Source: Tepidibacter sp.
GTDB taxonomy: Bacteria > Bacillota > Clostridia > Peptostreptococcales > Peptostreptococcaceae
Direction of reading: 5' to 3'
Assembly: GCF_025210165.1 (NCBI RefSeq)
Contig: NZ_JAOASI010000076.1
Location: forward strand, 1 to 64,000
Length of the DNA stretch: 64,000 bases
In this document: piece by piece, positions 1 to 64,000 of the stretch
Position numbering within the stretch: position 1 is the first letter of the stretch
How the letters are laid out: every line of letters starts with the position of its first letter
Notes under the pieces: model-generated
What the model was told of the DNA's origin: nothing
Databases searched by the model: none
Seen by the model: only the letters and a program-made list of their open reading frames with translations
Program-made: the position numbers and the translations under genes

Positions 1-118
1 ACAGCTTAAATGTGAAATTAAACAATACATGACTTATTATAATAACTATAGATATCAGTGGGGATTAAAGAAGATGACTCCTGTCCAATACAGAAATCAT
101 CTTCTTAATGTAGCATAG
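1..118 (+). pseudogene. IS3-family transposase, C-terminal end (cut by window edge)
   Basis: Reading from base 2 gives about 38 residues ending at TAG 116-118, including the segment KKMTPVQYRNHLL. This is the typical end of the IS3-family OrfB integrase (rve domain), just after its catalytic core. The rest of the element lies outside the window, so whether the transposase is intact cannot be judged. A probable terminal inverted repeat follows at 126-150, so the element ends about 96 bases before spoVAA. Confidence 0.8.
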
Positions 119-125
119 TCTTTTT

Positions 126-150
126 TAAATTGTCCTTTACAGAGGGTACA
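126..150. repeat. Probable right terminal inverted repeat of the IS3-type element
   Basis: Read on the minus strand this segment starts TGTACCCTCTGTAAAGGAC and lies directly behind the transposase stop. The 5'-TG...CA-3' terminus and the position 8 to 32 bases after the stop fit IS3-family right ends. The left end is outside the window, so the pairing was not verified. Confidence 0.6.
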
Positions 151-246
151 GATTAGGTAAATACTATTTTTCATAACTTAAATAAACCAAAAAGAATTTT
201 TTAAGAGTTTTTGTAAATAATAATTGTATGAAAAGGGGGATTTAAG

Positions 247-837
247 GTGGAAATATATTTAAAACCTAAGAAGGATTTGAAGTTTGAGAAGAATATAAAG
301 GATTTGTATTTGAAGGATTTATTTTATATATATCCTTCACAAAATGAATATTTGGTCAAGGATATAATAGTTGATCATGTAAATGGAGTTAGTAAGGATT
401 ATGAGATTATAGAGCTTGGAGATATTATAAGCAGAATAAATAGTCAAAATAGCTATATTAAAGTTAATTTTTTGGAATTTGACGATTTATTAGTACATTT
501 TGAAAATCCCAAAAAAGATAATATGTTGTTTATAAGAGTTTTATTTGTCTGTGTGGTATTGTTTTTAGGATCTGGAATGGCAATAATTAATTTTCATTCA
601 GACGTAGATATGGCTACATCTCATAAGACAATACTCAGAGTATTAACAGGAAGTGAGACTAAGAACTTGTTATTGTTTCAAATAGCATATTCGCTAGGAA
701 TAGGATCGGGTGTTGCTGTATTTTACAATAAAATTATACCGAATTTCTCAAAGTCTGAACCAAGTCCACTAGAACTAGAAGTATCTACTTTTAAAAATGA
801 GGTACAATCTTATATCATTGAAAATAATAAGCAATAA
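247..837 (+). CDS. spoVAA: Stage V sporulation protein AA
   Basis: 196-residue membrane-associated protein, first gene of a five-gene spoVA operon. The N-terminal half (1-90) is a soluble domain, followed by two hydrophobic segments near residues 94-115 and 140-160. SpoVAA is part of the forespore inner-membrane complex that moves dipicolinic acid into the developing spore and out again at germination. The GTG start is chosen because GGGGGA lies 7 bases upstream. It is followed closely by spoVAB. Many Clostridia keep only spoVAC-AD-AE, so the presence of AA and AB is notable. Identification rests on sequence character plus operon position. Confidence 0.85.
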   Translation: MEIYLKPKKDLKFEKNIKDLYLKDLFYIYPSQNEYLVKDIIVDHVNGVSKDYEIIELGDIISRINSQNSYIKVNFLEFDDLLVHFENPKKDNMLFIRVLFVCVVLFLGSGMAIINFHSDVDMATSHKTILRVLTGSETKNLLLFQIAYSLGIGSGVAVFYNKIIPNFSKSEPSPLELEVSTFKNEVQSYIIENNKQ

Positions 838-847
838 GGAGGCAGGT

Positions 848-1258
848 TTGAAGCTAATATTTATAACTGTATTAGGATTTTCAGAAGGTGTAGTTGTTGG
901 ATCTGGTATAGTTGCTCTTCTTACTTTACTAGATATAATTCCAAGACTTTGTCAGATAACTAATACTTATGATTATTTAGGAAGATATGAGCACATGTTG
1001 ATATCAGGAGCTTTCTTTGGAGCTCTATTTTCACTCATAGACATATCTTTTAATTTTGGAATTGTATGTGTAATATTATTTGGGTGTATCTACGGAATTT
1101 TTATAGGAATGTTAGCATCTGCTCTTGCAGAAGCAGTAGATGTTATACCAGTTATGGAAAGAAGACTTAATATACAAGGAATGGTGAAATTTATAATAGT
1201 AGTTTTATTAATAGGTAAGATGACAGGTTCTATAATCAATTGGACAATATTAAAATAG
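848..1258 (+). CDS. spoVAB: Stage V sporulation protein AB
   Basis: 136-residue, almost wholly hydrophobic protein with four or five membrane segments, matching SpoVAB. The TTG at 848 is chosen as start because AAGGAGG (837-843) lies just before it; a further upstream ATG at 797 would overlap spoVAA by 41 bases and has no ribosome binding site. Its stop lies 10 bases before spoVAC. Role known from Bacillus: component of the SpoVA dipicolinate channel, made in the forespore. Confidence 0.85.
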   Translation: MKLIFITVLGFSEGVVVGSGIVALLTLLDIIPRLCQITNTYDYLGRYEHMLISGAFFGALFSLIDISFNFGIVCVILFGCIYGIFIGMLASALAEAVDVIPVMERRLNIQGMVKFIIVVLLIGKMTGSIINWTILK

Positions 1259-1268
1259 AGGTGGTTAA

Positions 1269-1697
1269 ATGGATTACAAAAAATACGTTGACGATAAAAG
1301 TCCTAAGCCTACATATGTTAAAAATTGTGTATGGGCATTTATTGTAGGCGGTCTGATATGTGATTTAGGTCAATTTATACTAAATAGTTATATAAAGTAT
1401 GGTCTTGATAAAAAAATGGCATCTACTGCAACATCTATAACTCTTATATTTTTAGGTGCATTTTTTACAGGTATAGGAGTATATGATTTACTTGGAAAAA
1501 GAGCTGGAGCAGGTTCGATTGTTCCTATAACTGGCTTTTCTAACGCTATAGTATCTCCAGCTATGGAGTATAAGAGGGAAGGGTATGTACTAGGTGTTGC
1601 AGGAAAAATGTTTACAATAGCAGGTCCTGTTCTTGTTTATGGAATAGGAAGCTCTGTAATACTTGGACTAATCTATTATTTCCTAGGTATTAGTTAG
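1269..1697 (+). CDS. spoVAC: Stage V sporulation protein AC
   Basis: 142-residue integral membrane protein. It has the SpoVAC/SpoVAEb family pattern: a first helix with AFIVGGLICDLGQ, a middle loop with GAGSIVPITGFSNA, and a last hydrophobic helix. SpoVAC of Bacillus is a mechanosensitive channel that releases dipicolinate during germination. Third gene of the operon, 10 bases after spoVAB and 13 before spoVAD. A paralogue lies at 38827-39306 in the second spoVA cluster. Confidence 0.95.
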   Translation: MDYKKYVDDKSPKPTYVKNCVWAFIVGGLICDLGQFILNSYIKYGLDKKMASTATSITLIFLGAFFTGIGVYDLLGKRAGAGSIVPITGFSNAIVSPAMEYKREGYVLGVAGKMFTIAGPVLVYGIGSSVILGLIYYFLGIS

Positions 1698-1710
1698 AAA
1701 GGAGGGTATT

Positions 1711-2721
1711 ATGGCAAAGAAAAGATTAGGAAATCAAACTGTGCAGTTATCAAATAACCCTGTTATAATTTCAACTGGATCTATAGTTGGACCAAAAGAA
1801 GGGAAGGGACCACTAAAGGATTATTTTGATATGATTTTAAAGGATGATTTATTTGGAGAAGATAGTTGGGAATTTGGTGAGAGTAAGATGATAACAGAAG
1901 TTATAAAAATGGCTGTAGGAAGAACTGATTATGTACTGAATCAGGTTGATTATATAGTAGCAGGAGATTTATTAAATCAACTTATGTCTACATCTTTTGC
2001 TGCAAGAGATTTAAAAAGACCATTCTTTGGCGTTTATGGAGCGTGTTCTACAATGTCAGAATCTATGAGTCTTGCTTCTATGATTGTAGATGGAGGCTTT
2101 TCTGATTTAGTAGTAGCTGGAACTTCAAGTCATTTTTGCACGGCAGAGAGGCAGTTTAGATTTCCTTTAGAACTTGGAAATCAAAGACCTATGACTGCTC
2201 AGTGGACAGTTACAGGAGCAGGAGCAAGTGTTATATCGTCAAAAGGAGAAGGGCCTAAGATAAAAAGAATAACTACTGGTAAGGTTATAGATAAGGGAAT
2301 AACTGACGTAAATAATATGGGACCAGCGATGGCTCCTGCAGCAGTAGATACAATAAAATCATACTTTGATGATACCAAAGATGATATAGATAGTTTTGAC
2401 ATAATAGCAACAGGTGATTTAGGAATAGTTGGAGGAGAAATTCTTCTAGACTTTATAAATAAAGAAGGTTATGACATATCTAGTGTATATATGGATTGTG
2501 GAATAGAAATATTTGACCATAAAAAACAAGACACTCATTCTGGTGGAAGTGGATGTGGATGTTCAGCTAGTGTGTTCAATGGATACATATACAAAAAACT
2601 AAAAAGTAAAGAAATAAATAAAGTTATGCTAGTATCAACAGGAGCACTAATGTCTCCTACGAGTACACTTCAAAAGCAAAGCATACCATCCATAGCTCAT
2701 GCAGTAATTATAGAAAATTAG
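1711..2721 (+). CDS. spoVAD: Stage V sporulation protein AD, dipicolinate-binding
   Basis: 336-residue soluble protein of the thiolase-like SpoVAD family. Visible family features are the GACSTMSES segment near residue 110, AQWTVTGAGAS near 165, and GGSGCGCSA near 280. SpoVAD binds dipicolinic acid directly and sits on the outer face of the spore inner membrane. A strong GAAAGGAGG precedes the ATG. It is followed by spoVAE after 11 bases. A second SpoVAD is encoded at 37822-38826, so the two can be compared directly. Confidence 0.95.
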   Translation: MAKKRLGNQTVQLSNNPVIISTGSIVGPKEGKGPLKDYFDMILKDDLFGEDSWEFGESKMITEVIKMAVGRTDYVLNQVDYIVAGDLLNQLMSTSFAARDLKRPFFGVYGACSTMSESMSLASMIVDGGFSDLVVAGTSSHFCTAERQFRFPLELGNQRPMTAQWTVTGAGASVISSKGEGPKIKRITTGKVIDKGITDVNNMGPAMAPAAVDTIKSYFDDTKDDIDSFDIIATGDLGIVGGEILLDFINKEGYDISSVYMDCGIEIFDHKKQDTHSGGSGCGCSASVFNGYIYKKLKSKEINKVMLVSTGALMSPTSTLQKQSIPSIAHAVIIEN

Positions 2722-2732
2722 GAGGTGGAATT

Positions 2733-3089
2733 GTGGAGTATTTAAGAGCTTTTATAGTTGGAGGAACTATATGTCTTATAGGTCAAATACTTATGGATTT
2801 TTTCAAAATGCCATCTCCATATGTACTTGTAAGCTTTGTAACTGTAGGAGTTATATTAACAGGTCTTGGAATATATGAACCAATTGTAAAGTTTGGAGGT
2901 GCTGGTGCAACTGTACCTCTTACAGGATTTGGATACGGACTTGGAAAAGGTGTTATAGAAGAGGTGGGTAAAGAAGGTTTGTTAGGTGTATTTATAGGAG
3001 GAACAGCTGCAAATGCAGGTGGGATAGCAGCTGCTGTATTATTTGGATACTTAATGCCTGTAATATTCACACCAAAAACAAAACCGTAA
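2733..3089 (+). CDS. spoVAE: Stage V sporulation protein AE (SpoVAEb type)
   Basis: 118-residue membrane protein of the SpoVAEb family, related to SpoVAC: AFIVGGTICLIGQ in the first helix and GAGATVPLTGFG in the central loop. The GTG start at 2733 follows TTAGGAGGTGG. Last gene of the spoVAA-AE operon; its stop lies 14 bases from the convergent end of the penicillin-binding protein gene. Acts with SpoVAC and SpoVAD in dipicolinate transport. Confidence 0.93.
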   Translation: MEYLRAFIVGGTICLIGQILMDFFKMPSPYVLVSFVTVGVILTGLGIYEPIVKFGGAGATVPLTGFGYGLGKGVIEEVGKEGLLGVFIGGTAANAGGIAAAVLFGYLMPVIFTPKTKP

Positions 3090-3103
3090 GAAAAAAGAGA
3101 GCA

Positions 3104-5641
3104 TTAATTGCTCTCTATTATTTCTGATTCATTTTCAGGTTTTGTATTTTGCTCATCTTCCTTTTTAAATAAGGTATTCTCTATATTAGTATTATTTTCA
3201 GTTGTATTTTGTGAATCTTTTTTAGAATCAATTACTTTTTCATCAGTTTTATTAGCTTCTTCTTCATTAGTGTTTTTGTCATCTTTTTTATTAGAATCAA
3301 ATAACCAATCATTTATTATATCCGATGCATCTGGACTTTCTTCTATCTCTATACTTTCATCTTTAGTATGCAACTCACAATATTTTTTAGGTTCTGTACC
3401 TGCTACGAATTTTTCAGTTGTAGTTTTTTCGCAAAAATGAGTTGGAAGTTGACCACTTTCTAAACAAATATTTTGCTGTACGATTCCGCTAGGTCTTTTA
3501 AATGATTTTCTTGGAAGATCCTTATGAACTTTAGTCATAACTTTTGACCAAAGTGCTGATGACATAGAACTTCCTTTTTTAAGCTTTTGATTCCAGTCAT
3601 TTCCTATCCATGTTGCTCCAACATAATAAGGAGTATATCCTGCAAACCAAGCATCATTATTATCACTAGTAGTACCTGTTTTTCCTGCTACAGGCATATT
3701 AGATATTCTAGCACGACCTCCAGTACCATAATTTACAACAGATGTTAATATATCAGTCAATATATAAGCATTTTGAGGCGTTGTAATTGAATGTTTAACA
3801 GTTTTACTATTTAATATTACATTTCCACTTGAATCTTCTATTTTAGTAAATAACATAGGCTTGATATAAGTTCCATCATTCGCTACTGCTCCATATGCGG
3901 CAGTCATTTCAAGTGGAGTTATGCCCTTAGTCATACCTCCAAGAGTTAAGGCTGAGAAGTTTTTATCATTATGCCCTGGAGTTTTGACTATAGTAGATAT
4001 ACCCATGTTTTCTAAGAAGTCAACCATAACTTCAACAGAAGAATAAGGGCTTGAAGAAAGCATTTCAGCAGTTTTTACAGCTCCTACATTTGAAGAATGT
4101 TGAACAGCTTGTCTTATAGTTATAGGACCTCTATATTTATGACCATAGTTTTTAGGTTTCCATTTTTCATTAGATGAATATTTGTATCCTGTTGGTGAAT
4201 CATCTACTATAGTACCAGCAGTCATTCCGCTATCAATTGCAGATAAGTATACAGCAAGTGGTTTTATAGAAGAACCAGGCTGTCTAGGGTTAACAGCTCT
4301 ATTATAGAGCTTTTTACCACCTATCATTCTTCCGCCGACTAAGGCTTTAACTTGACCTGTACGATAATCCATTATAACCATAGCTGATTGAGGCTGTATG
4401 TTACCATTTTTATCAGTAAATGTTCCTGGAAAGTTAGAATTCTTTTGATATTCAGTCTCTAGTATCTTTTGAATTTGAACATCCATAGTAGAATATATTC
4501 TAAGTCCTCCGTTATAAAGCATATCTCTAGCTTCATCTTCTGTTTTACCTTCTTTAACTAGAGCATCTATTACATCGTCTTTAACTAAATCTACAAAATA
4601 AGAAGAAACATTATTTTGAGTCTTACTTCCAACTTTTATAACTATTTCTTCGTTTTTAGCTTGATTATGTTCAGATTGAGATATATGTCCAAGTTCTAGC
4701 ATCTTGTATAATACAAGTTCTTGTCTTTTTTTTGCGTTAGGATTAATTACAGCTTTTCTACCTACGATTTGTTCTTTTTTTAATTGATCATATTGATAAT
4801 TATCTATTAGTCCTTTGTTATGTAGTTTTTCAAACATACCTTTTTCTATATCAGAAGCAGGGTCCGTATTAGCTGTTTTAGGATAAAATACTAATAAGTT
4901 TTTTAGCTCATCTAAATTCTCAGTTCCATTAAGTCTTTGAGTAGTATACGGAGAATATTTAGATGGATTTTTAGTTATACCCGCTATCATTGAAGATTCT
5001 GCTAAAGTTAATTCACCTACATCTTTAGAAAAATAAGTTTGAGCTGCGGCTTGTACTCCAATAGCACCTCTACCTAGATAGAAAGTATTTAAGTAAGTTT
5101 CAAGTATTTCGTCTTTAGAAATAGTTTTTTCTAGCTGAAGAGCATAATAAGTATCTTTAATTTTTCTTGTAATTGTTTTTTCATTAGAAGTATACATATT
5201 CTTAGCAAGCTGTTGAGTTATTGTACTCGCTCCTTGAGCCTTACTCATAGTTTTTAAGTCGTACCAAAGTGCACCAAATAATCTTTTTATATCTACACCG
5301 TGGTGATCTTCAAATCTCTCATCTTCTATAGATATAACTGCATTTTGTAAATTTTTTGGTATTTTATCTAATGTTACTAAACTTCTAAAATTTGATCCAT
5401 GAACCTTTTCTATTAATTGTCCATTAGAATCGTATATGAAAGAACTTTCATACATTTCAATATTGTGGGGGTCTATAGGTGGTGCGTTTTTTATAACTCC
5501 TACTATAAGTCCCATTACACATGCCGTACCAACTATAGATAATATAATAAAAGTAATAAGTATTATTCTAAAAATGCTTATTTTTTTCTTTTTTTCTTTT
5601 TCACTAGATTTACTTTTATCATTATTTTTATCACTGCGCAT
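3104..5641 (-). CDS. Class A penicillin-binding protein 1A (glycosyltransferase/transpeptidase)
   Basis: 845-residue bifunctional peptidoglycan synthase. A Lys-rich cytoplasmic tail (1-20) is followed by one membrane anchor (about 22-50). The GT51 glycosyltransferase has EDERF with catalytic Glu106, and GASTITQQLAKN near 137-148. The transpeptidase domain has the SxxK serine at 457 (SSIK), SSN at 516-518 and KTGT at 654-657, all intact. The C-terminus carries a Cys-containing segment (three or four cysteines near 725-760) and then a low-complexity Asn/Lys/Glu tail. The start is set by GGAGG shortly upstream. It polymerises and crosslinks glycan strands outside the membrane. Convergent with the spoVA operon; whether it is vegetative or sporulation-specific cannot be told. 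Confidence 0.93.
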   Translation of the reverse strand: MRSDKNNDKSKSSEKEKKKKISIFRIILITFIILSIVGTACVMGLIVGVIKNAPPIDPHNIEMYESSFIYDSNGQLIEKVHGSNFRSLVTLDKIPKNLQNAVISIEDERFEDHHGVDIKRLFGALWYDLKTMSKAQGASTITQQLAKNMYTSNEKTITRKIKDTYYALQLEKTISKDEILETYLNTFYLGRGAIGVQAAAQTYFSKDVGELTLAESSMIAGITKNPSKYSPYTTQRLNGTENLDELKNLLVFYPKTANTDPASDIEKGMFEKLHNKGLIDNYQYDQLKKEQIVGRKAVINPNAKKRQELVLYKMLELGHISQSEHNQAKNEEIVIKVGSKTQNNVSSYFVDLVKDDVIDALVKEGKTEDEARDMLYNGGLRIYSTMDVQIQKILETEYQKNSNFPGTFTDKNGNIQPQSAMVIMDYRTGQVKALVGGRMIGGKKLYNRAVNPRQPGSSIKPLAVYLSAIDSGMTAGTIVDDSPTGYKYSSNEKWKPKNYGHKYRGPITIRQAVQHSSNVGAVKTAEMLSSSPYSSVEVMVDFLENMGISTIVKTPGHNDKNFSALTLGGMTKGITPLEMTAAYGAVANDGTYIKPMLFTKIEDSSGNVILNSKTVKHSITTPQNAYILTDILTSVVNYGTGGRARISNMPVAGKTGTTSDNNDAWFAGYTPYYVGATWIGNDWNQKLKKGSSMSSALWSKVMTKVHKDLPRKSFKRPSGIVQQNICLESGQLPTHFCEKTTTEKFVAGTEPKKYCELHTKDESIEIEESPDASDIINDWLFDSNKKDDKNTNEEEANKTDEKVIDSKKDSQNTTENNTNIENTLFKKEDEQNTKPENESEIIESN

Positions 5642-5835
5642 TTATCATTACCTCCTTATTCAATATATTATATCATAGAAAAAAAAGTTCAATCTATATA
5701 AATTTATTAACTACAAAAATTATCGTTATTTGTAATAAAAAAATGAATATAATTTTTTGGTAATTATAAAAATGATATATAATTATTGCAAAAAAAGTTA
5801 TATTTATGATAGAATAGGATATTATATTTAATAAT

Positions 5836-6060
5836 AGGTGTTGAAGGAGATTAGTAATCCTCATGGTTACAAAATTAGAGAGTAAATCGGGTGGTGAAAG
5901 ATTTATAGTACATGATTAAGATGAAATACACTCTGGAGCTTTGGAACTAAAAATTCCAACGTTTTCCATACGTTACAATGGATAAGAGGCATTTTTATGC
6001 AAATTAAGGTGGTACCACGGGTTTTCTCGTCCTTTACAGGATGAGGAAACCCTTTTTTAT
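5836..6060 (+). promoter_or_regulatory. T-box leader (tyrosine) controlling tyrS
   Basis: The leader contains the canonical T-box bulge AAGGTGGTACCACGG (6006-6020), which pairs with the tRNA acceptor end. An intrinsic terminator (GGGTTTTCTCGTCC / GGATGAGGAAACCC, then a T run, 6019-6059) follows. A stem I region starts near 5836 and a TAC tyrosine codon at 5927-5929 is well placed as specifier. Uncharged tRNA-Tyr should stabilise the antiterminator and let transcription enter tyrS. Confidence 0.95.
6019..6059 (+). terminator. T-box conditional terminator
   Basis: Stem of 14 bases with a T run at its 3' side. It overlaps the T-box antiterminator bulge, as expected for the off state of the leader. 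Confidence 0.9.
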
Positions 6061-6089
6061 ATAAAGAAGAAATATTAGGAGGATTTTAA

Positions 6090-7313
6090 ATGAACGTATT
6101 TGATATTTTAAAACAACGTGGATTTATAAAGCAAACTACACACGAAGATGAAATTCGTGAACTGTTAGGAAAAGAGGCTGTAACTTTTTATATAGGATTT
6201 GATGCAACTGCTGATAGTTTACATGTAGGACATTTTCTTCAGTTAATGGCGATGGCTCATCTTCAAAGAGCAGGGCATAGACCAATAGCTCTTTTAGGTG
6301 GAGGAACTACTATGGTAGGTGATCCAACAGGAAAGACTGATATGAGAAAAATGTTAACAGTTGAAGCAATACAACATAATGCAGAATGCTTTAAAGGTCA
6401 AATGGAAAGATTCTTAGACTTTTCAGATGATAAAGCTATAATGGAAAATAACGCTAATTGGCTTATGAATTTAGAGTATATACCTTTTCTAAGAGAGGTT
6501 GGAAGACATTTCTCTGTTAATAGAATGTTAACAGCTGAGTGCTTTAAAAGCCGTATGGAAAAAGGATTATCTTTCCTTGAGTTCAACTATATGATAATGC
6601 AGGCATATGACTTTGTAGAGCTTCATAAGAGATATGGATGTAAATTACAATTAGGTGGAGATGATCAATGGTCTAATATAATAGCAGGAGCAGACCTTAT
6701 AAGACGTGTTGAAGGTGAGGCAGCTTATGGTATGACATTCACACTTTTAACTAACAGTGAAGGAAAGAAAATGGGTAAAACGGAATCAGGAGCAGTTTGG
6801 CTTGATGCTGAAAAATTCTCTCCATACGAGTTTTATCAATACTGGAGAAATGTTGCAGATGCAGATGTTAGAAACTGCTTAGCACTTTTAACTTTCATTG
6901 AAATGGATGAGGTGGAAAGACTTGGTTCATTAGAAGGTTCAGAAATAAACAAAGCTAAGGAAATTTTAGCTTACGAGGTTACTAAGATAGTTCATGGTGA
7001 AGAAGAAGCTAAGAAGGCTGAAGAAGCAGCTAAAGCTTTATTTGGAAAAGGGGCTATGGCTGGATCAATTCCTTGTACTGAAATAGCTAAAGCTGATATA
7101 GCTGATGGAATGGATATATTAACTGTACTTACAACTACTAAGCTTGCATCTTCAAGAAGTGAAGCAAGACGATTAGTACAACAAGGTGGAGTATCTATAA
7201 ATGATGAAAAAATAAAAGAGATAGATTTTAAAATAACTGAAGATAATTTTGAAGATGATACTTTAATGATTAAAAAAGGTAAGAAGGTATATCATCAAGT
7301 TAAATTAGGTTAA
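6090..7313 (+). CDS. tyrS: Tyrosyl-tRNA synthetase
   Basis: 407-residue class I aminoacyl-tRNA synthetase, normal length for the bacterial enzyme. The HIGH-type motif is HVGH (45-48), the KMSKS-type motif is KMGKT (227-231), and the tyrosine pocket segment GGDDQWSN is at 189-196. The C-terminus is an S4 RNA-binding domain (about 345-405). It charges tRNA-Tyr in the cytoplasm. Ribosome binding site AGGAGG; controlled by the T-box leader directly upstream. Confidence 0.97.
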
Positions 7314-7342
7314 TAAATATATTTAGGTGTTTAAGCAAAAAG

Positions 7343-7533
7343 ATGCTTATTAAAATACCGCTACTTAAATCAACATTTTTATAAAACTAAAGATTACGCC
7401 TTATGAAATATACTAAAACTTTTAAACTCCCTTATGGTCAGACAAAAAAGTTTCTTAATGCATATTTCAACGTCGTAATCTAAGTTTTATAGAAAAATGT
7501 TAATCAAAAAGTAGCTAACATTTTAATAAGCAT
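7343..7533. repeat. Long imperfect hairpin, about 190 bases, between tyrS and the next gene
   Basis: Left arm 7343-7398 and right arm 7474-7533 pair over most of their length. They share ATGCTTATTAAAAT, GCTACTT, AACATTTTT, ATAAAACT and GATTACG in matching order, with small internal loops. The enclosed 75 bases can extend the stem weakly (GAAATAT ... ATATTTC). No convincing ORF lies inside. It may be a MITE-like non-autonomous element or a structured RNA. The whole 7314-7677 gap holds nothing else recognisable apart from the ribosome binding site of the next gene. Confidence 0.75.
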
Positions 7534-7677
7534 ATTTTTTAGTTTAGAAATTAATCAATAGGATGAATACAAGAGCATATAAATAGCTAATTTTTCAGAT
7601 AGATCGAGTAAAATAATGATACAACTATTTACAAAATATGTAATCGGCTGTATTATTATTTTTGAGGAGTTGGTAAA

Positions 7678-8160
7678 ATGAGTTATATGCAGATAATACT
7701 TGTTGTGATTATAGTTGGAAGTACTTTAAAGTTAATAGAAAACATGAGGTCATTTGTGGTTGATAACGAGATTTTGTTGAGATTTAGTGGATTTAGTATG
7801 TTATGGATAATACCTGCTAGTATTGTGCAAATGCTTATAATATATTTAACTTTAGCTGATGAAAATAATATGGATTATAGGATTAAGGGAGTTATCTTAG
7901 GCATTTTGATATGGGATATAGTAGTTTCATTATATTATGAAAAAACTATAACATATAAGGGGATAATAATTAATACTAAATTGTATAAGTGGAAGGAAAT
8001 AAAATTTTACTCATATGATAAATATAATTCTAATATTATATTAATTAAAACTAAAAAAGATGATGAAGTAGAGCTTAAACTAAAAGAGTCAAATATTAAA
8101 GATGTAGAAAAATTGTTGAAAAAGAAGATACAGAAGAAAGAAATCAGTAACCAAATATAA
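7678..8160 (+). CDS. Small membrane protein with a PH-like C-terminal domain (DUF5673-like)
   Basis: 160 residues: a hydrophobic first helix (3-16), two more hydrophobic segments (about 38-60 and 70-88), then a soluble part beginning near KTITYKGIIINTKLYKWKEI that looks like a small beta-rich, PH-like domain of the DUF5673 kind. GAGGAG precedes the ATG. It lies directly upstream of yunB. Function unknown; family placement is by impression only. Confidence 0.6.
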   Translation: MSYMQIILVVIIVGSTLKLIENMRSFVVDNEILLRFSGFSMLWIIPASIVQMLIIYLTLADENNMDYRIKGVILGILIWDIVVSLYYEKTITYKGIIINTKLYKWKEIKFYSYDKYNSNIILIKTKKDDEVELKLKESNIKDVEKLLKKKIQKKEISNQI

Positions 8161-8163
8161 ATG

Positions 8164-8186
8164 CCCCTCATATTATAATATGGGGG
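8164..8186 (+). repeat. Inverted repeat overlapping the yunB ribosome binding site
   Basis: CCCCTCATATTA pairs with TAATATGGGG. No T run follows, so it is a poor terminator. Its right arm is the G-rich ribosome binding site of yunB, so the hairpin could hide that site in the mRNA. Confidence 0.5.
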
Positions 8187-8194
8187 GTATTATC

Positions 8195-8881
8195 TTGAAA
8201 AAATTGCTTAAGGTTCATAAAAAAAAGAAAAAGAAAAAAGCATTAACTGCAATGATATTAATATTGATATTTAGTATGTGTTTAGGTTCGTTTATATTTG
8301 TAGATAGAAAGATAAAACCCGTAGTTCAAGCAATAGCTGAATCAAAAGCACAAGAGCTTGCAAATAGATCTATAAATAAAGCTGTTGGGGAGATATTAAA
8401 GGAAAAGATAAAATATGAGGAACTTATAAGCTTAAAGAGTGATGTAGATGGAAATGTTACCATGATACAAGCAAATACTATACTAATGAATAAAATAGCA
8501 TCTGATGTTGCTATTGAAGTACAGCAACAACTAAAGCAAATAAAAACTACATCTGCAAATATACCTTTAGGTACTGCATTTAAAAGCTCTATATTAGCTA
8601 AATATGGACCAAAATTAAAGATAGGTGTTCAGCCTGTAGGTATAGTTAATGTAGATTTTAAGACAGAGTTTGATTCATCAGGGATAAATCAGACTAGACA
8701 TAGGATATATTTAATAATAAAGACGAAAGTTAGAGTTATAATTCCATTCACATCATCATATAAAGAAGTTTTAAGTCAAATGCCAGTATGTGAGACTATA
8801 GTAGTGGGTAAGGTACCTCAAAACTATGTAAACATTCCTAAGGAAGAGGTTGGGAATATAGTTGATACTAGTGCTGAATAG
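8195..8881 (+). CDS. yunB: Sporulation protein YunB
   Basis: 228-residue protein with a very basic N-terminus (Lys-rich, 2-14), one membrane segment (about 17-36), and an extracytoplasmic domain that matches YunB, including VDRKIKPVV near the membrane exit and the DGNV segment. YunB in Bacillus is a mother-cell sporulation protein of unknown biochemical role. The TTG at 8195 is preferred because GGGGGG lies 8 bases before it; the ATG at 8180 would place the ribosome binding site inside the coding region. Confidence 0.85.
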   Translation: MKKLLKVHKKKKKKKALTAMILILIFSMCLGSFIFVDRKIKPVVQAIAESKAQELANRSINKAVGEILKEKIKYEELISLKSDVDGNVTMIQANTILMNKIASDVAIEVQQQLKQIKTTSANIPLGTAFKSSILAKYGPKLKIGVQPVGIVNVDFKTEFDSSGINQTRHRIYLIIKTKVRVIIPFTSSYKEVLSQMPVCETIVVGKVPQNYVNIPKEEVGNIVDTSAE

Positions 8882-8989
8882 ATAGTTGCTTCTTTTTTGT
8901 GATATTAAACAGAAACATGATATAATGAAGAAGTGAGTGAACATATACAAGACGTTTTAAAAAATACTAGTGGCATGGAGGTTGATAAT

Positions 8990-9235
8990 ATGACTAGTAA
9001 TTTAGGAAAAAATATTGAAAAACATTTTAAGGCTGCAAGAGAAGATGGTATAAATAAGGGTATAAAGCAAGGCATAAAACAAGGCATAAAACAAGGCATA
9101 AAACAAGAAAAAATAGAAACAGCTAAAAATTTATTAAATTTAGGTATGGATATTGATCTAGTAAAACAAGCTACAAAACTATCTGAAAAAGAGATATACG
9201 ATTTGAAAGAAGAAATAGATAAAGATAAAAATTAG
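8990..9235 (+). CDS. Rpn-type nuclease C-terminal fragment with GIKQ repeats
   Basis: 81 residues: a charged helix, then the four-residue repeat GINK-GIKQ-GIKQ-GIKQ-GIKQ, then a tail like LLNLGMDIDLVKQATKLS. That tail is typical of the C-terminus of Rpn (PD-(D/E)XK, recombination-promoting nuclease) family proteins, whose catalytic domain is missing here. The ATG at 8990 has a good GGAGG site 8 bases upstream; an in-frame GTG at 8933 has none. A TATAAT box lies at about 8919-8924. Probably a stand-alone remnant; it may or may not be expressed. Confidence 0.55.
   Translation: MTSNLGKNIEKHFKAAREDGINKGIKQGIKQGIKQGIKQEKIETAKNLLNLGMDIDLVKQATKLSEKEIYDLKEEIDKDKN
9047..9106 (+). repeat. Five 12-base tandem repeats
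   Basis: Units at 9047, 9059, 9071, 9083 and 9095; the last three are identical (GGCATAAAACAA) and the first two differ by a few bases. They are in frame and encode GIKQ/GINK. Copy number may vary between strains by slippage. Confidence 0.9.
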
Positions 9236-9329
9236 ATTTCAAGATACTTATAGCATTTGATTTACTGGGTTGCGAGAGTATATATGAGTATCATAAGAAT
9301 GATAATTTAAAAAGATTTATATAAATTAA

Positions 9330-9372
9330 AAGAGCCGTGGCTATAAGATTAATATCTTGAGCCACGGCTCTT
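9330..9372. terminator. Strong hairpin, likely bidirectional terminator
   Basis: Perfect 13-base stem AAGAGCCGTGGCT / AGCCACGGCTCTT with an inner AAGAT/ATCTT extension. The high GC content stands out in this AT-rich DNA. T-rich tracts on both sides are short. Confidence 0.7.
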
Positions 9373-9505
9373 ACATTAAGGTTAATTTACAGCATATCTA
9401 AAAAAGAGCAAGGAGAATGGATAGAATGAAGATAATTTAACTGAATTAATAAAATTATTAAACTGGAATTTACCGGATGATGAAATAAAAAATTCTATTA
9501 ATGAA

Positions 9506-9871
9506 TTGCTTTTAATAGATAAAGAAAAAGTTGAACTTTTACTACAGCCAATTGATAAATGTTATTGGGAAAATTCAGCAATAGTTTTAAATAAAATAGG
9601 ATATCCACATAATAAATTAGCAATATCAGGGTTGTTAGAATGGCTACAAGATATGAATTGGCCAGGAGCTATGACAGCTAGAAAAACACTTATGAATATT
9701 GATAAGAAAATACTTATTCCCTATATTGAAGATAGCTTAAGCAAAGCTAAAAATGAAAATGATACAATATGGATAACAGAGATAAAAGAGTTAGTAGAAG
9801 ATATGAATATATCAGAAATAGATTTCTTAAATGAAAATATATATGAAATAATAAGTTTAAGTGAGTGGTAG
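9506..9871 (+). CDS. DUF5071-family protein, 5' end apparently frameshifted
   Basis: The readable part (121 residues from a TTG) contains GLLEWLQDMNWPGAM, a hallmark of DUF5071 proteins (small helical-repeat, function unknown). The same frame stays open upstream to about 9425 and encodes DNLTELIKLLNWNLPDDE, which looks like the true N-terminus, but has no start codon. An ATG with a good AAGGAG site sits at 9426 in another frame, so one base appears to be missing or gained around 9428-9430. Either the gene is a recent pseudogene or translation begins at an internal TTG. Confidence 0.6.
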   Translation: MLLIDKEKVELLLQPIDKCYWENSAIVLNKIGYPHNKLAISGLLEWLQDMNWPGAMTARKTLMNIDKKILIPYIEDSLSKAKNENDTIWITEIKELVEDMNISEIDFLNENIYEIISLSEW

Positions 9872-9966
9872 TATATATCATTAAAAATAGATGTGTATGG
9901 AATTATACTGTATAATATCTTATATAGGGATAGAATAAGTTATATTAGAGATTGGAGGGTGATCTT

Positions 9967-11577
9967 GTGAGTGAGAATAAGAGAAAAAAGCTTCCAATAG
10001 GTGAAGATAATTTTAAGAAATTAATAGAAGGTGGATATTATTTTGTTGATAAGAGTGAATTTATAATAGATATACTAAGAGAGGATAGTTCTGTTGTTTT
10101 AATAACTAGACCTAGAAGATTTGGTAAGACTTTAAATATAAGTATGTTGAAGTATTTTCTAGATATAAGTCAAGATTACAGATACTTATTTAAAGACTTA
10201 AAAATATCTAAAAGACAAACAAAAGATATAGAAGATATGAGAAATAATACACCTATAATATATTTAACTTTCAAAGATTGTAAATCAATTGATAAAGATG
10301 GTTTGATAAATAGTATTCAGAATGAAATAGTAAGGGAATGTACTAAATTATTTACATCAGAAGAAATAAAACTGTATGAATTAGATAAACTTATAAATAC
10401 AACAAAAGATTTAAAGTATGCAATAGTAAATATGAGTAAAGCTTTATATACAAAGTATAATAAAGAGGTAGTTGTATTAATAGATGAATATGATACACCT
10501 ATTCTAAGTGCATATGAATACGGATACTATAGAGATTTGTTACCTTTTTTCTCGGTGTTATATGGTTCGGGTTTAAAAGGAAATGAATATTTAAAGAGAG
10601 CTCTTTTAACAGGTATAAATAGAGTAGCCAAAAATAATATATTTTCTGGTTTAAATAATTTAACTGTATACACAGTAAATTCATCTAAGTTTTCAAATAG
10701 ATTTGGATTAGTAGAAAGAGAAGTAAAAAAATTATTTAAGCATTTTGGAATAGATTATTCTTTAGAGATTAAAAAGTATTATAACGGATATAAATTTGGA
10801 AGTAATAGAGTATTCAATCCTTGGTCAATATTAAGCTACATTCATAAATCAAGTTTAGATCCTTATTGGGTAAATACTGCTAACCCTGAAATATTAAAAG
10901 ATAAGATACTAAACTTGGGAGAAGATGCTATAGTTTTATTGAATGATGTTTTATTAAAAGACAGTGTATTAATTAATTATGATGTAGATAATATGATATT
11001 TGAAGAATCAAACTTAGACACTTTTATAGGGCTCATGGTCAATTCTGGATATTTAACTGTAGAACAAAAAATTTCTTATAATGAAGGTTATATTAAAATA
11101 CCAAATGAAGAAGTAAGAATAGCAATAAATAAATTATTAAATTCTTGCTTACTTTCAGATGGTAGAAGTACTATAACTAAAATGAGACAATCTTTAATAA
11201 ATCAGGATTTTGACATGTTTAATAAAATACTAGAAAAAATGTTAATAGATAACTTTAGTTATCATGATATGAAAGAATATGCCTATCATGTGTTTATGAA
11301 TACTCTTATGCTAAATATTACAGATATATATGCTCTACATTCAAATTTAGAAATGGGATTAGGTAGAAGTGATATTTATTTAAAACCTAAAATATCTGGA
11401 TTAAAACCTATAATATTTGAGCTTAAAAAGTCTAAGTATGATAAAGATTTACAAAGAGATGCTCAAGAAGGACTTAATCAAATAAGTAAGAAAAAGTACG
11501 ATTATGATATTAAGGATTGTGTTCATATAGGTATGGCTTTTTATGGTAAGACTGTATGCATGGCTAGAAAAGTTTAG
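9967..11577 (+). CDS. ATP-binding protein, AAA-ATPase-like plus PD-(D/E)XK nuclease domain (DUF1703 type)
   Basis: 536 residues. The N-terminal AAA-ATPase-like domain has LPIGEDNFKKL at the start, a P-loop-like TRPRRFGKT (near 50-58) and Walker B VVLIDEYDTP (near 170). The C-terminal domain has GRSDIYLKP followed by FELKKSK, fitting the D...ExK core of a PD-(D/E)XK nuclease. These proteins occur in many copies in clostridial and Bacteroides genomes. Their role is unproven; a defence or mobile-element function is often suspected. The GTG start at 9967 is placed 8 bases after GGAGGG. It stands alone in a region that also holds an Rpn remnant. Confidence 0.8.
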   Translation: MSENKRKKLPIGEDNFKKLIEGGYYFVDKSEFIIDILREDSSVVLITRPRRFGKTLNISMLKYFLDISQDYRYLFKDLKISKRQTKDIEDMRNNTPIIYLTFKDCKSIDKDGLINSIQNEIVRECTKLFTSEEIKLYELDKLINTTKDLKYAIVNMSKALYTKYNKEVVVLIDEYDTPILSAYEYGYYRDLLPFFSVLYGSGLKGNEYLKRALLTGINRVAKNNIFSGLNNLTVYTVNSSKFSNRFGLVEREVKKLFKHFGIDYSLEIKKYYNGYKFGSNRVFNPWSILSYIHKSSLDPYWVNTANPEILKDKILNLGEDAIVLLNDVLLKDSVLINYDVDNMIFEESNLDTFIGLMVNSGYLTVEQKISYNEGYIKIPNEEVRIAINKLLNSCLLSDGRSTITKMRQSLINQDFDMFNKILEKMLIDNFSYHDMKEYAYHVFMNTLMLNITDIYALHSNLEMGLGRSDIYLKPKISGLKPIIFELKKSKYDKDLQRDAQEGLNQISKKKYDYDIKDCVHIGMAFYGKTVCMARKV

Positions 11578-11664
11578 AAAGTAGATAAATTTAGATTTAA
11601 TAAGTAATGTACCTTTAAGCTATAGAAAAAATTATATTTTCATTACCAAAATGGATAATACTCA

Positions 11665-11697
11665 AATAACCTAAAGAAGTAGATTCTTTAGGTTATT
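11665..11697. terminator. Bidirectional terminator between convergent genes
   Basis: Stem AATAACCTAAAGAA / TTCTTTAGGTTATT with T runs on both strands. It serves the DUF1703 gene (plus) and the aldolase gene (minus), whose stop it overlaps. Confidence 0.85.
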
Positions 11698-12382
11698 TTT
11701 TGTGTAGGTTATACATAATCATCTTCTTATCTCCATATATTTTTTCCCAATCATGTATAAATTTATCAACACTCCAATCAGTAAGAGGGTGTTTTAGTAA
11801 ATCATCTATTAAATCAGGATTAGCTGTGATTGAATGTCCGCCAACTAATGCTACATTATGTATTTGTTGAACATTTTTAAAAGAAGCTGCTAAAACTTTT
11901 GTATCTAAATTATAATTATTTAATAATAGTACTATTTCTTTAACAACATTAAATCCATCACAAGATATATTATCTATTCTATTTACATAGGGTGCAACAT
12001 AATGCGCACCAGCTACAGCTGCCATAAGTGCTTGTTGAGGTGTAAATATTGCTGTGGCAGTAATTTTCATTCCTTTAGATTTTAGAATTTTTATAGCTTT
12101 TATACCTTCAGGTATAACGGGAATTTTAATATATAGATTTCCTCCAATAACTTCTTTAAGAAACTCTGCTTCTTTAATCATAGTTTCTGCATTAGTACTA
12201 AGCGTTTGTACATGAAGCATAGATTCATCTCCAATTACATTTCTAATATCTCGCAGAATCTCCAAATAATCCCTATTTTCGTTAGAGATAATAGTTGGGT
12301 TTGTGGTAACTCCACTTATAGGGTAAAGTTCGTATAATCTAGCAATTGCTTTTATATCTGCAGTGTCTAAGAAATATTTCAT
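11693..12382 (-). CDS. Fructose-6-phosphate aldolase (FSA/TalC-like)
   Basis: 229-residue TIM-barrel class I aldolase of the small transaldolase family. Asp6, Asn28 and the Schiff-base lysine Lys86 (YIKIPV) are present. Residue 59 is Gln (HVQTLS); true transaldolases have Glu here, while fructose-6-phosphate aldolases have Gln. APYVNRID supplies the FSA-type Tyr. It should cleave or form fructose 6-phosphate from dihydroxyacetone and glyceraldehyde 3-phosphate. Monocistronic, with its own terminator. The FSA-versus-transaldolase call rests on these residues only. Confidence 0.8.
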   Translation of the reverse strand: MKYFLDTADIKAIARLYELYPISGVTTNPTIISNENRDYLEILRDIRNVIGDESMLHVQTLSTNAETMIKEAEFLKEVIGGNLYIKIPVIPEGIKAIKILKSKGMKITATAIFTPQQALMAAVAGAHYVAPYVNRIDNISCDGFNVVKEIVLLLNNYNLDTKVLAASFKNVQQIHNVALVGGHSITANPDLIDDLLKHPLTDWSVDKFIHDWEKIYGDKKMIMYNLHKK

Positions 12383-12534
12383 TTACATCACTCCTTATTT
12401 TTTAATTGAGTTATTTAATTCTACAAATATAGTACTATAGATTAAATATATTTGAAATAGATATATACCAAAGTTGATTATATTTTATGGGAATATAAGG
12501 TTAGGATTGATTTTAATGGTTTGAAAGATGTTAT

Positions 12535-12563
12535 TTGACAAAACAAATAATATTTGATAACAT
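12535..12563 (+). promoter_or_regulatory. Sigma-A-type promoter of the TetR-ABC unit
   Basis: TTGACA at 12535-12540, a 17-base spacer, then TAACAT at 12558-12563. The -10 box lies inside the left arm of the palindrome at 12554-12590, so repressor bound there would block polymerase. Confidence 0.6.
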
Positions 12564-12590
12564 TGTTATGAAACATAACGATGTTATCAA
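12554..12590. promoter_or_regulatory. Palindromic operator, probably for the adjacent TetR regulator
   Basis: TTGATAACATTGTTATG, three bases, then CATAACGATGTTATCAA: 17-base arms with one mismatch. It overlaps the -10 box and ends two bases before the ribosome binding site of the regulator gene. Size and place fit TetR autoregulation. Confidence 0.8.
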
Positions 12591-12604
12591 AGAGGAGTGA
12601 AAGG

Positions 12605-13210
12605 ATGAGTTATAGCTCAAAACTTACGTATAAGTCGATATTAAAATGTGCCAAGGAAGAGTTTTTGGATAAAGGATTTCAGAAAGCTAGTATGAGAAAA
12701 ATAGCTCAAAGAGCTAATGTAACTACGGGTGCTATGTATAATTATTTTAAAAATAAAGAAATTTTATTTGATGAATTAGTAAAAAAAGAAGCTAATGAGC
12801 TTATTGAGCATTTTAAAGAAGAACATGATAAGTGTGATAAAATTAAGTCTTACAAGGATGATAATGCTTATGAAGAGATAAGTAGTAGTACAGACAGTGT
12901 GTTGGATTATATTTATGATAACTTTGAAATAATTAAGCTTATAGTTTGCTGTTCTCAAGGAACTAAGTATGAAAACTTTGTTGAAGAACTTATTGATATA
13001 GAAGAATTGGCAACAAGAAAAACACTTATTAAATCTGGATTTGAGATAAAACCAAAGGATGATTTTTTTATTCATGTTATGGCTTCATCAGGTATGTATA
13101 ACACCTTTGAGGCTGTTAAACATGATTTATCAAAAGAAGATGCTATGCATTATATGAATAAAATAAAGCATTTCTATTATGCTGGATGGAATGAAATTTT
13201 GGATTTATAG
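12605..13210 (+). CDS. TetR/AcrR-family transcriptional regulator
   Basis: 201 residues with an N-terminal TetR helix-turn-helix (about 10-55: FQKASMRKIAQRANVTTGAMYNYF) and a divergent ligand-binding C-terminal domain. The ATG at 12605 is chosen because GAGGAG lies 7 bases before it; an in-frame ATG at 12581 falls inside the operator palindrome. It stands directly ahead of two ABC half-exporter genes and likely represses itself and them until a toxic substrate binds. Confidence 0.88.
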   Translation: MSYSSKLTYKSILKCAKEEFLDKGFQKASMRKIAQRANVTTGAMYNYFKNKEILFDELVKKEANELIEHFKEEHDKCDKIKSYKDDNAYEEISSSTDSVLDYIYDNFEIIKLIVCCSQGTKYENFVEELIDIEELATRKTLIKSGFEIKPKDDFFIHVMASSGMYNTFEAVKHDLSKEDAMHYMNKIKHFYYAGWNEILDL

Positions 13211-13291
13211 CATAAGAATACGCTTATTTTTTTGGAATACAGCGATAATGATTATTTATATCAAATATAAAAAATTGAATGAGGTGAAATA

Positions 13292-15079
13292 ATGAATCAA
13301 AAAAAATCTTTATTATCAAATTTATTTGCTTTTGCAGGAAGACATAAGTATTTGACTATAATGGGTATGATTTTGTCTGGAGTAAGTTCAGTTATAAGTA
13401 TTTTTCCTATAGTGTGTATATGGCTTTGTGTTTTAGAAATCTTTAAAAGCTGGCCAAATATAACATCAGCTAGTAATATAACTTATTATGCATGGATGTC
13501 TTTAGCATATTCTATTCTAAGTATGCTTATTTATTTTGCAGCCCTTTTATGCACACACTTTGCAGCTTTTAGGATTGCCAAGAATATGAGAATAAAGAGT
13601 TTAAATCATCTTATGAGATTACCGCTTGGATATTTCAATGCATCAGGAAGTGGTAAACTTAGAAGAGTAGTTGATGAAAGTGCTGGATTGACAGAAACTT
13701 ATCTTGCTCATCAATTGCCAGACTTGGTTGGAGCGATTATAACGCCTATTGCTACTGTTATTATTTTATTCACATTTAATTGGAAATTAGGAATAATTAG
13801 TATTCTTCCAATTGCATTTAGCATCTTATTCTTGATGCAAATGGTAGGACCAAGTCAAGCGGAGGGAATGAAAAATTATCAAAGTGCTTTGGAGAAGATG
13901 AATAATGAAGCAGTTGAATATGTAAGAGGTATACCTGTTGTTAAAACTTTTGGACAAAGTATATTTTCATTTAAGAAATTTTATGAGTCTATTGTAACGT
14001 ATAGAGATTTTGCAGTTAATTATTCAATTCGACTTAGAAATCCTATGTGCTGCTATACAGTTACAATCAATTCAATACCTATATTTTTAGCTTTAGGTGG
14101 AGTAGTTCTAATGACAATGACTTCATCTTATAAAGAGCTACTTATAGATTTTATATTCTATTTATTCTTCACACCTATCTGTTTTAACATGATGAATAAA
14201 ATAATGTGGGTAAGTGAGGAAATAGTTGTAGCATCTGATTCAATTAAAAGAATCAATAACTTGTTAGATGAAAAGCCATTACCTCAAACTAAGCAACCTA
14301 AACACATTGATAATTTTGATATTTGTATTGAAAATGTAGATTTTACTTATCCGAATTCAAACTACAAGGCATTAAAAAATGTTTCAATAAATATAAAGCA
14401 GGGAACAACAACAGCACTTGTAGGACCATCAGGAGGAGGTAAATCAACAACAGCAGCATTAGTTGCTAGATTCTTTGATGTTAATAAAGGAAGAATTACC
14501 ATTGGAGGAGTAGATATAAGAGAAATAAGTGAAGATGAATTAATGGACAATATATCATTTGTATTTCAAAATAATCGCTTATTTAAAGCAAGTATATTAG
14601 AAAATATAAAAAAAGGTAGACCAAATGCTACAATAGATGAAGTAAATAAGGCTATTGAGGGTGCTCATTGTAAGGATATTATTGATAAGTTTGAAAAAGG
14701 GCTAGATACTGTAGTTGGTACAAAAGGTGTGTACTTATCAGGTGGAGAAGCACAAAGAATAGCTCTTGCAAGGGCAATTTTAAAAGATGCCCCTATTATC
14801 TTACTAGATGAAGCAACTGCATTTGCAGACCCTGAAAATGAGTATAAAATACAAAAGGCACTTGAGGCTTTAACAAAAAATAAAACGGTACTTATTATAG
14901 CTCATAGACTCTCAACTATAAAAAATGCGGATAATATACATGTTTTATCAAGTGGAGAACTTGTAGAAACTGGTAAGCATCAAGAGTTGATTGATAAAAA
15001 AGGTGTATATAATGATATGTGGAATGAGTATGAAAAAGCTGCTTCATGGAAATTAAAGGAGGTTGTATATAATGACTAA
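13292..15079 (+). CDS. ABC exporter half, fused permease/ATPase (subunit 1)
   Basis: 595 residues: six-helix type I exporter domain (about 15-310) followed by an ATPase domain (about 340-580) with Walker A GPSGGGKST, Q-loop FQNN, signature LSGGEAQR and Walker B LLDEATAF. The conserved Glu after the Walker B Asp is present. It pairs with the next gene to form a heterodimer. Multidrug, lipid, peptide or siderophore-type export are all possible; the TetR neighbour favours efflux. Ribosome binding site GAGGTGA. Confidence 0.88.
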   Translation: MNQKKSLLSNLFAFAGRHKYLTIMGMILSGVSSVISIFPIVCIWLCVLEIFKSWPNITSASNITYYAWMSLAYSILSMLIYFAALLCTHFAAFRIAKNMRIKSLNHLMRLPLGYFNASGSGKLRRVVDESAGLTETYLAHQLPDLVGAIITPIATVIILFTFNWKLGIISILPIAFSILFLMQMVGPSQAEGMKNYQSALEKMNNEAVEYVRGIPVVKTFGQSIFSFKKFYESIVTYRDFAVNYSIRLRNPMCCYTVTINSIPIFLALGGVVLMTMTSSYKELLIDFIFYLFFTPICFNMMNKIMWVSEEIVVASDSIKRINNLLDEKPLPQTKQPKHIDNFDICIENVDFTYPNSNYKALKNVSINIKQGTTTALVGPSGGGKSTTAALVARFFDVNKGRITIGGVDIREISEDELMDNISFVFQNNRLFKASILENIKKGRPNATIDEVNKAIEGAHCKDIIDKFEKGLDTVVGTKGVYLSGGEAQRIALARAILKDAPIILLDEATAFADPENEYKIQKALEALTKNKTVLIIAHRLSTIKNADNIHVLSSGELVETGKHQELIDKKGVYNDMWNEYEKAASWKLKEVVYND

Positions 15080-16817
15080 AACATTTAAAAAAACCTTTGC
15101 TTTAAGCGATCAAGGAGCAAAAGATTTAACAAGTGCATCTATAGCTTGCTTTTTGATGAATATAGCTATTATGGGAACTGTAGGTATATTATATATGTTT
15201 TTAAAAGAATCAATAATTCCAATACTAGAGGGTAAAACTCCAGAGTATAATTTATTAAGTTACTTTATATACAGTGCTGTTATATTAACTGTTTTGTACA
15301 TTTGTATATACAGACAATATAATTCAACCTTTATAGCTTCGTATAAGGAAAGTGCTAATAAACGTATAGGATTAGGTGAAAAGTTAAAATTATTGCCATT
15401 ATCATTCTTTGGAAAGAAAGATCTTTCAGATTTAACAACTACTATTATGACTGATACTGCTGGACTAGAAACTGCATTTTCACACTTTATACCACAATTA
15501 TTTGGGGCTGTAGCATCTACATGTATTGTAAGTGTAAGCTTGTTGTTTTTTAACTTAAAGATGGCTCTTTCGTTAATCTGGGTTATACCAGTATCGTTTT
15601 TACTAGTGATTTTAACAAAGAAATTTCAAGAAAGATTCAATTTGAAGAATAAAGCGATACAACTTGTATATGCGGATGGGATTCAAGAAAGTATTGATAA
15701 TGTTAAAGATATTAAGGCTAATAATCAGATTGAAGCACATATGAAAATGATGGATGAAAAATTGACTGCATTTGAAAAGCAGGCGATAAAAACAGAGGTT
15801 GTTACTGGTATATTTATTACAGCAGCTCAGATGGTTTTAAAAATAGGAGTAACTACATCTGTGATTATGGGAGTAAGTTTAGTATTAAAAAATGAAATGG
15901 ATATTTTTACTTTTATTGTATTTATGATGGTTGCAACTAGGATATTTGATCCGTTGAATAATGCTTTAATCAATCTAGCTGCCATATACGGTGCTTCAAT
16001 TAAAGTCAATAGAATGAAGTTAATTGAAAATCATGAAATTCAAAGCGGAAATAAATGTAGTGATTATAAGGGATGGGATATTGAGTTTAATAATGTTAAA
16101 TTTTCATATAATGAAGATACATCTGTTTTAAATGGGGTATCATTCGTAGCTAAACAAGGAGAAGTTACAGCACTTGTTGGACCATCAGGTGGAGGAAAAT
16201 CTACAGTAGCAAAATTAGCTTCACGCTTTTGGGATATTGATAAAGGAAGTATAACTCTTGGAGGTATAGATATTAAAGAAGTTGAACCAGAAGATTTGAT
16301 GAAGCAGTATTCGATTGTTTTCCAAGATGTAATGCTTTTTAATAATACGGTCATGGAAAATATAAGAATTGGGAAAAAAGATGCAACAGACGAGGAAGTT
16401 TATGCAGTTGCAAAGGCTGCAAGATGTGATGTTTTCATTAATCAAATGGAAAATGGATATCAAACTCTTATAGGAGAGAATGGTTGTACATTATCAGGAG
16501 GCGAAAGACAGAGATTATCTATAGCTAGAGCCCTTTTAAAGGATGCACCTGTAGTACTTCTAGATGAAGCAACAGCTTCACTTGATATTGAGAATGAATC
16601 ATTAATTCAAGAAGCCATTTCTCGTCTTATAAAAGATAAAACAGTTATTGTTATTGCTCATAGAATGAGAACTATTGCAAGTGCTGATAATATTGTAGTT
16701 TTAGAAAATGGCAAGGTTGTTGAGCAAGGAAAGCACAGTAAGTTGATAGATAATAATAAATTGTACAAAAAAATGTTAGACCTACAAGTAAAAAGTAAGG
16801 ATTGGGTACTGGATTAG
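15072..16817 (+). CDS. ABC exporter half, fused permease/ATPase (subunit 2)
   Basis: 581 residues with the same layout as the preceding subunit. ATPase motifs: Walker A GPSGGGKST, FQDV Q-loop, LSGGERQR signature, LLDEATAS Walker B. The ATG at 15072 lies 8 bases inside the end of the previous gene and follows AAAGGAGG, so the two are translationally coupled. A terminator follows at 16821-16860, closing the TetR-ABC-ABC unit. Confidence 0.88.
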   Translation: MTKTFKKTFALSDQGAKDLTSASIACFLMNIAIMGTVGILYMFLKESIIPILEGKTPEYNLLSYFIYSAVILTVLYICIYRQYNSTFIASYKESANKRIGLGEKLKLLPLSFFGKKDLSDLTTTIMTDTAGLETAFSHFIPQLFGAVASTCIVSVSLLFFNLKMALSLIWVIPVSFLLVILTKKFQERFNLKNKAIQLVYADGIQESIDNVKDIKANNQIEAHMKMMDEKLTAFEKQAIKTEVVTGIFITAAQMVLKIGVTTSVIMGVSLVLKNEMDIFTFIVFMMVATRIFDPLNNALINLAAIYGASIKVNRMKLIENHEIQSGNKCSDYKGWDIEFNNVKFSYNEDTSVLNGVSFVAKQGEVTALVGPSGGGKSTVAKLASRFWDIDKGSITLGGIDIKEVEPEDLMKQYSIVFQDVMLFNNTVMENIRIGKKDATDEEVYAVAKAARCDVFINQMENGYQTLIGENGCTLSGGERQRLSIARALLKDAPVVLLDEATASLDIENESLIQEAISRLIKDKTVIVIAHRMRTIASADNIVVLENGKVVEQGKHSKLIDNNKLYKKMLDLQVKSKDWVLD

Positions 16818-16820
16818 GAA

Positions 16821-16860
16821 AAAATAAGACCTATTGATATAAAATAGGTCTTATTTTTTT
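16821..16860 (+). terminator. Terminator after the ABC exporter
   Basis: AAATAAGACCTATT pairs with AATAGGTCTTATTT, followed by a run of T. Confidence 0.88.
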
Positions 16861-17014
16861 CAAGATGATTTGGTACATCTATTGTGCTTAAGTAATTTTT
16901 GTAATAAGCTATTTATAGATAAAGCTCTAAATACTTAGACACTGATAAATCAAACTTATTTTAATTCTCATGAACAATTAGGTATTTAATATTATATTTT
17001 AAAAGGAGGAAAAT

Positions 17015-18391
17015 ATGATTATTAATAACGACATAAGTTTTGAAGAATTTGTAAGTATTGTAGATCAAGCATATGATGAGATTCTTATATATGATAATAA
17101 TTATAATATTGTATATATTAATAAAGCATGTGAGAGACACTATGGAATATCTCAAGAGGATATGATAAATTTTAGTTTTTATGATTTTTCAGATGAATAC
17201 TGGTCTACATCGGTACTTCCGTATGTTTATAGAACTAAAAAAGCAGTGCAACAAAAACAAGAAACAGTTTTAGGGGCAAAGTTACTTACTATTGCAGTAC
17301 CAATCTTTGATGAGAATAATGAAGTTAAGTATGTTGTTATGAGTGTTAGAGATGATACACTAGATGAAACGACTCAAACTCATAAGTTATTAGAAGATGT
17401 TATTCCAACAAATATGAAAAATGTTGAAAAAAGAGTTATTTTTAATAGTGAAAAAATGAAAAAACTTATAGGCTTAGTAAATGAAATTACAAATTTAGAT
17501 TGCCCTATTTTAATAACAGGAGAGTCAGGAGTAGGAAAGACCTTAATAGGAAAATATATTCATGAGAATAGTGAAAGAAAAGAGAAGCCTTTTGTTCATA
17601 TCAACTGTGCAGCCATTAGTAATACATTGTTTGAATCAGAACTTTACGGATATGAAAAAGGGAGTTTTACAGGTGCTAGGTCTAATGGAAAAAAGGGACT
17701 AGCAACACAAGCTCATGGAGGTACATTATTTTTAGATGAAATATCTGAGATACCGTATGAGATGCAGGCTAAATTATTACAATTTATTCAGGAAAAAAAG
17801 TTTTATCCTGTAGGAAGTCTAAAACCTGTAGAGGTTGATGTAAGGATAATTACTGCAACTAATAGAAATCTTGAGCAAATGGTTGAAATGGGAACCTTTA
17901 GACAAGACTTATATTATAGATTAAATGTATTTGAAATAGACATACCATCTATAAGAGATAGAAAAGAAGATATATTATTAATCTGTGATTATTTCTTGAA
18001 TATATATTGTCATAAATATAATAAGACACATAGATTATCTAAAGAAGTAAAAGAAATTTTTATGAATTATTCATGGAAAGGCAATGTAAGAGAAATTTCA
18101 CATATAATAGAGAGACTTGTAGTAGTTACTAAAGAAGTAGTTATAAAGCCTATAAATTTACCAAAGCATTTATATGAACTCACAGTAAACTCTAAACATA
18201 ATAATGGCATAGACGAATTAATCAAGGAAGGTCAGACTTTGAAAGAAATTTTAGAAAATTATGAAGGTGAAATTATAAAAAAAATATATAATGAATGTAA
18301 ATCTACACGAAAACTTGGAGAAAAATTAGGTATAAGTCAAACTAAAGCCTCGAAACTATATAGAAAATATGTAAAAAACGAGTTCGATTAA
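17015..18391 (+). CDS. Sigma-54-dependent activator with PAS domain
   Basis: 458 residues. A PAS sensor domain (about 8-120, YDNNYNIVYINKA) is followed by the AAA+ sigma-54 interaction domain (about 145-370) with Walker A GESGVGKT, the GAFTGA loop as GSFTGA, and Walker B GGTLFLDEIS. A short C-terminal helix-turn-helix (about 425-452, STRKLGEKLGISQTKASKLYRKY) resembles TyrR/RocR-type ends. It has no receiver domain, so it likely senses a small molecule. It stands just upstream of a -24/-12 promoter and three palindromic sites and should activate the next two genes. Ribosome binding site AAAGGAGG. Confidence 0.92.
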   Translation: MIINNDISFEEFVSIVDQAYDEILIYDNNYNIVYINKACERHYGISQEDMINFSFYDFSDEYWSTSVLPYVYRTKKAVQQKQETVLGAKLLTIAVPIFDENNEVKYVVMSVRDDTLDETTQTHKLLEDVIPTNMKNVEKRVIFNSEKMKKLIGLVNEITNLDCPILITGESGVGKTLIGKYIHENSERKEKPFVHINCAAISNTLFESELYGYEKGSFTGARSNGKKGLATQAHGGTLFLDEISEIPYEMQAKLLQFIQEKKFYPVGSLKPVEVDVRIITATNRNLEQMVEMGTFRQDLYYRLNVFEIDIPSIRDRKEDILLICDYFLNIYCHKYNKTHRLSKEVKEIFMNYSWKGNVREISHIIERLVVVTKEVVIKPINLPKHLYELTVNSKHNNGIDELIKEGQTLKEILENYEGEIIKKIYNECKSTRKLGEKLGISQTKASKLYRKYVKNEFD

Positions 18392-18395
18392 ACTC
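18380..18395. promoter_or_regulatory. Upstream activator site 1 (GAGTT-N6-AACTC)
   Basis: First of three copies of the same 16-base palindrome. It overlaps the last codons and stop of the regulator gene. Confidence 0.65.
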
Positions 18396-18398
18396 ATA

Positions 18399-18414
18399 GA
18401 GTTTGATTGAACTC
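18399..18414. promoter_or_regulatory. Upstream activator site 2 (GAGTT-N6-AACTC)
   Basis: Second copy, 19 bases centre to centre from site 1, close to two helical turns, so both could be bound on the same DNA face. Confidence 0.65.
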
Positions 18415-18468
18415 GTTTTTGTATATTCTAAATTTATAGTATTTTCAGTAATTGGAGTTTAAAAAAAT

Positions 18469-18484
18469 GAGTTAAAATGAACTC
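18469..18484. promoter_or_regulatory. Upstream activator site 3 (GAGTT-N6-AACTC)
   Basis: Third copy, 70 bases from site 2 and about 75 bases upstream of the -24/-12 promoter, a normal distance for an enhancer site. Confidence 0.65.
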
Positions 18485-18549
18485 GATATATATATATAAA
18501 TATAGATTAAAAAAGATGAAAAGGTAGTTAAAAACAGCTATTCATATTT

Positions 18550-18566
18550 TGGCATAATAATTGCTT
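18550..18566 (+). promoter_or_regulatory. Sigma-54 (-24/-12) promoter
   Basis: TGGCAT, five bases, then TTGCT: a full match to the TGGCAY-N5-TTGCW consensus, with GG at 18551-18552 and GC at 18563-18564. It lies 54 bases before the enolase-family gene and behind an activator gene of the matching kind. Confidence 0.9.
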
Positions 18567-18619
18567 AATATATAAGTGTCGACATTAAAATCTATTAAAA
18601 TGAAGGAGGAAAACGTTTT

Positions 18620-19738
18620 ATGAAAATAACAGATATAGAAGTGATATGTTTAAGAGTTCCTAAAATTGGAACAAGATGTGTATGGGGAGAAGATGCAGTT
18701 ATTGTAAAGGTGCATACAGATGAAGGTATAGTTGGTATAGGAGAAACGGATTCATCACCTTTAGTTGTTAAAAGTATTATAGAAACACCTAATTCAAATT
18801 TAGCATGTTTTGGATTAAAAGAGATTTTAATAGGAGAGAATCCTTTAGATATTGAGAGATTATGGAACAAAATGTATAACATGTCTAATTACTTAGGAAG
18901 AAGAGGTGCTGGAATTCATGCAATTAGTGCCATAGATATTGCACTTTGGGATATTGCAGGAAAATATCATAATGTACCAGTATATGAGTTGTTGGGTGGA
19001 AAGTATAGAGATAAGATAAGAGCTTATGGGACTTTTATTCCGGCTGATACACCTGGTGAAAATAAAAAAATAGTAAAAGATTTAATAAATAAAGGGTTTA
19101 CTAGCTTAAAGTTCGGAGGAGGAATTTTAGGAGATGACCCTGATACTGATTATGAAATAATAAAAGCTGTTAGAGAAGAAGCAGGCGAAGAATTTGAATT
19201 ACAAATTGATTTAGCCGCTAAATGGAAAACACCAGAACATACTCTTTATATGGCAGAAAGACTTAAAGATTTAAATTTAAATTGGATTGAAGAGCCTATA
19301 GGATCAGATGATTTAATAGGATATAAAAATTTAGTGAATTCTATAAAACCTATGATTGCTGGTGGAGAAACATTAACTACAACTCATGAGTTCATTCAAT
19401 TTTTAGAAATAGGAGAACCGGATTTAGTTCAGCCAGATGTAACTAGATGCGGAGGTATAACTGAATCTATGAAGATATATGAACTTTCTAAACAATATGG
19501 AGTAAAATTAGTTCCTCATGGCTTTAGTACAGGAATATTAATAGCTGCTACAGTACATTTCTTAGCAGCATGTGAGACTACAGATTTAATAGAGTATTCT
19601 CAAAGCACTAGTCCACTTTTTAAAGATTTGGTAAAAAATAAAATACCTTTTAAAGATGGTTTTGTTAAAGTTCCTAATGGACCTGGTTTAGGAATAGAAC
19701 TTGACGAAGAAGTTATAAATAAATATAGAATATTCTAG
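18620..19738 (+). CDS. Mandelate racemase/muconate-lactonizing family enzyme (enolase superfamily)
   Basis: 372 residues with the enolase-superfamily N-terminal cap and TIM barrel. Metal ligands are recognisable as Asp in QIDLAAKW, Glu in WIEEP and Glu in GGETLTT. A catalytic Asp (QPDVTRCGG) and His (VPHGFSTG) form the mandelate-racemase-type dyad; a Lys lies in SLKFGGG. The reaction is proton abstraction next to a carboxylate: racemisation or dehydration. The substrate is unknown. The next gene encodes a BCCT transporter, so a betaine- or carnitine-like acid is plausible (compare hydroxyproline-betaine epimerases), but sugar-acid dehydratases belong to the same family. Strong GGAGGA site; driven by the sigma-54 promoter. 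Confidence 0.82.
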   Translation: MKITDIEVICLRVPKIGTRCVWGEDAVIVKVHTDEGIVGIGETDSSPLVVKSIIETPNSNLACFGLKEILIGENPLDIERLWNKMYNMSNYLGRRGAGIHAISAIDIALWDIAGKYHNVPVYELLGGKYRDKIRAYGTFIPADTPGENKKIVKDLINKGFTSLKFGGGILGDDPDTDYEIIKAVREEAGEEFELQIDLAAKWKTPEHTLYMAERLKDLNLNWIEEPIGSDDLIGYKNLVNSIKPMIAGGETLTTTHEFIQFLEIGEPDLVQPDVTRCGGITESMKIYELSKQYGVKLVPHGFSTGILIAATVHFLAACETTDLIEYSQSTSPLFKDLVKNKIPFKDGFVKVPNGPGLGIELDEEVINKYRIF

Positions 19739-19773
19739 AAATAAAAATAAACTTTATACAGGAGGAATGTTTA

Positions 19774-21339
19774 ATGAATATTGAAAAAAAACGTGTAAAA
19801 TACGATAAGCTATTGATATCTATTAGTATGGCTCTAGTTTTAATCATAGTTGCTTTTTTAGCACTTAAGCCAGAGGCATCACAAAATGTTGCTAGTAAGA
19901 TATTTGGATTATTTACAGATATATTTGGATCAGGAGTATTACTATTTACATTTTTAGGTATATTACTTCTTATAGGAATTACATTGAGTAAATACGGTAG
20001 TATAAGGCTCGGAACAGAAAAGCCTGAATACTCAACTTTTAAATGGGTAGCAATGATGATATGCTGTGGACTTGGTGCTGCTACAGTTTATTGGGCCTTT
20101 ATGGAATGGGCATATTATATTGGAACACCAGGTATAGGAATAGAACCAGGTTCAACTCTTGCTTATGAAATGAGTGTTACTTACACTATGTTTCATTGGG
20201 GTGTAAGTGCATGGACATTGTATGCTCTAGCAGCTATACCTGTATGTTATCATTTCTATGTTAGAAAAAATGGTGGACTTAGCTTTAGCTCAGTCGTAAG
20301 TTCTATGACAGGAATTAAGGCTGATGGTATTTTAGGAAGAATAATAGACGTTATATTTATATTTACTTGTTTTGGAGGATTAAGTATAACATTAGGAGTT
20401 TCAGTTCCTCTAGTTACACAGGTAATTTGTAGTGTTATTGGAATGACACCAACATTTACTATGAATATAATTCTTATAGTTATTATCTCAGTTATTTATT
20501 CGTTTAGTTCATATATTGGTATTCAAAAAGGTATGAGTAAGCTAGCTGATTGGAATACAAAACTTGCAATTTTGTTCTGTATTTTAATATTACTTATGGG
20601 ACCAACTTTATTCATTATGAAAAATTGTGTAAACTCATTTGGATTAATGATACAAAATTTTGTAAGAATGAGCTTATATACAGATCCAGTACAAAATAAT
20701 GGATTTCCAGAATCTTGGACAATATTCTATTGGTTGTATTGGATTGCGTATGCACCGTTCACGGCTTTATTCATAGCAAAGGTTTCAAAGGGTAGAACAA
20801 TTCGTTCGGTAATTATAAATACTCTTGTAAGTGGTAGTTGTGGATGCTTTTTCTTCTTTGGGATATTAGGAAGTTTTGCAATGGAAAGACAAGTTTCTTC
20901 AGTAATACCTGTAGTGGATATGCTTAGCAATGGACTTGATAAAGAGGCAATTGTTGAGATGTTACAATCATTACCAGGTGGAAATATATTATTGATATTA
21001 TTTGCGATAATAACAATATTCTTCCTTGCTACAACATTAGATGGAGCAGCATTCACAATGGCATCAACAGCTACTCCAGGACTTAAAAATAATGAAGAAC
21101 CTCATCCGATACATCGTTTGTTCTGGTGTGCAATGCTTGCTTTAGTTCCTCTTACAATGATTATGATAGGAGCAAACCTAAACACAATTAAAACATGTGC
21201 TGTTGCAACAGCAGTACCCCTTGTATTTATAATGATAGTAATGTTGCATGGATGGTTGAAATGGATGATGGAAGATTATGCAAATAAAAATTCTATTGAA
21301 ATAGCCGAAGAGTTTAAGTTAAAAAAAGATGATTTATAA
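19774..21339 (+). CDS. BCCT-family transporter, CaiT-like
   Basis: 521-residue, twelve-helix transporter of the betaine/carnitine/choline family. The binding-site helix reads YWAFMEWAYYIGTP and the following MFHWGVSAW segment and FYWLYWIAYA segment resemble E. coli CaiT (carnitine/butyrobetaine antiporter) more than the osmoregulated BetP type. No long regulatory C-terminal tail is present, arguing against an osmosensor. It lies 35 bases after the enolase-family gene with its own AGGAGGA site. Likely imports the substrate of that enzyme, possibly by exchange with the product. Confidence 0.87.
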   Translation: MNIEKKRVKYDKLLISISMALVLIIVAFLALKPEASQNVASKIFGLFTDIFGSGVLLFTFLGILLLIGITLSKYGSIRLGTEKPEYSTFKWVAMMICCGLGAATVYWAFMEWAYYIGTPGIGIEPGSTLAYEMSVTYTMFHWGVSAWTLYALAAIPVCYHFYVRKNGGLSFSSVVSSMTGIKADGILGRIIDVIFIFTCFGGLSITLGVSVPLVTQVICSVIGMTPTFTMNIILIVIISVIYSFSSYIGIQKGMSKLADWNTKLAILFCILILLMGPTLFIMKNCVNSFGLMIQNFVRMSLYTDPVQNNGFPESWTIFYWLYWIAYAPFTALFIAKVSKGRTIRSVIINTLVSGSCGCFFFFGILGSFAMERQVSSVIPVVDMLSNGLDKEAIVEMLQSLPGGNILLILFAIITIFFLATTLDGAAFTMASTATPGLKNNEEPHPIHRLFWCAMLALVPLTMIMIGANLNTIKTCAVATAVPLVFIMIVMLHGWLKWMMEDYANKNSIEIAEEFKLKKDDL

Positions 21340-21459
21340 CCCATATTTTGCAACCATAAAATTCCATACAAATAAAACAAGATAATAACTAACAATTGAA
21401 TAAATCCACCTATTAAATGGAAATATAATAATAATTCCACAAATGAGGAGGTTTTATAC

Positions 21460-21818
21460 ATGGATGATATAGCACATAAAGTTAAAATGTATGTAGATGG
21501 AGCTCTTCCATTACTTTCTGCGATATTGGATAAAATAAATTTTGTACAAAGAATAGACAATCAAATAAATCAGAACCAAGAAAATCGTATTATCTCAACA
21601 GGAAATGCAATAAAATCAATGGGAAAAGAAAAACCTATACACCCACAGGAATTTCAATATTAGAAGCTTTAGAAAATATACAAGTAATAATGTTTTATGA
21701 TACAGATTTAGGCGTATGGGAAAGAACTTGTAGGCTTAGTGATAATTTAAAAAGATTACTAGTATTGGCAGGGTTTGACGAAAGTATATATACAAATACT
21801 TTCAAAGAAATAGCTTAA
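21460..21818 (+). pseudogene. Decayed IS1634-type transposase (N- and C-terminal pieces)
   Basis: 21460-21663 encodes 67 residues including LLSAILDKINFVQRIDNQI and STGNAIKSM, like the DUF4277 N-terminal part of IS1634-type transposases. From about 21640 a second frame, shifted by one base, encodes PTGISILEALENIQVI and RLSDNLKRLLVLAGFDESIYT, ending at TAA 21816-21818, like the C-terminal end of the same family. The whole catalytic middle is missing. A good AGGAGG site remains at the front. The following 250 bases up to 22052 show no gene. Confidence 0.7.
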
Positions 21819-22051
21819 TAAAATAGGGTAAACTAGAAGTAATTAATGGTAAGTTTTACATATAGCTAAATGTGTATACTTAAAATAAAACTTGAGAAAA
21901 CTATATGATTAATTTCATTTTACTTATTCAACTAAAAAAGATTTATATAATAAATTTATACATTAAACTTTAAGTTTTTAACTCCAAAACTATACAAAAG
22001 GTACCAATGAGTATTTTGGATATGTTTGGTAGCGAAATATGGGTTATAATT

Positions 22052-22077
22052 AAAAGCCTTAGCTTTGCTAAGGCTTA
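22052..22077 (-). terminator. Terminator of the divergent oligopeptide ABC unit (minus)
   Basis: On the minus strand AAGCCTTAGC-AAA-GCTAAGGCTT is followed by TTAATT; on the plus strand a T run follows too. It overlaps the stop of the DppC-like permease gene. Confidence 0.8.
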
Positions 22078-22911
22078 TTTTTTTGGTTCTAGACTTTCTC
22101 TTAATAAGTTTCCTAAAATATTAAAGCTTAATACCGTTAATAAAATAAACATACCTGGAAAAATACATAAATATGATGCATCTTCAATATATTGCTGTGA
22201 TTTGCTGAGCATACTTCCCCAAGAAGCACTAGGAGATTTAATACCCATACCTAAAAAGCTTAATGCTGATTCTGTTAAAATAGCACTTGCAATACTTATA
22301 GAAGATGCTGTTATTATTGTAGGCATAATATTAGGCATAATATGCTTGATAATTATTTTTCTAGAAGATATTCCTAAGGTTTTTGCATATAATACATATT
22401 CTTGCTTTTTTACACTAAGTGTTTGAGCACGAACTAATCTAGCTGTTTGCATCCATCCTAAGCAGCCTATTACAAAGATTATAGTTGATATACCAGGTTT
22501 TAGATAGGCGTTTAAAACTAGTATAACAAAGAAACTAGGGATACAAGTTAATATATCAACAATACGCATTAAAATAGAATCTAAATTTCCTTCGTAATAT
22601 CCACATATAGAACCAATAAAAGAGCCTATTGATGTAGATATAATCATAGAAAGAAAACCGACACTAAGAGAAATTCGTCCTCCATATAATATTCTTGTAA
22701 AATAATCTCTACCCATAATATCAGTACCAAAGAAATGTGATAGATTAGGGGGTTGTAATCTATTAGCCATGTCTATTCCATTAGAGTCATATGGAGATAA
22801 AAAAGCAAATATAGATAAAATAGAGAATAAACAAACTGTTAATATTGATATTTTTCCTAATTTAGAACTTTTGATTTCATTTTTTAATTTTAAAAATAAA
22901 TAATTGCTCAA
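22075..22911 (-). CDS. Oligopeptide-type ABC transporter permease (OppC/DppC-like)
   Basis: 278-residue inner-membrane permease with the BPD_transp_1 domain (about 75-275), including the cytoplasmic loop that contacts the ATPases (VLYAKTLGISSRKIIIKHI). A proline-rich N-terminal stretch with FFGTDIMGRD is typical of the C-type permease. TTG at 22911 follows GAGGTGA; an upstream GTG would overlap that site. Last gene of the minus-strand unit A-B-C. Confidence 0.87.
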   Translation of the reverse strand: MSNYLFLKLKNEIKSSKLGKISILTVCLFSILSIFAFLSPYDSNGIDMANRLQPPNLSHFFGTDIMGRDYFTRILYGGRISLSVGFLSMIISTSIGSFIGSICGYYEGNLDSILMRIVDILTCIPSFFVILVLNAYLKPGISTIIFVIGCLGWMQTARLVRAQTLSVKKQEYVLYAKTLGISSRKIIIKHIMPNIMPTIITASSISIASAILTESALSFLGMGIKSPSASWGSMLSKSQQYIEDASYLCIFPGMFILLTVLSFNILGNLLRESLEPKK

Positions 22912-22916
22912 ATAAA

Positions 22917-23870
22917 TCACCTCATATTCGAAATTCTAGGGTCTATTATAGAATATAGTATATCTGCAAGTAGATTCCCAACTATTAAAAGTATAGAAGT
23001 GAGCATAGTAATTGACATAATTACAGGATAATCATAATTGAATATAGCATTTACACCAAGTCTACCCATACCAGGCCATGCAAAAACAGTTTCGGTTACA
23101 AAAGCACCAGTAAGAAGACTAGGAAGATTCATACAAAAAATTGTTATGATAGGAAGAAGAATATTTTTTAGAACATATTTCATCATAATAAATTTGTTAG
23201 AAAATCCATAAGCATATGCTGTTCTTACATAGTTCTGCTTAAGCTCGGATATTGTGCTAGAGCGTATGTACCTTGTATAAATAGAAATATTATAAAAACT
23301 TAATACAGTACAAGGCATAATCATGTGTTGAAAAATATCCAACAATGAGTTTTCTTTTCCGACTGTATGCATACCAACGCTTGGTAAGAGATGAAGTTTT
23401 AATGAAAATATGTATATTAAAATTATTCCAAACCAAAAGCTAGGAATAGAAATACCTATAAAGGAAACTGTACTTATTATATTATCTATTAATGTATTTT
23501 TCTTAAATCCTGTAAATAATCCTATAGGAATAGATAAAATAAGAGAAATTAATAAAGACGTTCCCATAAGAGATAATGTTGCAGGAATTCTTTCTATAAG
23601 TATTGTAGATACAGGACGAAAGTCTATTAAGGAGAATCCTAAATCACCTTTTAAAACATTTTTAATCCACTTCATATATTGAATGTGAATTGGGGCGTTT
23701 AAACCAAGTCTTTCTTTTATTATTTGAATTTGCTCTGCATTCATTTTGGGTGTTATATAAGCAGCAGAAGGATCACCAGGAGCCATTTGCATAAGACAAA
23801 ACGAAATAATTGAAATAATTATAAGCATTGGAATTGACTGAATAGTTCGCTTGAATATATATTTAACCAT
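22917..23870 (-). CDS. Oligopeptide-type ABC transporter permease (OppB/DppB-like)
   Basis: 317-residue permease. The N-terminal signature PMLIIISIISFCLMQMAPGDP and the downstream loop YVRTAYAYGFSNKFIMMKYV identify the B-type subunit. The ATG at 23870 is preferred over 23882 because the AAAGGAT site overlaps the latter. Sits between the binding-protein gene and the C-type permease gene. Confidence 0.87.
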   Translation of the reverse strand: MVKYIFKRTIQSIPMLIIISIISFCLMQMAPGDPSAAYITPKMNAEQIQIIKERLGLNAPIHIQYMKWIKNVLKGDLGFSLIDFRPVSTILIERIPATLSLMGTSLLISLILSIPIGLFTGFKKNTLIDNIISTVSFIGISIPSFWFGIILIYIFSLKLHLLPSVGMHTVGKENSLLDIFQHMIMPCTVLSFYNISIYTRYIRSSTISELKQNYVRTAYAYGFSNKFIMMKYVLKNILLPIITIFCMNLPSLLTGAFVTETVFAWPGMGRLGVNAIFNYDYPVIMSITMLTSILLIVGNLLADILYSIIDPRISNMR

Positions 23871-23908
23871 AATAAATATCATCCTTTAACATTATAAATT
23901 TAAATAAT

Positions 23909-23931
23909 AAAAAGCGGCATTGCCGCTTTTT
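23909..23931 (-). terminator. Hairpin between binding-protein gene and permease genes
   Basis: AAAAAGCGGCA/TGCCGCTTTTT directly after the binding-protein stop. It probably lowers permease relative to binding-protein expression by partial termination. Confidence 0.85.
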
Positions 23932-23933
23932 AT

Positions 23934-25514
23934 CTACTTTGATATATATATTTTTGATAAATCATCAAACATATGAATTGGAGCTGGTTTTGCATCTTCT
24001 AATCCTTCAAACTTAGGATTTACGACTACAATAGCATATCCATATGATATTGGGAATATAGGAGCATCATCCATTATTTTCTTTTGTATATCCTTATAAA
24101 TCAATTCTCTTTTAGAAGAATCTATTTCTGTAGCAGCATTATCCCATAATTTATCAATTTCAGGATTGCTATATTTTAATAAATTATTAGGGCTATCTGT
24201 TTTAAATACTTGAGCATAATCAGAAGGATCTTTACCATAAATGTATCCGTTTAAAGCTAAATCAAATACATCATTTGTATCAGGGCTATATAGTGCATTA
24301 AAGAAAGCTCCAGCATCCATTGGTTTTAATTCAACTTCAATACCAACGTCATTCAAATATTTTTGAATTAATAGACCTTCAGTATCATTTTTTCCAATAA
24401 AAGCTAAATTGAATTTAATATTTTTCAATCCACTATTTTTTATTAATTCTTTTGATTTTTCAGGATTATAAGCATAATCATTAACTTCATCATTTAAATA
24501 TAAAGCTTTTTCAGCTAAAAACGTTTTTGCTGGATGAGCATATTCAGTAGAAATATATCGAGCTTTTAACAATTCAAGTCTATCAATAGCATAACATATA
24601 GCTTGTCTAATTTCTTTGTTCTTTAAAGCTTCATTATTTTGATTCATGAAGATGTATCCAACTCTATCTTCATCAAATGCAAGAATCTTAGCACCATCTT
24701 TTTTAAATGTATCAACATCTTCTGGATAAATATATTTCACATCAATCTCTTTATTCTTAAAGGCTGCTGTAGATGTATTTGAATCAGGTAAAACTCTGTA
24801 AATAATTTTTTCTAAATGAGGCTGTCCTTTAAAGTAGTCATCAAAGCGAGTTAATGTAATACTTTCACCAGATTTTCTAGAGTCCCATTTATAAGGACCA
24901 GATCCGATAGGAGTTTGATTTACATCACTTGTTTGTATATTTTCAATTCCTCCATATATATGCTTAGGGAATATTCTTAAATCTCCTATTTTTCCTAAAA
25001 AAGATATGTCAACTTCAGGTAAAGTTAATTTAACTGTTAAATCATCTACTTTCTCAAATTTAACTGGACCAGATGAAGTAACAAAATTGTCTCTACTAAG
25101 ACTTGCTTGTTTTTCATCTAATATAGTTTCTAATGAAAATATAATATCATCAGAAGTTATTTTTTTATCATCATGCCATTTTAAGTTATCTTTAAGTTTT
25201 AAAGTATATTCTAAATAATCATCACTTCTTTCAACCTTTTCAGCTAGATTATATTCAATATTTTCGCCGTTAACATCAAATAAAGTTGAAAAAATATTGT
25301 TTATAAGTGTTAATGTAGTTCTATCATCACCGTATAAAGGATGTATTACTCTAGAGTCATCTCTAACACCAATTACCATTGTATTGTTTTCTGTAGATTC
25401 TTGGTTAGTTGAATCAGTATTAGCATCTGCATTGTCTTTAGTACTACCACAACCAACGGAAGTAATTATTATTAACATGCATAAAAGTAAAGCTAAAAGT
25501 TTTTTTCTGAACAT
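23934..25514 (-). CDS. Oligopeptide-type ABC transporter substrate-binding lipoprotein
   Basis: 526 residues with a lipoprotein signal peptide (lipobox TSVGC, Cys22), then a Thr/Asn-rich linker and an SBP_bac_5 domain (about 60-505). It should be anchored outside the membrane and bind peptides, nickel complexes or related ligands. It is the first gene of the minus-strand unit and divergent from the ATPase genes. The name DppA/OppA is avoided because ligand type cannot be told from sequence. Confidence 0.87.
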   Translation of the reverse strand: MFRKKLLALLLCMLIIITSVGCGSTKDNADANTDSTNQESTENNTMVIGVRDDSRVIHPLYGDDRTTLTLINNIFSTLFDVNGENIEYNLAEKVERSDDYLEYTLKLKDNLKWHDDKKITSDDIIFSLETILDEKQASLSRDNFVTSSGPVKFEKVDDLTVKLTLPEVDISFLGKIGDLRIFPKHIYGGIENIQTSDVNQTPIGSGPYKWDSRKSGESITLTRFDDYFKGQPHLEKIIYRVLPDSNTSTAAFKNKEIDVKYIYPEDVDTFKKDGAKILAFDEDRVGYIFMNQNNEALKNKEIRQAICYAIDRLELLKARYISTEYAHPAKTFLAEKALYLNDEVNDYAYNPEKSKELIKNSGLKNIKFNLAFIGKNDTEGLLIQKYLNDVGIEVELKPMDAGAFFNALYSPDTNDVFDLALNGYIYGKDPSDYAQVFKTDSPNNLLKYSNPEIDKLWDNAATEIDSSKRELIYKDIQKKIMDDAPIFPISYGYAIVVVNPKFEGLEDAKPAPIHMFDDLSKIYISK

Positions 25515-25635
25515 AATATTCCTCCTATTAATAAATTTAATAACAAAAATACAAAAAATGTATTATAATGTGAAATTATATCATAAAAGCATTTTATATA
25601 TAAAAAAATATATTATGATAAAAAAAAACAATAAG

Positions 25636-25665
25636 GTATAGAGTTTTCATTGAAAAAATCTATAC
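25636..25665. promoter_or_regulatory. Palindrome in the divergent promoter region of the oligopeptide transporter
   Basis: GTATAGAGTTTTC, three bases, GAAAAAATCTATAC. A further half-site GAAAATCTATA lies at 25691-25701 in the same orientation as the right arm. Together they look like operator sites for one regulator acting on both divergent units. No regulator gene is adjacent. Confidence 0.55.
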
Positions 25666-25749
25666 ATAAAACAATGGATTTTTATTGGGTGAAAATCTAT
25701 AATATTAAGTAATTTTGAATACTACACAATAAAGTATAGAGGTGAACTA

Positions 25750-26715
25750 ATGTCAGAACAATTATTAAAAATTAGAGATTTAGAAACTTCATTTTTTACT
25801 AAAGAAGGAGAAATTAAAGCGGTAAGAAAAGTAAACTTTAGTTTAAATGAAGGAGAAATTATTGGCATAGTAGGAGAATCTGGAAGCGGTAAAAGTGTTA
25901 CTTCAATGTCAATAATGAGATTAATAAAAGAGCCAGGTAAGATTAAGAGTGGAGATATTATTTTTAAAGGAAAGAGTCTTTTAGAAAAGTCTAATAAAGA
26001 GATTATGAATATAAGAGGAAATGATATTGCTATGATATTTCAAGATCCTATGACATCGTTAAATCCTGTATATACTATTGGGGAACAAATGATTGATGTT
26101 TTGAGAAAACATAAAAAATTAAACAAAAAACTTGCTAGGAAAAAATCGATTGAAATGTTGTCCTTAGTTGGTATACCATCTCCTGAAAAGAGAATTGATT
26201 GTTATTCACATGAATTTAGTGGTGGTATGAGGCAAAGAGCTATGATAGCTATGGCATTAAGTTGTGAGCCAGATTTATTAATAGCAGATGAACCAACTAC
26301 AGCATTGGATGTGACTATTCAAGCTCAAATACTAGACCTTATGAGGAATTTAAATAGAAAAACTAATACATCAATAATTCTTATTACACATGATTTAGGA
26401 ATTGTAGCTGAGTTATGTTCTAAAGTTATAGTTATGTATGGAGGAATGATTATGGAAGAAGGAAGTACAAGGGATATTTTTTATAATCCAAAACATCCAT
26501 ATACAAAAAGTCTTTTAAAATCAATACCTAGATTAGAACAAGGCAAAAATCAGAAATTAATACCTATAAAAGGAGTACCATTCAATTTGTTAAATCCTCA
26601 CGATGGATGTCCTTTTTCTGATAGGTGTTCATATTCAGAAAAAATATGTACTGAAAAATGTCCATCTTACAAAAACATACATGAAAATCACAAGGTAATG
26701 TGCTGGAAAGCATAA
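25750..26715 (+). CDS. Oligopeptide-type ABC transporter ATPase (OppD/DppD-like)
   Basis: 321-residue ATPase: Walker A GESGSGKS, signature FSGGMRQR, Walker B LLIADEPTTALD, and the C-terminal oligo_HPY extension with four Cys (about 285-312: CPFSDRC, C, C) typical of OppD/DppD, often linked to an Fe-S cluster. First of two plus-strand genes, divergent from the A-B-C unit. Confidence 0.9.
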   Translation: MSEQLLKIRDLETSFFTKEGEIKAVRKVNFSLNEGEIIGIVGESGSGKSVTSMSIMRLIKEPGKIKSGDIIFKGKSLLEKSNKEIMNIRGNDIAMIFQDPMTSLNPVYTIGEQMIDVLRKHKKLNKKLARKKSIEMLSLVGIPSPEKRIDCYSHEFSGGMRQRAMIAMALSCEPDLLIADEPTTALDVTIQAQILDLMRNLNRKTNTSIILITHDLGIVAELCSKVIVMYGGMIMEEGSTRDIFYNPKHPYTKSLLKSIPRLEQGKNQKLIPIKGVPFNLLNPHDGCPFSDRCSYSEKICTEKCPSYKNIHENHKVMCWKA

Positions 26716-26730
26716 AAAGGAGAGAATAAT

Positions 26731-27708
26731 ATGAGTAGTGAGCCTTTAATAGAAGTTAAAAATCTAAAAAAGTATTTTTGGGTTAAGAATAATGTACTTG
26801 GTAAAGTAAAGCAGCACCTTAAAGCAGTTGATGATATAAGTTTTCATATTAACAAAGGAGAAACTTTTGGTTTGGTAGGGGAATCAGGATGTGGGAAATC
26901 AACAACAGGAAGAACAATAATGAGATTATATGATCCCACTGATGGAGAAATATATTTTGATGGTACAGAAATAGGCAAATTAAATGAGAAAAAGCTGAAG
27001 CCATTCAGAAAAAGAATGCAGATAATACTTCAAGATCCTTTTGCATCATTAAATCCACATATGCCTATTAAAGAGATTATCAGTGAACCTTTAAGCACTT
27101 TTAAAAATATTGGACTAAAGGAAAAGGATGAATTAGTATATGATATTTTACATAAGGTTGGATTAAATAAAAGCCAAGCTAATAGATATCCACATGAGTT
27201 TAGTGGAGGTCAAAGACAGCGTGTTGGAATAGCTAGAGCCTTAGTGGTTAAACCAGAATTTGTTTTATGTGATGAGCCTATTTCAGCATTAGATGTATCT
27301 ATACAAGCACAAATTATAAATATGCTAGAAGAATTTCAAGATGAGTTTGGGCTTACATACTTATTTATAGCTCATGATTTATCAATGGTTAGACATATTT
27401 CTGATAGAATAGGAGTTATGTATTTGGGTGAAATAGTTGAAATAGCTACAAGTGATGAACTATATACTAATCCTCTTCATCCATATACAAAAGCTTTGTT
27501 ATCTTCAATTCCAATACCTGATCCAGATATAGCTTTATCAAGGGAGAAGTATATAATAACAGGAGATATTCCAAGTCCATTAAATCCACCACCAGGATGT
27601 AGATTTAGAACAAGATGTAAATATGTATCAGAAAAATGCTCTAAAACAAAACCTAAAATGAAGGAAGTATCATCAGGTCATGTAGTTAGCTGCCATTTAT
27701 TTTATTGA
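26731..27708 (+). CDS. Oligopeptide-type ABC transporter ATPase (OppF/DppF-like)
   Basis: 325 residues: Walker A GESGCGKST, signature FSGGQRQR, Walker B VLCDEPISALD, C-terminal oligo_HPY region with CRFRTRC. It is the F-type partner of the preceding gene, 15 bases downstream with an AAGGAGAG site. With the A, B and C genes on the other strand this gives all five transporter parts. Confidence 0.9.
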   Translation: MSSEPLIEVKNLKKYFWVKNNVLGKVKQHLKAVDDISFHINKGETFGLVGESGCGKSTTGRTIMRLYDPTDGEIYFDGTEIGKLNEKKLKPFRKRMQIILQDPFASLNPHMPIKEIISEPLSTFKNIGLKEKDELVYDILHKVGLNKSQANRYPHEFSGGQRQRVGIARALVVKPEFVLCDEPISALDVSIQAQIINMLEEFQDEFGLTYLFIAHDLSMVRHISDRIGVMYLGEIVEIATSDELYTNPLHPYTKALLSSIPIPDPDIALSREKYIITGDIPSPLNPPPGCRFRTRCKYVSEKCSKTKPKMKEVSSGHVVSCHLFY

Positions 27709-27820
27709 AAAAATTACAATTATTAAACATTACCATATTTATTAAAATATTGTGTTTATACACCGATAATTAGATAGAACATTGAATTATAAAAATGACA
27801 AAAGGAAGGAGTAAGACAGA

Positions 27821-28972
27821 ATGCATAAAAGAATAGTAACTTTAATTTTAGCAGGAGTACTAATGCTTCCAACTAGTTCTTTTGCTATGGAGAATAATAA
27901 ACAAGGTTCAACTAATGGAAATGTTAATGTTAAGAAGGTAAGTGCTAGACAAGATACAAAAGAAAAAATGAAAAAAGAAATGCAAGAAAAGTTAAAATAC
28001 GAATATGAAATGAAAGATAGAATGAAAAAAGAAATGCAAGAAAAGTTAAAATATGAAAATGAAATGAAGGATAAAATGAAAATAGAAGTAAAGAATAGCC
28101 TTGAAAAAGAAATAAAAGAAAAAACTAAGCCTGAAATGATTAAAAAAGTAAGAGAAAGAATAAAAACAAGAGAAGAAGTAAAAAAAGAAATAAATGAAAA
28201 GATAAAAAAAGAAATGGTTGAAGAAATAAAAAAAGAAATGCAAGAAGAATTAAAGAAAGAAATAAAACAAGAGTTAAGAGAAGAGGAAAAAGAAGCAATT
28301 AAAGAAAAAATAAGAAAAAAAATGATTCAAAAAATGAAAGAAGATATGAGAAAAAAGCTAAAACAAGAAGTAAAAAAAGAGAGAAGAGAACAAATAAAAG
28401 CTTTAAAAGAAGCAGCTAAAGAAGCTTATGATAAAGAAGAACTTATTAAAATAGAGGAAAGAATTAAGACATTAAAAGAAGAATACCCAAATATGAGAGT
28501 TTTACCTGTACAAAATATAATTTCAAAGAAAATGAATTTTAAATTTGATACTCCACCAGTTGTTAAGGAAGGAAGAACTCTACTTCCAGTAAGAGGTATA
28601 GCTGAGGGATTAAAAGCTGATATTTCATGGGATGGAGAAACCAATGAAGTTACTATAACAAAAGATGGTAAGAATATAGTATTAAAAATAGATAGTAATG
28701 TAGCTATAGTAGATGGAAAAGAAGTTGAACTTGACTCAAAAGCTGAAATAATGAATGGAAGAACTGTTATTCCAGTAAGATTTGTAGCTGAAAATTTAGG
28801 TCTTAAAGTTAAATGGGATTCAGAAGAAGAATCAATTGAGATAGAAGAAGAAGGATCTGAAACTATAGATGAGACTATTACTGAAGAAGATATTGAAAAA
28901 GAATTAGAAACAGAAATAGAAACTGAAGTAGAAAGTGAAGAAGTAGAGAATAATGAAGTAGAAGCAAATTAA
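27821..28972 (+). CDS. Secreted charged-helix protein with copper-amine-oxidase N-type domain
   Basis: 383 residues. A signal peptide (1-22, MLPTSSFA cleavage region) is followed by a very long Lys/Glu-rich segment (about 45-200) built of units like MKKEMQEKLKYE, predicted to be one continuous charged helix or coiled coil. Residues about 215-350 form a Cu_amine_oxidN1-type domain in two halves (GRTLLPVRGIAEGL and GRTVIPVRFVAENLG), a cell-surface fold common in clostridia that is not catalytic by itself. The tail is Glu/Thr-rich and acidic. Likely an exported surface or wall-associated structural protein; function unknown. Confidence 0.75.
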   Translation: MHKRIVTLILAGVLMLPTSSFAMENNKQGSTNGNVNVKKVSARQDTKEKMKKEMQEKLKYEYEMKDRMKKEMQEKLKYENEMKDKMKIEVKNSLEKEIKEKTKPEMIKKVRERIKTREEVKKEINEKIKKEMVEEIKKEMQEELKKEIKQELREEEKEAIKEKIRKKMIQKMKEDMRKKLKQEVKKERREQIKALKEAAKEAYDKEELIKIEERIKTLKEEYPNMRVLPVQNIISKKMNFKFDTPPVVKEGRTLLPVRGIAEGLKADISWDGETNEVTITKDGKNIVLKIDSNVAIVDGKEVELDSKAEIMNGRTVIPVRFVAENLGLKVKWDSEEESIEIEEEGSETIDETITEEDIEKELETEIETEVESEEVENNEVEAN

Positions 28973-29019
28973 TAAGTAAGTTACATTGACAAGAGTGTAA
29001 ATATAAAAATATTAAAGAG

Positions 29020-29066
29020 ATACCCTATAAGAGTAGATAATAAAAAAGCTTACTCTTATAGGGTAT
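29020..29066. terminator. Terminator after the charged-helix protein gene
   Basis: Perfect 16-base stem ATACCCTATAAGAGTA / TACTCTTATAGGGTAT with a short T run after it. Confidence 0.85.
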
Positions 29067-29127
29067 TTTGTATATAATTAAATAATAGATAGTATTAGCA
29101 AGAGGATAAATATGGAGGAATTAAATT

Positions 29128-29763
29128 ATGGGAATTTTAAATCGTTTAAATACTATTATAAAAGCGAAGGCTAATAGCTTAATTTCAAAAGCTGAAGACC
29201 CAGAGAAAATGCTTAATCAACTGATTATTGATATGACTGATCAATATAATAAAGCAAAGACGCAAGTTGCATCATCGATAGTTTATGAAAAGAAAATAAA
29301 GAAAGAATTACAAGAACAAGAAGCTAAATGTGAACAATGGGAAAAAAAAGTAAAAGTAGCTGTACAAAGAGGGGATGATGAAATTGCAATTCAAGCTCTT
29401 ATTCGAAAGAAAGAATGCGAGAAATTAGCTAAAAAATACAGAAATCAATGGGAATTGCGAAAAAGTGAGATTGATAAAATTAAAGCTAGCTTAAGAGAAT
29501 TAAGTAATAAAATTGAAGAAATAAAAGATAAAAAAAATCTTTTAGCGGCTAGGATGGAAAGAGCAGAAGCACAAAAGCTTATACAAGAAACAATATCAAG
29601 TCTAAATGATAATAGTGTATGCTATATGTTTAATAATATTAATCATAAAGCCGACATAGCTGAAAGTAAAGCTATGGCTCAAGCAGATCTTAATGAAATA
29701 AAGGAGAAGGATAAGAAAATAATAGATGAATTGGAAGATTTGAAGAAAAAATTAGATACATAA
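29128..29763 (+). CDS. PspA/IM30-family envelope stress protein
   Basis: 211-residue, almost entirely helical protein with the PspA/Vipp1 pattern: amphipathic N-terminal helix (MGILNRLNTIIKAKANSLIS) then long coiled coils, with DPEKMLNQLI near residue 26. PspA binds stressed membranes and forms ESCRT-III-like assemblies. It faces, on the other strand, an aminopropyltransferase-DUF350-DUF4247-DUF4178 unit that is often found near pspA, so it probably works with it. GGAGGA ribosome binding site. Confidence 0.88.
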   Translation: MGILNRLNTIIKAKANSLISKAEDPEKMLNQLIIDMTDQYNKAKTQVASSIVYEKKIKKELQEQEAKCEQWEKKVKVAVQRGDDEIAIQALIRKKECEKLAKKYRNQWELRKSEIDKIKASLRELSNKIEEIKDKKNLLAARMERAEAQKLIQETISSLNDNSVCYMFNNINHKADIAESKAMAQADLNEIKEKDKKIIDELEDLKKKLDT

Positions 29764-29782
29764 AAATATTTAATATATAGAT

Positions 29783-29821
29783 ATAAGGCTATAGATGTAA
29801 ATTGGACACCTTTAGCCTTAT
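29783..29821. terminator. Hairpin between pspA and the convergent aminopropyltransferase gene
   Basis: ATAAGGCTA pairs with TAGCCTTAT; loop of 21 bases and no strong T run. A weak bidirectional terminator at best. Confidence 0.45.
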
Positions 29822-29851
29822 AATTGAATTGTGCCTAAATAGTATGTACAG

Positions 29852-31402
29852 TTAATAGCTATCCCAAGCCTTTTGATAATATTGTAGTAGAATAGGGTTG
29901 GTTAGAGTATTAATTTCTATTTTTTTTTGAGCGGGTTGTAAGTCTTTAGCAAAGGAAAATAATGATTGAACTATATCTTTATTTAAGTATCGAGTAGGTA
30001 CTGTAATGTCTATATTTTCTTTTGAAAAGCTATTATTTGACGCAAGTGTAAAACCCCAATCGCCAAAAGAAGGTACATTTAAATGATATCCAGATGTAAA
30101 AAAACCTTCTGATTGAACTGTTTTTCTTATACACCAATAGGATTCACTTGCGTAATAAGGGCTAGTAGATTGAATTGCAAGCATTCCGCCTTCGTTTATA
30201 TGTTGATAGATAAGTCTATAAAAAATATTAGTGTATAGCTTATTTAAAGATTCATTGTTTGGGTCTGGCAAGTCCACAATTATCACATCGAATTTTTGAC
30301 TAGTATTTTCTAGATATTTAAAAGCATCTTGATTGACAACATGTACTTTATTATTTTTTAAAGAATTGTTATTTAACTTTTTTATAAGAGGATTGGTGCG
30401 ACAAAAGGAAATAACTTCTGGATCTAAATCAACTAGCACAATATTCTCAACCTCATCGTACTTAAGTATTTCTCTTGCTGCCAGACCATCACCACCTCCT
30501 AATATCAATATTTCTTTAGTCTCTTTTGCAAGACTCATTGCAGGATGAATTAGAGCTTCGTGATATCTATATTCATCAAATGAACTAAATTGAATATTAC
30601 CGTTTAAAAATAATCTCAAATCATCACGATGTTTTGTTACAACCATTTTTTGATATTTTGTCTGCTTACGATATATAATTTTATCTCTATAGATGTTATC
30701 TTCAATGAAATTAGAAGCATAATCTCCCATGATAAATCCCATACCTATTAATATAGCAAATAATATGGCAAGGGTTTTCATAATTTTTATATTTTTGATA
30801 AAATCTTTGTATTTATAAATAATTAGATTAGCTACAACAATATTTATAAAGCCTATTAGAAAAGCTGTTTTTATTTGACCAAGGTTGGGAAGTAGTATAA
30901 GAGGAAAAAACAATGATCCCAATAGAGCACCAATATAGTCAAAACTTAAAACATTAGCAATTGTGATACGTAAATTACTCTGCTTTTCTTCAATAATCCT
31001 TGTTATAATAGGGATTTCTAAACCAACTAATATACCAATAATGATAATAGTTGAATACATAACTAAATAATATATTTGGGTAAAAGCATAGGAAGCAAAA
31101 AGTATTATTGCAGATAGCCCTCCAAATAGACCTATAGATAATTCAATGGCAACAAAAAAATCAAAAAGGTTATGGCGAAGGCGTTTAGTAGCATAAGATC
31201 CAATTCCCATAGCGCTCATAAATAAACCTATTGTAATTGAATACTGCTTAACGCTATCGCCTAATAAATATGAACTGATAGCACCAATAATAAGCTCGTA
31301 AACTATCCCACAAATAGCTATTATGAATACTGCAAATAATAGAGGTGAAGCATTTATTTGTTCACAATTGTTATGTTTATTATAATCAGCATTATCGTTC
31401 AT
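29852..31402 (-). CDS. Membrane-bound polyamine aminopropyltransferase (spermidine-synthase-like)
   Basis: 516 residues. The N-terminal half has about seven membrane helices (20-235); the C-terminal half is a spermidine-synthase-type methyltransferase fold with ILILGGGDGLAAREIL, the acidic LVDLDPEVI and DVIIVDLPDPN. This membrane-fused form is found next to DUF350 and PspA genes. It may add aminopropyl groups to an amine at the membrane; substrate unproven. Last gene of a five-gene minus unit. Confidence 0.82.
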   Translation of the reverse strand: MNDNADYNKHNNCEQINASPLLFAVFIIAICGIVYELIIGAISSYLLGDSVKQYSITIGLFMSAMGIGSYATKRLRHNLFDFFVAIELSIGLFGGLSAIILFASYAFTQIYYLVMYSTIIIIGILVGLEIPIITRIIEEKQSNLRITIANVLSFDYIGALLGSLFFPLILLPNLGQIKTAFLIGFINIVVANLIIYKYKDFIKNIKIMKTLAILFAILIGMGFIMGDYASNFIEDNIYRDKIIYRKQTKYQKMVVTKHRDDLRLFLNGNIQFSSFDEYRYHEALIHPAMSLAKETKEILILGGGDGLAAREILKYDEVENIVLVDLDPEVISFCRTNPLIKKLNNNSLKNNKVHVVNQDAFKYLENTSQKFDVIIVDLPDPNNESLNKLYTNIFYRLIYQHINEGGMLAIQSTSPYYASESYWCIRKTVQSEGFFTSGYHLNVPSFGDWGFTLASNNSFSKENIDITVPTRYLNKDIVQSLFSFAKDLQPAQKKIEINTLTNPILLQYYQKAWDSY

Positions 31403-31417
31403 AAAAGACCTCCAAAA

Positions 31418-31612
31418 TTATATAATAGCAGCACTAACAACAATAGATACGGCTATAAATATACCAGCAACAGATAATCCTGCTGCTAAATTATGATTAT
31501 CAATTTCATGATTTAAATCAAAAGGTGTAATTATATCAAATACCTTATAGCCTATTGCACAAAAAATCATACCTATTACAAAATAAATAATACTAGAAAT
31601 AATAGGGTTCAT
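31418..31612 (-). CDS. DUF350 small membrane protein (copy 1)
   Basis: 64 residues with two membrane helices and the family motif FDIITPFDLNHEI between them. DUF350 proteins are half-size YjfL-type membrane proteins seen with PspA and aminopropyltransferases. A second DUF350 gene lies next to it at 31635-31841; their sequences are related (ITPFD versus ITPYD), so a tandem duplication or a hetero-oligomer is likely. AAGGAGG site. Confidence 0.85.
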   Translation of the reverse strand: MNPIISSIIYFVIGMIFCAIGYKVFDIITPFDLNHEIDNHNLAAGLSVAGIFIAVSIVVSAAII

Positions 31613-31634
31613 AAAATTAACCTCCTTCTTTATT

Positions 31635-31841
31635 TTAAGAAATCGCTGCTTTAATTATTATTGCTGTAGCAATAAATATACCAGCAATTACAGCTCCAAT
31701 AGCAGGATTTTTTTCTTTGATTTCTTCAGCGAAATCGTAGGGAGTTATTAAATCAAAAAATTTATATCCTACAAACATAAGTACTAATGCTAAAACAGCA
31801 TAAAAAATAGTAGCAACATATTCATTAACTAGTATGTTCAT
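31635..31841 (-). CDS. DUF350 small membrane protein (copy 2)
   Basis: 68 residues, two membrane helices, motif FDLITPYDFAEEI. Related to the neighbouring copy but differing at most positions outside the motif and the last helix, so the duplication is old. GAAAGGAG ribosome binding site. Confidence 0.85.
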   Translation of the reverse strand: MNILVNEYVATIFYAVLALVLMFVGYKFFDLITPYDFAEEIKEKNPAIGAVIAGIFIATAIIIKAAIS

Positions 31842-31879
31842 ATAACAAACTCCTTTCTAATAATTATATTAAATTAAAA

Positions 31880-32512
31880 TTATTTTCCAAAACTTATACC
31901 TCCGCCAAGAGATGATCTTGACTTAGTACTTCCTGAACGTACTGATTTAGAGTTAGGAGAAGAACCAGTTTTTATTTTATTTGAATAGTCACTGTCTGTT
32001 CTAATCTTATTCTCATTTTGAAATTGAGTGCTTTTATAATATCCTCCGCTATAACGTTTGCTATCAGCCTTATAATAACCATTTAATCTATAAGAGTCAT
32101 CATAAAATACTATTATATTTCTACGATAAGGCCTATATAAGCTGTGATAACCGTTTTGGTGAATATACTTTCTTGAAGAAATTTGAACATAAGTTTTTAA
32201 ATCTTCACCCTTATATATCAATATATAGTAATCATCATATGTAAGTTGTATAGATTCTTTATTGTCTAAGTCAGTATAATAGTCTGGATTTTTTTTAGCA
32301 ATTATATATAAGGCTGTATCATGTACACTCATATTTGTTGTATAAATATTTGCTTTTTCAGATGAATTATACTTTCCTGTTATGCTTGTAAAATAATTAA
32401 ATTTAGAGTCTTTTTCAATTGTTTTTGCTATTGATGAAGGGTATAAAAATATTGATATTGCTATTAAAAATATAGCTACAATAAAAATATATTTAATGTG
32501 ATTTCTATTCAT
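31880..32512 (-). CDS. DUF4247-family membrane-anchored protein
   Basis: 210 residues with one N-terminal membrane segment (about 8-27) and an extracytoplasmic domain (SVHDTALYII, DDYYILIYKG). The C-terminus is Ser/Gly/Tyr-rich and ends GGGISFGK, like other DUF4247 proteins. Neighbours DUF4178 and DUF350 make the assignment firmer. Function unknown. Strong AAAGGAGG site. Confidence 0.72.
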   Translation of the reverse strand: MNRNHIKYIFIVAIFLIAISIFLYPSSIAKTIEKDSKFNYFTSITGKYNSSEKANIYTTNMSVHDTALYIIAKKNPDYYTDLDNKESIQLTYDDYYILIYKGEDLKTYVQISSRKYIHQNGYHSLYRPYRRNIIVFYDDSYRLNGYYKADSKRYSGGYYKSTQFQNENKIRTDSDYSNKIKTGSSPNSKSVRSGSTKSRSSLGGGISFGK

Positions 32513-32564
32513 TTGTTATACCTCCTTTCTATTTTAATAAAGCAAAACTTAATTCAGATACAGT

Positions 32565-33095
32565 TTAACTACGAGGATATATTTCAATGTTATAGTCTTC
32601 AATCCATCTACCTATACTCATTTCTATTTCACCATTCCAAATTTCAATGCAAAGAAGATTTTCATCGTCTTCATCACTGTATTCATAATAATCTACTTGT
32701 TCTCCTTTTATAGCATTAATATTACCTTGTAGATCCTCTACAATTGCATCACTACCTTCTTGCATATAATATTTAATATTTTTATAAGTATATACTTTAA
32801 GAGCTGTGCTAGTAATTGCAACGACTTCTTCATATAAGCTTATTTCAATATCATCATCTTGTTCTATACTCAACCAATAAGTTTTTCTACCATCTTTTAG
32901 TTTATATTCAGTCCATCTCCAACCGTGATCATTATACTTAATCAAACCTTGAACCTCATAATCGAGTTCATCAATACTTACAATATCTCCCACATGTATA
33001 TTCAGTAAATTTCTTGTATCTTGCGGTATATTATTCATATTTTTATTGGCCGTAATCAATCGTTTAAGTCTATTAAATATGCCTATTTTAATCAT
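32565..33095 (-). CDS. DUF4178-family protein
   Basis: 176 residues with a beta-rich DUF4178 domain; the segment HGWRWTEYKLKDGRKTYWLSIEQDDD is its signature region (not quoted in full). First gene of the minus unit. The annotated ATG at 33095 directly abuts GGGAG, leaving no spacer. The natural N-terminus suggested by the sequence is GIFNRLKRL, whose preceding codon is ATA at 33086, 9 bases after GGGAG. So either a non-standard ATA start or a lost ATG is possible. Role unknown; genetic link to PspA suggests envelope stress. Confidence 0.75.
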   Translation of the reverse strand: MIKIGIFNRLKRLITANKNMNNIPQDTRNLLNIHVGDIVSIDELDYEVQGLIKYNDHGWRWTEYKLKDGRKTYWLSIEQDDDIEISLYEEVVAITSTALKVYTYKNIKYYMQEGSDAIVEDLQGNINAIKGEQVDYYEYSDEDDENLLCIEIWNGEIEMSIGRWIEDYNIEIYPRS

Positions 33096-33294
33096 CTCCC
33101 AACATTAATAATAAGGTATATTTAGAATTATATATTTATCTACATATAAAAACAACAAAATACTAAACATAATCAATTATTTATTGATAATAATAAATAC
33201 GTTTGTTAAAATACTTAATATAAACATTTATTATATTATATGGTTTGTGAAATGTGATAAATGTAATGACATTTAAAAATAAGGGGGATAACAA

Positions 33295-34293
33295 ATGAAA
33301 AAATTGTATGTAGTACTAGTATTAATTTTATCATTAGCATTTACTGGATGCAAAAGCACAGATGTAAAAAATGAAAATAATACAGTACAAAATAATGAAA
33401 AAATGAAACAAGGAGAGTTAGTAAAATTTGATTATGAAATTTATGGTAATAACTATGAGGTTACATTTGAAGAAGCTCCTAAAAGAGCTGTTACAATGTC
33501 CCAATTTATGACAGAAATGCTTTTAGCATTAAATCTTGAAGATAGAATGGTGGGAACTGCTTTTATGGATAATGAGATTTATCCTGAGTTTAAAGATGCT
33601 TATGAAAAAATACCTGTACTTTCTGATAAATATCCATCTAAGGAAAAGTTATTTTCTGTAGAACCTGATTTTGTATCAGGATGGACATCTGCGTTTGATG
33701 AAAAAAGAGTAGCTTCAGCTGATGAAATGATAGAAAATGGAATAAAACCATTTTTAGCTAAATCGATATCAGGAAATGGTTCTCTTGAAACTGTTTATCA
33801 AGATTTTGAAGATTTAGGAAATATATTTAGAGTTGAGCAAAAAGCTAATAAAGTAATTTTAAATATGAAATCACAAATAAAATCAATTCAAGATAAGATA
33901 GGAAACATATCAGAAGAAGAAATGGTAAAAGTTTTTGCATACGATTCAGGTGAGAAAGAACCTTTTATTGTAGCTGGTGGAGGTGTAAGTGGAGATATTA
34001 TAAGGAAGGCAAAAGGTAAAAATATATTTGAAGATATTAAAAAAGGATATGCAACTGTATCTTGGGAAGAAGTAGTTGAAAAAAATCCAGCTATAATAGT
34101 AATTGTTGATTATGGAGATACAGATTATGAGACAAAATTAAACTTTCTTAAAAACCATCCTGCTTTAAAAGAGTTAGAAGCTGTAAAAGAAAATAGATTT
34201 GTAAAGATAAGTCTTGCAGATATGTCACCGGGTATAAGAAATGCAAAGGCTATAGAAAAATTAGCGAATGGTTTTTATCCGGAAAAGTTCTAG
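33295..34293 (+). CDS. Iron-siderophore/cobalamin-type ABC transporter substrate-binding lipoprotein
   Basis: 332 residues: lipoprotein signal (FTGC, Cys19) and a Peripla_BP_2-type domain (about 60-330, PKRAVTMSQFMTEMLLAL start). It would capture a ferric siderophore, haem or cobalamin outside the cell. First gene of a three-gene importer unit. The 200-base divergent region upstream contains ATCAAT/ATTGAT arms at 33172-33188 but no clear Fur box. Confidence 0.85.
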   Translation: MKKLYVVLVLILSLAFTGCKSTDVKNENNTVQNNEKMKQGELVKFDYEIYGNNYEVTFEEAPKRAVTMSQFMTEMLLALNLEDRMVGTAFMDNEIYPEFKDAYEKIPVLSDKYPSKEKLFSVEPDFVSGWTSAFDEKRVASADEMIENGIKPFLAKSISGNGSLETVYQDFEDLGNIFRVEQKANKVILNMKSQIKSIQDKIGNISEEEMVKVFAYDSGEKEPFIVAGGGVSGDIIRKAKGKNIFEDIKKGYATVSWEEVVEKNPAIIVIVDYGDTDYETKLNFLKNHPALKELEAVKENRFVKISLADMSPGIRNAKAIEKLANGFYPEKF

Positions 34294-34297
34294 TAAT

Positions 34298-35359
34298 ATG
34301 AGAATTTTTAATAAGAGAAGATATTTTGTAATATTATGCTCGGTATTGATTATAGGGTTTTTATTATCACTCATAGCTTCTATTAGTTTAGGGTCTGTGA
34401 ATCTTAATTTTGGTGAGGTTTGGAAAATTATAGTCAATAAACTATTATATAAAGAAGTATTTAAATGTACTTGGAGAAAATCTACAGAAAATATAGTATT
34501 GAACTTAAGATTACCAAGAACTTTATTGGCTATGATTGGTGGGGCAGGTCTTTCTCTTTGCGGTATAATGATGCAAGCCTTAACTAAGAATTCTTTAGCT
34601 GATCCTTATATTTTAGGAATATCATCTGGAGCATCTACAGGAGCAGTAATAGCGATAGTATTTGGAAGTTTTAGAGTATTTGGAGTAGATAGTGTATCAA
34701 TAGCAGCCTTTATGGGGGCTCTTCTTACAAGTTTAATAGTATTCGTATTAGCTAGACAAAATGGTACTTTTTCTTCTACACGCCTAGTATTAACAGGAGT
34801 ATCAATAGCAGCTCTTTTTTCAAGTATAACTAGCTTTATAATATTTACAGCTCAAGACTATTCAAAGGTTCGTGAAGCAATATTTTGGACTACAGGAAGT
34901 TTAGGAGGAGCTAAATGGGATAAGCTAATATTACCTTTTCTTGTACTTATTATTTGCTATTTATTTATAGTTGTATTTTCAAGAGGATTAAATAGCTTGC
35001 TATTAGGAGATAGCTCAGCAATAACTTTAGGTGTAGATATAAAATTTTTAAAGAATACAATCATGTGTTTAGCTAGTGTATTTACAGGTATTTTAGTATC
35101 AATAACAGGTATTATAGGATTTGTAGGTCTTATTGTACCTCATATAGCTAGAAATTTAGTGGGATCAGATCATAAAAAAGTAAGTACAATATCTATTTTA
35201 GTAGGGTCAATATTACTTATATGGGCAGATGTTCTTGCTAGAATTATGGCAAGACCGGAAGAAATTCCAATAGGAGTAATTACATCGTTTTTAGGAGCAC
35301 CTTTTTTCTTGTTTTTAATTAGAAGAAGTTCCTATTCTTTTGGAGGAAAAAATGGCTAG
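34298..35359 (+). CDS. FecCD-family ABC transporter permease
   Basis: 353-residue permease of the BtuC/FecCD family, about ten helices; signature regions NLRLPRTLLAMIGGAGLSLCG, ADPYILGISSGAS and GFVGLIVPHIAR are seen. The ATG at 34298, five bases after the previous stop, is preferred over an in-frame GTG at 34268 inside that gene. Couples with the binding protein and the ATPase around it. Confidence 0.9.
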   Translation: MRIFNKRRYFVILCSVLIIGFLLSLIASISLGSVNLNFGEVWKIIVNKLLYKEVFKCTWRKSTENIVLNLRLPRTLLAMIGGAGLSLCGIMMQALTKNSLADPYILGISSGASTGAVIAIVFGSFRVFGVDSVSIAAFMGALLTSLIVFVLARQNGTFSSTRLVLTGVSIAALFSSITSFIIFTAQDYSKVREAIFWTTGSLGGAKWDKLILPFLVLIICYLFIVVFSRGLNSLLLGDSSAITLGVDIKFLKNTIMCLASVFTGILVSITGIIGFVGLIVPHIARNLVGSDHKKVSTISILVGSILLIWADVLARIMARPEEIPIGVITSFLGAPFFLFLIRRSSYSFGGKNG

Positions 35360-36125
35360 TTTAAAAGTTTGTGATTTAGAATTTTCTATAGAGGATAAAA
35401 AAATAATTGATAATATAGATTTATGTGTAAAGGAGAATAAGATTGTTGGCCTTATTGGTCCTAATGGATGTGGAAAGTCAACATTTCTTAAAAATATATA
35501 TAGACTATACAAGCCAGATACAGGAGTTGTGTATTTAAATGGTGTCAATATACAAAATTTAAATAATAGGGAAATTGCAAGGAATATGTCTGTTGTATTT
35601 CAAGAAAGTAATCATCAATTTGATTTTACCGTTAAAGAAATAGTATTAATGGGTAGATACGCTCATAAAGGTTTGCTAGATGCTAATACAAAAAAGGATG
35701 AAGAATTAGCTCTTGATTCTTTAGAAAGAGTAGGACTTGAAAATTTCTATAATAGAAGTTTTTTAAGCTTATCTGGAGGGGAAAAGCAGAGGGTTTTAAT
35801 AGCAAGAGCATTGACTCAAAATGCAAATATGATAGTACTTGATGAGCCTACTAATCATTTGGATATAAAATACCAGCTTCAAATAATGGACATAATAAAA
35901 TCTTTGCAAATAACAACTCTTGCAGCTATACATGATTTTAATATTGCCGCTAATTACTGTGATTATATATATGTTATGAAAAATGGTAAAATAAAATGTT
36001 TTGGAATACCAGAAGAAATACTAACAGAAGATATGTTTAAAGAGGTTTTTGGAGTTAAATCATATATGTTTAAAAATCCTTTTACTGATAAAGTTCAGAT
36101 ATCTTTTTATTCTGATAAAATTTAG
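35352..36125 (+). CDS. ABC transporter ATPase (FepC/BtuD-like)
   Basis: 257 residues: Walker A GPNGCGKST, signature LSGGEKQR, Walker B MIVLDEPTNHLD. GGAGG lies 6 bases before the ATG, which is 8 bases inside the end of the permease gene. Completes an importer for iron complexes or cobalamin. Confidence 0.9.
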   Translation: MASLKVCDLEFSIEDKKIIDNIDLCVKENKIVGLIGPNGCGKSTFLKNIYRLYKPDTGVVYLNGVNIQNLNNREIARNMSVVFQESNHQFDFTVKEIVLMGRYAHKGLLDANTKKDEELALDSLERVGLENFYNRSFLSLSGGEKQRVLIARALTQNANMIVLDEPTNHLDIKYQLQIMDIIKSLQITTLAAIHDFNIAANYCDYIYVMKNGKIKCFGIPEEILTEDMFKEVFGVKSYMFKNPFTDKVQISFYSDKI

Positions 36126-36140
36126 TATATAGAGATTTAA

Positions 36141-36175
36141 AATAAGGATATAGGGAATACCTATATCTTTATTTT
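36141..36175. terminator. Bidirectional terminator
   Basis: AATAAGGATATAGG / CCTATATCTTTATT with T runs, between the convergent ATPase and SDR genes. Confidence 0.8.
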
Positions 36176-36177
36176 AA

Positions 36178-36924
36178 TTAATCTACATAAATCATTTTTT
36201 TGGTCATACCACCATCTATAATTATATTTTCACCATTTATAAAATCATTTTTTTCATCAGTTAAAAATAAACATGTTCTAGCTATATCTTCAGGTTTTCC
36301 AACTCTTAATGATGGATGTTGTTTATGGTCTATATCTTCTAATTCGCTGTAGTTATTATTTTGAATCCAACCAGGACTTATACAATTAACTGTAATATTA
36401 TTTTCACTTAAAGAAATTGCAAGAGCATGAGTTAATGATACTATCCCTCCCTTAGAAGCTGCATAAGCTTCAGAATTTGGTTCAGACATAATATATCTTG
36501 TAGAAGCAATATTTACTATTCTTCCATAATTAGTGTTTTTATTATATTTTGCAAATTCTTGAGCTGTGATAAATGCACTTCTTAAATTGACGTTTATAAT
36601 AGTATCCCATTCGTCTATAGTTAATTCATATAATGATTTAAATTTACTTATTCCAGCATTATTAATAATAATATCGATTTTTTTATATTTATCTATGATA
36701 AATTTGAACATATCAATTATTTTTTGGGCATTATTCAAATCTATTTTATAAAAGTGTGCATCAAATCCCAAGTTTTTATATTCCTTTTCTAAAATCATAC
36801 CGTTTTTTTGATCAATATCTGATAATATAACCTTTGCTCCTTTTTTACAGTATTCTTTTGCTATTATTTTTCCTATACCATTTGCTGCTCCTGTTATTAA
36901 AACTATTTTATCTGAATAAAACAT
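36178..36924 (-). CDS. Short-chain dehydrogenase/reductase
   Basis: 248 residues, classical SDR: TGAANGIG cofactor motif near residue 11, NNAG near 88, catalytic Ser in NIAST and YAASK (Tyr-x-x-x-Lys) near 152. NAD(P)-dependent oxidoreductase of unknown substrate; similar to glucose-1-dehydrogenase/FabG-like types. Two ATG codons are adjacent; the second gives better spacing to AGGAGG. Its upstream region holds a perfect 15-base palindrome and a sequence shared with the HxlR-controlled SDR at 45763-46476. Confidence 0.85.
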   Translation of the reverse strand: MFYSDKIVLITGAANGIGKIIAKEYCKKGAKVILSDIDQKNGMILEKEYKNLGFDAHFYKIDLNNAQKIIDMFKFIIDKYKKIDIIINNAGISKFKSLYELTIDEWDTIINVNLRSAFITAQEFAKYNKNTNYGRIVNIASTRYIMSEPNSEAYAASKGGIVSLTHALAISLSENNITVNCISPGWIQNNNYSELEDIDHKQHPSLRVGKPEDIARTCLFLTDEKNDFINGENIIIDGGMTKKMIYVD

Positions 36925-36996
36925 CATTTCCTCCTATTAAAGTGCATTATTAATATATATTTTTAATATGAAATTATAATCATCTTCGAATTATGG

Positions 36997-37016
36997 ATAA
37001 GTATAATTTTCGTTAT
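36997..37016. repeat. 20-base sequence shared with 57183-57202
   Basis: ATAAGTATAATTTTCGTTAT, exact match, located in the upstream region of the SDR gene. Confidence 0.8.
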
Positions 37017-37069
37017 ATACACTTTAATTGTACATACTTATTATTTGAATGTGAAGTATGCACTTTTAT

Positions 37070-37101
37070 GTTATATAGTATACTAAAGTATACTATATAA
37101 C
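37070..37101. promoter_or_regulatory. Perfect AT-rich palindrome upstream of the SDR gene
   Basis: GTTATATAGTATACT, two bases, AGTATACTATATAAC. It lies between the second spoVA operon terminator and the SDR start. Its GTATAC cores resemble operators of HxlR-family redox regulators, by impression only. Confidence 0.55.
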
Positions 37102-37104
37102 AAT

Positions 37105-37136
37105 AAAACCACATTTCAAAATCGAAATGTGGTTTT
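37105..37136 (-). terminator. Terminator of the second spoVA operon
   Basis: AAAACCACATTTC / GAAATGTGGTTTT, directly after the last DUF1657 gene on the minus strand. Confidence 0.9.
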
Positions 37137-37141
37137 CATTG

Positions 37142-37351
37142 TTATTGTTCTTCTCTATATTGAGGTTCTTCATTTTTTACATATTCAACTCTGCCTTCAA
37201 GTTGTTGTACCATATCTTCAGCAGTTTGTGATAGCTGATTAAACATTTGTTTTGCATTTTGATCATCAGTATCAAGTGCAAAAGTTTTAAATTGTGATGC
37301 TAAACCTTTAGTTCCTGCTAATGCTTGTTCTAATTTATTTATTGTACTCAT
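37142..37351 (-). CDS. DUF1657 protein (distal copy)
   Basis: 69-residue helical protein of the DUF1657 family (KLEQALAGTKGLASQFKTFAL at the start, EGRVEYVKNEEPQYREE at the end). DUF1657 proteins occur in spoVA2-type operons of spore-formers. Last gene of the operon, 101 bases after spoVAEb, with a strong AAAGGAGG site. Confidence 0.88.
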   Translation of the reverse strand: MSTINKLEQALAGTKGLASQFKTFALDTDDQNAKQMFNQLSQTAEDMVQQLEGRVEYVKNEEPQYREEQ

Positions 37352-37452
37352 TAAAAAGCCTCCTTTTTTATTTCATTATTAATTAGTGTTTCCTTTTTTT
37401 AAAAAATATATAGCAATAATAAAAAGTTAGTTATAGAATATTTGTCCATTTA

Positions 37453-37806
37453 TTAACCTTTAGGCTTAAATATTAATGATGCCATAAATCCGAAAATTAT
37501 TGCACAAGAAATTCCTGCACTAGTAACTTCAAAAATTCCTGTGAGAACACCTATTACACCCGTTCGCTTTGCTTCTGCTAAAGCGCCTTTAACCAAGGCA
37601 TTTCCAAAACTTGTTATTGGAACAGAAGCACCTGCTCCTGCAAATTTTATTAAAGGCTCATACCAACCAAGTCCTCCAAGGATTGCTCCTATTACAACTA
37701 GCGTACTTGTTGTATGAGCAGGAGTAAGTTTAAATACATCAATCATAATTTGTCCAATAACACATATTGATCCACCTACTAAAAATGCCCAAATGAACTT
37801 TTCCAA
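37453..37806 (-). CDS. spoVAE: Stage V sporulation protein AEb (second copy)
   Basis: 117-residue membrane protein with AFLVGGSICVIGQIMID and GAGASVPITSFGNA, the SpoVAEb pattern. TTG start at 37806 after AAAAGGAGG. Follows spoVAD after 15 bases. Paralogue of 2733-3089. Confidence 0.92.
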   Translation of the reverse strand: MEKFIWAFLVGGSICVIGQIMIDVFKLTPAHTTSTLVVIGAILGGLGWYEPLIKFAGAGASVPITSFGNALVKGALAEAKRTGVIGVLTGIFEVTSAGISCAIIFGFMASLIFKPKG

Positions 37807-37821
37807 TATTTAAACCTCCTT

Positions 37822-38826
37822 TTAAGTCATTTCTATAGATACTGCATGAGCTATACAAGGTATACTTTCTTTTTGTTGGTACGAAATAGGAGACAATAAA
37901 GCACCTGTTGCTATAATTAATATTCTTTTTAATTCACCTTTTTTCATACGATTAAGAAAGTGTCCATAAGTTACAGTAGCACAACAGCCACATCCACTAC
38001 CACCTGCCATAACAGGTTGATCTTCTTTATATATCATTCTTCCGCAATCTGTAAAAATTTTAGGTGGGATTTTTAGCCCATGTTTAATTAATAGATCTCC
38101 TGCAATTGTATGTCCTATTTTTCCAAGGTCTCCAGTAGCGATAATATCATAATAAGATGGATCAATATTTAAATCTCTAAAATGAGCTTGAATTGTATCA
38201 ACTGCTGCAGGTGCCATTGCTCCTCCCATATTAAATGGATCAGAAAGTCCCATATCTACAACTCTTCCAATAGTAGCTGATGTAACGCGTGGACCTTTAC
38301 CTTTATTTGACAATAAACCTGTTCCAGCTCCAGTTACGGTCCATTGAGCTGTTGGAGGTTTTTGAGAACCATACTCTGTTGGATATCTAAATTGTTTTTC
38401 TGCTGAGGCGTTATGACTAGATGCACCTGCTAAAACATAGTTTGCAGCTTTACAATCAATCAACAAGCTACCTAAAGCAAGTCCCTCAATAGCACTAGAA
38501 CAAGCCCCGAATATACCCAGAAATGGTGCTCCTAGAGTACGAGCAGTAAAAGAACTTGAAATAATCTGATTCATTAAGTCGCCACTTATAAAAAATTGAA
38601 TATCTTCTTTTTTTAATCCTGATTTTTGAATTGTCTTTTCACAAGATTGTTCTAACAGTTTTTTTTCTGCTTTTTCATAACTGTCTTGTCCTAACCATAT
38701 ATTGTCATGAAGAATATCAAAATCCTCAGCTAAATTACCCTGTGCTTCAAAAGGACCGCCAACAGCAGAAGAAGAAATTATAACAGGTTTTGAATCAAAT
38801 ACCCATGACTGATGTCCTTTTAACAT
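37822..38826 (-). CDS. spoVAD: Stage V sporulation protein AD (second copy)
   Basis: 334-residue thiolase-like dipicolinate-binding protein: GACSSAIEGLALG near 110, AQWTVTGAGTG near 162 and GGSGCGCCA near 278. Shares the family frame of the copy at 1711-2721 but differs at many positions, so the two arose by old duplication or transfer, not by recent copying. It starts one base after the end of spoVAC. Confidence 0.95.
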   Translation of the reverse strand: MLKGHQSWVFDSKPVIISSSAVGGPFEAQGNLAEDFDILHDNIWLGQDSYEKAEKKLLEQSCEKTIQKSGLKKEDIQFFISGDLMNQIISSSFTARTLGAPFLGIFGACSSAIEGLALGSLLIDCKAANYVLAGASSHNASAEKQFRYPTEYGSQKPPTAQWTVTGAGTGLLSNKGKGPRVTSATIGRVVDMGLSDPFNMGGAMAPAAVDTIQAHFRDLNIDPSYYDIIATGDLGKIGHTIAGDLLIKHGLKIPPKIFTDCGRMIYKEDQPVMAGGSGCGCCATVTYGHFLNRMKKGELKRILIIATGALLSPISYQQKESIPCIAHAVSIEMT

Positions 38827-39306
38827 TTACATCCCACCTAACCATTTAATAGTAATTTTAATAAGAGCAACTACAAATGCTGAAAAAACCCCATAAACAA
38901 TTACTGAACCTGATAATTTAAACATATTTCCGCCTACGCCTAAAACATATCCTTCACTACGATGTTCAATAGCAGCAGAAGCCATAGTATTAGCAAAACC
39001 TGTAATAGGAATAATAGTACCACCACCAGCCCATTGAGCAATATGATCATATACACCAAATCCAGTAAGCAAAACTGAAACTATAATTAAAACTGCTGTT
39101 GCTGGATCTCCTGCTGTTTTTTCTGTAAAATTGAAGTAGTTGACAAATATCCATTGTAGCCCTTGACCTATAGTACAAATAAATCCACCAACAATGAATG
39201 CTCTAAAACAATTGCGAAAAACTTTTCTCTTTGGTTCTCTAGCTTTTGCAAAATCTTGATATTCTTGTTGGATAGGAGTTAGTTTTTTCTTTTTTTTATT
39301 AGACAT
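38827..39306 (-). CDS. spoVAC: Stage V sporulation protein AC (second copy)
   Basis: 159 residues, longer at the N-terminus than the copy at 1269-1697: a Lys-rich soluble stretch (1-30) precedes AFIVGGFICTIGQ. The loop AGGGTIIPITGFANT is conserved. Channel-type component for dipicolinate. Follows the 2Duf gene after 14 bases. Confidence 0.94.
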   Translation of the reverse strand: MSNKKKKKLTPIQQEYQDFAKAREPKRKVFRNCFRAFIVGGFICTIGQGLQWIFVNYFNFTEKTAGDPATAVLIIVSVLLTGFGVYDHIAQWAGGGTIIPITGFANTMASAAIEHRSEGYVLGVGGNMFKLSGSVIVYGVFSAFVVALIKITIKWLGGM

Positions 39307-39320
39307 TTAATCATCACCCT

Positions 39321-40181
39321 CTAATGTAATAAATAAGGTTCTAGTTTTTTTACAATACTTTGAAGTTTTTGTGCATCATTTGAATACATATCTTTTGTTT
39401 TTGGGTTTTGTGTTTCTAATGCGAAACTAAGAAGGTCAGCTTGAGTTTTTTCAAGGTTAGCATAAATCAATTCTTTTACTTGGGGCTTAGGAATTTGTAT
39501 AGAGTCCTCAAAAAGATCTACATATAAATCACCAGAAGAATCAACCTGACCAATAAAAACATTATCTAGAGATACACCTAGACTTTCTAATTGTGTATTT
39601 AACCACCCGTGGTTTAAGCCTCTATTACTTAGAGCTTCATCAATTATATTTCCATCTAAGATTACTGTTTGAGATTCAGTTTGTGGTGATACTTGTTTGC
39701 CTAAATCATGAGGTGTAATCGGGGTTTTGTATGATTTTAGCAACATATTAATTTCACCAGTTGTTTCCATTAGAGCAAATTCAACATCCATTAAATTAAA
39801 TACATTTTTAGATCTTAATTCTCTTAATAGCTCTTCTCCTGTGAATCTTACTTGACTTAAATTTTCTTCCATAACTTTTCCGTTTTTTATTAAAATTGTC
39901 TCTTTTCCATACACCCAATCGTGAATTAATTTGCTTGATAAACATAGATAATCTAACCCTATGGTAAATAAAAGCCAAACCCCTAGAGCAACAAAACCAA
40001 ATGCTAAATTGTTAATTATATTTGTTGAAATTAAAGCAACTAAAATTGCAATTACAGTATAACTAACAAAATTAAACGATGTCATTCTAGCTAATTGCCT
40101 TTTTCCAATGATTCTGATAAAAAGTAAAGTTAAAAAAAATAAACCTACTGATCTAATTAATATTTCAATCCAAGTTTTCAT
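39321..40181 (-). CDS. 2Duf-type protein: DUF421 membrane domain plus DUF1657-like tail
   Basis: 286 residues. The N-terminus has three membrane helices with FIRIIGKRQLARMTSFNFV, the YetF/DUF421 signature, then a cytoplasmic DUF421 domain (about 85-225). Residues about 240-285 (EKTQADLLSFALETQN ... KLEPYL) resemble DUF1657, giving the two-domain architecture of 2Duf, reported to raise spore wet-heat resistance in Bacillus strains with spoVA2mob. Second gene of the operon. Confidence 0.85.
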   Translation of the reverse strand: MKTWIEILIRSVGLFFLTLLFIRIIGKRQLARMTSFNFVSYTVIAILVALISTNIINNLAFGFVALGVWLLFTIGLDYLCLSSKLIHDWVYGKETILIKNGKVMEENLSQVRFTGEELLRELRSKNVFNLMDVEFALMETTGEINMLLKSYKTPITPHDLGKQVSPQTESQTVILDGNIIDEALSNRGLNHGWLNTQLESLGVSLDNVFIGQVDSSGDLYVDLFEDSIQIPKPQVKELIYANLEKTQADLLSFALETQNPKTKDMYSNDAQKLQSIVKKLEPYLLH

Positions 40182-40192
40182 AATTACCTCAC

Positions 40193-40399
40193 CTAATAAC
40201 CTTTGTATTGTGGTTCCTCAAATTCTAAAACTTTTATCCTTTCTTCTAAGTCATTAATTATTTCATTGGTTATATTCAAAGCTTCTTTATATATTTCTTT
40301 TGTTTTTTTATCTTGAGATTGTATTGAATATAATCTTAAAGTACTTTGAGTACCTTTTAAACTAGCTAAAGTTTGCTTTACTTTAGCGCCAACAGACAT
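40193..40399 (-). CDS. DUF1657 protein (proximal copy)
   Basis: 68 residues: KVKQTLASLKGTQSTLRLY and EERIKVLEFEEPQYKG match DUF1657 closely. The ATG at 40399 is preferred over 40408 because AAAGGA lies 9 bases before it. First gene of the second spoVA operon. Divergent from the DUF421 gene at 40576, with 176 bases between. Confidence 0.88.
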   Translation of the reverse strand: MSVGAKVKQTLASLKGTQSTLRLYSIQSQDKKTKEIYKEALNITNEIINDLEERIKVLEFEEPQYKGY

Positions 40400-40575
40400 T
40401 AATATCATCCTTTCTAATGTAAATTACTTTATATCTATTTTTTGCAATTATTCATTATTAATACATATATATATAATTTTAATATATTGAAATAATTTCC
40501 ATATGATGCTTTTCAAAAAATGAATACATTAATTTTTATAAGTATATAATACAAAATAGGATTGAGGTGAAATTA

Positions 40576-41274
40576 TTGAATATATCATATATGCTTAACT
40601 CAACAATTGAACTAATCATTGGTTTTTTTGCATTACTTATAATTACTAAAGTTTTAGGAAAAACTCAAATAAATCAAATTACTCCCTTTGAATTTATATC
40701 TTCACTAGTATTGGGGGAGTTAGTAGGTAATGCCGTTTATGATAAAGATATTAATACCTTTTATATTTTATATACAGTTTTCTTATGGGCTTTATTGTTA
40801 TATATAATTGAAATGTTGACAGAAAAATTTAAAATAACAAGAAGTTTTTTCGAAGGAAAACCTTCTATTTTAATTAGAAATGGGCAAATTGATTTTAATG
40901 AATTAAAAAAAGAAAAGATAGATATAAATGAATTACAAAGTTTATTAAGGTCAAAAGATACATTTTCCATTCGGGAAATTCAATATGCTATTTTAGAAAG
41001 CAATGGCTCAATTAGTATTCTAAAAAAATCCAAATATAATAATCCTACAAATGAAGATTTAAAATTACAGGAAAAACCTGTATATTTACCGATTACTTTT
41101 ATACTAGATGGAGAAATTTTATGGGATAATATCAAAGCTTGTGGATTTGATGAAAAATGGCTAAAAAAACAGCTTCATGAGAACAAAATAAATAAAATAA
41201 AAGAAGTTATTTATGCTGAATGGAAGAAAGATGAAGGGCTTCATATAATACAAAAAAATGATAATAGTGAATAA
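40576..41274 (+). CDS. YetF/DUF421 membrane protein
   Basis: 232 residues with three membrane helices (about 5-75, KVLGKTQINQITPFEF) and a cytoplasmic DUF421 domain (RNGQIDFNELKKEKID ... FILDGEILWDN). Unlike the gene at 39321-40181 it has no DUF1657-like tail. TTG at 40576 follows GAGGTGA; the GTG at 40567 overlaps that site. Divergent from the second spoVA operon and probably functionally linked to it. Confidence 0.85.
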   Translation: MNISYMLNSTIELIIGFFALLIITKVLGKTQINQITPFEFISSLVLGELVGNAVYDKDINTFYILYTVFLWALLLYIIEMLTEKFKITRSFFEGKPSILIRNGQIDFNELKKEKIDINELQSLLRSKDTFSIREIQYAILESNGSISILKKSKYNNPTNEDLKLQEKPVYLPITFILDGEILWDNIKACGFDEKWLKKQLHENKINKIKEVIYAEWKKDEGLHIIQKNDNSE

Positions 41275-41381
41275 ATAAAAGATTTTTAAAACATGGTAAA
41301 AAAAGATTTTTTAAAATTTATAAATAAAACTTCTAAAAAAAGAAAAACTAATATTGATTAAAAAAAGAGGAGGTTTTAATT

Positions 41382-41807
41382 TTGAAAGTAAGAGATATAA
41401 TGACAAGTGATGTATCATATGTAACAGTAAATGCAGATATAACACAAGTAGCAGATATTATGAAATCTTTAGATGTTGGAATAGTTCCTGTTTGTGATGA
41501 AAATAAAAATCCTATTGGAGTAATAACAGATAGAGATATAGTTTTAAGAAGTATTTCTGACAATAATCCTAATCAACATGTGGGAAATATAATGAGTAGA
41601 GACATTATAAGTGTAAATTCTGATACTGATGCTCATGAAGCAGCAGCACTAATGGCACAGAATCAGATAAGAAGATTACCTGTAATTGAAAATAACAAGA
41701 TTGTTGGAATTCTGTCATTAGGTGATTTAGCAAATGTAAATATACATGTTAATGAAGCTGGTGAAACTTTAAGCTCAATTTCAAAACCAGGTAGTGGAAT
41801 GAAATAA
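41382..41807 (+). CDS. Tandem CBS-domain protein
   Basis: 141 residues with two CBS motifs (MKVRDIMTSDV ... GVITDRDIV, then VGNIMSRDII ... IVGILSLGDLA). CBS pairs bind adenine nucleotides or SAM and act as energy or redox sensors. No catalytic domain is attached. TTG start at 41382 with AGGAGG upstream. Terminator follows at 41827. Confidence 0.9.
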   Translation: MKVRDIMTSDVSYVTVNADITQVADIMKSLDVGIVPVCDENKNPIGVITDRDIVLRSISDNNPNQHVGNIMSRDIISVNSDTDAHEAAALMAQNQIRRLPVIENNKIVGILSLGDLANVNIHVNEAGETLSSISKPGSGMK

Positions 41808-41826
41808 AAAAATATGAAGGTTAATG

Positions 41827-41850
41827 AAAGAGAGCATTTGCTCTCTTTTT
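41827..41850 (+). terminator. Terminator after the CBS-domain gene
   Basis: AAAGAGAGCA/TGCTCTCTTT followed by T. Confidence 0.88.
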
Positions 41851-41856
41851 AATATT

Positions 41857-42004
41857 CTAAGGTATTATAAATCTTTTGTTCTGTGGATAACTTATTAAAA
41901 TAATATATAAACTTGAATCTATGAATAATTTGTCGAAATATGACAGTTGTTTTTGAGAAGCACAGAATCATTAAAGACATAAGGAATTGATTTAGCGAGG
42001 AGGC
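41857..42004. repeat. Interspersed repeat, degenerate copy A
   Basis: Collinear with 54847-54980: CTWAGG, then TTTTGTTCTGTGGATAACTT, then ACTTGA-CTAT, then an AGCACAGAATCATTAAAGAC block and TTTAGCGAG. Lies just behind a terminator. The rest of the gap 42005-42378 has no gene; it holds only AT-rich DNA and the hairpin at 42273-42309. Confidence 0.6.
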
Positions 42005-42272
42005 AAAAATTTTTACTTTACAGGAAACTAAAAAAAGGATGCCATAATAAAGTAAGGTTTAGAGTGGTCGGAGTACCCATAAATAGTAGGTATAAAGAAT
42101 GATTTTTTGAAATGAATGAAATTATTATTAAAGAAACTATAAAATTTATACGAAATTAGTATATAATATAAATATATAAAATATAAGTATATAAAAAAAT
42201 TTAAATCGAAATTAAAATATGTAATTTAAAAAAATAATACACTTAAAAGATTTATGACTACAATTATATCAT

Positions 42273-42309
42273 AAGGATTGTTCTGTTAATAATAGAGGGG
42301 TCCTTTTTT
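42273..42309 (+). terminator. Hairpin with T run before the GGDEF-EAL gene
   Basis: AAGGATTGTTCT pairs, with several G-U pairs, to AGAGGGGTCCTT, followed by TTTTTT. It lies 70 bases before the start codon, so it could attenuate transcription or end a short upstream RNA. No known aptamer fold was recognised before it. Confidence 0.55.
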
Positions 42310-42378
42310 ATTACATAAGAGAGTAAATATATGGGGTTGATTTATTATAATTATTTACTAGAAATAGGAGTTGAATAT

Positions 42379-43980
42379 ATGAAAAAATATATGAAGGTAG
42401 TTAAAAGATTAATATTGTGTTTGTTATTTTTTTCGATGATATCATTTACATATGCTGAACCGAAAAATAGAGTATTACCTATGAATTTAAATAATAATGT
42501 TTTATTAAAGTACGATATTAGTTCAAAATTTCTACTCAAATACAATATTTTAATTCATAAAAACCTTACTTTTTATAAAAGTCATAAATTGTTAGTATTG
42601 ATTCTAATTGGAATGTTCATTATAATGGGTTCTTTAATTGTTTTACTGATTATGAATATTGAAAAAAGAAAAATTCAAGAGAAGAAAATAAAGAAATTTG
42701 CGTATTACGATATATTAACTGGATTACCTAATAGAACGTATTTAAATGAAACACTAAAAAATGAATTAGAGGTGGCAAAAACTTCTGGAATTGGAGGAGT
42801 AGTTTTCTTTATTGATGTTGATAATTTTAAGATACTCAACGATACTTTTGGACATGGATTTGGGGATGAAATTTTAGTAGATATTGGCAAACGTTTTAAA
42901 GAATTAGTTGGTGAGGATAAATTTATAGCGAGATTGGGCGGAGATGAATTTATTATTCTTTTAAAGAATATAAATGATAGAACAGTAATAGATAATATAC
43001 TTAACGAAATTGTAAGTAGCTTTGAAAAGCCTTTCTACATTGAAGAAAAGGAGTTTTATTTAACGATAAGTATAGGAGTAACTCTTTATCCAAAAGATGG
43101 AGATAATTTAGATGAATTACTTAAAAATGCTGATACTGCAATGTATAGGGCAAAGGATTCAGGTAGAGCAAGATATGTATATTTTGAAAAAGATATGAAC
43201 GAAAAATCTTTTGAAAAAATGCAAATGCAAAATAAATTAAGAAATGCTATAGAAAATGATGAACTTGTATTATATTATCAACCTAAAGTTGATTTAAAAA
43301 ATAATGAAATTATAGAATATGAAGCTCTAATTCGTTGGATTAGTCCTGACTATGGTTTTGTTCCTCCTGACAGATTTATTAGTATAGCTGAAGAAAGTGG
43401 ATTAATATCAAAACTTGGTGCATGGGTATTTGAAAGAGCGTGTGAATTTAGTAAAAAAATTAATAATAATTCTAAAGAGAATATAATTGTATCTGTCAAT
43501 GTATCAGTAGTAGAGTTGATGAATGTAAATTATATATCTACTATAAAAAAGATTCTTGAAAAAATCGAAGTTAATCCAAAATCAATTGGAATTGAAATAA
43601 CGGAAACTGCTTTAATGGAATCTTTTGAAACTAATGAAGCAATTTTAAATGAATTGATTGAACTTGGCATACAAGTATCATTAGATGATTTTGGAACAGG
43701 GTATTCCTCACTTAATTATTTGAAGAAAATACCTACTAATATATTAAAAATTGATAAGTCTTTTGTTGATGATATAAAAAATGATGAAATAGATGAGACT
43801 ATAATAAAAGCAATAATTGAAATAGCCCATAAACTTAATTTAGAAGTTGTAGCTGAAGGGGTAGAAACAGAAGAACAAAAAGATAAGCTTAAAGAATATA
43901 AGTGCGATCAAATACAGGGGTACCTGATAAGTAAGCCACTACCTGAAGACGATATATTTAGAGAAGTTTTTTCTGCTTAA
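42379..43980 (+). CDS. Cyclic-di-GMP synthase/phosphodiesterase (GGDEF-EAL)
   Basis: 533 residues. A signal-anchor (1-26) and a second membrane helix (about 68-92) flank a short outer segment. The GGDEF domain keeps LGGDEF; the EAL domain keeps EALIRW, NVS, ITETAL, DDFGTGYSS, KIDKSF and EGVET, so both activities could be intact. It makes or degrades cyclic di-GMP at the membrane. The ATG at 42379 follows AGGAG and gives a good signal peptide; an ATG at 42331 lacks a binding site. Confidence 0.92.
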   Translation: MKKYMKVVKRLILCLLFFSMISFTYAEPKNRVLPMNLNNNVLLKYDISSKFLLKYNILIHKNLTFYKSHKLLVLILIGMFIIMGSLIVLLIMNIEKRKIQEKKIKKFAYYDILTGLPNRTYLNETLKNELEVAKTSGIGGVVFFIDVDNFKILNDTFGHGFGDEILVDIGKRFKELVGEDKFIARLGGDEFIILLKNINDRTVIDNILNEIVSSFEKPFYIEEKEFYLTISIGVTLYPKDGDNLDELLKNADTAMYRAKDSGRARYVYFEKDMNEKSFEKMQMQNKLRNAIENDELVLYYQPKVDLKNNEIIEYEALIRWISPDYGFVPPDRFISIAEESGLISKLGAWVFERACEFSKKINNNSKENIIVSVNVSVVELMNVNYISTIKKILEKIEVNPKSIGIEITETALMESFETNEAILNELIELGIQVSLDDFGTGYSSLNYLKKIPTNILKIDKSFVDDIKNDEIDETIIKAIIEIAHKLNLEVVAEGVETEEQKDKLKEYKCDQIQGYLISKPLPEDDIFREVFSA

Positions 43981-44010
43981 TAATGGATTAAATAAATGCA
44001 TAAAAAAGTT

Positions 44011-44062
44011 AAAAGTAGTTACATAGATTTTGTACAAATAAAATCCATGTAACTACTTTTTT
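44011..44062 (+). terminator. Terminator after the GGDEF-EAL gene
   Basis: AAAAGTAGTTACATAGATTTT with AAAATCCATGTAACTACTTTT (one bulge), then T-rich DNA. Confidence 0.85.
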
Positions 44063-44182
44063 GATTTAGATAGGATACTATACGATTTTAAATACATATA
44101 AAGGAAGAATTGACAATATAAATATATAGATGTATAATTAATGAAAGTGATTATTGATATCAATTAGAAGGGGTGATTAAAT

Positions 44183-45010
44183 ATGTTTAACAATGAAAAG
44201 AAAAAAGTTGAATTAGGAAAATCACAAGAAACGATGATATTACCTCTATGGGGAAGATTTCTTGAGAGCAAAAAAACTGACCCTTTAATATATGATTCAA
44301 AAGCTATTGAAATTATAAACAATATTGATTATGATTTTTCAAAAATAGAAAAAAAACTTACAGAATATCATGCTTTGGCTTGGGCTGTTAGATCAAAAAC
44401 TATGGATTTAGCTATAGAAAATTTTATAAAAAAACATCCAAAAGCTGTGATTGTAAATATTGGTGCAGGTTTAGATACTAGCTTTGAAAGAGCAGATAAT
44501 GGAAAAATAGTATGGTATGATCTTGATCTTCCAGATGCTATAGAATTTAGAAAAAATTTCATAGATGAAACGGATCGTAGACATTATATTTCAAAATCTG
44601 TATTTGATTATAGTTGGTTTGATGATATAAAAGAAATAGATGATAATATATTATTTATTGCATCTGGAGTATTAATGTTTTTTAAGGAAGAATATCTAAA
44701 ACAGTTATTTTGTGAGTTTACATCTAAATTTCCTAATGGAGAAATTTTCTTTGATACTTTATCTGAAGAAGGATTAAAGTATGCAAATGATATGATGACT
44801 AAAGCAGGAATGGAAGAAGGTATGATAGAATGGGGAGTTAATTCTGCAAATGAGATTACAAAATGGAATGATAAAATAGAAGTTGTAGATGAATTTTCAT
44901 ATTATGAGCGTATTCCTAGAAAAAAAGAGTGGAGTAATGATGTAGTTGAGCTTATGAATATTTGTGATAAAATGAAATCTGCAAACTTTTATCATTTAAA
45001 ATTTAAATAG
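44183..45010 (+). CDS. SAM-dependent methyltransferase, LCMT/TcmP-like
   Basis: 275 residues. The SAM-binding motif is VIVNIGAGLDTSFERA (about 90-105), followed by the acidic strand WYDLDLPDAI, as in the leucine carboxyl methyltransferase/TcmP family (PF04072). These methylate carboxyl or hydroxyl groups of small molecules or polyketide-like compounds; the substrate here is unknown. Single gene, GAAGGGG ribosome binding site. Confidence 0.82.
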   Translation: MFNNEKKKVELGKSQETMILPLWGRFLESKKTDPLIYDSKAIEIINNIDYDFSKIEKKLTEYHALAWAVRSKTMDLAIENFIKKHPKAVIVNIGAGLDTSFERADNGKIVWYDLDLPDAIEFRKNFIDETDRRHYISKSVFDYSWFDDIKEIDDNILFIASGVLMFFKEEYLKQLFCEFTSKFPNGEIFFDTLSEEGLKYANDMMTKAGMEEGMIEWGVNSANEITKWNDKIEVVDEFSYYERIPRKKEWSNDVVELMNICDKMKSANFYHLKFK

Positions 45011-45128
45011 ACCCTAAATAGATTTTTACAAATAAGAGGTAAGATAAATCAAATTTTGTATTCACTATGATAATAAAATAGTATATAATTTTAATAAGAA
45101 AAAATAGTTATCGAAAAGGTGGAAAGCA

Positions 45129-45677
45129 ATGTTTGAGACAATACTTAATATTGACTTAGAAATATTAAATTATATTCAAAGTTCTATAGGAAATACAGCT
45201 ATTGATAAGCTAATGGTTTTTATGACTATGTTAGGTAATAAAGGTATAATATGGATTGCCATTTCATTGTTTTTAATTATTAATAAAAAAACTAGAAAAG
45301 TTGGAATTATGGCAATAACAGTGTTTATTATAACAGGAATTTTAGGTGAGGGTTTGATTAAGCCTTTAGTTAAGCGTGCTAGGCCATTTGTAAATTATCC
45401 AAGTTTTAATCTAATAATAAAAGCTCCTTTAACATATTCATTTCCTTCAGGTCATACTGCATTATCATTTGCAGTAGCTAGCATTCTATTAAAAGAATTT
45501 AAAAAGTATGGAGTTATATTTTTGATATTAGCTATATTAATAGCTTTTTCAAGAGTATATTTATTTGTTCATTATCCATCAGATGTTATTGTAGGTATCA
45601 TTATGGGAGTAATGTGTGCTTGGATTACCAGTAAGATATTTAATAAAAAAGAAAATTTTAAGGATAGTATAGATTAA
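45129..45677 (+). CDS. PAP2-family phosphatase, possible undecaprenyl-diphosphatase
   Basis: 182 residues with about five membrane helices and the three phosphatase motifs: KRARPF, YSFPSGHTAL and SRVYLFVHYPSD. Such membrane phosphatases recycle undecaprenyl pyrophosphate for wall synthesis or act on other lipid phosphates. Single gene. Confidence 0.88.
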   Translation: MFETILNIDLEILNYIQSSIGNTAIDKLMVFMTMLGNKGIIWIAISLFLIINKKTRKVGIMAITVFIITGILGEGLIKPLVKRARPFVNYPSFNLIIKAPLTYSFPSGHTALSFAVASILLKEFKKYGVIFLILAILIAFSRVYLFVHYPSDVIVGIIMGVMCAWITSKIFNKKENFKDSID

Positions 45678-45685
45678 AATGAAAT

Positions 45686-45742
45686 AACCCTCTATATAAA
45701 GTAAGAAATTTTGGATATAATCTCTTACTTTAATAGAGGGTT
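45686..45742. terminator. Bidirectional terminator
   Basis: AACCCTCTAT-AAAGTAAGA pairs with TCTTACTTTAATAGAGGGTT between convergent PAP2 and SDR genes. Confidence 0.78.
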
Positions 45743-45762
45743 AAACTAATATAAAGATAATT

Positions 45763-46476
45763 TTATGAATCTTGTCTTGTAGTAGCTATTACTATTTCTC
45801 TTACACATATATTTTGAGGTTGTGAATAAGCAAAGCTTATCGCATTTGCAATATCTTCTGCTTGTAGTCCTCCGCCTATTGTTTTTTTCCAATCCTTATA
45901 GCCATCTTTTATATCATCTGAAGTTGTGTGGCTTAAAAGATTAGTTTCAACAACACCAGGAGCTATAGTAATCATTCTAACATTATGGTTAGCTACTTCT
46001 TCTCTTATGTTCTCAGTTATAGCATGTACAGCAAACTTTGTACCACAATAAGCTGAGTGATTAGGGAATGTTTTTCTTCCTGCTATTGAACTTATATTTA
46101 TAACTGTTCCTTCGTTTCTTTTTATCATATCATCTAATACAACGTGAATACCGTTTAATACACCCATAACATTTACATCAAGCATTCTTTTCCATTCTTC
46201 AGGATCTTGATTTTGAGCTTCTCCAAGTAGCATTATTCCTGCACAATTTACTAAACAATCAACTTTACCATATTTTTCTTCAGCTTCAGCCACTGCGTCT
46301 TTAATTGATTGAACATTTGTTACATCTACACTTTTAGAAATTGTATTTGGAAGATTTAAATCCATTGGCTCATCTTTATCTAATAATAGTAAAGGATGAC
46401 CTTCGTTAGATAATTTAATAGCACTAGCTCTTCCTATACCAGAACTTGTTCCTGTAATAACAGCTAATTTTTTCAT
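45763..46476 (-). CDS. Short-chain dehydrogenase/reductase, HxlR-linked
   Basis: 237 residues: TGTSSGIG cofactor motif near residue 8, NCAG near 80, catalytic Ser in NISSIAG and YCGTK. NAD(P)-dependent, substrate unknown. The ATG at 46476 follows TTGGAGG by 8 bases. It is divergent from an HxlR regulator, which likely controls it. Confidence 0.87.
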   Translation of the reverse strand: MKKLAVITGTSSGIGRASAIKLSNEGHPLLLLDKDEPMDLNLPNTISKSVDVTNVQSIKDAVAEAEEKYGKVDCLVNCAGIMLLGEAQNQDPEEWKRMLDVNVMGVLNGIHVVLDDMIKRNEGTVINISSIAGRKTFPNHSAYCGTKFAVHAITENIREEVANHNVRMITIAPGVVETNLLSHTTSDDIKDGYKDWKKTIGGGLQAEDIANAISFAYSQPQNICVREIVIATTRQDS

Positions 46477-46680
46477 ATTTATAACCTCCAATTTTATGTT
46501 ATATATTGATATATTAATTTAAGTTTAGTATTCTATAACAGTATTACTTATTAAATCTAAACATTTTGTCAACTTCATGATTTGATTATAATAAATGAAA
46601 GAGATTTTGTTAAGTATGCACTTTTTATGAATATAGTAACTAAAAGGTAAGTATTAAGCTGATTTTAGGAGGGGAAAATA

Positions 46681-47028
46681 TTGAAATATAAAGAAGTAGT
46701 ATGCGAAATAGAAGTAACTTTAGATATGATAAGTGGAAAATGGAAACCACTAATACTATATTTTTTGGGACAAGAGGGTACAAAGCGATTTGGTCAGATA
46801 AAAGTATTTATAGATAAAATTTCTCATAAATCTTTAACAAATCAGTTGAGAGAGTTAGAAGAAGATGGATTGGTACAAAGAGTTGTATATCCGGAGGTTC
46901 CACCTAAAGTAGAATATAGTTTGACAGAAAAGGGAAAAACACTATTGCCTATTTTAGAATCAATGTGTGAATGGGGAGAAAAAAATATGGCTAAAAGGTA
47001 TAAGCTTATTAACCCTCTTTGTGATTAG
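46681..47028 (+). CDS. HxlR-family transcriptional regulator
   Basis: 115-residue winged helix protein ([39 protein letters not shown]). Two Cys residues (CEIEV near 8 and CEWGEKN near 100) could serve redox or electrophile sensing, as in other HxlR proteins. TTG start at 46681 after AGGAGGGG. Divergent from an SDR gene, the usual target arrangement. Confidence 0.9.
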
Positions 47029-47072
47029 CTTAGACTTTAGTATATTAAATCTGTTAGAAAAGGAGTTATAGT

Positions 47073-47504
47073 ATGAATAAAATTTCTAGGATATCAAGTA
47101 GCATATTTTTAGTAATGTATGTAACCTATCTATTGTATTTAGTTTTTTTTAGTAAATATTATGGAAGAGGGTACTTTCATAGAAGCTATAACTTAATTCC
47201 TTTTAAAACAATTATAGAATACATGTTCTTCTCAAATAATTTAAATGCTACAGTTGTAAATATAGTTGGAAATATATTAGCTTTTGTACCAATGGGATTT
47301 TTAGTTCCAATTGTATTTAATAGAATTAATAAATTTAAAAATATAGCTATATTAGTTTTGATGGTAACAATTTCTATTGAGGTAACACAATTTATAATTG
47401 GAGTAGGTACTTGTGATGTTGATGATGTGATTTTAAATTGGATAGGTGGAATGATAGGATTTTACATATATAATTTTACTTTATCAAAGAAAATTTTCAA
47501 ATAA
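47073..47504 (+). CDS. VanZ-family membrane protein
   Basis: 143 residues with four membrane helices and VanZ features: SYNLIPFKTI after the first helix, NIVGNILAFVPMGFLVP, and TQFIIGVGTCDVDDVILNWIG. VanZ proteins can lower teicoplanin sensitivity, but most chromosomal ones have no known role. AAAGGAG site; 44 bases after the HxlR gene, so possibly co-transcribed. Confidence 0.9.
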   Translation: MNKISRISSSIFLVMYVTYLLYLVFFSKYYGRGYFHRSYNLIPFKTIIEYMFFSNNLNATVVNIVGNILAFVPMGFLVPIVFNRINKFKNIAILVLMVTISIEVTQFIIGVGTCDVDDVILNWIGGMIGFYIYNFTLSKKIFK

Positions 47505-47528
47505 TCCCTAATTAGTAGGGATTATTTG
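47498..47528 (+). terminator. Terminator overlapping the VanZ gene end
   Basis: CAAATAATCCCTA / TAGGGATTATTTG; includes the stop codon. Confidence 0.85.
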
Positions 47529-47719
47529 ATTTCTCGGGAAATAAAGGTCTGTTAAAGTATTCCTGTAAGGTATGGTAAATGCACTTTTATACATAGTAGA
47601 GCATATAAAAACAATCTATTATAAGAAACTACAGTATAAAATAATACAATTGGACTAAAACTATGGTAAATATTAGAATTATAAAGTGTGATTATAATAT
47701 TTATAGGAGGAGTCAGAAG

Positions 47720-48274
47720 ATGAGTAAAACAAGAAATTTAACTTTTGTTGCTATGGGGATAGTTATAAACATAGTGTTTGGGACAGTAGTAAGTATGATA
47801 AAAATACCTTTATTATTTTTAGATACTATAGGAACAGTATTTATAGCAGCTATACTTGGACCGTGGTATGGTGCTGTGGCTGGCGGTCTTACTAACATTA
47901 TTCAAGGCATAATAACTAATCCTAAAACTATGCCTTTTGCTTTGGTTAATATAGTCATTGGTTTGATTGTGGGATGTATATGTAAAAAAAGAGAGTTTAA
48001 TTTTCAAACTGCATTTATAACAGGAATGATACTAGCTGTAGTAGCTCCTCTAATAGGAACTCCAATTGCAATTTATTTATTTGGAGGTATTACAGGAGAT
48101 GGAAATGATTTAATATTTACATGGCTTTTAACATCTGGAAAAACTATATTTTCAGCTGCATTTATACCTAGAATAACTGGAAATATATTAGACAAAATTG
48201 CAACATGTATATTCGTATCCTTTTTATTAAAGAGATTACCAAGAGAATACATAAGAAAACAAGGTAATATTTAA
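47720..48274 (+). CDS. ECF transporter S component (CD3073-like)
   Basis: 184 residues, about six membrane helices, with the S-component pattern (ILGPWYGAVAGGLTNIIQGI). S components bind a vitamin or small base and use shared EcfAAT energy modules, absent from this window. In Clostridioides a similar S component (CD3073) lies next to a TudS-like desulfidase (CD3072), the same pairing as here. ATG at 47720 follows AGGAGGAG. Confidence 0.85.
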   Translation: MSKTRNLTFVAMGIVINIVFGTVVSMIKIPLLFLDTIGTVFIAAILGPWYGAVAGGLTNIIQGIITNPKTMPFALVNIVIGLIVGCICKKREFNFQTAFITGMILAVVAPLIGTPIAIYLFGGITGDGNDLIFTWLLTSGKTIFSAAFIPRITGNILDKIATCIFVSFLLKRLPREYIRKQGNI

Positions 48275-48286
48275 GGAGATGAAATA

Positions 48287-48793
48287 GTGCATAGACAAGG
48301 TAAAGTGGTATTTTTATCACACTGTATATTAAATCAAAACTCAGTTGTAAAGCCTTTGGCTAGAGCAAAAGGAGCTTACAATAAGGTAGCTGAAGAAATA
48401 ATAAAAAGAGATATAGGTATATATCAAATAATGTGTCCAGAAAATAAATATCTAGGACTAAATAGATTACCTCAAACTAAAGAAGAGTATGACAATAAAG
48501 ATTATAGAAATATATGTAGAGATATAGCATACGAAGTTGTAGATGATATTGAAAAATACATAAACAATTCAAATAAAGTATTGGGAATAATAGGAATAAG
48601 CAATAGCCCTACATGTAGCTATAATGAAAACAAAGGTATATTATTTGAAGAAATATTTTATTTATTAAATGAAAGAAGTATTTCAATACCTGTATTAAAT
48701 ATACCAACAAATTATATAGAAGAAAAAGAAAACAAAGAATTTATAGATAAACTAATAGGTTTTTTGAATAATAAAGAGACTTTGTATAGATAA
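48287..48793 (+). CDS. TudS-related putative desulfidase (CD3072-like, DUF523 relative)
   Basis: 168 residues with three spaced cysteines in SHCILNQN (Cys13), MCPEN (near 50) and SPTCSYN (near 109). These match the three [4Fe-4S] ligands of TudS-type desulfidases, which remove sulfur from thiolated bases such as thiouracil. GTG start at 48287 after AAGGAGATG. Only 12 bases follow the S-component stop, so uptake and processing of one compound is likely. Confidence 0.82.
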   Translation: MHRQGKVVFLSHCILNQNSVVKPLARAKGAYNKVAEEIIKRDIGIYQIMCPENKYLGLNRLPQTKEEYDNKDYRNICRDIAYEVVDDIEKYINNSNKVLGIIGISNSPTCSYNENKGILFEEIFYLLNERSISIPVLNIPTNYIEEKENKEFIDKLIGFLNNKETLYR

Positions 48794-48871
48794 AATCAAT
48801 AAGAAGGAGAAAATTGATATGTTATACTGTAATAGTAAAAAATACAAAATATGAAAAAAGGGGTCGAAAAA

Positions 48872-49786
48872 ATGAAGAGAATATTAAATATTTTTGCTAT
48901 TATAGTATTGTGTTTGAGTATGATACTTACTGGATGTAGTACTACATCAGACACAAATGAAGAAAGTTCAAATAATACAGATGGATTCAAATCACAAATT
49001 TTATTTAAAGGGTCATCTACATTGGCTCCTGTGATTGCAAAGATTTCTACGAATTTTATTGAAGAATATAAAACATGGGATAAAGTAAATAAAGATTTCC
49101 CAAATAAAAGCTTAGATATTTTTGTTTCAGCAGGAGGTTCTTCGGCAGGGGTTAAGTCAGTTATAGATGGAAGTAGTGATTTTGGAATGGTTTCAAGATC
49201 TGTTTCTGATGAAGAAAAAGCTAAAGTAGACGGATATAAAGAATTTAAATTAGGATTAGATGCATTAACTGTATCTGTAAACCCAGAAAATAAAATATAT
49301 GAAGTTAAAAATGGTTTAACTTCAGAAGAAATTCAAAAAGTTTTTTCAGGAGAATATAAGTATTGGGATGAAGTAGAAGCGAGTCTTCCTCATGAAGAAA
49401 TAGTTATTGTTACAAGGGATTTAGGTGGTGGAGCTCATAAGGTATTCCAAAAGAAGGTTATGGGGGATAAAAAAGTAAGAGACGATGCAATTCAAGCTCC
49501 TTCAATGGGTGCATTAGTTACAAAGATTATGGAAAACAAAAACGCGATTGGGTATGCTTCTTATGGAATGGTAAATCAAAATAATGGAAAGATTATTCCT
49601 TTAGATGTTGATGGAGTATCTCCTACAAAAGAAAATATAGTAAGTGGTGATTATAAAATATCTAGACCACTTTTAGTAATTAAAAAAGGTGAATTATTAG
49701 AACAAGAAAAATCTTTTATAGATGTTCTTACTTCAGAAGAAGGTATGAAAATAATTGAAAAAATGGGATTTGTTCCAGCAAAATAA
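48872..49786 (+). CDS. pstS: Phosphate ABC transporter substrate-binding lipoprotein PstS
   Basis: 304 residues: lipobox LTGC (Cys22), then a PstS-type domain with GSSTLAPV near 50 and AGGSSAGVKSVIDGSSDFGMVSR (phosphate-binding loops). It captures orthophosphate outside the membrane. The ATG at 48872 follows AAAGGGG. First gene of pstSCAB. A hairpin after it separates it from pstC. Confidence 0.92.
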   Translation: MKRILNIFAIIVLCLSMILTGCSTTSDTNEESSNNTDGFKSQILFKGSSTLAPVIAKISTNFIEEYKTWDKVNKDFPNKSLDIFVSAGGSSAGVKSVIDGSSDFGMVSRSVSDEEKAKVDGYKEFKLGLDALTVSVNPENKIYEVKNGLTSEEIQKVFSGEYKYWDEVEASLPHEEIVIVTRDLGGGAHKVFQKKVMGDKKVRDDAIQAPSMGALVTKIMENKNAIGYASYGMVNQNNGKIIPLDVDGVSPTKENIVSGDYKISRPLLVIKKGELLEQEKSFIDVLTSEEGMKIIEKMGFVPAK

Positions 49787-49788
49787 AT

Positions 49789-49818
49789 AAAATTCAGAAG
49801 GAATTCCTTCTGAATTTT
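49789..49818 (+). terminator. Attenuating hairpin between pstS and pstC
   Basis: AAAATTCAGAAGG-AATT-CCTTCTGAATTTT followed by a T-rich run. It likely lets pstS be made in excess over the permease genes. Confidence 0.85.
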
Positions 49819-49839
49819 ATTTTTTAAAGGAAGTGAAAA

Positions 49840-50703
49840 ATGTATAAAAAACTTGATGACATATTTACTTTTATTATAAAATGTTTTACTTTTTTTTCCA
49901 TTGTAATGCTTAGTTTTATTATTATATTTATTACAAGAGAAAGTATAGTTGTTTTTGAAAAGGTTTCATTAATAGATTTTTTATTTAAAGGTGAATGGAA
50001 TCCTTTAGGACAAATTCCGATTATATCGATATTTCCAATGATATTGGCAACTATATATGTCTCTTTATTGGCTGTTATTATAGCACTCCCTATTGGGGTA
50101 GGGGCAGCAATATTTTTGACAAGTGTATTAAATTTAAAGGTTAGAAAAATATTAAAACCATCTATAGCTATTCTAGCAGGAATTCCATCTGTAGTATATG
50201 GATTAATTGGACTATTAGTAATTGTTAAATTTTTTGAAGATAGTTTGAATTTTTCGTCTGGAGAATCTGTTTTAGCAGGTGGAATATTACTTTCTATTAT
50301 GATTCTTCCATATATTATATCTACATGTGATGAATCAATGATTAAAATTATAAATCAATATAAACTTACATCACAAGGGCTAGGTGTATCCAAATGGCAT
50401 ATGATCAGGTATTTGATTTTACCTGCATCTAAAAAAAGTATCTTTGCTGGAGTTATTTTAGCTCTAGCAAGGTCAATGGGGGAGACTATGGCAGTTATGA
50501 TGGTTACTGGAAATAGTCCGATTTTTCCAAAACTTTTAGGAAAAGCTCAAACAATACCTGCTCTTATCGCACTTGAAATGGGAGGGGCTGGAGTAGGGAG
50601 TCTTCATTATCATGCTTTGTTTGCAGCTGGTTTTGTATTAATGATGATTCTTTTTTTAGTTAATATTATTTTTTATTATATAAAGAATAATATAGACATT
50701 TAA
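49840..50703 (+). CDS. pstC: Phosphate ABC transporter permease PstC
   Basis: 287 residues, six helices, BPD_transp_1 domain; GIPSVVYGLIGL and ALARSMGETMAVMMVTGN are PstC hallmarks. Works with PstA in the membrane. AAAGGAAG site; second gene of the operon. Confidence 0.93.
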   Translation: MYKKLDDIFTFIIKCFTFFSIVMLSFIIIFITRESIVVFEKVSLIDFLFKGEWNPLGQIPIISIFPMILATIYVSLLAVIIALPIGVGAAIFLTSVLNLKVRKILKPSIAILAGIPSVVYGLIGLLVIVKFFEDSLNFSSGESVLAGGILLSIMILPYIISTCDESMIKIINQYKLTSQGLGVSKWHMIRYLILPASKKSIFAGVILALARSMGETMAVMMVTGNSPIFPKLLGKAQTIPALIALEMGGAGVGSLHYHALFAAGFVLMMILFLVNIIFYYIKNNIDI

Positions 50704-50732
50704 TTTTATACAATTTAGGAAGTGAAAAAGTT

Positions 50733-51557
50733 ATGGGAAAATACATAAAAATAAAATTATGGAGCTTTATGAGTGGAATAATAGTTATATTTTTAGTTTT
50801 ATATATCAATGTATATATTTTTTCTAAGGGAGTACATGGATTGAATTACAATTTTTTATTTTCTAAACCATTGGGGTTTCCCCTTGGAACAGAAGGGGGA
50901 ATATTCCCAGCTATCATAGGAAGTATTTATTTTACAGGAATTGCTTGTTGTTTTGCTAGCACAATTGCAATATCAACAGCCTTATATCTTAATTTTTATT
51001 GCAAAAACAAGTACATACATGGGATTATTAGTATTGTAATACAATCTATAGCAGGTATTCCATCTATTGTTTTGGGATTGTTCGGATATACTTTTTTAGT
51101 GGTTTACTTGAAGTTGGGAATATCATTATTATCTGGAGGAATTATTTTAGGTATTATGATTTTTCCATTTATAGAAGTTAGAATCCAAAAAGCCTTAGAA
51201 GAGATTGATAAAGATATAATATATGCTTCTTATGCTTTAGGCATTTCTAAATCTTATACTTTTTTTAAACTTATATTACCAATGTGCTTTAGTGAAATGA
51301 TATCTATAGTAGCATTAGCAGGAGGATTTGCTATGGGTGCAACAGCACCTATAATGTTTACAGGTGGGGTTGTTAATGCACCAGTTCCTAATAGTATACT
51401 ATCTCCTGCTATGGCTTTGCCATATCACTTGTATATATTAATTGGCGAAGGAATATCAGTAGAAAATGCATATAAAACAGCTTCTGTATTATTGTTATTT
51501 CTTCTGATTTTAAATAGCATTTCTATATTTACAGAGTTATTTAGGAAGGTGAAATAA
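50733..51557 (+). CDS. pstA: Phosphate ABC transporter permease PstA
   Basis: 274 residues, six helices; GIPSIVLGLFGY and GFAMGATAPIMFTGG match PstA. Forms the channel with PstC. Its stop is one base before pstB. Confidence 0.93.
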   Translation: MGKYIKIKLWSFMSGIIVIFLVLYINVYIFSKGVHGLNYNFLFSKPLGFPLGTEGGIFPAIIGSIYFTGIACCFASTIAISTALYLNFYCKNKYIHGIISIVIQSIAGIPSIVLGLFGYTFLVVYLKLGISLLSGGIILGIMIFPFIEVRIQKALEEIDKDIIYASYALGISKSYTFFKLILPMCFSEMISIVALAGGFAMGATAPIMFTGGVVNAPVPNSILSPAMALPYHLYILIGEGISVENAYKTASVLLLFLLILNSISIFTELFRKVK

Positions 51558-51558
51558 A

Positions 51559-52308
51559 GTGAGCGAGATACTTGAAATTAAAAAATTATCAGTAGCTTTT
51601 GATAATAAGAAAATTCTTAAAAACATAAATATGGCGATTAAAGAAAAAAAAATCACAGCAATCATAGGACCATCAGGATGTGGAAAGTCTACATTTATTA
51701 AATGTTTAAATCGAATGGTAGATGAAGAAAAAAATGCAGTAATTAACGGAGAAATATTATTTGAAAGAAAGAACATAAGAGATATAGAAAAAGAATATGT
51801 ACGTGAAAATATAGGAATGGTATTTCAAAGTCCTACTCCTTTTCCGCTCTCCATATATGATAACATGGCTTATGCTCCGTTATATTATGGAGTAAAAGAT
51901 AAGAAAAAACTAAAATCCATCGTAGAAGAAAAACTAAAACTTACAAATCTCTATGAAGAAGTAAAAGACAACTTAAATATGAAGGCCACAAAACTCTCAG
52001 GAGGGCAACAACAGCGTCTTTGTATTGCTAGAACATTAACTGTTGAACCAAAAATAATATTATTAGATGAACCGTGTTCAGCTTTAGATATAAAAAATAC
52101 TGAAAATATAGAGAATATGCTTAAGAAACTCTCGGATAAATATACTATTGTAATTGTTACACATAACCTTTCTCAGGCAAAGAGGATTGCTGGTTATACA
52201 GCTTTTATATTAAATGGAGAAATTGTGGAATATAAAGAAACTGATGATTTATTTAATAATCCTGATGATTTAAGAACAAAACAATATATAGAAGGTGTAT
52301 TTGGATAA
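51559..52308 (+). CDS. pstB: Phosphate ABC transporter ATPase PstB
   Basis: 249 residues: Walker A GPSGCGKST followed by FIKCLNRM, the PstB signature; LSGGQQQR; Walker B ILLDEPCSALD. GTG start. No phoU follows, unlike many pst operons; the next gene is an unrelated oxidoreductase. Confidence 0.94.
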   Translation: MSEILEIKKLSVAFDNKKILKNINMAIKEKKITAIIGPSGCGKSTFIKCLNRMVDEEKNAVINGEILFERKNIRDIEKEYVRENIGMVFQSPTPFPLSIYDNMAYAPLYYGVKDKKKLKSIVEEKLKLTNLYEEVKDNLNMKATKLSGGQQQRLCIARTLTVEPKIILLDEPCSALDIKNTENIENMLKKLSDKYTIVIVTHNLSQAKRIAGYTAFILNGEIVEYKETDDLFNNPDDLRTKQYIEGVFG

Positions 52309-52368
52309 GAATTAATTTACACGGTTAAACTAAGGATATATTAAAATTGAGAATTAGAGGTGGAATTT

Positions 52369-53580
52369 GTGCAAGGATATGTAAAAGGAAAACCATTATT
52401 TACGAGTATAAATAATACTAATAACCAATATTCTTATTTAACTGAGGATTTAGAGACAGACGTAGTAATTATAGGGGGTGGAGTTACTGGAAGTATATGC
52501 TCTTATTATATGTCTAAAAGTAATATAAAATCTGTATTAATTGAAAAGGGAAGAATAGCTCATGGAAGTACAAGCGTTACAACATCTCTTTTGCAGTATG
52601 AATTAGATGAAAATGCATCGGAACTTATAGAAAGTATAAGTTCTAAGGATATTGTAAGATTATATGAACTTGGATTATATGCACTAAAAGAGATAGAAAA
52701 ATTTGTAGATGAATATGGCAATAAGTGTGATTACATAAAGAGAGATACATTGCTTTATACATCTAAAAATCTTGAAAAAAACAGCATAAAGGAAGAATAT
52801 AAATTTAGAAAAGAAAATGGATTGGATGTTGAATATATAGATGAATCAAATAATTTATATGGCTTTGATTTAAAAGCTGGACTTTTAGCAAAGAAGGGTG
52901 GGGCTGAAATTGATCCATATAAATTTACCAATCATCTTCTTGAGGTAAGTATTAAAGAAGGTGGTCTTGTATATGAAAATACTGAGGCTAAAAAAATAGA
53001 GTATATAAATGAAGGAGCAATTGTTCATACATCTTATGGATATAAAATAAAAGCAAAAAAAGTAATTGTTGCTACAGGATATAATACTAGTTTGTTTACT
53101 AACAAAAATTTTGGAAGCAAATACACAACATTTAATATAGCTACTAAGCCAGTTAAAGAAATTAGAGGCTGGAAAGAAGGAGTATTAATAAGAGATAACT
53201 CAGACCCATACAATTACATTAGAACTACAAAAGACAATAGATTAATTATAGGTGGAGAAGATATAGATTTTAAAGAAATAGAAAGTGAAGAGATTGCTTT
53301 TGAAAAATATTCTATTTTAGAACAAAGAATTAAATCTATGTTTAAAGAAATAGATGATATAGAAGTAGAGTACAAATACTGCGGATGTTTTGAAACAACT
53401 AAAGATAATGTGGGGTATATTGGTCCTGATAAAAAACATAATGATCTATGGTATTGTTTAGGATATGGAGCTAATGGAATATTATTTGCTATATTAGGAG
53501 GAATGATGCTGAGTAAATTATACTATAATGAAAAAGATGATGATATGAAATTATTTGATGTTAATCGATTTGATAATTGA
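52369..53580 (+). CDS. FAD-dependent oxidoreductase (DAO family, YhfW-like without Rieske domain)
   Basis: 403 residues. The FAD-binding fold starts VVIIGGGVTGS near 30, and the end keeps the second FAD contact region (GYGANGILFAILGG). The sequence resembles Bacillus YhfW-type proteins, which carry a C-terminal Rieske domain that is lacking here. Oxidises an amine or amino acid of unknown identity. GTG at 52369 is preferred because the GTG at 52360 overlaps GAGGTGG. Follows pstB by 60 bases. Confidence 0.8.
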   Translation: MQGYVKGKPLFTSINNTNNQYSYLTEDLETDVVIIGGGVTGSICSYYMSKSNIKSVLIEKGRIAHGSTSVTTSLLQYELDENASELIESISSKDIVRLYELGLYALKEIEKFVDEYGNKCDYIKRDTLLYTSKNLEKNSIKEEYKFRKENGLDVEYIDESNNLYGFDLKAGLLAKKGGAEIDPYKFTNHLLEVSIKEGGLVYENTEAKKIEYINEGAIVHTSYGYKIKAKKVIVATGYNTSLFTNKNFGSKYTTFNIATKPVKEIRGWKEGVLIRDNSDPYNYIRTTKDNRLIIGGEDIDFKEIESEEIAFEKYSILEQRIKSMFKEIDDIEVEYKYCGCFETTKDNVGYIGPDKKHNDLWYCLGYGANGILFAILGGMMLSKLYYNEKDDDMKLFDVNRFDN

Positions 53581-53673
53581 CAAAAAATACATATATTAAA
53601 AGGGAAATGAAAAGATATATCGTATTATGTTTAGGTAGGTAATTAGAATGTATACTAGAAAGGACGTGAACAT

Positions 53674-54807
53674 ATGTTGTATAGAAAATTTGGAAAGACT
53701 AATGAGAAGGTGTCTGCACTGGGATTTGGTTGTATGAGATTTCCTATAATAGACGGAAAAAGTAATCAAATAAATGAAGAGGAAGCCATTAAGCAGATAA
53801 GATATGCTATAGATAATGGGGTTAACTATATTGATACAGCATATCCTTATCATGAAGGTATGAGTGAAATTGTTACAGGTAAGGCACTTAAGGATGGCTA
53901 TAGAGAAAAAGTATTTTTAGCAACTAAGCTTCCATCTTGGCTTATAAAAAGCAGAGAGGATATGGATAAATACTTAAATGAACAACTTAAAAAGTTAGAC
54001 ACAGAATATATAGATTTTTATTTGGTACATACTTTAACTAAAAATTTATGGTCCAGCTTAAAGGAACATGACATATTTGATTTCTTAGATACTATAGTTA
54101 AGGATGGAAGAGTTAAGCATGTTGGATTTTCATTTCATGATGAACTTCCTCTTTTTAAAGAAATAGTAGATGCTTATAACTGGGAGTTTTGTCAGATACA
54201 ATATAATTTTATGGATGAAAATTATCAAGCTGGAAAAGAAGGGCTTAAATATGCAAGTGATAAGGGATTAGGGGTTGCTATAATGGAGCCTTTAAGAGGA
54301 GGAAGTCTTGCTGGCAATGTTCCAGATGATATACAAGAGGTCTGGAACAAGGCTGATACTAAAAGAACTCCTGCTGAGTGGGCATTAAAATTTTTATGGA
54401 ATCAACCCGAGGTAAGTGTTGTACTTAGTGGTATGAATGATATGAATCATATAAATGAGAATATAAAGACTGCAAATGATACTCATGAAAATTCACTTAC
54501 TCAAAAAGAGGAAGAACTAATAGATGAAGCTAAAAATATATATTTGAATAGAATGGTAGTCAATTGTACTGATTGTAAGTATTGTATGCCATGTCCAGCT
54601 GGTGTTAATATACCTAGAAATTTTGAAGTTCTAAATGGAGCATCTATGTATAATAATGTAGAGCACTTCAAATGGATATATAATAATTTTGTTGGTGGCA
54701 AGGAAAAAGCTTTAAATTGTGTAGAATGTGGTAAGTGTGAAAAGGCATGTCCACAACATATAAAGATAATAGATAATCTTAAGCGTACTACAGAACTATT
54801 TGAATAA
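53674..54807 (+). CDS. Aldo/keto reductase with C-terminal ferredoxin-like domain
   Basis: 377 residues. An aldo/keto reductase barrel (1-280) has Asp-Tyr in YIDTAYPYH, Lys in ATKLP and His in YLVHT, the catalytic tetrad. The C-terminus has CTDCKYCMPCPAGV and CVECGKCEKACP, two four-cysteine clusters suited to two [4Fe-4S] centres. Such fusions are typical of clostridia and may take electrons from ferredoxin. Substrate unknown. Confidence 0.9.
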   Translation: MLYRKFGKTNEKVSALGFGCMRFPIIDGKSNQINEEEAIKQIRYAIDNGVNYIDTAYPYHEGMSEIVTGKALKDGYREKVFLATKLPSWLIKSREDMDKYLNEQLKKLDTEYIDFYLVHTLTKNLWSSLKEHDIFDFLDTIVKDGRVKHVGFSFHDELPLFKEIVDAYNWEFCQIQYNFMDENYQAGKEGLKYASDKGLGVAIMEPLRGGSLAGNVPDDIQEVWNKADTKRTPAEWALKFLWNQPEVSVVLSGMNDMNHINENIKTANDTHENSLTQKEEELIDEAKNIYLNRMVVNCTDCKYCMPCPAGVNIPRNFEVLNGASMYNNVEHFKWIYNNFVGGKEKALNCVECGKCEKACPQHIKIIDNLKRTTELFE

Positions 54808-54809
54808 TA

Positions 54810-54840
54810 AAATAACCTCTCAAATTTGAGAGGTTATTTT
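54810..54840 (+). terminator. Terminator after the aldo/keto reductase
   Basis: Perfect hairpin AAATAACCTCTCAAA/TTTGAGAGGTTATTT with T run. Confidence 0.9.
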
Positions 54841-54846
54841 ATTATG

Positions 54847-54980
54847 CTTAAGGAAATTATATCATTTTTGTTTTGACAGATAACTTGTTAAGAAAGTTAC
54901 ACTTGAGACTATTTTTAAGCAACAGAGTCGTTAGACTTGTTGGCGATATGAGTCATCGTGTTACGTTAGCGAGTAGATGA
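54847..54980. repeat. Interspersed repeat, copy B
   Basis: Begins CTTAAGGAAATTATATCA directly behind a terminator, continues with TTTTTGTTTTGACAGATAAC, AGCAACAGAGTCGTTAGAC, and ends near GTTAGCGAGTAGATGA. Collinear with 41857-42004; its first 40 bases match 59633-59670. The remainder of this gap, to the LPG-synthase gene at 55173, shows no gene. Confidence 0.65.
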
Positions 54981-55172
54981 TTTTTTTTAGCGTATAAGTG
55001 GATTTTATGATAAAATAAAACTTGGTTTGTTTAATTTGATGTATGGAAATAACAAATGGAAAATTTAAGGTAATTTTAAGATTTAATTAAGTATAAATCA
55101 AGATTTATGAGTTATATTTAATGAGAGCAAGTAGCTATAGCATAAATTGAATTTAGAATGGAGATATACAAA

Positions 55173-56432
55173 ATGAACAGTTATAATTTAACCAGTAAAT
55201 TTAAAAAGACGTTTATTAAGAATTCTATATTTGTAATAGTATTATTAGGAATACTTAATATTGGATTATTATTATCAAAAAATATAAAAATACTACACTT
55301 TAAATCGATTTTAAATAATAAGAACTTATATATTTTAAGCGGACTTATACTAGTTTCTCTATGCAATAGATATTATAAAAAAAATAATTTTACACAATCA
55401 ATTGTATCAAATGAAGATAGAGCTAAAGTAAGAGAATATATAAAAAAGTATGGTTATAATCCAGTATCATATTTGTCTTTAGAAAAAGATAAAGAATACT
55501 TTTTTTCTAAAAATATAGAAGGTGCTGTTGCTTATGTTATAAGTTCTGGTGTTGCTGTTTGTTCAGGAGATCCTATATGTGATGAAGAGGATGTTATTCA
55601 GCTTTTATCTGAATTTATTTCACATTGCAAAGAAAAAGAACTTCGTATTTGCTTTTGTCAGACAAGTTCAAAATTTATGAATGAATTTAGTAAGTTAGGA
55701 TTTGGATTTATTAAATATGGAGAAGAAGCTATGTTTGATTTAGAAACATATACTACACGTGGGAAAAAAGCTGCAAAAACAAGACAGGCTATTAACAATG
55801 CTAATAGATTAGGAGTTGAAGTATTTGAGTATAAGCCTTTGAGAAATAAAGATATTAGTATAGAAAAAGAAATCCTAGAAGTTTCAAATGAATGGCTTTC
55901 TTTCAAGAAAAGCGGAGAGTTATCTTTTATGTTAGGAAGTATTAGTCTAGACCAACCTATGGATAGAAAGTACTTTATAGCAGTTGATGCAGATAAAAAA
56001 ATATTAGGATTTGTCGTTTTTGTACCATTTTTAGATGGAAGAGGTTACTATGCAGATGTTACGAGAAGAAGAAAAGATGCTCCAATAGGAGTAATGGAAA
56101 AGATTATTATTAATGCTTTTGACAAAATGAAAACTGAAGGGGTTAAGTGGGGAAGTTTAGGAGTTGCTCCTCTTGCTAATGTAAGAGAGGATAAACAAAA
56201 AATACAAATAACTTCATTTGTACTTGAGTTTATTTATAAAAATATAAATAACTTTTATGGATTTAAGAGTCTTCATCAATATAAGAAAAAATATGGACCA
56301 ACAACGTGGGAATCTAGATTTTTAGTGTATTATCCTAAGATTTTTACTCCTAAAATTGCTTATTCTATAGTAAAAGTAAAAAATCCTGGTGGAATTAAGG
56401 ATTTTTTAATAAATCAAATAAAGAGAAAATAA
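55173..56432 (+). CDS. Lysylphosphatidylglycerol synthase-like protein (DUF2156, MprF C-terminal domain)
   Basis: 419 residues. Two membrane segments (about 16-35 and 48-65) precede a DUF2156/LPG-synthase C domain (about 80-410) with AVCSGDPICDEED, RQAINNANRLG and YYADVTRRRKDAPIGVMEKII. It lacks the long multi-helix flippase of full MprF. It probably transfers an amino acid from aminoacyl-tRNA to a membrane lipid, changing surface charge. ATG at 55173 follows TGGAGA; ATG at 55158 is less well placed. Confidence 0.83.
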   Translation: MNSYNLTSKFKKTFIKNSIFVIVLLGILNIGLLLSKNIKILHFKSILNNKNLYILSGLILVSLCNRYYKKNNFTQSIVSNEDRAKVREYIKKYGYNPVSYLSLEKDKEYFFSKNIEGAVAYVISSGVAVCSGDPICDEEDVIQLLSEFISHCKEKELRICFCQTSSKFMNEFSKLGFGFIKYGEEAMFDLETYTTRGKKAAKTRQAINNANRLGVEVFEYKPLRNKDISIEKEILEVSNEWLSFKKSGELSFMLGSISLDQPMDRKYFIAVDADKKILGFVVFVPFLDGRGYYADVTRRRKDAPIGVMEKIIINAFDKMKTEGVKWGSLGVAPLANVREDKQKIQITSFVLEFIYKNINNFYGFKSLHQYKKKYGPTTWESRFLVYYPKIFTPKIAYSIVKVKNPGGIKDFLINQIKRK

Positions 56433-56442
56433 TTTAGTTGAT

Positions 56443-56480
56443 AAAAAGGACGGTTTATGAATTCATAAACCGTCCTTTTT
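56443..56480 (+). terminator. Terminator after the LPG-synthase-like gene
   Basis: Perfect stem AAAAAGGACGGTTTATGAA and its complement, symmetrical T run. The gap 56481-56759 behind it has no recognisable feature. Confidence 0.92.
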
Positions 56481-56759
56481 AAAGTATACAATCTTAATAA
56501 TTGCTTAAATCAGTTTTTGTAATCATTATTTTTTGATTTGATAATAGTATTTACTTAAGATGAGACATAATATATAATGAGATTGGAATAATATGTAAAG
56601 GTATATGGGAATGAATTATAACAGAATGATTATAAGGATAGCAGAAGTTATTAAAATGCATGAATATATTTTAAGTAGTATACATATAAATTAAAAAATC
56701 TAAAAATATTAATTGATGGATTATGCAATTGAATAGAATGTAATTTATATCAGAAAGAG

Positions 56760-57116
56760 GTGTTTGTTATTCATACCATCATAACTATTTTTATTTTATG
56801 CATTATTATATCTTATTTTATAGTTTTTCTAAATACGAGATATGAAATTATAAATAATAAACTAGTGATAAAGTATGCATTTTCAAAAATAATAATACCA
56901 ATAGAAGATATAAAAGAAATTTTAGAATCAAGTTATTATGTATGTGAAGAAAATAGTCACTATACTATAGGGATGCAGAATGTGCAACTGGATAGAATAA
57001 TAATAAAGACGAAGGATAATAAGATTTACTGTATAAGTCTGAATAACTCTTATATTTTGGTAAGTGAAATAAAAAAGATAAAGCCTAATATTAGTATTAA
57101 AGGAATATTCATATGA
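56760..57116 (+). CDS. Small PH-domain-like membrane protein
   Basis: 118 residues: one N-terminal membrane helix (about 5-24), then a beta-rich domain (YEIINNKLVIKYAFSKIIIPIEDIKEI) like bacterial PH (bPH_6/DUF1200) domains. The GTG at 56760 lies inside its own GAGGTG ribosome binding site; the next in-frame candidate, 6 bases after that site, is ATT at 56769. Function unknown. Confidence 0.6.
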   Translation: MFVIHTIITIFILCIIISYFIVFLNTRYEIINNKLVIKYAFSKIIIPIEDIKEILESSYYVCEENSHYTIGMQNVQLDRIIIKTKDNKIYCISLNNSYILVSEIKKIKPNISIKGIFI

Positions 57117-57122
57117 AAAATA

Positions 57123-57163
57123 TTTAGCTATCTGAGTTTTATGCAAATGAAACTTAGATAGTT
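57123..57163 (+). terminator. Hairpin after the PH-domain gene
   Basis: TAGCTATCTGAGTTT with AAACTTAGATAGTTA, imperfect by one base, then a T-rich stretch. The remaining gap to 57459 holds the shared 20-mer at 57183 and AT-rich DNA only. Confidence 0.65.
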
Positions 57164-57182
57164 AGATATTTTTGTTTTGTGA

Positions 57183-57202
57183 ATAAGTATAATTTTCGTT
57201 AT
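57183..57202. repeat. 20-base sequence shared with 36997-37016
   Basis: ATAAGTATAATTTTCGTTAT occurs exactly at both places, each intergenic. Function unknown. Confidence 0.8.
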
Positions 57203-57459
57203 GAGTTTTAAAAAAGTTTACATTGAAAATTTTTATAAGGAAAACTTTTTTATTGAATACTTTTTTAAGTATTGATTTTATTAATTAAATAATATATTAT
57301 TAATGAGGAATTGTGTGAAAATGCATAAAAACGTAATAAAAGGGATAATAATGTAGAGATATGAAGTTGTAAAAAACAAATATAAATCAGATATAAAGGA
57401 TTATTATATTTATATAAGGGTATACATTTTTTAAAAGGATTAATAAGGAGGAAATTAAA

Positions 57460-59559
57460 TTGAAGCTTAGAACAAGGTTAGTATTTTTAAATTTAGCGTT
57501 TTTATTAATTGTATCAGGGACAACAATGTCTTATCTGATTGCTAGTACATACACTAGTGTAAAGGAAAATAGCATTGAAAATATTGAAATGAAGACAGAA
57601 AATATTTCGAATGAAATGGAGACGATTCTTAATGATGCTATAAATGATATAAAAGATATTACAAATACAGTAACGAATATGAAAAAAAGTGGTGGAACGA
57701 ATAGAGAAGTTGTTATTGAATTACTAAAGAACAAGCTTCAAGAGAACTCTAATTATGTATATTCGTGGATAGTTTGGGAACCTAATGCGTTTGATAATGA
57801 AGATGATAATTATATAAATACAAAGGGTAGTGATAATGTAGGTAGATTTCTTCCGGTATGGGGAAGAAATGGAGATGAATTAGTATTAGAATATACTCCA
57901 AATCCAGAGGATAATGATTATTATCGTATACCAAAGCAGAGTAAGAAGATTTATATTGATAAACCACAAACATTTGAAATAGATGGTCAAAAAAATACGA
58001 CTATTGGATTTTGTCAACCAATTATAATTGATGGTAAATTTTATGGTGTAGTTGGATTAGATATATCTTTAGAACAGCTTACTTTTATTAATTCATCTGT
58101 AAAAATATTTGATAATGGATTTGGAAGATTGGTTAATGAAGAAGGAATTGTACTCGCGCATCCAATGGAGGAAAGAGTAAATAAAATTGGAGGAGAATTT
58201 GAAGGCAAGTTAGGAAATCAATATTTAGAAAAAATTCTTAAGGGACAAAGCTTTAGGAACAAATCTTTTTCAACTAGTATGGGAGAGGAAGTTTATAAAT
58301 TCTATATACCTATTAAATTTAAAGGGACGGATTTAAATTGGTCCTACACAACAATAGTTCCAATAAACGAGTTGATGAAAAAGACCAATCGTATGATACA
58401 TTTTATGATAGTTATTGCAATTGGGGGGGTGTTAATTGTTACTTTTGTTCTATATTACAACAGCAAATATGTAATAAAATCAATAACTATTCTTTTTGGT
58501 ATTATTGAAAGATTATCGAATTATGATCTTACCTTCAATGAAAATAAAGATGAGATTAATCTTTTAAAAAGAAAAGATGAAACTGGAGAAATAGCAAGGG
58601 CATTACAAAAAATGCAAAATAACTTTATAAAATTAATTAGAAAAACGCAAGATGTAGCAGGTCAAGTATCAGCATCTTCTGAAGAATTAACAGCTACATC
58701 TCAACAAGTAGCAATTGGATCGGCAGAAGTATCAGAAACTATTGAAGAATTGGCAAGAGGAGCTATGCAACAGGCTGAAGATACTGAAGCTGGTGCTGAA
58801 AAAATTAATGATTTAGGAGATTTGATTAAACAAAATGAATCATATATGAATGATATGCTAGAATCATCAAATAAGGTAAATAATTTAATAGAAGAGGGAT
58901 TAACAATTATAAAAGACTTAACACATAAAACAGAAGAAAGAGGATTGGCAGCTGCACAAATATTTGAAGTTATAAAAGAAACAAACAATAGCTCACAAAA
59001 AATAGGAAATGCAAGTCAAGTTATAGCATCTATTGCAGAACAAACAAATTTATTAGCATTAAATGCAGCAATTGAAGCAGCTAGAGCTGGCGAATCTGGA
59101 AGAGGTTTTGCAGTAGTAGCAGATGAAATAAGAAAATTAGCAGAAGAATCTACTAATTCAACAAAAAAAATTGATAGTGCAGTAAATGAACTAATAACAA
59201 ATTCTTCAAATGCAGTTGATACAATTGGAAAAGTAAAGGGTATTGGACAACAACAAGCTCAGCGTGTAAATGATATTGAAAATAAATACAAGGAAATTGC
59301 TACAGCTATAGATGTAACAGAAAATTCAATAGGAAAAATGAATACTTCTGGTAAAGATATGGAAAATAGAAAATCAAATGTTCTTGATATAATACAATCT
59401 CTTTCTGCAATAGCTGAGGAAAATGCAGCTAGTACAGAAGAAGCATCTGCATCAACACAAGAACAATCAGCCTCCGTTGAAGAAATTTCTAATGCTAGTG
59501 AAAATCTATCACAATTAGCACAAGAATTACAAGAGAATATTTCACAATTTGAATTGTAA
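57460..59559 (+). CDS. Methyl-accepting chemotaxis protein, dCache type
   Basis: 699 residues. First helix about 7-28, a double-Cache sensor (about 30-300) with the ligand-pocket segment [10 protein letters not shown] and GVVGLDIS, second helix about 307-327, a HAMP region, and a cytoplasmic signalling domain (about 400-699). Its hairpin tip reads [19 protein letters not shown]. It is a membrane chemoreceptor; dCache receptors of this sort often bind amino acids. TTG start after AAGGAGG. Confidence 0.93.
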
Positions 59560-59577
59560 AAAAATTCATTTAAGCAT

Positions 59578-59629
59578 AAAAAATCTAGCTCACTAAATCC
59601 TATATTGGATATGTGAGCTAGATTTTTTT
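59578..59629 (+). terminator. Terminator after the chemoreceptor gene
   Basis: AAAAAATCTAGCTCAC with GTGAGCTAGATTTTTT. Confidence 0.9.
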
Positions 59630-59632
59630 ATT

Positions 59633-59670
59633 CTTAGGGAAAGTATATCATTTTTTGTTTTGTGGAGATT
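59633..59670. repeat. Interspersed repeat, short copy C
   Basis: CTTAGGGAAAGTATATCA then TTTTTTGTTTTGTGGA: matches the first 30-40 bases of copy B with two mismatches and one gap, again directly behind a terminator. Confidence 0.65.
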
Positions 59671-59836
59671 GCTACAAGGCATATGTTTTGGTGGAATATA
59701 AAAAAAATGTTCGTAAAATATGATATAATTAAATAAAAAATACTAAATGACTATAATAAAGGTCGATTGATTTAATTCAAAGATTGTATAAAAATTAATA
59801 AGATTCGTACATATACTTTGAGAAAGTAGGAATAAT

Positions 59837-60571
59837 ATGAAACTTTATAAATATTTAGATATAAATTTTAAAAAAAAAGAAATGATATCATTTGTAGGTG
59901 CAGGAGGGAAAACGACCAGTATATTTAAATTAGCAAAAGAATTAAAGGATAAAAATAAAAAAGTATTAATTACTACTTCAACAGCAATATACTATCCTGA
60001 TAAAGAAGAGTATGACGAATTAATTGTAGATGAATTAATTCATATATCAAATATAAATAAAATTAAAGAAGGAAGTATTACTGTTATAGGAAGAGAAGTT
60101 TCAGAAGAAAATAAGCTGTTAGGATTGTCAAAGGAAGGGATATATGAAATTCATAAAATTGAAGTATTTGACTATATTTTAGTTGAAGCAGATGGTTCCA
60201 AGAGAAAGTCTATAAAAGCACCTGATAATCATGAACCAATTATACCTATTAACACTGATAAAGTGGTAGGCGTTATAGGACTTGATTGTATTGGGAAAAA
60301 AATAAACATACAAAATGTTCATAGACCAGAATTATTTTGCAATGTAACAAATAGTAAAGTAGGAGAAATTATAGATGAAGAAAAAATATTTGAATTAATT
60401 ATAAATAATAAAGGATTGTTTAAAGATACTCCTAAGGAATGTAAAAAATATATCTTGCTGAATAAGGTAGAATCTGAAGAAATAAAAATGTCAGCTTTAA
60501 AAATTATGGAATTAGTAAATGAAAGTAAATTTGATGTAGTGGATATTTTTAAGTGGAGTGATAAAAGTTGA
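59837..60571 (+). CDS. yqeC: Selenium cofactor biosynthesis protein YqeC
   Basis: 244 residues with an N-terminal P-loop (MISFVGAGGKTTSIF, about 17-31) and the family segments TTSTAIYYP and VEADGSKRKSIKAP. YqeC is found with selenium-dependent molybdenum hydroxylases (xanthine dehydrogenase, purine hydroxylase) and is thought to help install the selenium-containing cofactor. First gene of a four-gene unit; overlaps the next start by four bases. Confidence 0.88.
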   Translation: MKLYKYLDINFKKKEMISFVGAGGKTTSIFKLAKELKDKNKKVLITTSTAIYYPDKEEYDELIVDELIHISNINKIKEGSITVIGREVSEENKLLGLSKEGIYEIHKIEVFDYILVEADGSKRKSIKAPDNHEPIIPINTDKVVGVIGLDCIGKKINIQNVHRPELFCNVTNSKVGEIIDEEKIFELIINNKGLFKDTPKECKKYILLNKVESEEIKMSALKIMELVNESKFDVVDIFKWSDKS

Positions 60572-61137
60572 TTACAGGAATTATTATGGCATCAGGATTT
60601 GCTAAGAGAATGAAAAAAGATAAACTAACACTTGATTTTAAAGGCATATCTATTATTGAAAGAGTTATTAGAGCAGTAAAGGAATCTAATGTAGATGAAA
60701 TAATATTGGTATATAGAGAAGAAGAAATAAAGAAAATAGGAATAAAAAACGGAATAAAAACAGTTTTTAATAATAAATCCGAACTAGGTCAAAGTGAATC
60801 TATAAGATTGGGTATTAATGCTTCGCCTTCACAAACAAAAGGATTTATGTTTTTTGTTGGAGATCAGCCTTTTTTAGAATCTGTTATTATAGATAAGTTA
60901 ATAGATACTTTTAAAGAAAAAAATACTAATATAGTAGTTCCTATATATAAAAACAAAAAAGGAAATCCAGTTATTTTTTCTTATAAGTTAAAAGATGAAT
61001 TGCTTAAACTTAAAGGAGACATAGGGGGTAAGAATATTATCAGAAAAAGATATAATGATGTTGAGTTTGTTCATTTTGATAATGATAGATCTAGAATAGA
61101 TATAGATACATGGGATGAATATATAAAATGGAGATGA
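60568..61137 (+). CDS. MocA-like molybdenum cofactor cytidylyltransferase
   Basis: 189 residues: nucleotidyltransferase start IMASGFAKRMKKDKLTLDFKG (GxxxRMxxxK), and FFVGDQPFL with the metal-binding Asp. MocA adds CMP to molybdopterin, making the dinucleotide cofactor of the xanthine dehydrogenase family. TTG start overlaps the yqeC stop (TTGA). Confidence 0.88.
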   Translation: MITGIIMASGFAKRMKKDKLTLDFKGISIIERVIRAVKESNVDEIILVYREEEIKKIGIKNGIKTVFNNKSELGQSESIRLGINASPSQTKGFMFFVGDQPFLESVIIDKLIDTFKEKNTNIVVPIYKNKKGNPVIFSYKLKDELLKLKGDIGGKNIIRKRYNDVEFVHFDNDRSRIDIDTWDEYIKWR

Positions 61138-61143
61138 AACTAA

Positions 61144-61953
61144 ATGGTTGAAAATGTTGTTGTAATAAGAGGTGGAGGAGATATTGCAACAGGTATTGCT
61201 CATAAACTGCATAGAAGTGGATTTAAGGTATTAATACTTGAGGTAGAAAAACCGACTATGGTTAGAAGAACTGTTTCTTTTGCTAGTGCAGTATTTGATT
61301 GTGAGGTCGTTATTGAAGATGTAAAATCGGTAAAGGTATATAATGCAAAAGATATATACAAAATATGGAATGATGATAATATACCTGTTATTGTAGATCC
61401 TAAATGTAGTGTAATAAATGAAATAAAATTAGATATTTTAGTAGATGCTACATTAGCAAAGAAAAATCTAGGAATGAATAAAGAAATGGCTTCTATTACA
61501 ATTGGTGTTGGACCAGGATTTAATGCAGGTCATGATGTGGATGTTGTCGTTGAAACAATTAGGGGTCATGATTTAGGAAGATTAATATTTAGAGGGTATG
61601 CAAAAGCTAATACTGGAATACCTGGTAAAATATTAGGATACGATAAAGAAAGAGTATTAAGAGCTCCTTGTAATGGAATAATAAAAAACTTATCAGATAT
61701 AGGAGATAATATTAAAAAAAATCAGATAATTGCATATGTAGAAAATAAACCTGTAAAAGCTTCTATTGATGGAGTTTTAAGAGGAATGATTATGAATAAT
61801 TCTGAGGTTAAAGAAGGTCTTAAAATAGCTGATATTGATCCAAGAGGAATAAAAAAATATTGTTTTACTATTTCAGATAAAGCTAGATCTGTTTCAGGAG
61901 GCGTTTTAGAAGCTATATTATATATGAAAAAGACAAGAAGGGAGTGTGAATAA
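61144..61953 (+). CDS. yqeB: Selenium-dependent molybdenum hydroxylase maturation protein YqeB
   Basis: 269 residues with a Rossmann-like start (VVIRGGGDIATGIAHKL) and a C-terminal part that looks like a lipoyl/biotinyl-type hammerhead (APCNGIIKNLSDIGDNIKKNQ). It matches the YqeB/EF2563 family, found with selenium-dependent molybdenum hydroxylases. Third gene of the unit, 6 bases after mocA. Confidence 0.87.
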   Translation: MVENVVVIRGGGDIATGIAHKLHRSGFKVLILEVEKPTMVRRTVSFASAVFDCEVVIEDVKSVKVYNAKDIYKIWNDDNIPVIVDPKCSVINEIKLDILVDATLAKKNLGMNKEMASITIGVGPGFNAGHDVDVVVETIRGHDLGRLIFRGYAKANTGIPGKILGYDKERVLRAPCNGIIKNLSDIGDNIKKNQIIAYVENKPVKASIDGVLRGMIMNNSEVKEGLKIADIDPRGIKKYCFTISDKARSVSGGVLEAILYMKKTRRECE

Positions 61954-61954
61954 A

Positions 61955-62758
61955 ATGGAATATAAAGTTTTAGACCAGATATCGAATGAGATAAAGTTAA
62001 ATAAAAAAGTTGCACTAGCTACTATAACTAGAGCAGAAGGTTCTACACCGAGAAAAGAAGGTTCTGTGATGGGGATTAAGGAAGATGGAAGCATTTTTGG
62101 AACTATAGGTGGAGGGAATTTAGAATTAGTCGTAATAGAACATGCTAAAAAATGTATTGAAAATAAAGAAAGTAAAAGTTTTAATTTTAAACTTACAGAT
62201 GATAAAGGAAGTCTTCATATGCAGTGTGGTGGCGAAGCAGATGTTTTTATTAAAGTTTTTAATCGCCTTGATAAGCTATTTATTATTGGAGGAGGTCATA
62301 TTTCACTTGAATTATATAAACTAGGTAAGATGCTAGATTTTTATACTATTATAGTTGAAGATAGAGAGGAATTTTGTAATATAAATAGATTTCCAAATGC
62401 TGATGAGTTAAAGGTTGGAAATATACACGAAATTTTAGATAAATATGAAATAGATGATAGTAGCTATATTGTTATTGTAACAAGGGGTCATAAACAAGAT
62501 GAAATATCTTTAAAATCTGTTATAAATACTGAAGCTAAATATATAGGAATGATTGGAAGTAAAAATAAAACGGAATATATAATGAATAATCTGAAAACTG
62601 AAGGAATATCTCAAAAAAAATTAGATGAAGTGTATGCTCCTATTGGAATTAATTTAGGAGGACAAACACCTGAAGAAATAGCTTTTAGTATTATGTCGGA
62701 GATACTTGTGAAAAAAAACAAAGGAAGTCTTGATCATTTAAAAGATATAAAAAAATAG
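61955..62758 (+). CDS. XdhC/CoxI-family molybdenum cofactor maturation protein
   Basis: 267 residues: N-terminal XdhC domain (VALATITRAEGSTPRKEGS, FGTIGGGNLE, MQCGGEADV) and C-terminal Rossmann domain (FIIGGGHISLELYKLG, VTRGHKQD, GMIGSKNK). XdhC binds sulfurated or selenated molybdenum cofactor and inserts it into xanthine dehydrogenase-type enzymes. ATG at 61955, one base after the yqeB stop. The hydroxylase structural genes are not in the window. Confidence 0.9.
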   Translation: MEYKVLDQISNEIKLNKKVALATITRAEGSTPRKEGSVMGIKEDGSIFGTIGGGNLELVVIEHAKKCIENKESKSFNFKLTDDKGSLHMQCGGEADVFIKVFNRLDKLFIIGGGHISLELYKLGKMLDFYTIIVEDREEFCNINRFPNADELKVGNIHEILDKYEIDDSSYIVIVTRGHKQDEISLKSVINTEAKYIGMIGSKNKTEYIMNNLKTEGISQKKLDEVYAPIGINLGGQTPEEIAFSIMSEILVKKNKGSLDHLKDIKK

Positions 62759-62828
62759 TATTGCTTTTTATTTCAAATTAAGTTAGAATTAACTTTATAA
62801 AATTTAGTTAGATGAAAATTAAATATAT

Positions 62829-62899
62829 CACTCATATAATTGGGGTAATATGGACCCTAAGTTTCTACTGAGTAACCGTAAATTATTCAACTATGGGTG
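62829..62899 (+). promoter_or_regulatory. Purine riboswitch aptamer, guanine type
   Basis: P1 arms CACTCATA and TATGGGTG close a core with AGTTTCTAC, ACCGTAAAT and CAACTATG, the purine riboswitch consensus. The discriminating base before TATG (position 74 by convention) is C, as in guanine/xpt riboswitches, not U as in adenine types. It controls xpt directly downstream through the terminator at 62996-63029. Confidence 0.93.
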
Positions 62900-62995
62900 T
62901 TTAGTTCATAAGTTAAGAGCATACAATTAAAGTATAATTATATGTGTTTTTGTAATACAAATAATATACTCGAAATTTTAAGCTATTAATATACT

Positions 62996-63029
62996 AAACC
63001 CCCATTTATGAAAATGGGGGGTTTTTTTT
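62996..63029 (+). terminator. Riboswitch expression-platform terminator
   Basis: AAACCCCCATTT pairs with AAATGGGGGGTTT, then a T run; ends 20 bases before xpt. Confidence 0.9.
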
Positions 63030-63048
63030 AATTTTGAGGAGGAGAAAG

Positions 63049-63621
63049 ATGAAATTATTAAAAGATGTTATAGTAAAAAAAGGTAAGGTTAGAGGAGCGG
63101 ATATTTTAAAGGTTGATAGTTTTTTAAATCATCAATTAGATATAAATTTATTAAATGAAATGGGAAAAGAGTTCAAAAGTCGTTTTAAAGATGATAATAT
63201 AACTAAAATTTTAACTATAGAAGCTTCTGGAATTGCAATAGCAGCAATAGCAGCTCAATATTTTGATGTACCTGTAGTATTTGCTAAAAAAGTACAAAGT
63301 AAAAATGTAGATAATGATAATGCATACGAGAGTCAGGTTTATTCATTCACTAAAGACAAAACCTATACAATTAGAGTTTGCAAAGATTATCTAAATGCTT
63401 CGGATAATATATTAATACTAGATGATTTTTTAGCTAATGCACAAGCTGCGTTAGGGTTAAAAGATTTAGTAAAGCAATCAGGAGCTAATTTGGCTGGTAT
63501 TGGAATAGCTATAGAAAAAGGATTTCAAGGTGGTGGAAAAATTTTAAGAGATAAAGGTGTAAAAGTAGAATCTTTAGCTATTATTAATTCTATGAATAGT
63601 AAAGGCATTGATTTTGAATAA
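63049..63621 (+). CDS. xpt: Xanthine phosphoribosyltransferase
   Basis: 190 residues of the type I phosphoribosyltransferase fold: PRPP loop [13 protein letters not shown] (about 128-140) and [14 protein letters not shown] near 62 for base binding, normal length for Xpt. Converts xanthine (and weakly guanine) to the nucleotide. ATG at 63049 with GAGGAGG upstream. Controlled by the purine riboswitch. Followed by a xanthine/uracil permease gene. Confidence 0.95.
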
Positions 63622-63735
63622 AGAGAATAATGCATAAAAAACGAACAAATAATATAGATTAACATAAAAAAGAACGTGATGTACAGAAATATTAATAAAA
63701 AAATAATAAAAAAGTACGCAAAAATGCTTTTTTTA

Positions 63736-63744
63736 TGCTATAAT
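63736..63744 (+). promoter_or_regulatory. Extended -10 promoter box before the permease gene
   Basis: TGCTATAAT, a full extended -10 match, about 50 bases before the start codon. No good -35 box is needed. It suggests the permease has its own promoter in addition to any read-through from xpt. Confidence 0.55.
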
Positions 63745-63791
63745 GATTTTAGAAAAATGTATTTTAAAATAAAGCAGTAGGGGGAAAAGAT

Positions 63792-64000
63792 ATGAATAAA
63801 GATAATGAAATTTATGATTTGGATGGAATTCCACCGCTACATAAAGCAATACCATTAGGATTACAGCATATACTTTCGATGTTTGCAGGAAATGTAGCTC
63901 CTTTAATTATTATCGCAAATGCTATGAATTTACCCGTTGATGAAAAAACATTTTTAATTCAATGTGCTATGTTTATAGCAGGAGTAACTACTTTAATTCA
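63792..64000 (+). CDS. Uracil-xanthine permease, NCS2 family (partial, runs off window)
   Basis: First 69 residues only: IPLGLQHILSMFAGNVAPLIIIANAMN is the start of NCS2 nucleobase permeases (PbuX/UraA/PurP type). AGGGGGAA precedes the ATG. Position behind the riboswitch-controlled xpt favours xanthine as substrate, as in xpt-pbuX operons. Confidence 0.85.
   Translation, partial: MNKDNEIYDLDGIPPLHKAIPLGLQHILSMFAGNVAPLIIIANAMNLPVDEKTFLIQCAMFIAGVTTLI

What the first reader, a model, noticed from the sequence alone, without database searches (positions are those of the whole stretch)
37142..41807. A spoVA2mob-like operon in a Clostridium-type genome, beside a second full spoVA operon
The minus-strand order DUF1657, 2Duf (DUF421+DUF1657), spoVAC, spoVAD, spoVAEb, DUF1657 closely resembles the spoVA2mob operon known from highly heat-resistant Bacillus spores, but the YhcN/YlaJ-type lipoprotein gene of that operon is absent and 2Duf is placed upstream rather than last. 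A separate five-gene spoVAA-AE operon lies 35 kb away. A lone DUF421 gene and a CBS-pair sensor flank it. The cell thus has two dipicolinate channel systems, one with the heat-resistance module.
Basis: partly seen in the sequence, partly recalled or inferred. Interest (0 to 1): 0.75.

Follow-up and report, generated by a model that had tools for sequence, protein, structure and literature searches.

The report
Second, capless spore dipicolinate channel operon
Beside its ordinary spore-channel genes, this Tepidibacter-like genome carries a second, anciently distinct set in the usual clostridial form of an operon tied to heat-resistant spores; it lacks the gene for the channel's outer cap, yet would likely still load dipicolinic acid into spores.

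Summary
On the minus strand at 37142-40408 lie DUF1657, 2Duf (DUF421+DUF1657), SpoVAC, SpoVAD, SpoVAEb and DUF1657; a spoVAA-AB-AC-AD-AEb operon lies at 247-3089. The genome is close to Tepidibacter mesophilus. The two SpoVADs sit on opposite sides of the deepest split of a midpoint-rooted 95-row tree, so they are old paralogues, not recent copies. The order DUF1657-2Duf-C-D-Eb is not peculiar: 31 of 34 loci of the window's branch have it, and it is in print for Clostridium sporogenes (PMC5376575). What I add: this branch lacks NJ2, the lipoprotein cap of the Bacillus SpoVA2 complex (PMC13059800). A cap profile hits 12 of 12 capped genomes at 102.7-188 bits; in 24 of 24 capless genomes it finds at most 46.4 bits, here nothing. 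One SpoVAC position, residue 56, separates the two groups completely (exploratory). In 24 of 41 sampled genomes with a SpoVA2-type SpoVAD there is no other SpoVAC/D/Eb set. Likely function: DPA importer plus inner-membrane protection by 2Duf; heat resistance is untested. A new member of a known kind, with one testable mechanistic question.

The parts
40193..40408 (-). DUF1657 gene, first gene of the operon (a start at 40399 fits the ribosome-binding site better; my reading of the sequence)
   Evidence: PF07870 6.8e-19; first gene in 31 of 34 loci of the branch
39321..40181 (-). 2Duf: three predicted N-terminal helices, DUF421/YetF domain, DUF1657 two-helix tail
   Evidence: PF04239 1.7e-34 and PF07870 1.5e-17; match to solved YetF 3c6f 6.2e-10; model helices 3-25, 35-52, 59-82, 235-256, 260-285, mean pLDDT 66.6
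38827..39306 (-). SpoVAC (SpoVA2 type), predicted channel subunit
   Evidence: TIGR02838 201 bits, cut-off 164
37822..38826 (-). SpoVAD (SpoVA2 type), predicted cytoplasmic plug
   Evidence: PF07451 4.3e-159; NF009069 616 bits, cut-off 442; solved relatives 3lma, 3lm6; tree
37453..37806 (-). SpoVAEb (SpoVA2 type), predicted channel subunit
   Evidence: TIGR02839 164 bits, cut-off 131
37142..37351 (-). DUF1657 gene, last gene of the operon
   Evidence: PF07870 5.4e-17; a DUF1657 gene follows Eb in 20 of 31 loci of this order
37105..37136 (.). Terminator-like hairpin just after the operon, found on both strands
   Evidence: 14-pair stem on the minus strand, 13 on the plus strand
40409..40566 (.). 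Intergenic region shared with the divergent DUF421 gene; conserved blocks in six Tepidibacter-type loci; no canonical sigma-G site found
40567..41274 (+). Lone DUF421 (YetF-like) gene, divergent neighbour
   Evidence: PF04239 1e-40, PF20730 5.9e-22; a 62-90% identical gene at the same place in Tepidibacter and Anaeromonas loci
41382..41807 (+). CBS-pair protein; at this place only within the genus among the loci read; likely not part of the system
   Evidence: PF00571 4.6e-30
247..3089 (+). First (SpoVA1-type) operon spoVAA-AB-AC-AD-AEb

Best explanation
The six minus-strand genes at 37142-40408 are a SpoVA2-type operon (DUF1657, 2Duf, SpoVAC, SpoVAD, SpoVAEb, DUF1657) that is predicted to build a second dipicolinic-acid (DPA) channel in the spore inner membrane, one without the NJ2 cap subunit, together with the membrane protein 2Duf, which likely protects that membrane against wet heat. 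Shown here: gene content, order, the old split between the two SpoVA sets, and that no cap gene was found in the genome. Inferred from Bacillus work: SpoVAC and SpoVAEb form the pore, SpoVAD plugs it from the core side, the set imports DPA during sporulation and can release it in germination (PMC13059800), and DUF421 proteins make the inner membrane less permeable (PMC10126465). My own inference: since many relatives have only a SpoVA2-type set, this one is the main DPA importer here and the SpoVA1 set a second route; without a cap the pore likely relies on the SpoVAD plug, as is thought for SpoVA1. The role of the two free DUF1657 proteins is unknown; that they associate with the DUF1657 tail of 2Duf is a guess.
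For: Profile matches for every gene. SpoVAD tree: the window's two SpoVADs fall on the two sides of the deepest split (100/97) with Bacilli on both sides. Same order in 31 of 34 loci of the branch. Of 41 of 299 sampled genomes with a SpoVA2-type SpoVAD, 24 have no other SpoVAD, and those 24 of 24 have exactly two SpoVAC/AEb matches; 10 of the 24 carry a whole 2Duf-C-D-Eb operon, 5 of them capless like this one. Cap profile: 12 of 12 capped genomes at 102.7-188 bits (3 of the 12 not used to build the profile, 102.7-130.2), 24 of 24 capless genomes at 46.4 bits or less, nothing in this genome. Published: SpoVA2 is the critical DPA importer in B. anthracis, and the core C/D/Eb complex keeps partial transport without NJ2 (PMC13059800).
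Against: No expression, DPA or heat data for any Tepidibacter. In B. subtilis the Bacillus SpoVA2 complex does not work without NJ2 (PMC13059800), so a capless SpoVA2 may need a replacement. No canonical sigma-G site was found before the operon, so forespore expression is not shown. No spoVFA-type DPA synthase subunit was found in the genome; DPA would have to come by another route, such as the EtfA route named for C. perfringens in PMC5376575. On 2Duf the published record is mixed: PMC10126465 cites raised, not lowered, membrane fluidity when 2Duf is present and says it is not clear that 2Duf alone gives heat resistance, while PMC12548441 (abstract) reports raised fluidity when YetF-type proteins are lost. 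All function is carried over from Bacilli across a deep split.
Confidence: 0.7

Rival explanations
2. The operon is a recently acquired mobile heat-resistance element like spoVA2mob on Tn1546.
For: Patchy in the family: 7 of 60 genomes have a true 2Duf at 380 bits or more. One family member's operon (L160) groups with Clostridium tagluense and Clostridium sp. CS001 (100/98 and 100/99), which points to horizontal transfer there. A B. velezensis copy lies beside a Tn3-family transposase. The outer flanks are not shared with T. mesophilus or T. formicigenes in the stretches read.
Against: Present in 4 of 4 genomes of the genus; one relative (L156) keeps the SDR and GGDEF-EAL genes on the two sides, another (L155) the GGDEF-EAL gene. 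The SpoVAD branch is apart from the Bacillus mobile copies. None of 26 neighbouring ORFs scanned between 23934 and 52308 is a transposase.
Confidence: 0.08
3. The operon is redundant: the SpoVA1 set does the DPA work and this set is a relic or condition-specific spare.
For: Of 257 sampled genomes with a SpoVAD match, 216 have none of SpoVA2 type by my cut, so most species manage without it.
Against: All six reading frames are open, and 2Duf, SpoVAC, SpoVAD and the last DUF1657 are 75-95% identical in T. mesophilus or T. formicigenes; 24 sampled genomes have a SpoVA2-type set alone; in B. anthracis the SpoVA2 set is the critical importer (PMC13059800).
Confidence: 0.12

Closest known systems
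spoVA2 operon of Clostridium sporogenes PA 3679 (PMC5376575, passages read)
   Same: Five genes: DUF1657 protein, DUF421+DUF1657 membrane protein, spoVAC, spoVAD, spoVAEb; present in addition to a native spoVA; no YhcN/YlaJ gene among the five
   Different: Window operon has a further DUF1657 gene at the end, a divergent DUF421 neighbour, and lies in Tepidibacter. I did not fetch the C. sporogenes sequence.
spoVA2 locus of the Bacillus cereus group (PMC13059800: abstract, sections 9-11 and 13, passages)
   Same: Separate SpoVAC/D/Eb set, more distant from the classical spoVA; genome has two sets
   Different: Window branch lacks the NJ2 cap gene and has 2Duf second instead of last (position of 2Duf there from PMC10126465, section 15)
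spoVA2mob on Tn1546 in Bacillus (PMC5133452, passages read; B. velezensis plasmid copy L161)
   Same: DUF1657, 2Duf, SpoVAC, SpoVAD, SpoVAEb, DUF1657 all present
   Different: spoVA2mob has NJ2 between DUF1657 and spoVAC, 2Duf last, and a Tn3-family transposase nearby; none of that here
Classical spoVA (SpoVA1) operon, here at 247-3089
   Same: SpoVAC, SpoVAD, SpoVAEb core
   Different: Has SpoVAA and SpoVAB, no 2Duf or DUF1657; SpoVAD on the other side of the tree's deepest split
YetF of B. subtilis (PDB 3C6F; PMC10126465: abstract, sections 14, 15, 17)
   Same: DUF421 domain with N-terminal membrane helices
   Different: 2Duf adds a DUF1657 tail and is 286 aa

Membership tests
SpoVA2-type operon | SpoVAC, SpoVAD, SpoVAEb adjacent and co-directional | tested here: met
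SpoVA2-type operon | SpoVAD falls with SpoVA2, not SpoVA1, in a tree | tested here: met
   100/97 split; NF009069 best model
SpoVA2-type operon | 2Duf (DUF421+DUF1657) and DUF1657 genes linked | tested here: met
   27 of 40 other sampled SpoVA2 loci have linked 2Duf
SpoVA2-type operon | Imports DPA during sporulation | not testable with these tools
   no experiment
spoVA2mob (Tn1546 form) | YhcN/YlaJ (NJ2) gene between DUF1657 and spoVAC | tested here: not met
   not in the operon; no NJ2-profile match in the genome
spoVA2mob (Tn1546 form) | 2Duf as last gene | tested here: not met
   second gene
spoVA2mob (Tn1546 form) | On a Tn3-type transposon | tested here: not met
   no transposase among 26 neighbouring ORFs scanned between 23934 and 52308; ORFs further out and small antisense ORFs were not scanned
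spoVA2mob (Tn1546 form) | Raises spore wet-heat resistance | not testable with these tools
   no experiment
2Duf | DUF421 and DUF1657 domains in one protein | tested here: met
   YetF match; helical tail in model
2Duf | Located in the spore inner membrane | not testable with these tools
   three N-terminal helices in the model only
Sigma-G regulon | Sigma-G promoter before the first gene | tested here: inconclusive
   none in the window by my pattern, which is recalled and comes from no call; 8 of 65 SpoVA2 loci have one against 30 of 1300 mononucleotide shuffles

The most novel reading that the evidence does not exclude
SpoVA2 channels come in two mechanical classes, capped and capless: the clostridial branch holding this operon gave up the NJ2 cap along with its docking residue on SpoVAC (aromatic residue 56), and 2Duf, the most changed protein of the branch, became its gating or sealing partner.
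Probability: 0.18. Interest if true: 0.65.

Novelty: new member of a known kind. Interest (0 to 1): 0.4.

Why it matters
How DPA is pushed into the spore core is open, and the current model for SpoVA2 uses a cap and a plug (PMC13059800). A clostridial branch has SpoVA2 with no cap gene beside it; in five sampled genomes of that branch a capless 2Duf operon is the only DPA-channel set, and no NJ2-level match was found elsewhere in those five. This suggests that nature can do without the cap and gives a comparison to test what the cap does. It also warns that a 'spoVA2mob-like' operon in a clostridium does not by itself predict extra heat-resistant spores.

Tried and rejected
Rejected: recent duplication of the two SpoVA sets. 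Rejected: that the published bypass position of SpoVAEb (PMC13059800) explains life without a cap. The equivalent window residue S66 is serine in 41 of 41 capless SpoVA2 operons and in 22 of 23 capped ones; the one exception is the B. velezensis mobile copy, which has a cap. The match of positions rests on 116-aa Bacilli SpoVAEb rows in which this residue is number 65; I did not fetch the protein studied in the paper. Rejected: that one of the genome's two YhcN/YlaJ proteins is the missing cap: the cap profile does not hit them. Their 13 and 17% identity to the first NJ2 row is by itself no proof, since one true NJ2 row has 19%.

Led nowhere: a canonical sigma-G promoter before the operon; sigma-70-like sites in the region are at the shuffled level (33 against 31.6). 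The AlphaFold2 models are of middling confidence (2Duf pLDDT 66.6, pTM 0.31; SpoVAC 68.6, pTM 0.48), so I ran no fold search. A complex could not be modelled with these tools.

Weak points: the residue-56 result comes from an exploratory scan of four proteins. A yardstick speaks for caution: 5 of 159 SpoVAC columns and 2 of 117 SpoVAEb columns also separate capped Bacilli from capped clostridia completely, so one separating column is not remarkable as such; what is suggestive is its place and that SpoVA1 sets lack the aromatic too. It rests on few events (4 label changes on the tree). The capless branch has 98/98 support in the larger tree (34 rows) and 86/98 in the smaller one, where a long-branch row joins it (35 rows). 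The nine 'deep' capless loci were grouped by hand; two of them (L026, L059) lie among the Bacilli rows of the tree. The 420-bit cut between SpoVA1 and SpoVA2 is mine; two rows below it (L143, L144) fall on the SpoVA2 side on long branches. The trees are rooted at the midpoint. The lone-DUF421 linkage (8 of 27 loci within 4.5 kb) has no computed chance level. Loci within a genus or family are not independent.


Full report
Observation. The tail of 39321-40181 is DUF1657 (1.5e-17), so that refutation test does not refute. The genes are tightly packed up to SpoVAEb; a gap of about 100 bases precedes the last DUF1657 gene, and a strong hairpin follows it at 37105-37136. The other operon at 247-3089 has spoVAA-AB-AC-AD-AEb. 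The genome (3.0 Mb, 97.93% complete) has four SpoVAC/AEb matches in all, so two sets.

Two old SpoVA lineages. In a midpoint-rooted tree of 95 SpoVADs the window's SpoVA1 copy lies among 31 rows and its SpoVA2 copy among 64, parted by a branch of 100/97 support. Bacilli lie on both sides: a Metabacillus SpoVAA-AB operon on the first, Bacilli 2Duf operons on the second. The split is thus likely older than the Bacilli-Clostridia divergence, or was spread by old transfer; it is not a duplication inside the genus.

How common it is. In 299 sampled genomes of the phylum, 257 have a SpoVAD match and 41 have a SpoVA2-type one by my cut of 420 bits (the lowest counted score is 422.6, the next below it 386.1). 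Of the 41, 17 also have another SpoVAD match, and 17 of 17 have 2Duf beside the SpoVA2 set; 24 have no other SpoVAD, and 11 of those 24 have 2Duf beside it. The 24 sole genomes have exactly two SpoVAC/AEb matches each (24 of 24), so for them this is the whole channel set; ten carry a complete 2Duf-C-D-Eb operon (five of them with a cap gene, five without) and one (G178) has SpoVAC and SpoVAEb on another contig. In the family, 7 of 60 genomes have a true 2Duf (380 bits or more), among them 4 of 4 of the genus.

Gene orders. Across 66 SpoVA2 loci three layouts make up 54. Five Bacilli loci (L024, L025, L161, L162, L164): DUF1657-NJ2-C-D-Eb-DUF1657-2Duf. One clostridial branch (15 loci, 99/85) has NJ2 after Eb; in ten of the 15, one or two DUF1657 genes and 2Duf come first, and in the other five no 2Duf was seen in the stretch. 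The window's branch (34 loci): DUF1657-2Duf-C-D-Eb in 31, with a further DUF1657 after Eb in 20 of those 31, and C-D-Eb alone in 3. PMC10126465 also says that clostridia have different arrangements of 2duf near the three spoVA genes (section 15).

The cap. PMC13059800 (abstract, sections 9-11 and 13 and passages read) reports that the YhcN/YlaJ-type lipoprotein NJ2 is a fourth subunit of the Bacillus SpoVA2 complex, predicted to cap the pore from outside, important for DPA import in the native host and essential when the set works in B. subtilis. A profile of 16 NJ2 proteins hits 12 of 12 capped genomes at 102.7-188 bits; 9 of the 12 gave rows to the profile, and the 3 that did not score 102.7-130.2. 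In 24 of 24 capless genomes nothing exceeds 46.4 bits: 6 of the 24 have weak matches of 20.2-46.4 bits, the level of second matches in capped clostridial genomes (up to 41.7), which are likely other YhcN-family proteins, and 18 have none, this genome among them. The genome's two YhcN/YlaJ-family proteins are thus not NJ2-like.

What changed with the cap. I compared residues of capped and capless operons (exploratory). Columns that separate the capless branch from the capped loci completely: SpoVAD 0 of 334, SpoVAC 1 of 159, SpoVAEb 2 of 117, 2Duf 9 of 286. As a yardstick, capped Bacilli and capped clostridia are separated by 10, 5, 2 and 60 columns, so such columns are not rare. The SpoVAC column is residue 56, aromatic (F/W/Y) in 20 of 21 capped loci with a SpoVAC, 0 of 34 of the capless branch, 1 of 7 other capless loci (L026, a Bacilli locus that has also lost SpoVAEb from its place) and 1 of 33 SpoVA1 sets. 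The SpoVAC model puts it at the end of the first long helix (29-57), away from the N-terminus, which PMC13059800 places on the core side; so it would face the side where the cap sits. This is a lead, with few independent events behind it. The published SpoVAEb bypass position is not how these operons live without a cap (41 of 41 keep serine).

2Duf and neighbours. 2Duf matches the solved YetF structure (3c6f, 6.2e-10); its model has three N-terminal helices and a confident two-helix tail. A divergent DUF421 gene sits beside the operon in Tepidibacter and Anaeromonas loci, and 8 of 27 anonymous loci with 2Duf have some lone DUF421 within 4.5 kb (chance level not computed). The CBS-pair gene is at this place only within the genus among the loci I read.

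Mobility. The operon itself can move: L160, from another genus of the same family, groups with Clostridium tagluense and Clostridium sp. CS001 (100/98 and 100/99). I see no sign of recent arrival in the window: the genus has it in 4 of 4 genomes, some flanking genes are shared with two relatives though not with T. mesophilus or T. formicigenes, and none of 26 neighbouring ORFs scanned is a transposase.

Likely working. Carried over from Bacillus: SpoVAC and SpoVAEb form the pore, SpoVAD plugs it, DPA goes in during sporulation and out in germination, and 2Duf protects the inner membrane. These steps are inferred, and the published record on how 2Duf acts is mixed. No DPA synthase subunit of the spoVFA type was found in the genome, so its DPA would come by another route. 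Forespore expression is not shown.

Literature search. Searches for spoVA2mob, DUF1657 with Clostridium (11), 2Duf (43), second spoVA operons (44), Tepidibacter with spoVA (45: no paper), SpoVA2 with YhcN and Clostridi (80) and spoVAC/spoVAD/DUF421/Clostridia (81) showed no paper, in the listings or passages I read, that describes the clostridial SpoVA2 branch as capless or ties SpoVAC residue 56 to the cap. The library holds open-licence papers only; I read passages or sections of few of the papers listed, and the ISME J 2016 paper on spoVA2mob was not held.

Verdict. A true, well-formed member of a known kind of operon. The part worth following is the natural split into capped and capless SpoVA2 channels.

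Noticed in passing
L027 6001-6860: The 2Duf gene of Clostridium tagluense A121 is split into two reading frames while the other operon genes were called whole.
   Followed up: no
G020:C1:3132276-3132416; G202:C1:654834-654971: DUF1657 matches in 2Duf-sized frames (297 and 293 aa) far from the SpoVA2-type SpoVAD of these genomes, so 2Duf may not always be linked to spoVA as PMC10126465 states. DUF421 content was not tested.
   Followed up: no
L059 4892-7299: SpoVAD of SpoVA2 type lies between two DUF1657 genes, with 2Duf after them, but SpoVAC and SpoVAEb are on another contig of that genome.
   Followed up: partly
L026 4051-6852: Domibacillus enclensis operon reads DUF1657-C-D-DUF1657-2Duf, with neither SpoVAEb nor NJ2 in place.
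   Followed up: partly
L048 5521-7014: SpoVAD was called in a 497-aa frame with no separate SpoVAC beside it; possibly SpoVAC and SpoVAD in one frame.
   Followed up: no
L163 6003-9173: A Paenibacillus urinalis plasmid carries 2Duf-C-D-E in clostridial order without NJ2 beside it, in a Bacilli host.
   Followed up: partly
G000 (whole genome): No spoVFA-type dipicolinate synthase subunit A was found although two SpoVA sets are present.
   Followed up: no
plasmid CP079755.1: A record named Klebsiella grimontii plasmid holds spoVA genes at 66.5% identity; Klebsiella makes no spores, so likely a mislabelled or mixed assembly.
   Followed up: no
window 9952-11577: AAA-ATPase-like plus PDDEXK_9 nuclease-type protein of unknown role.
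   Followed up: no
window 27821-29763: A copper-amine-oxidase-N-terminal-domain protein beside a PspA/IM30 membrane-stress protein.
   Followed up: no
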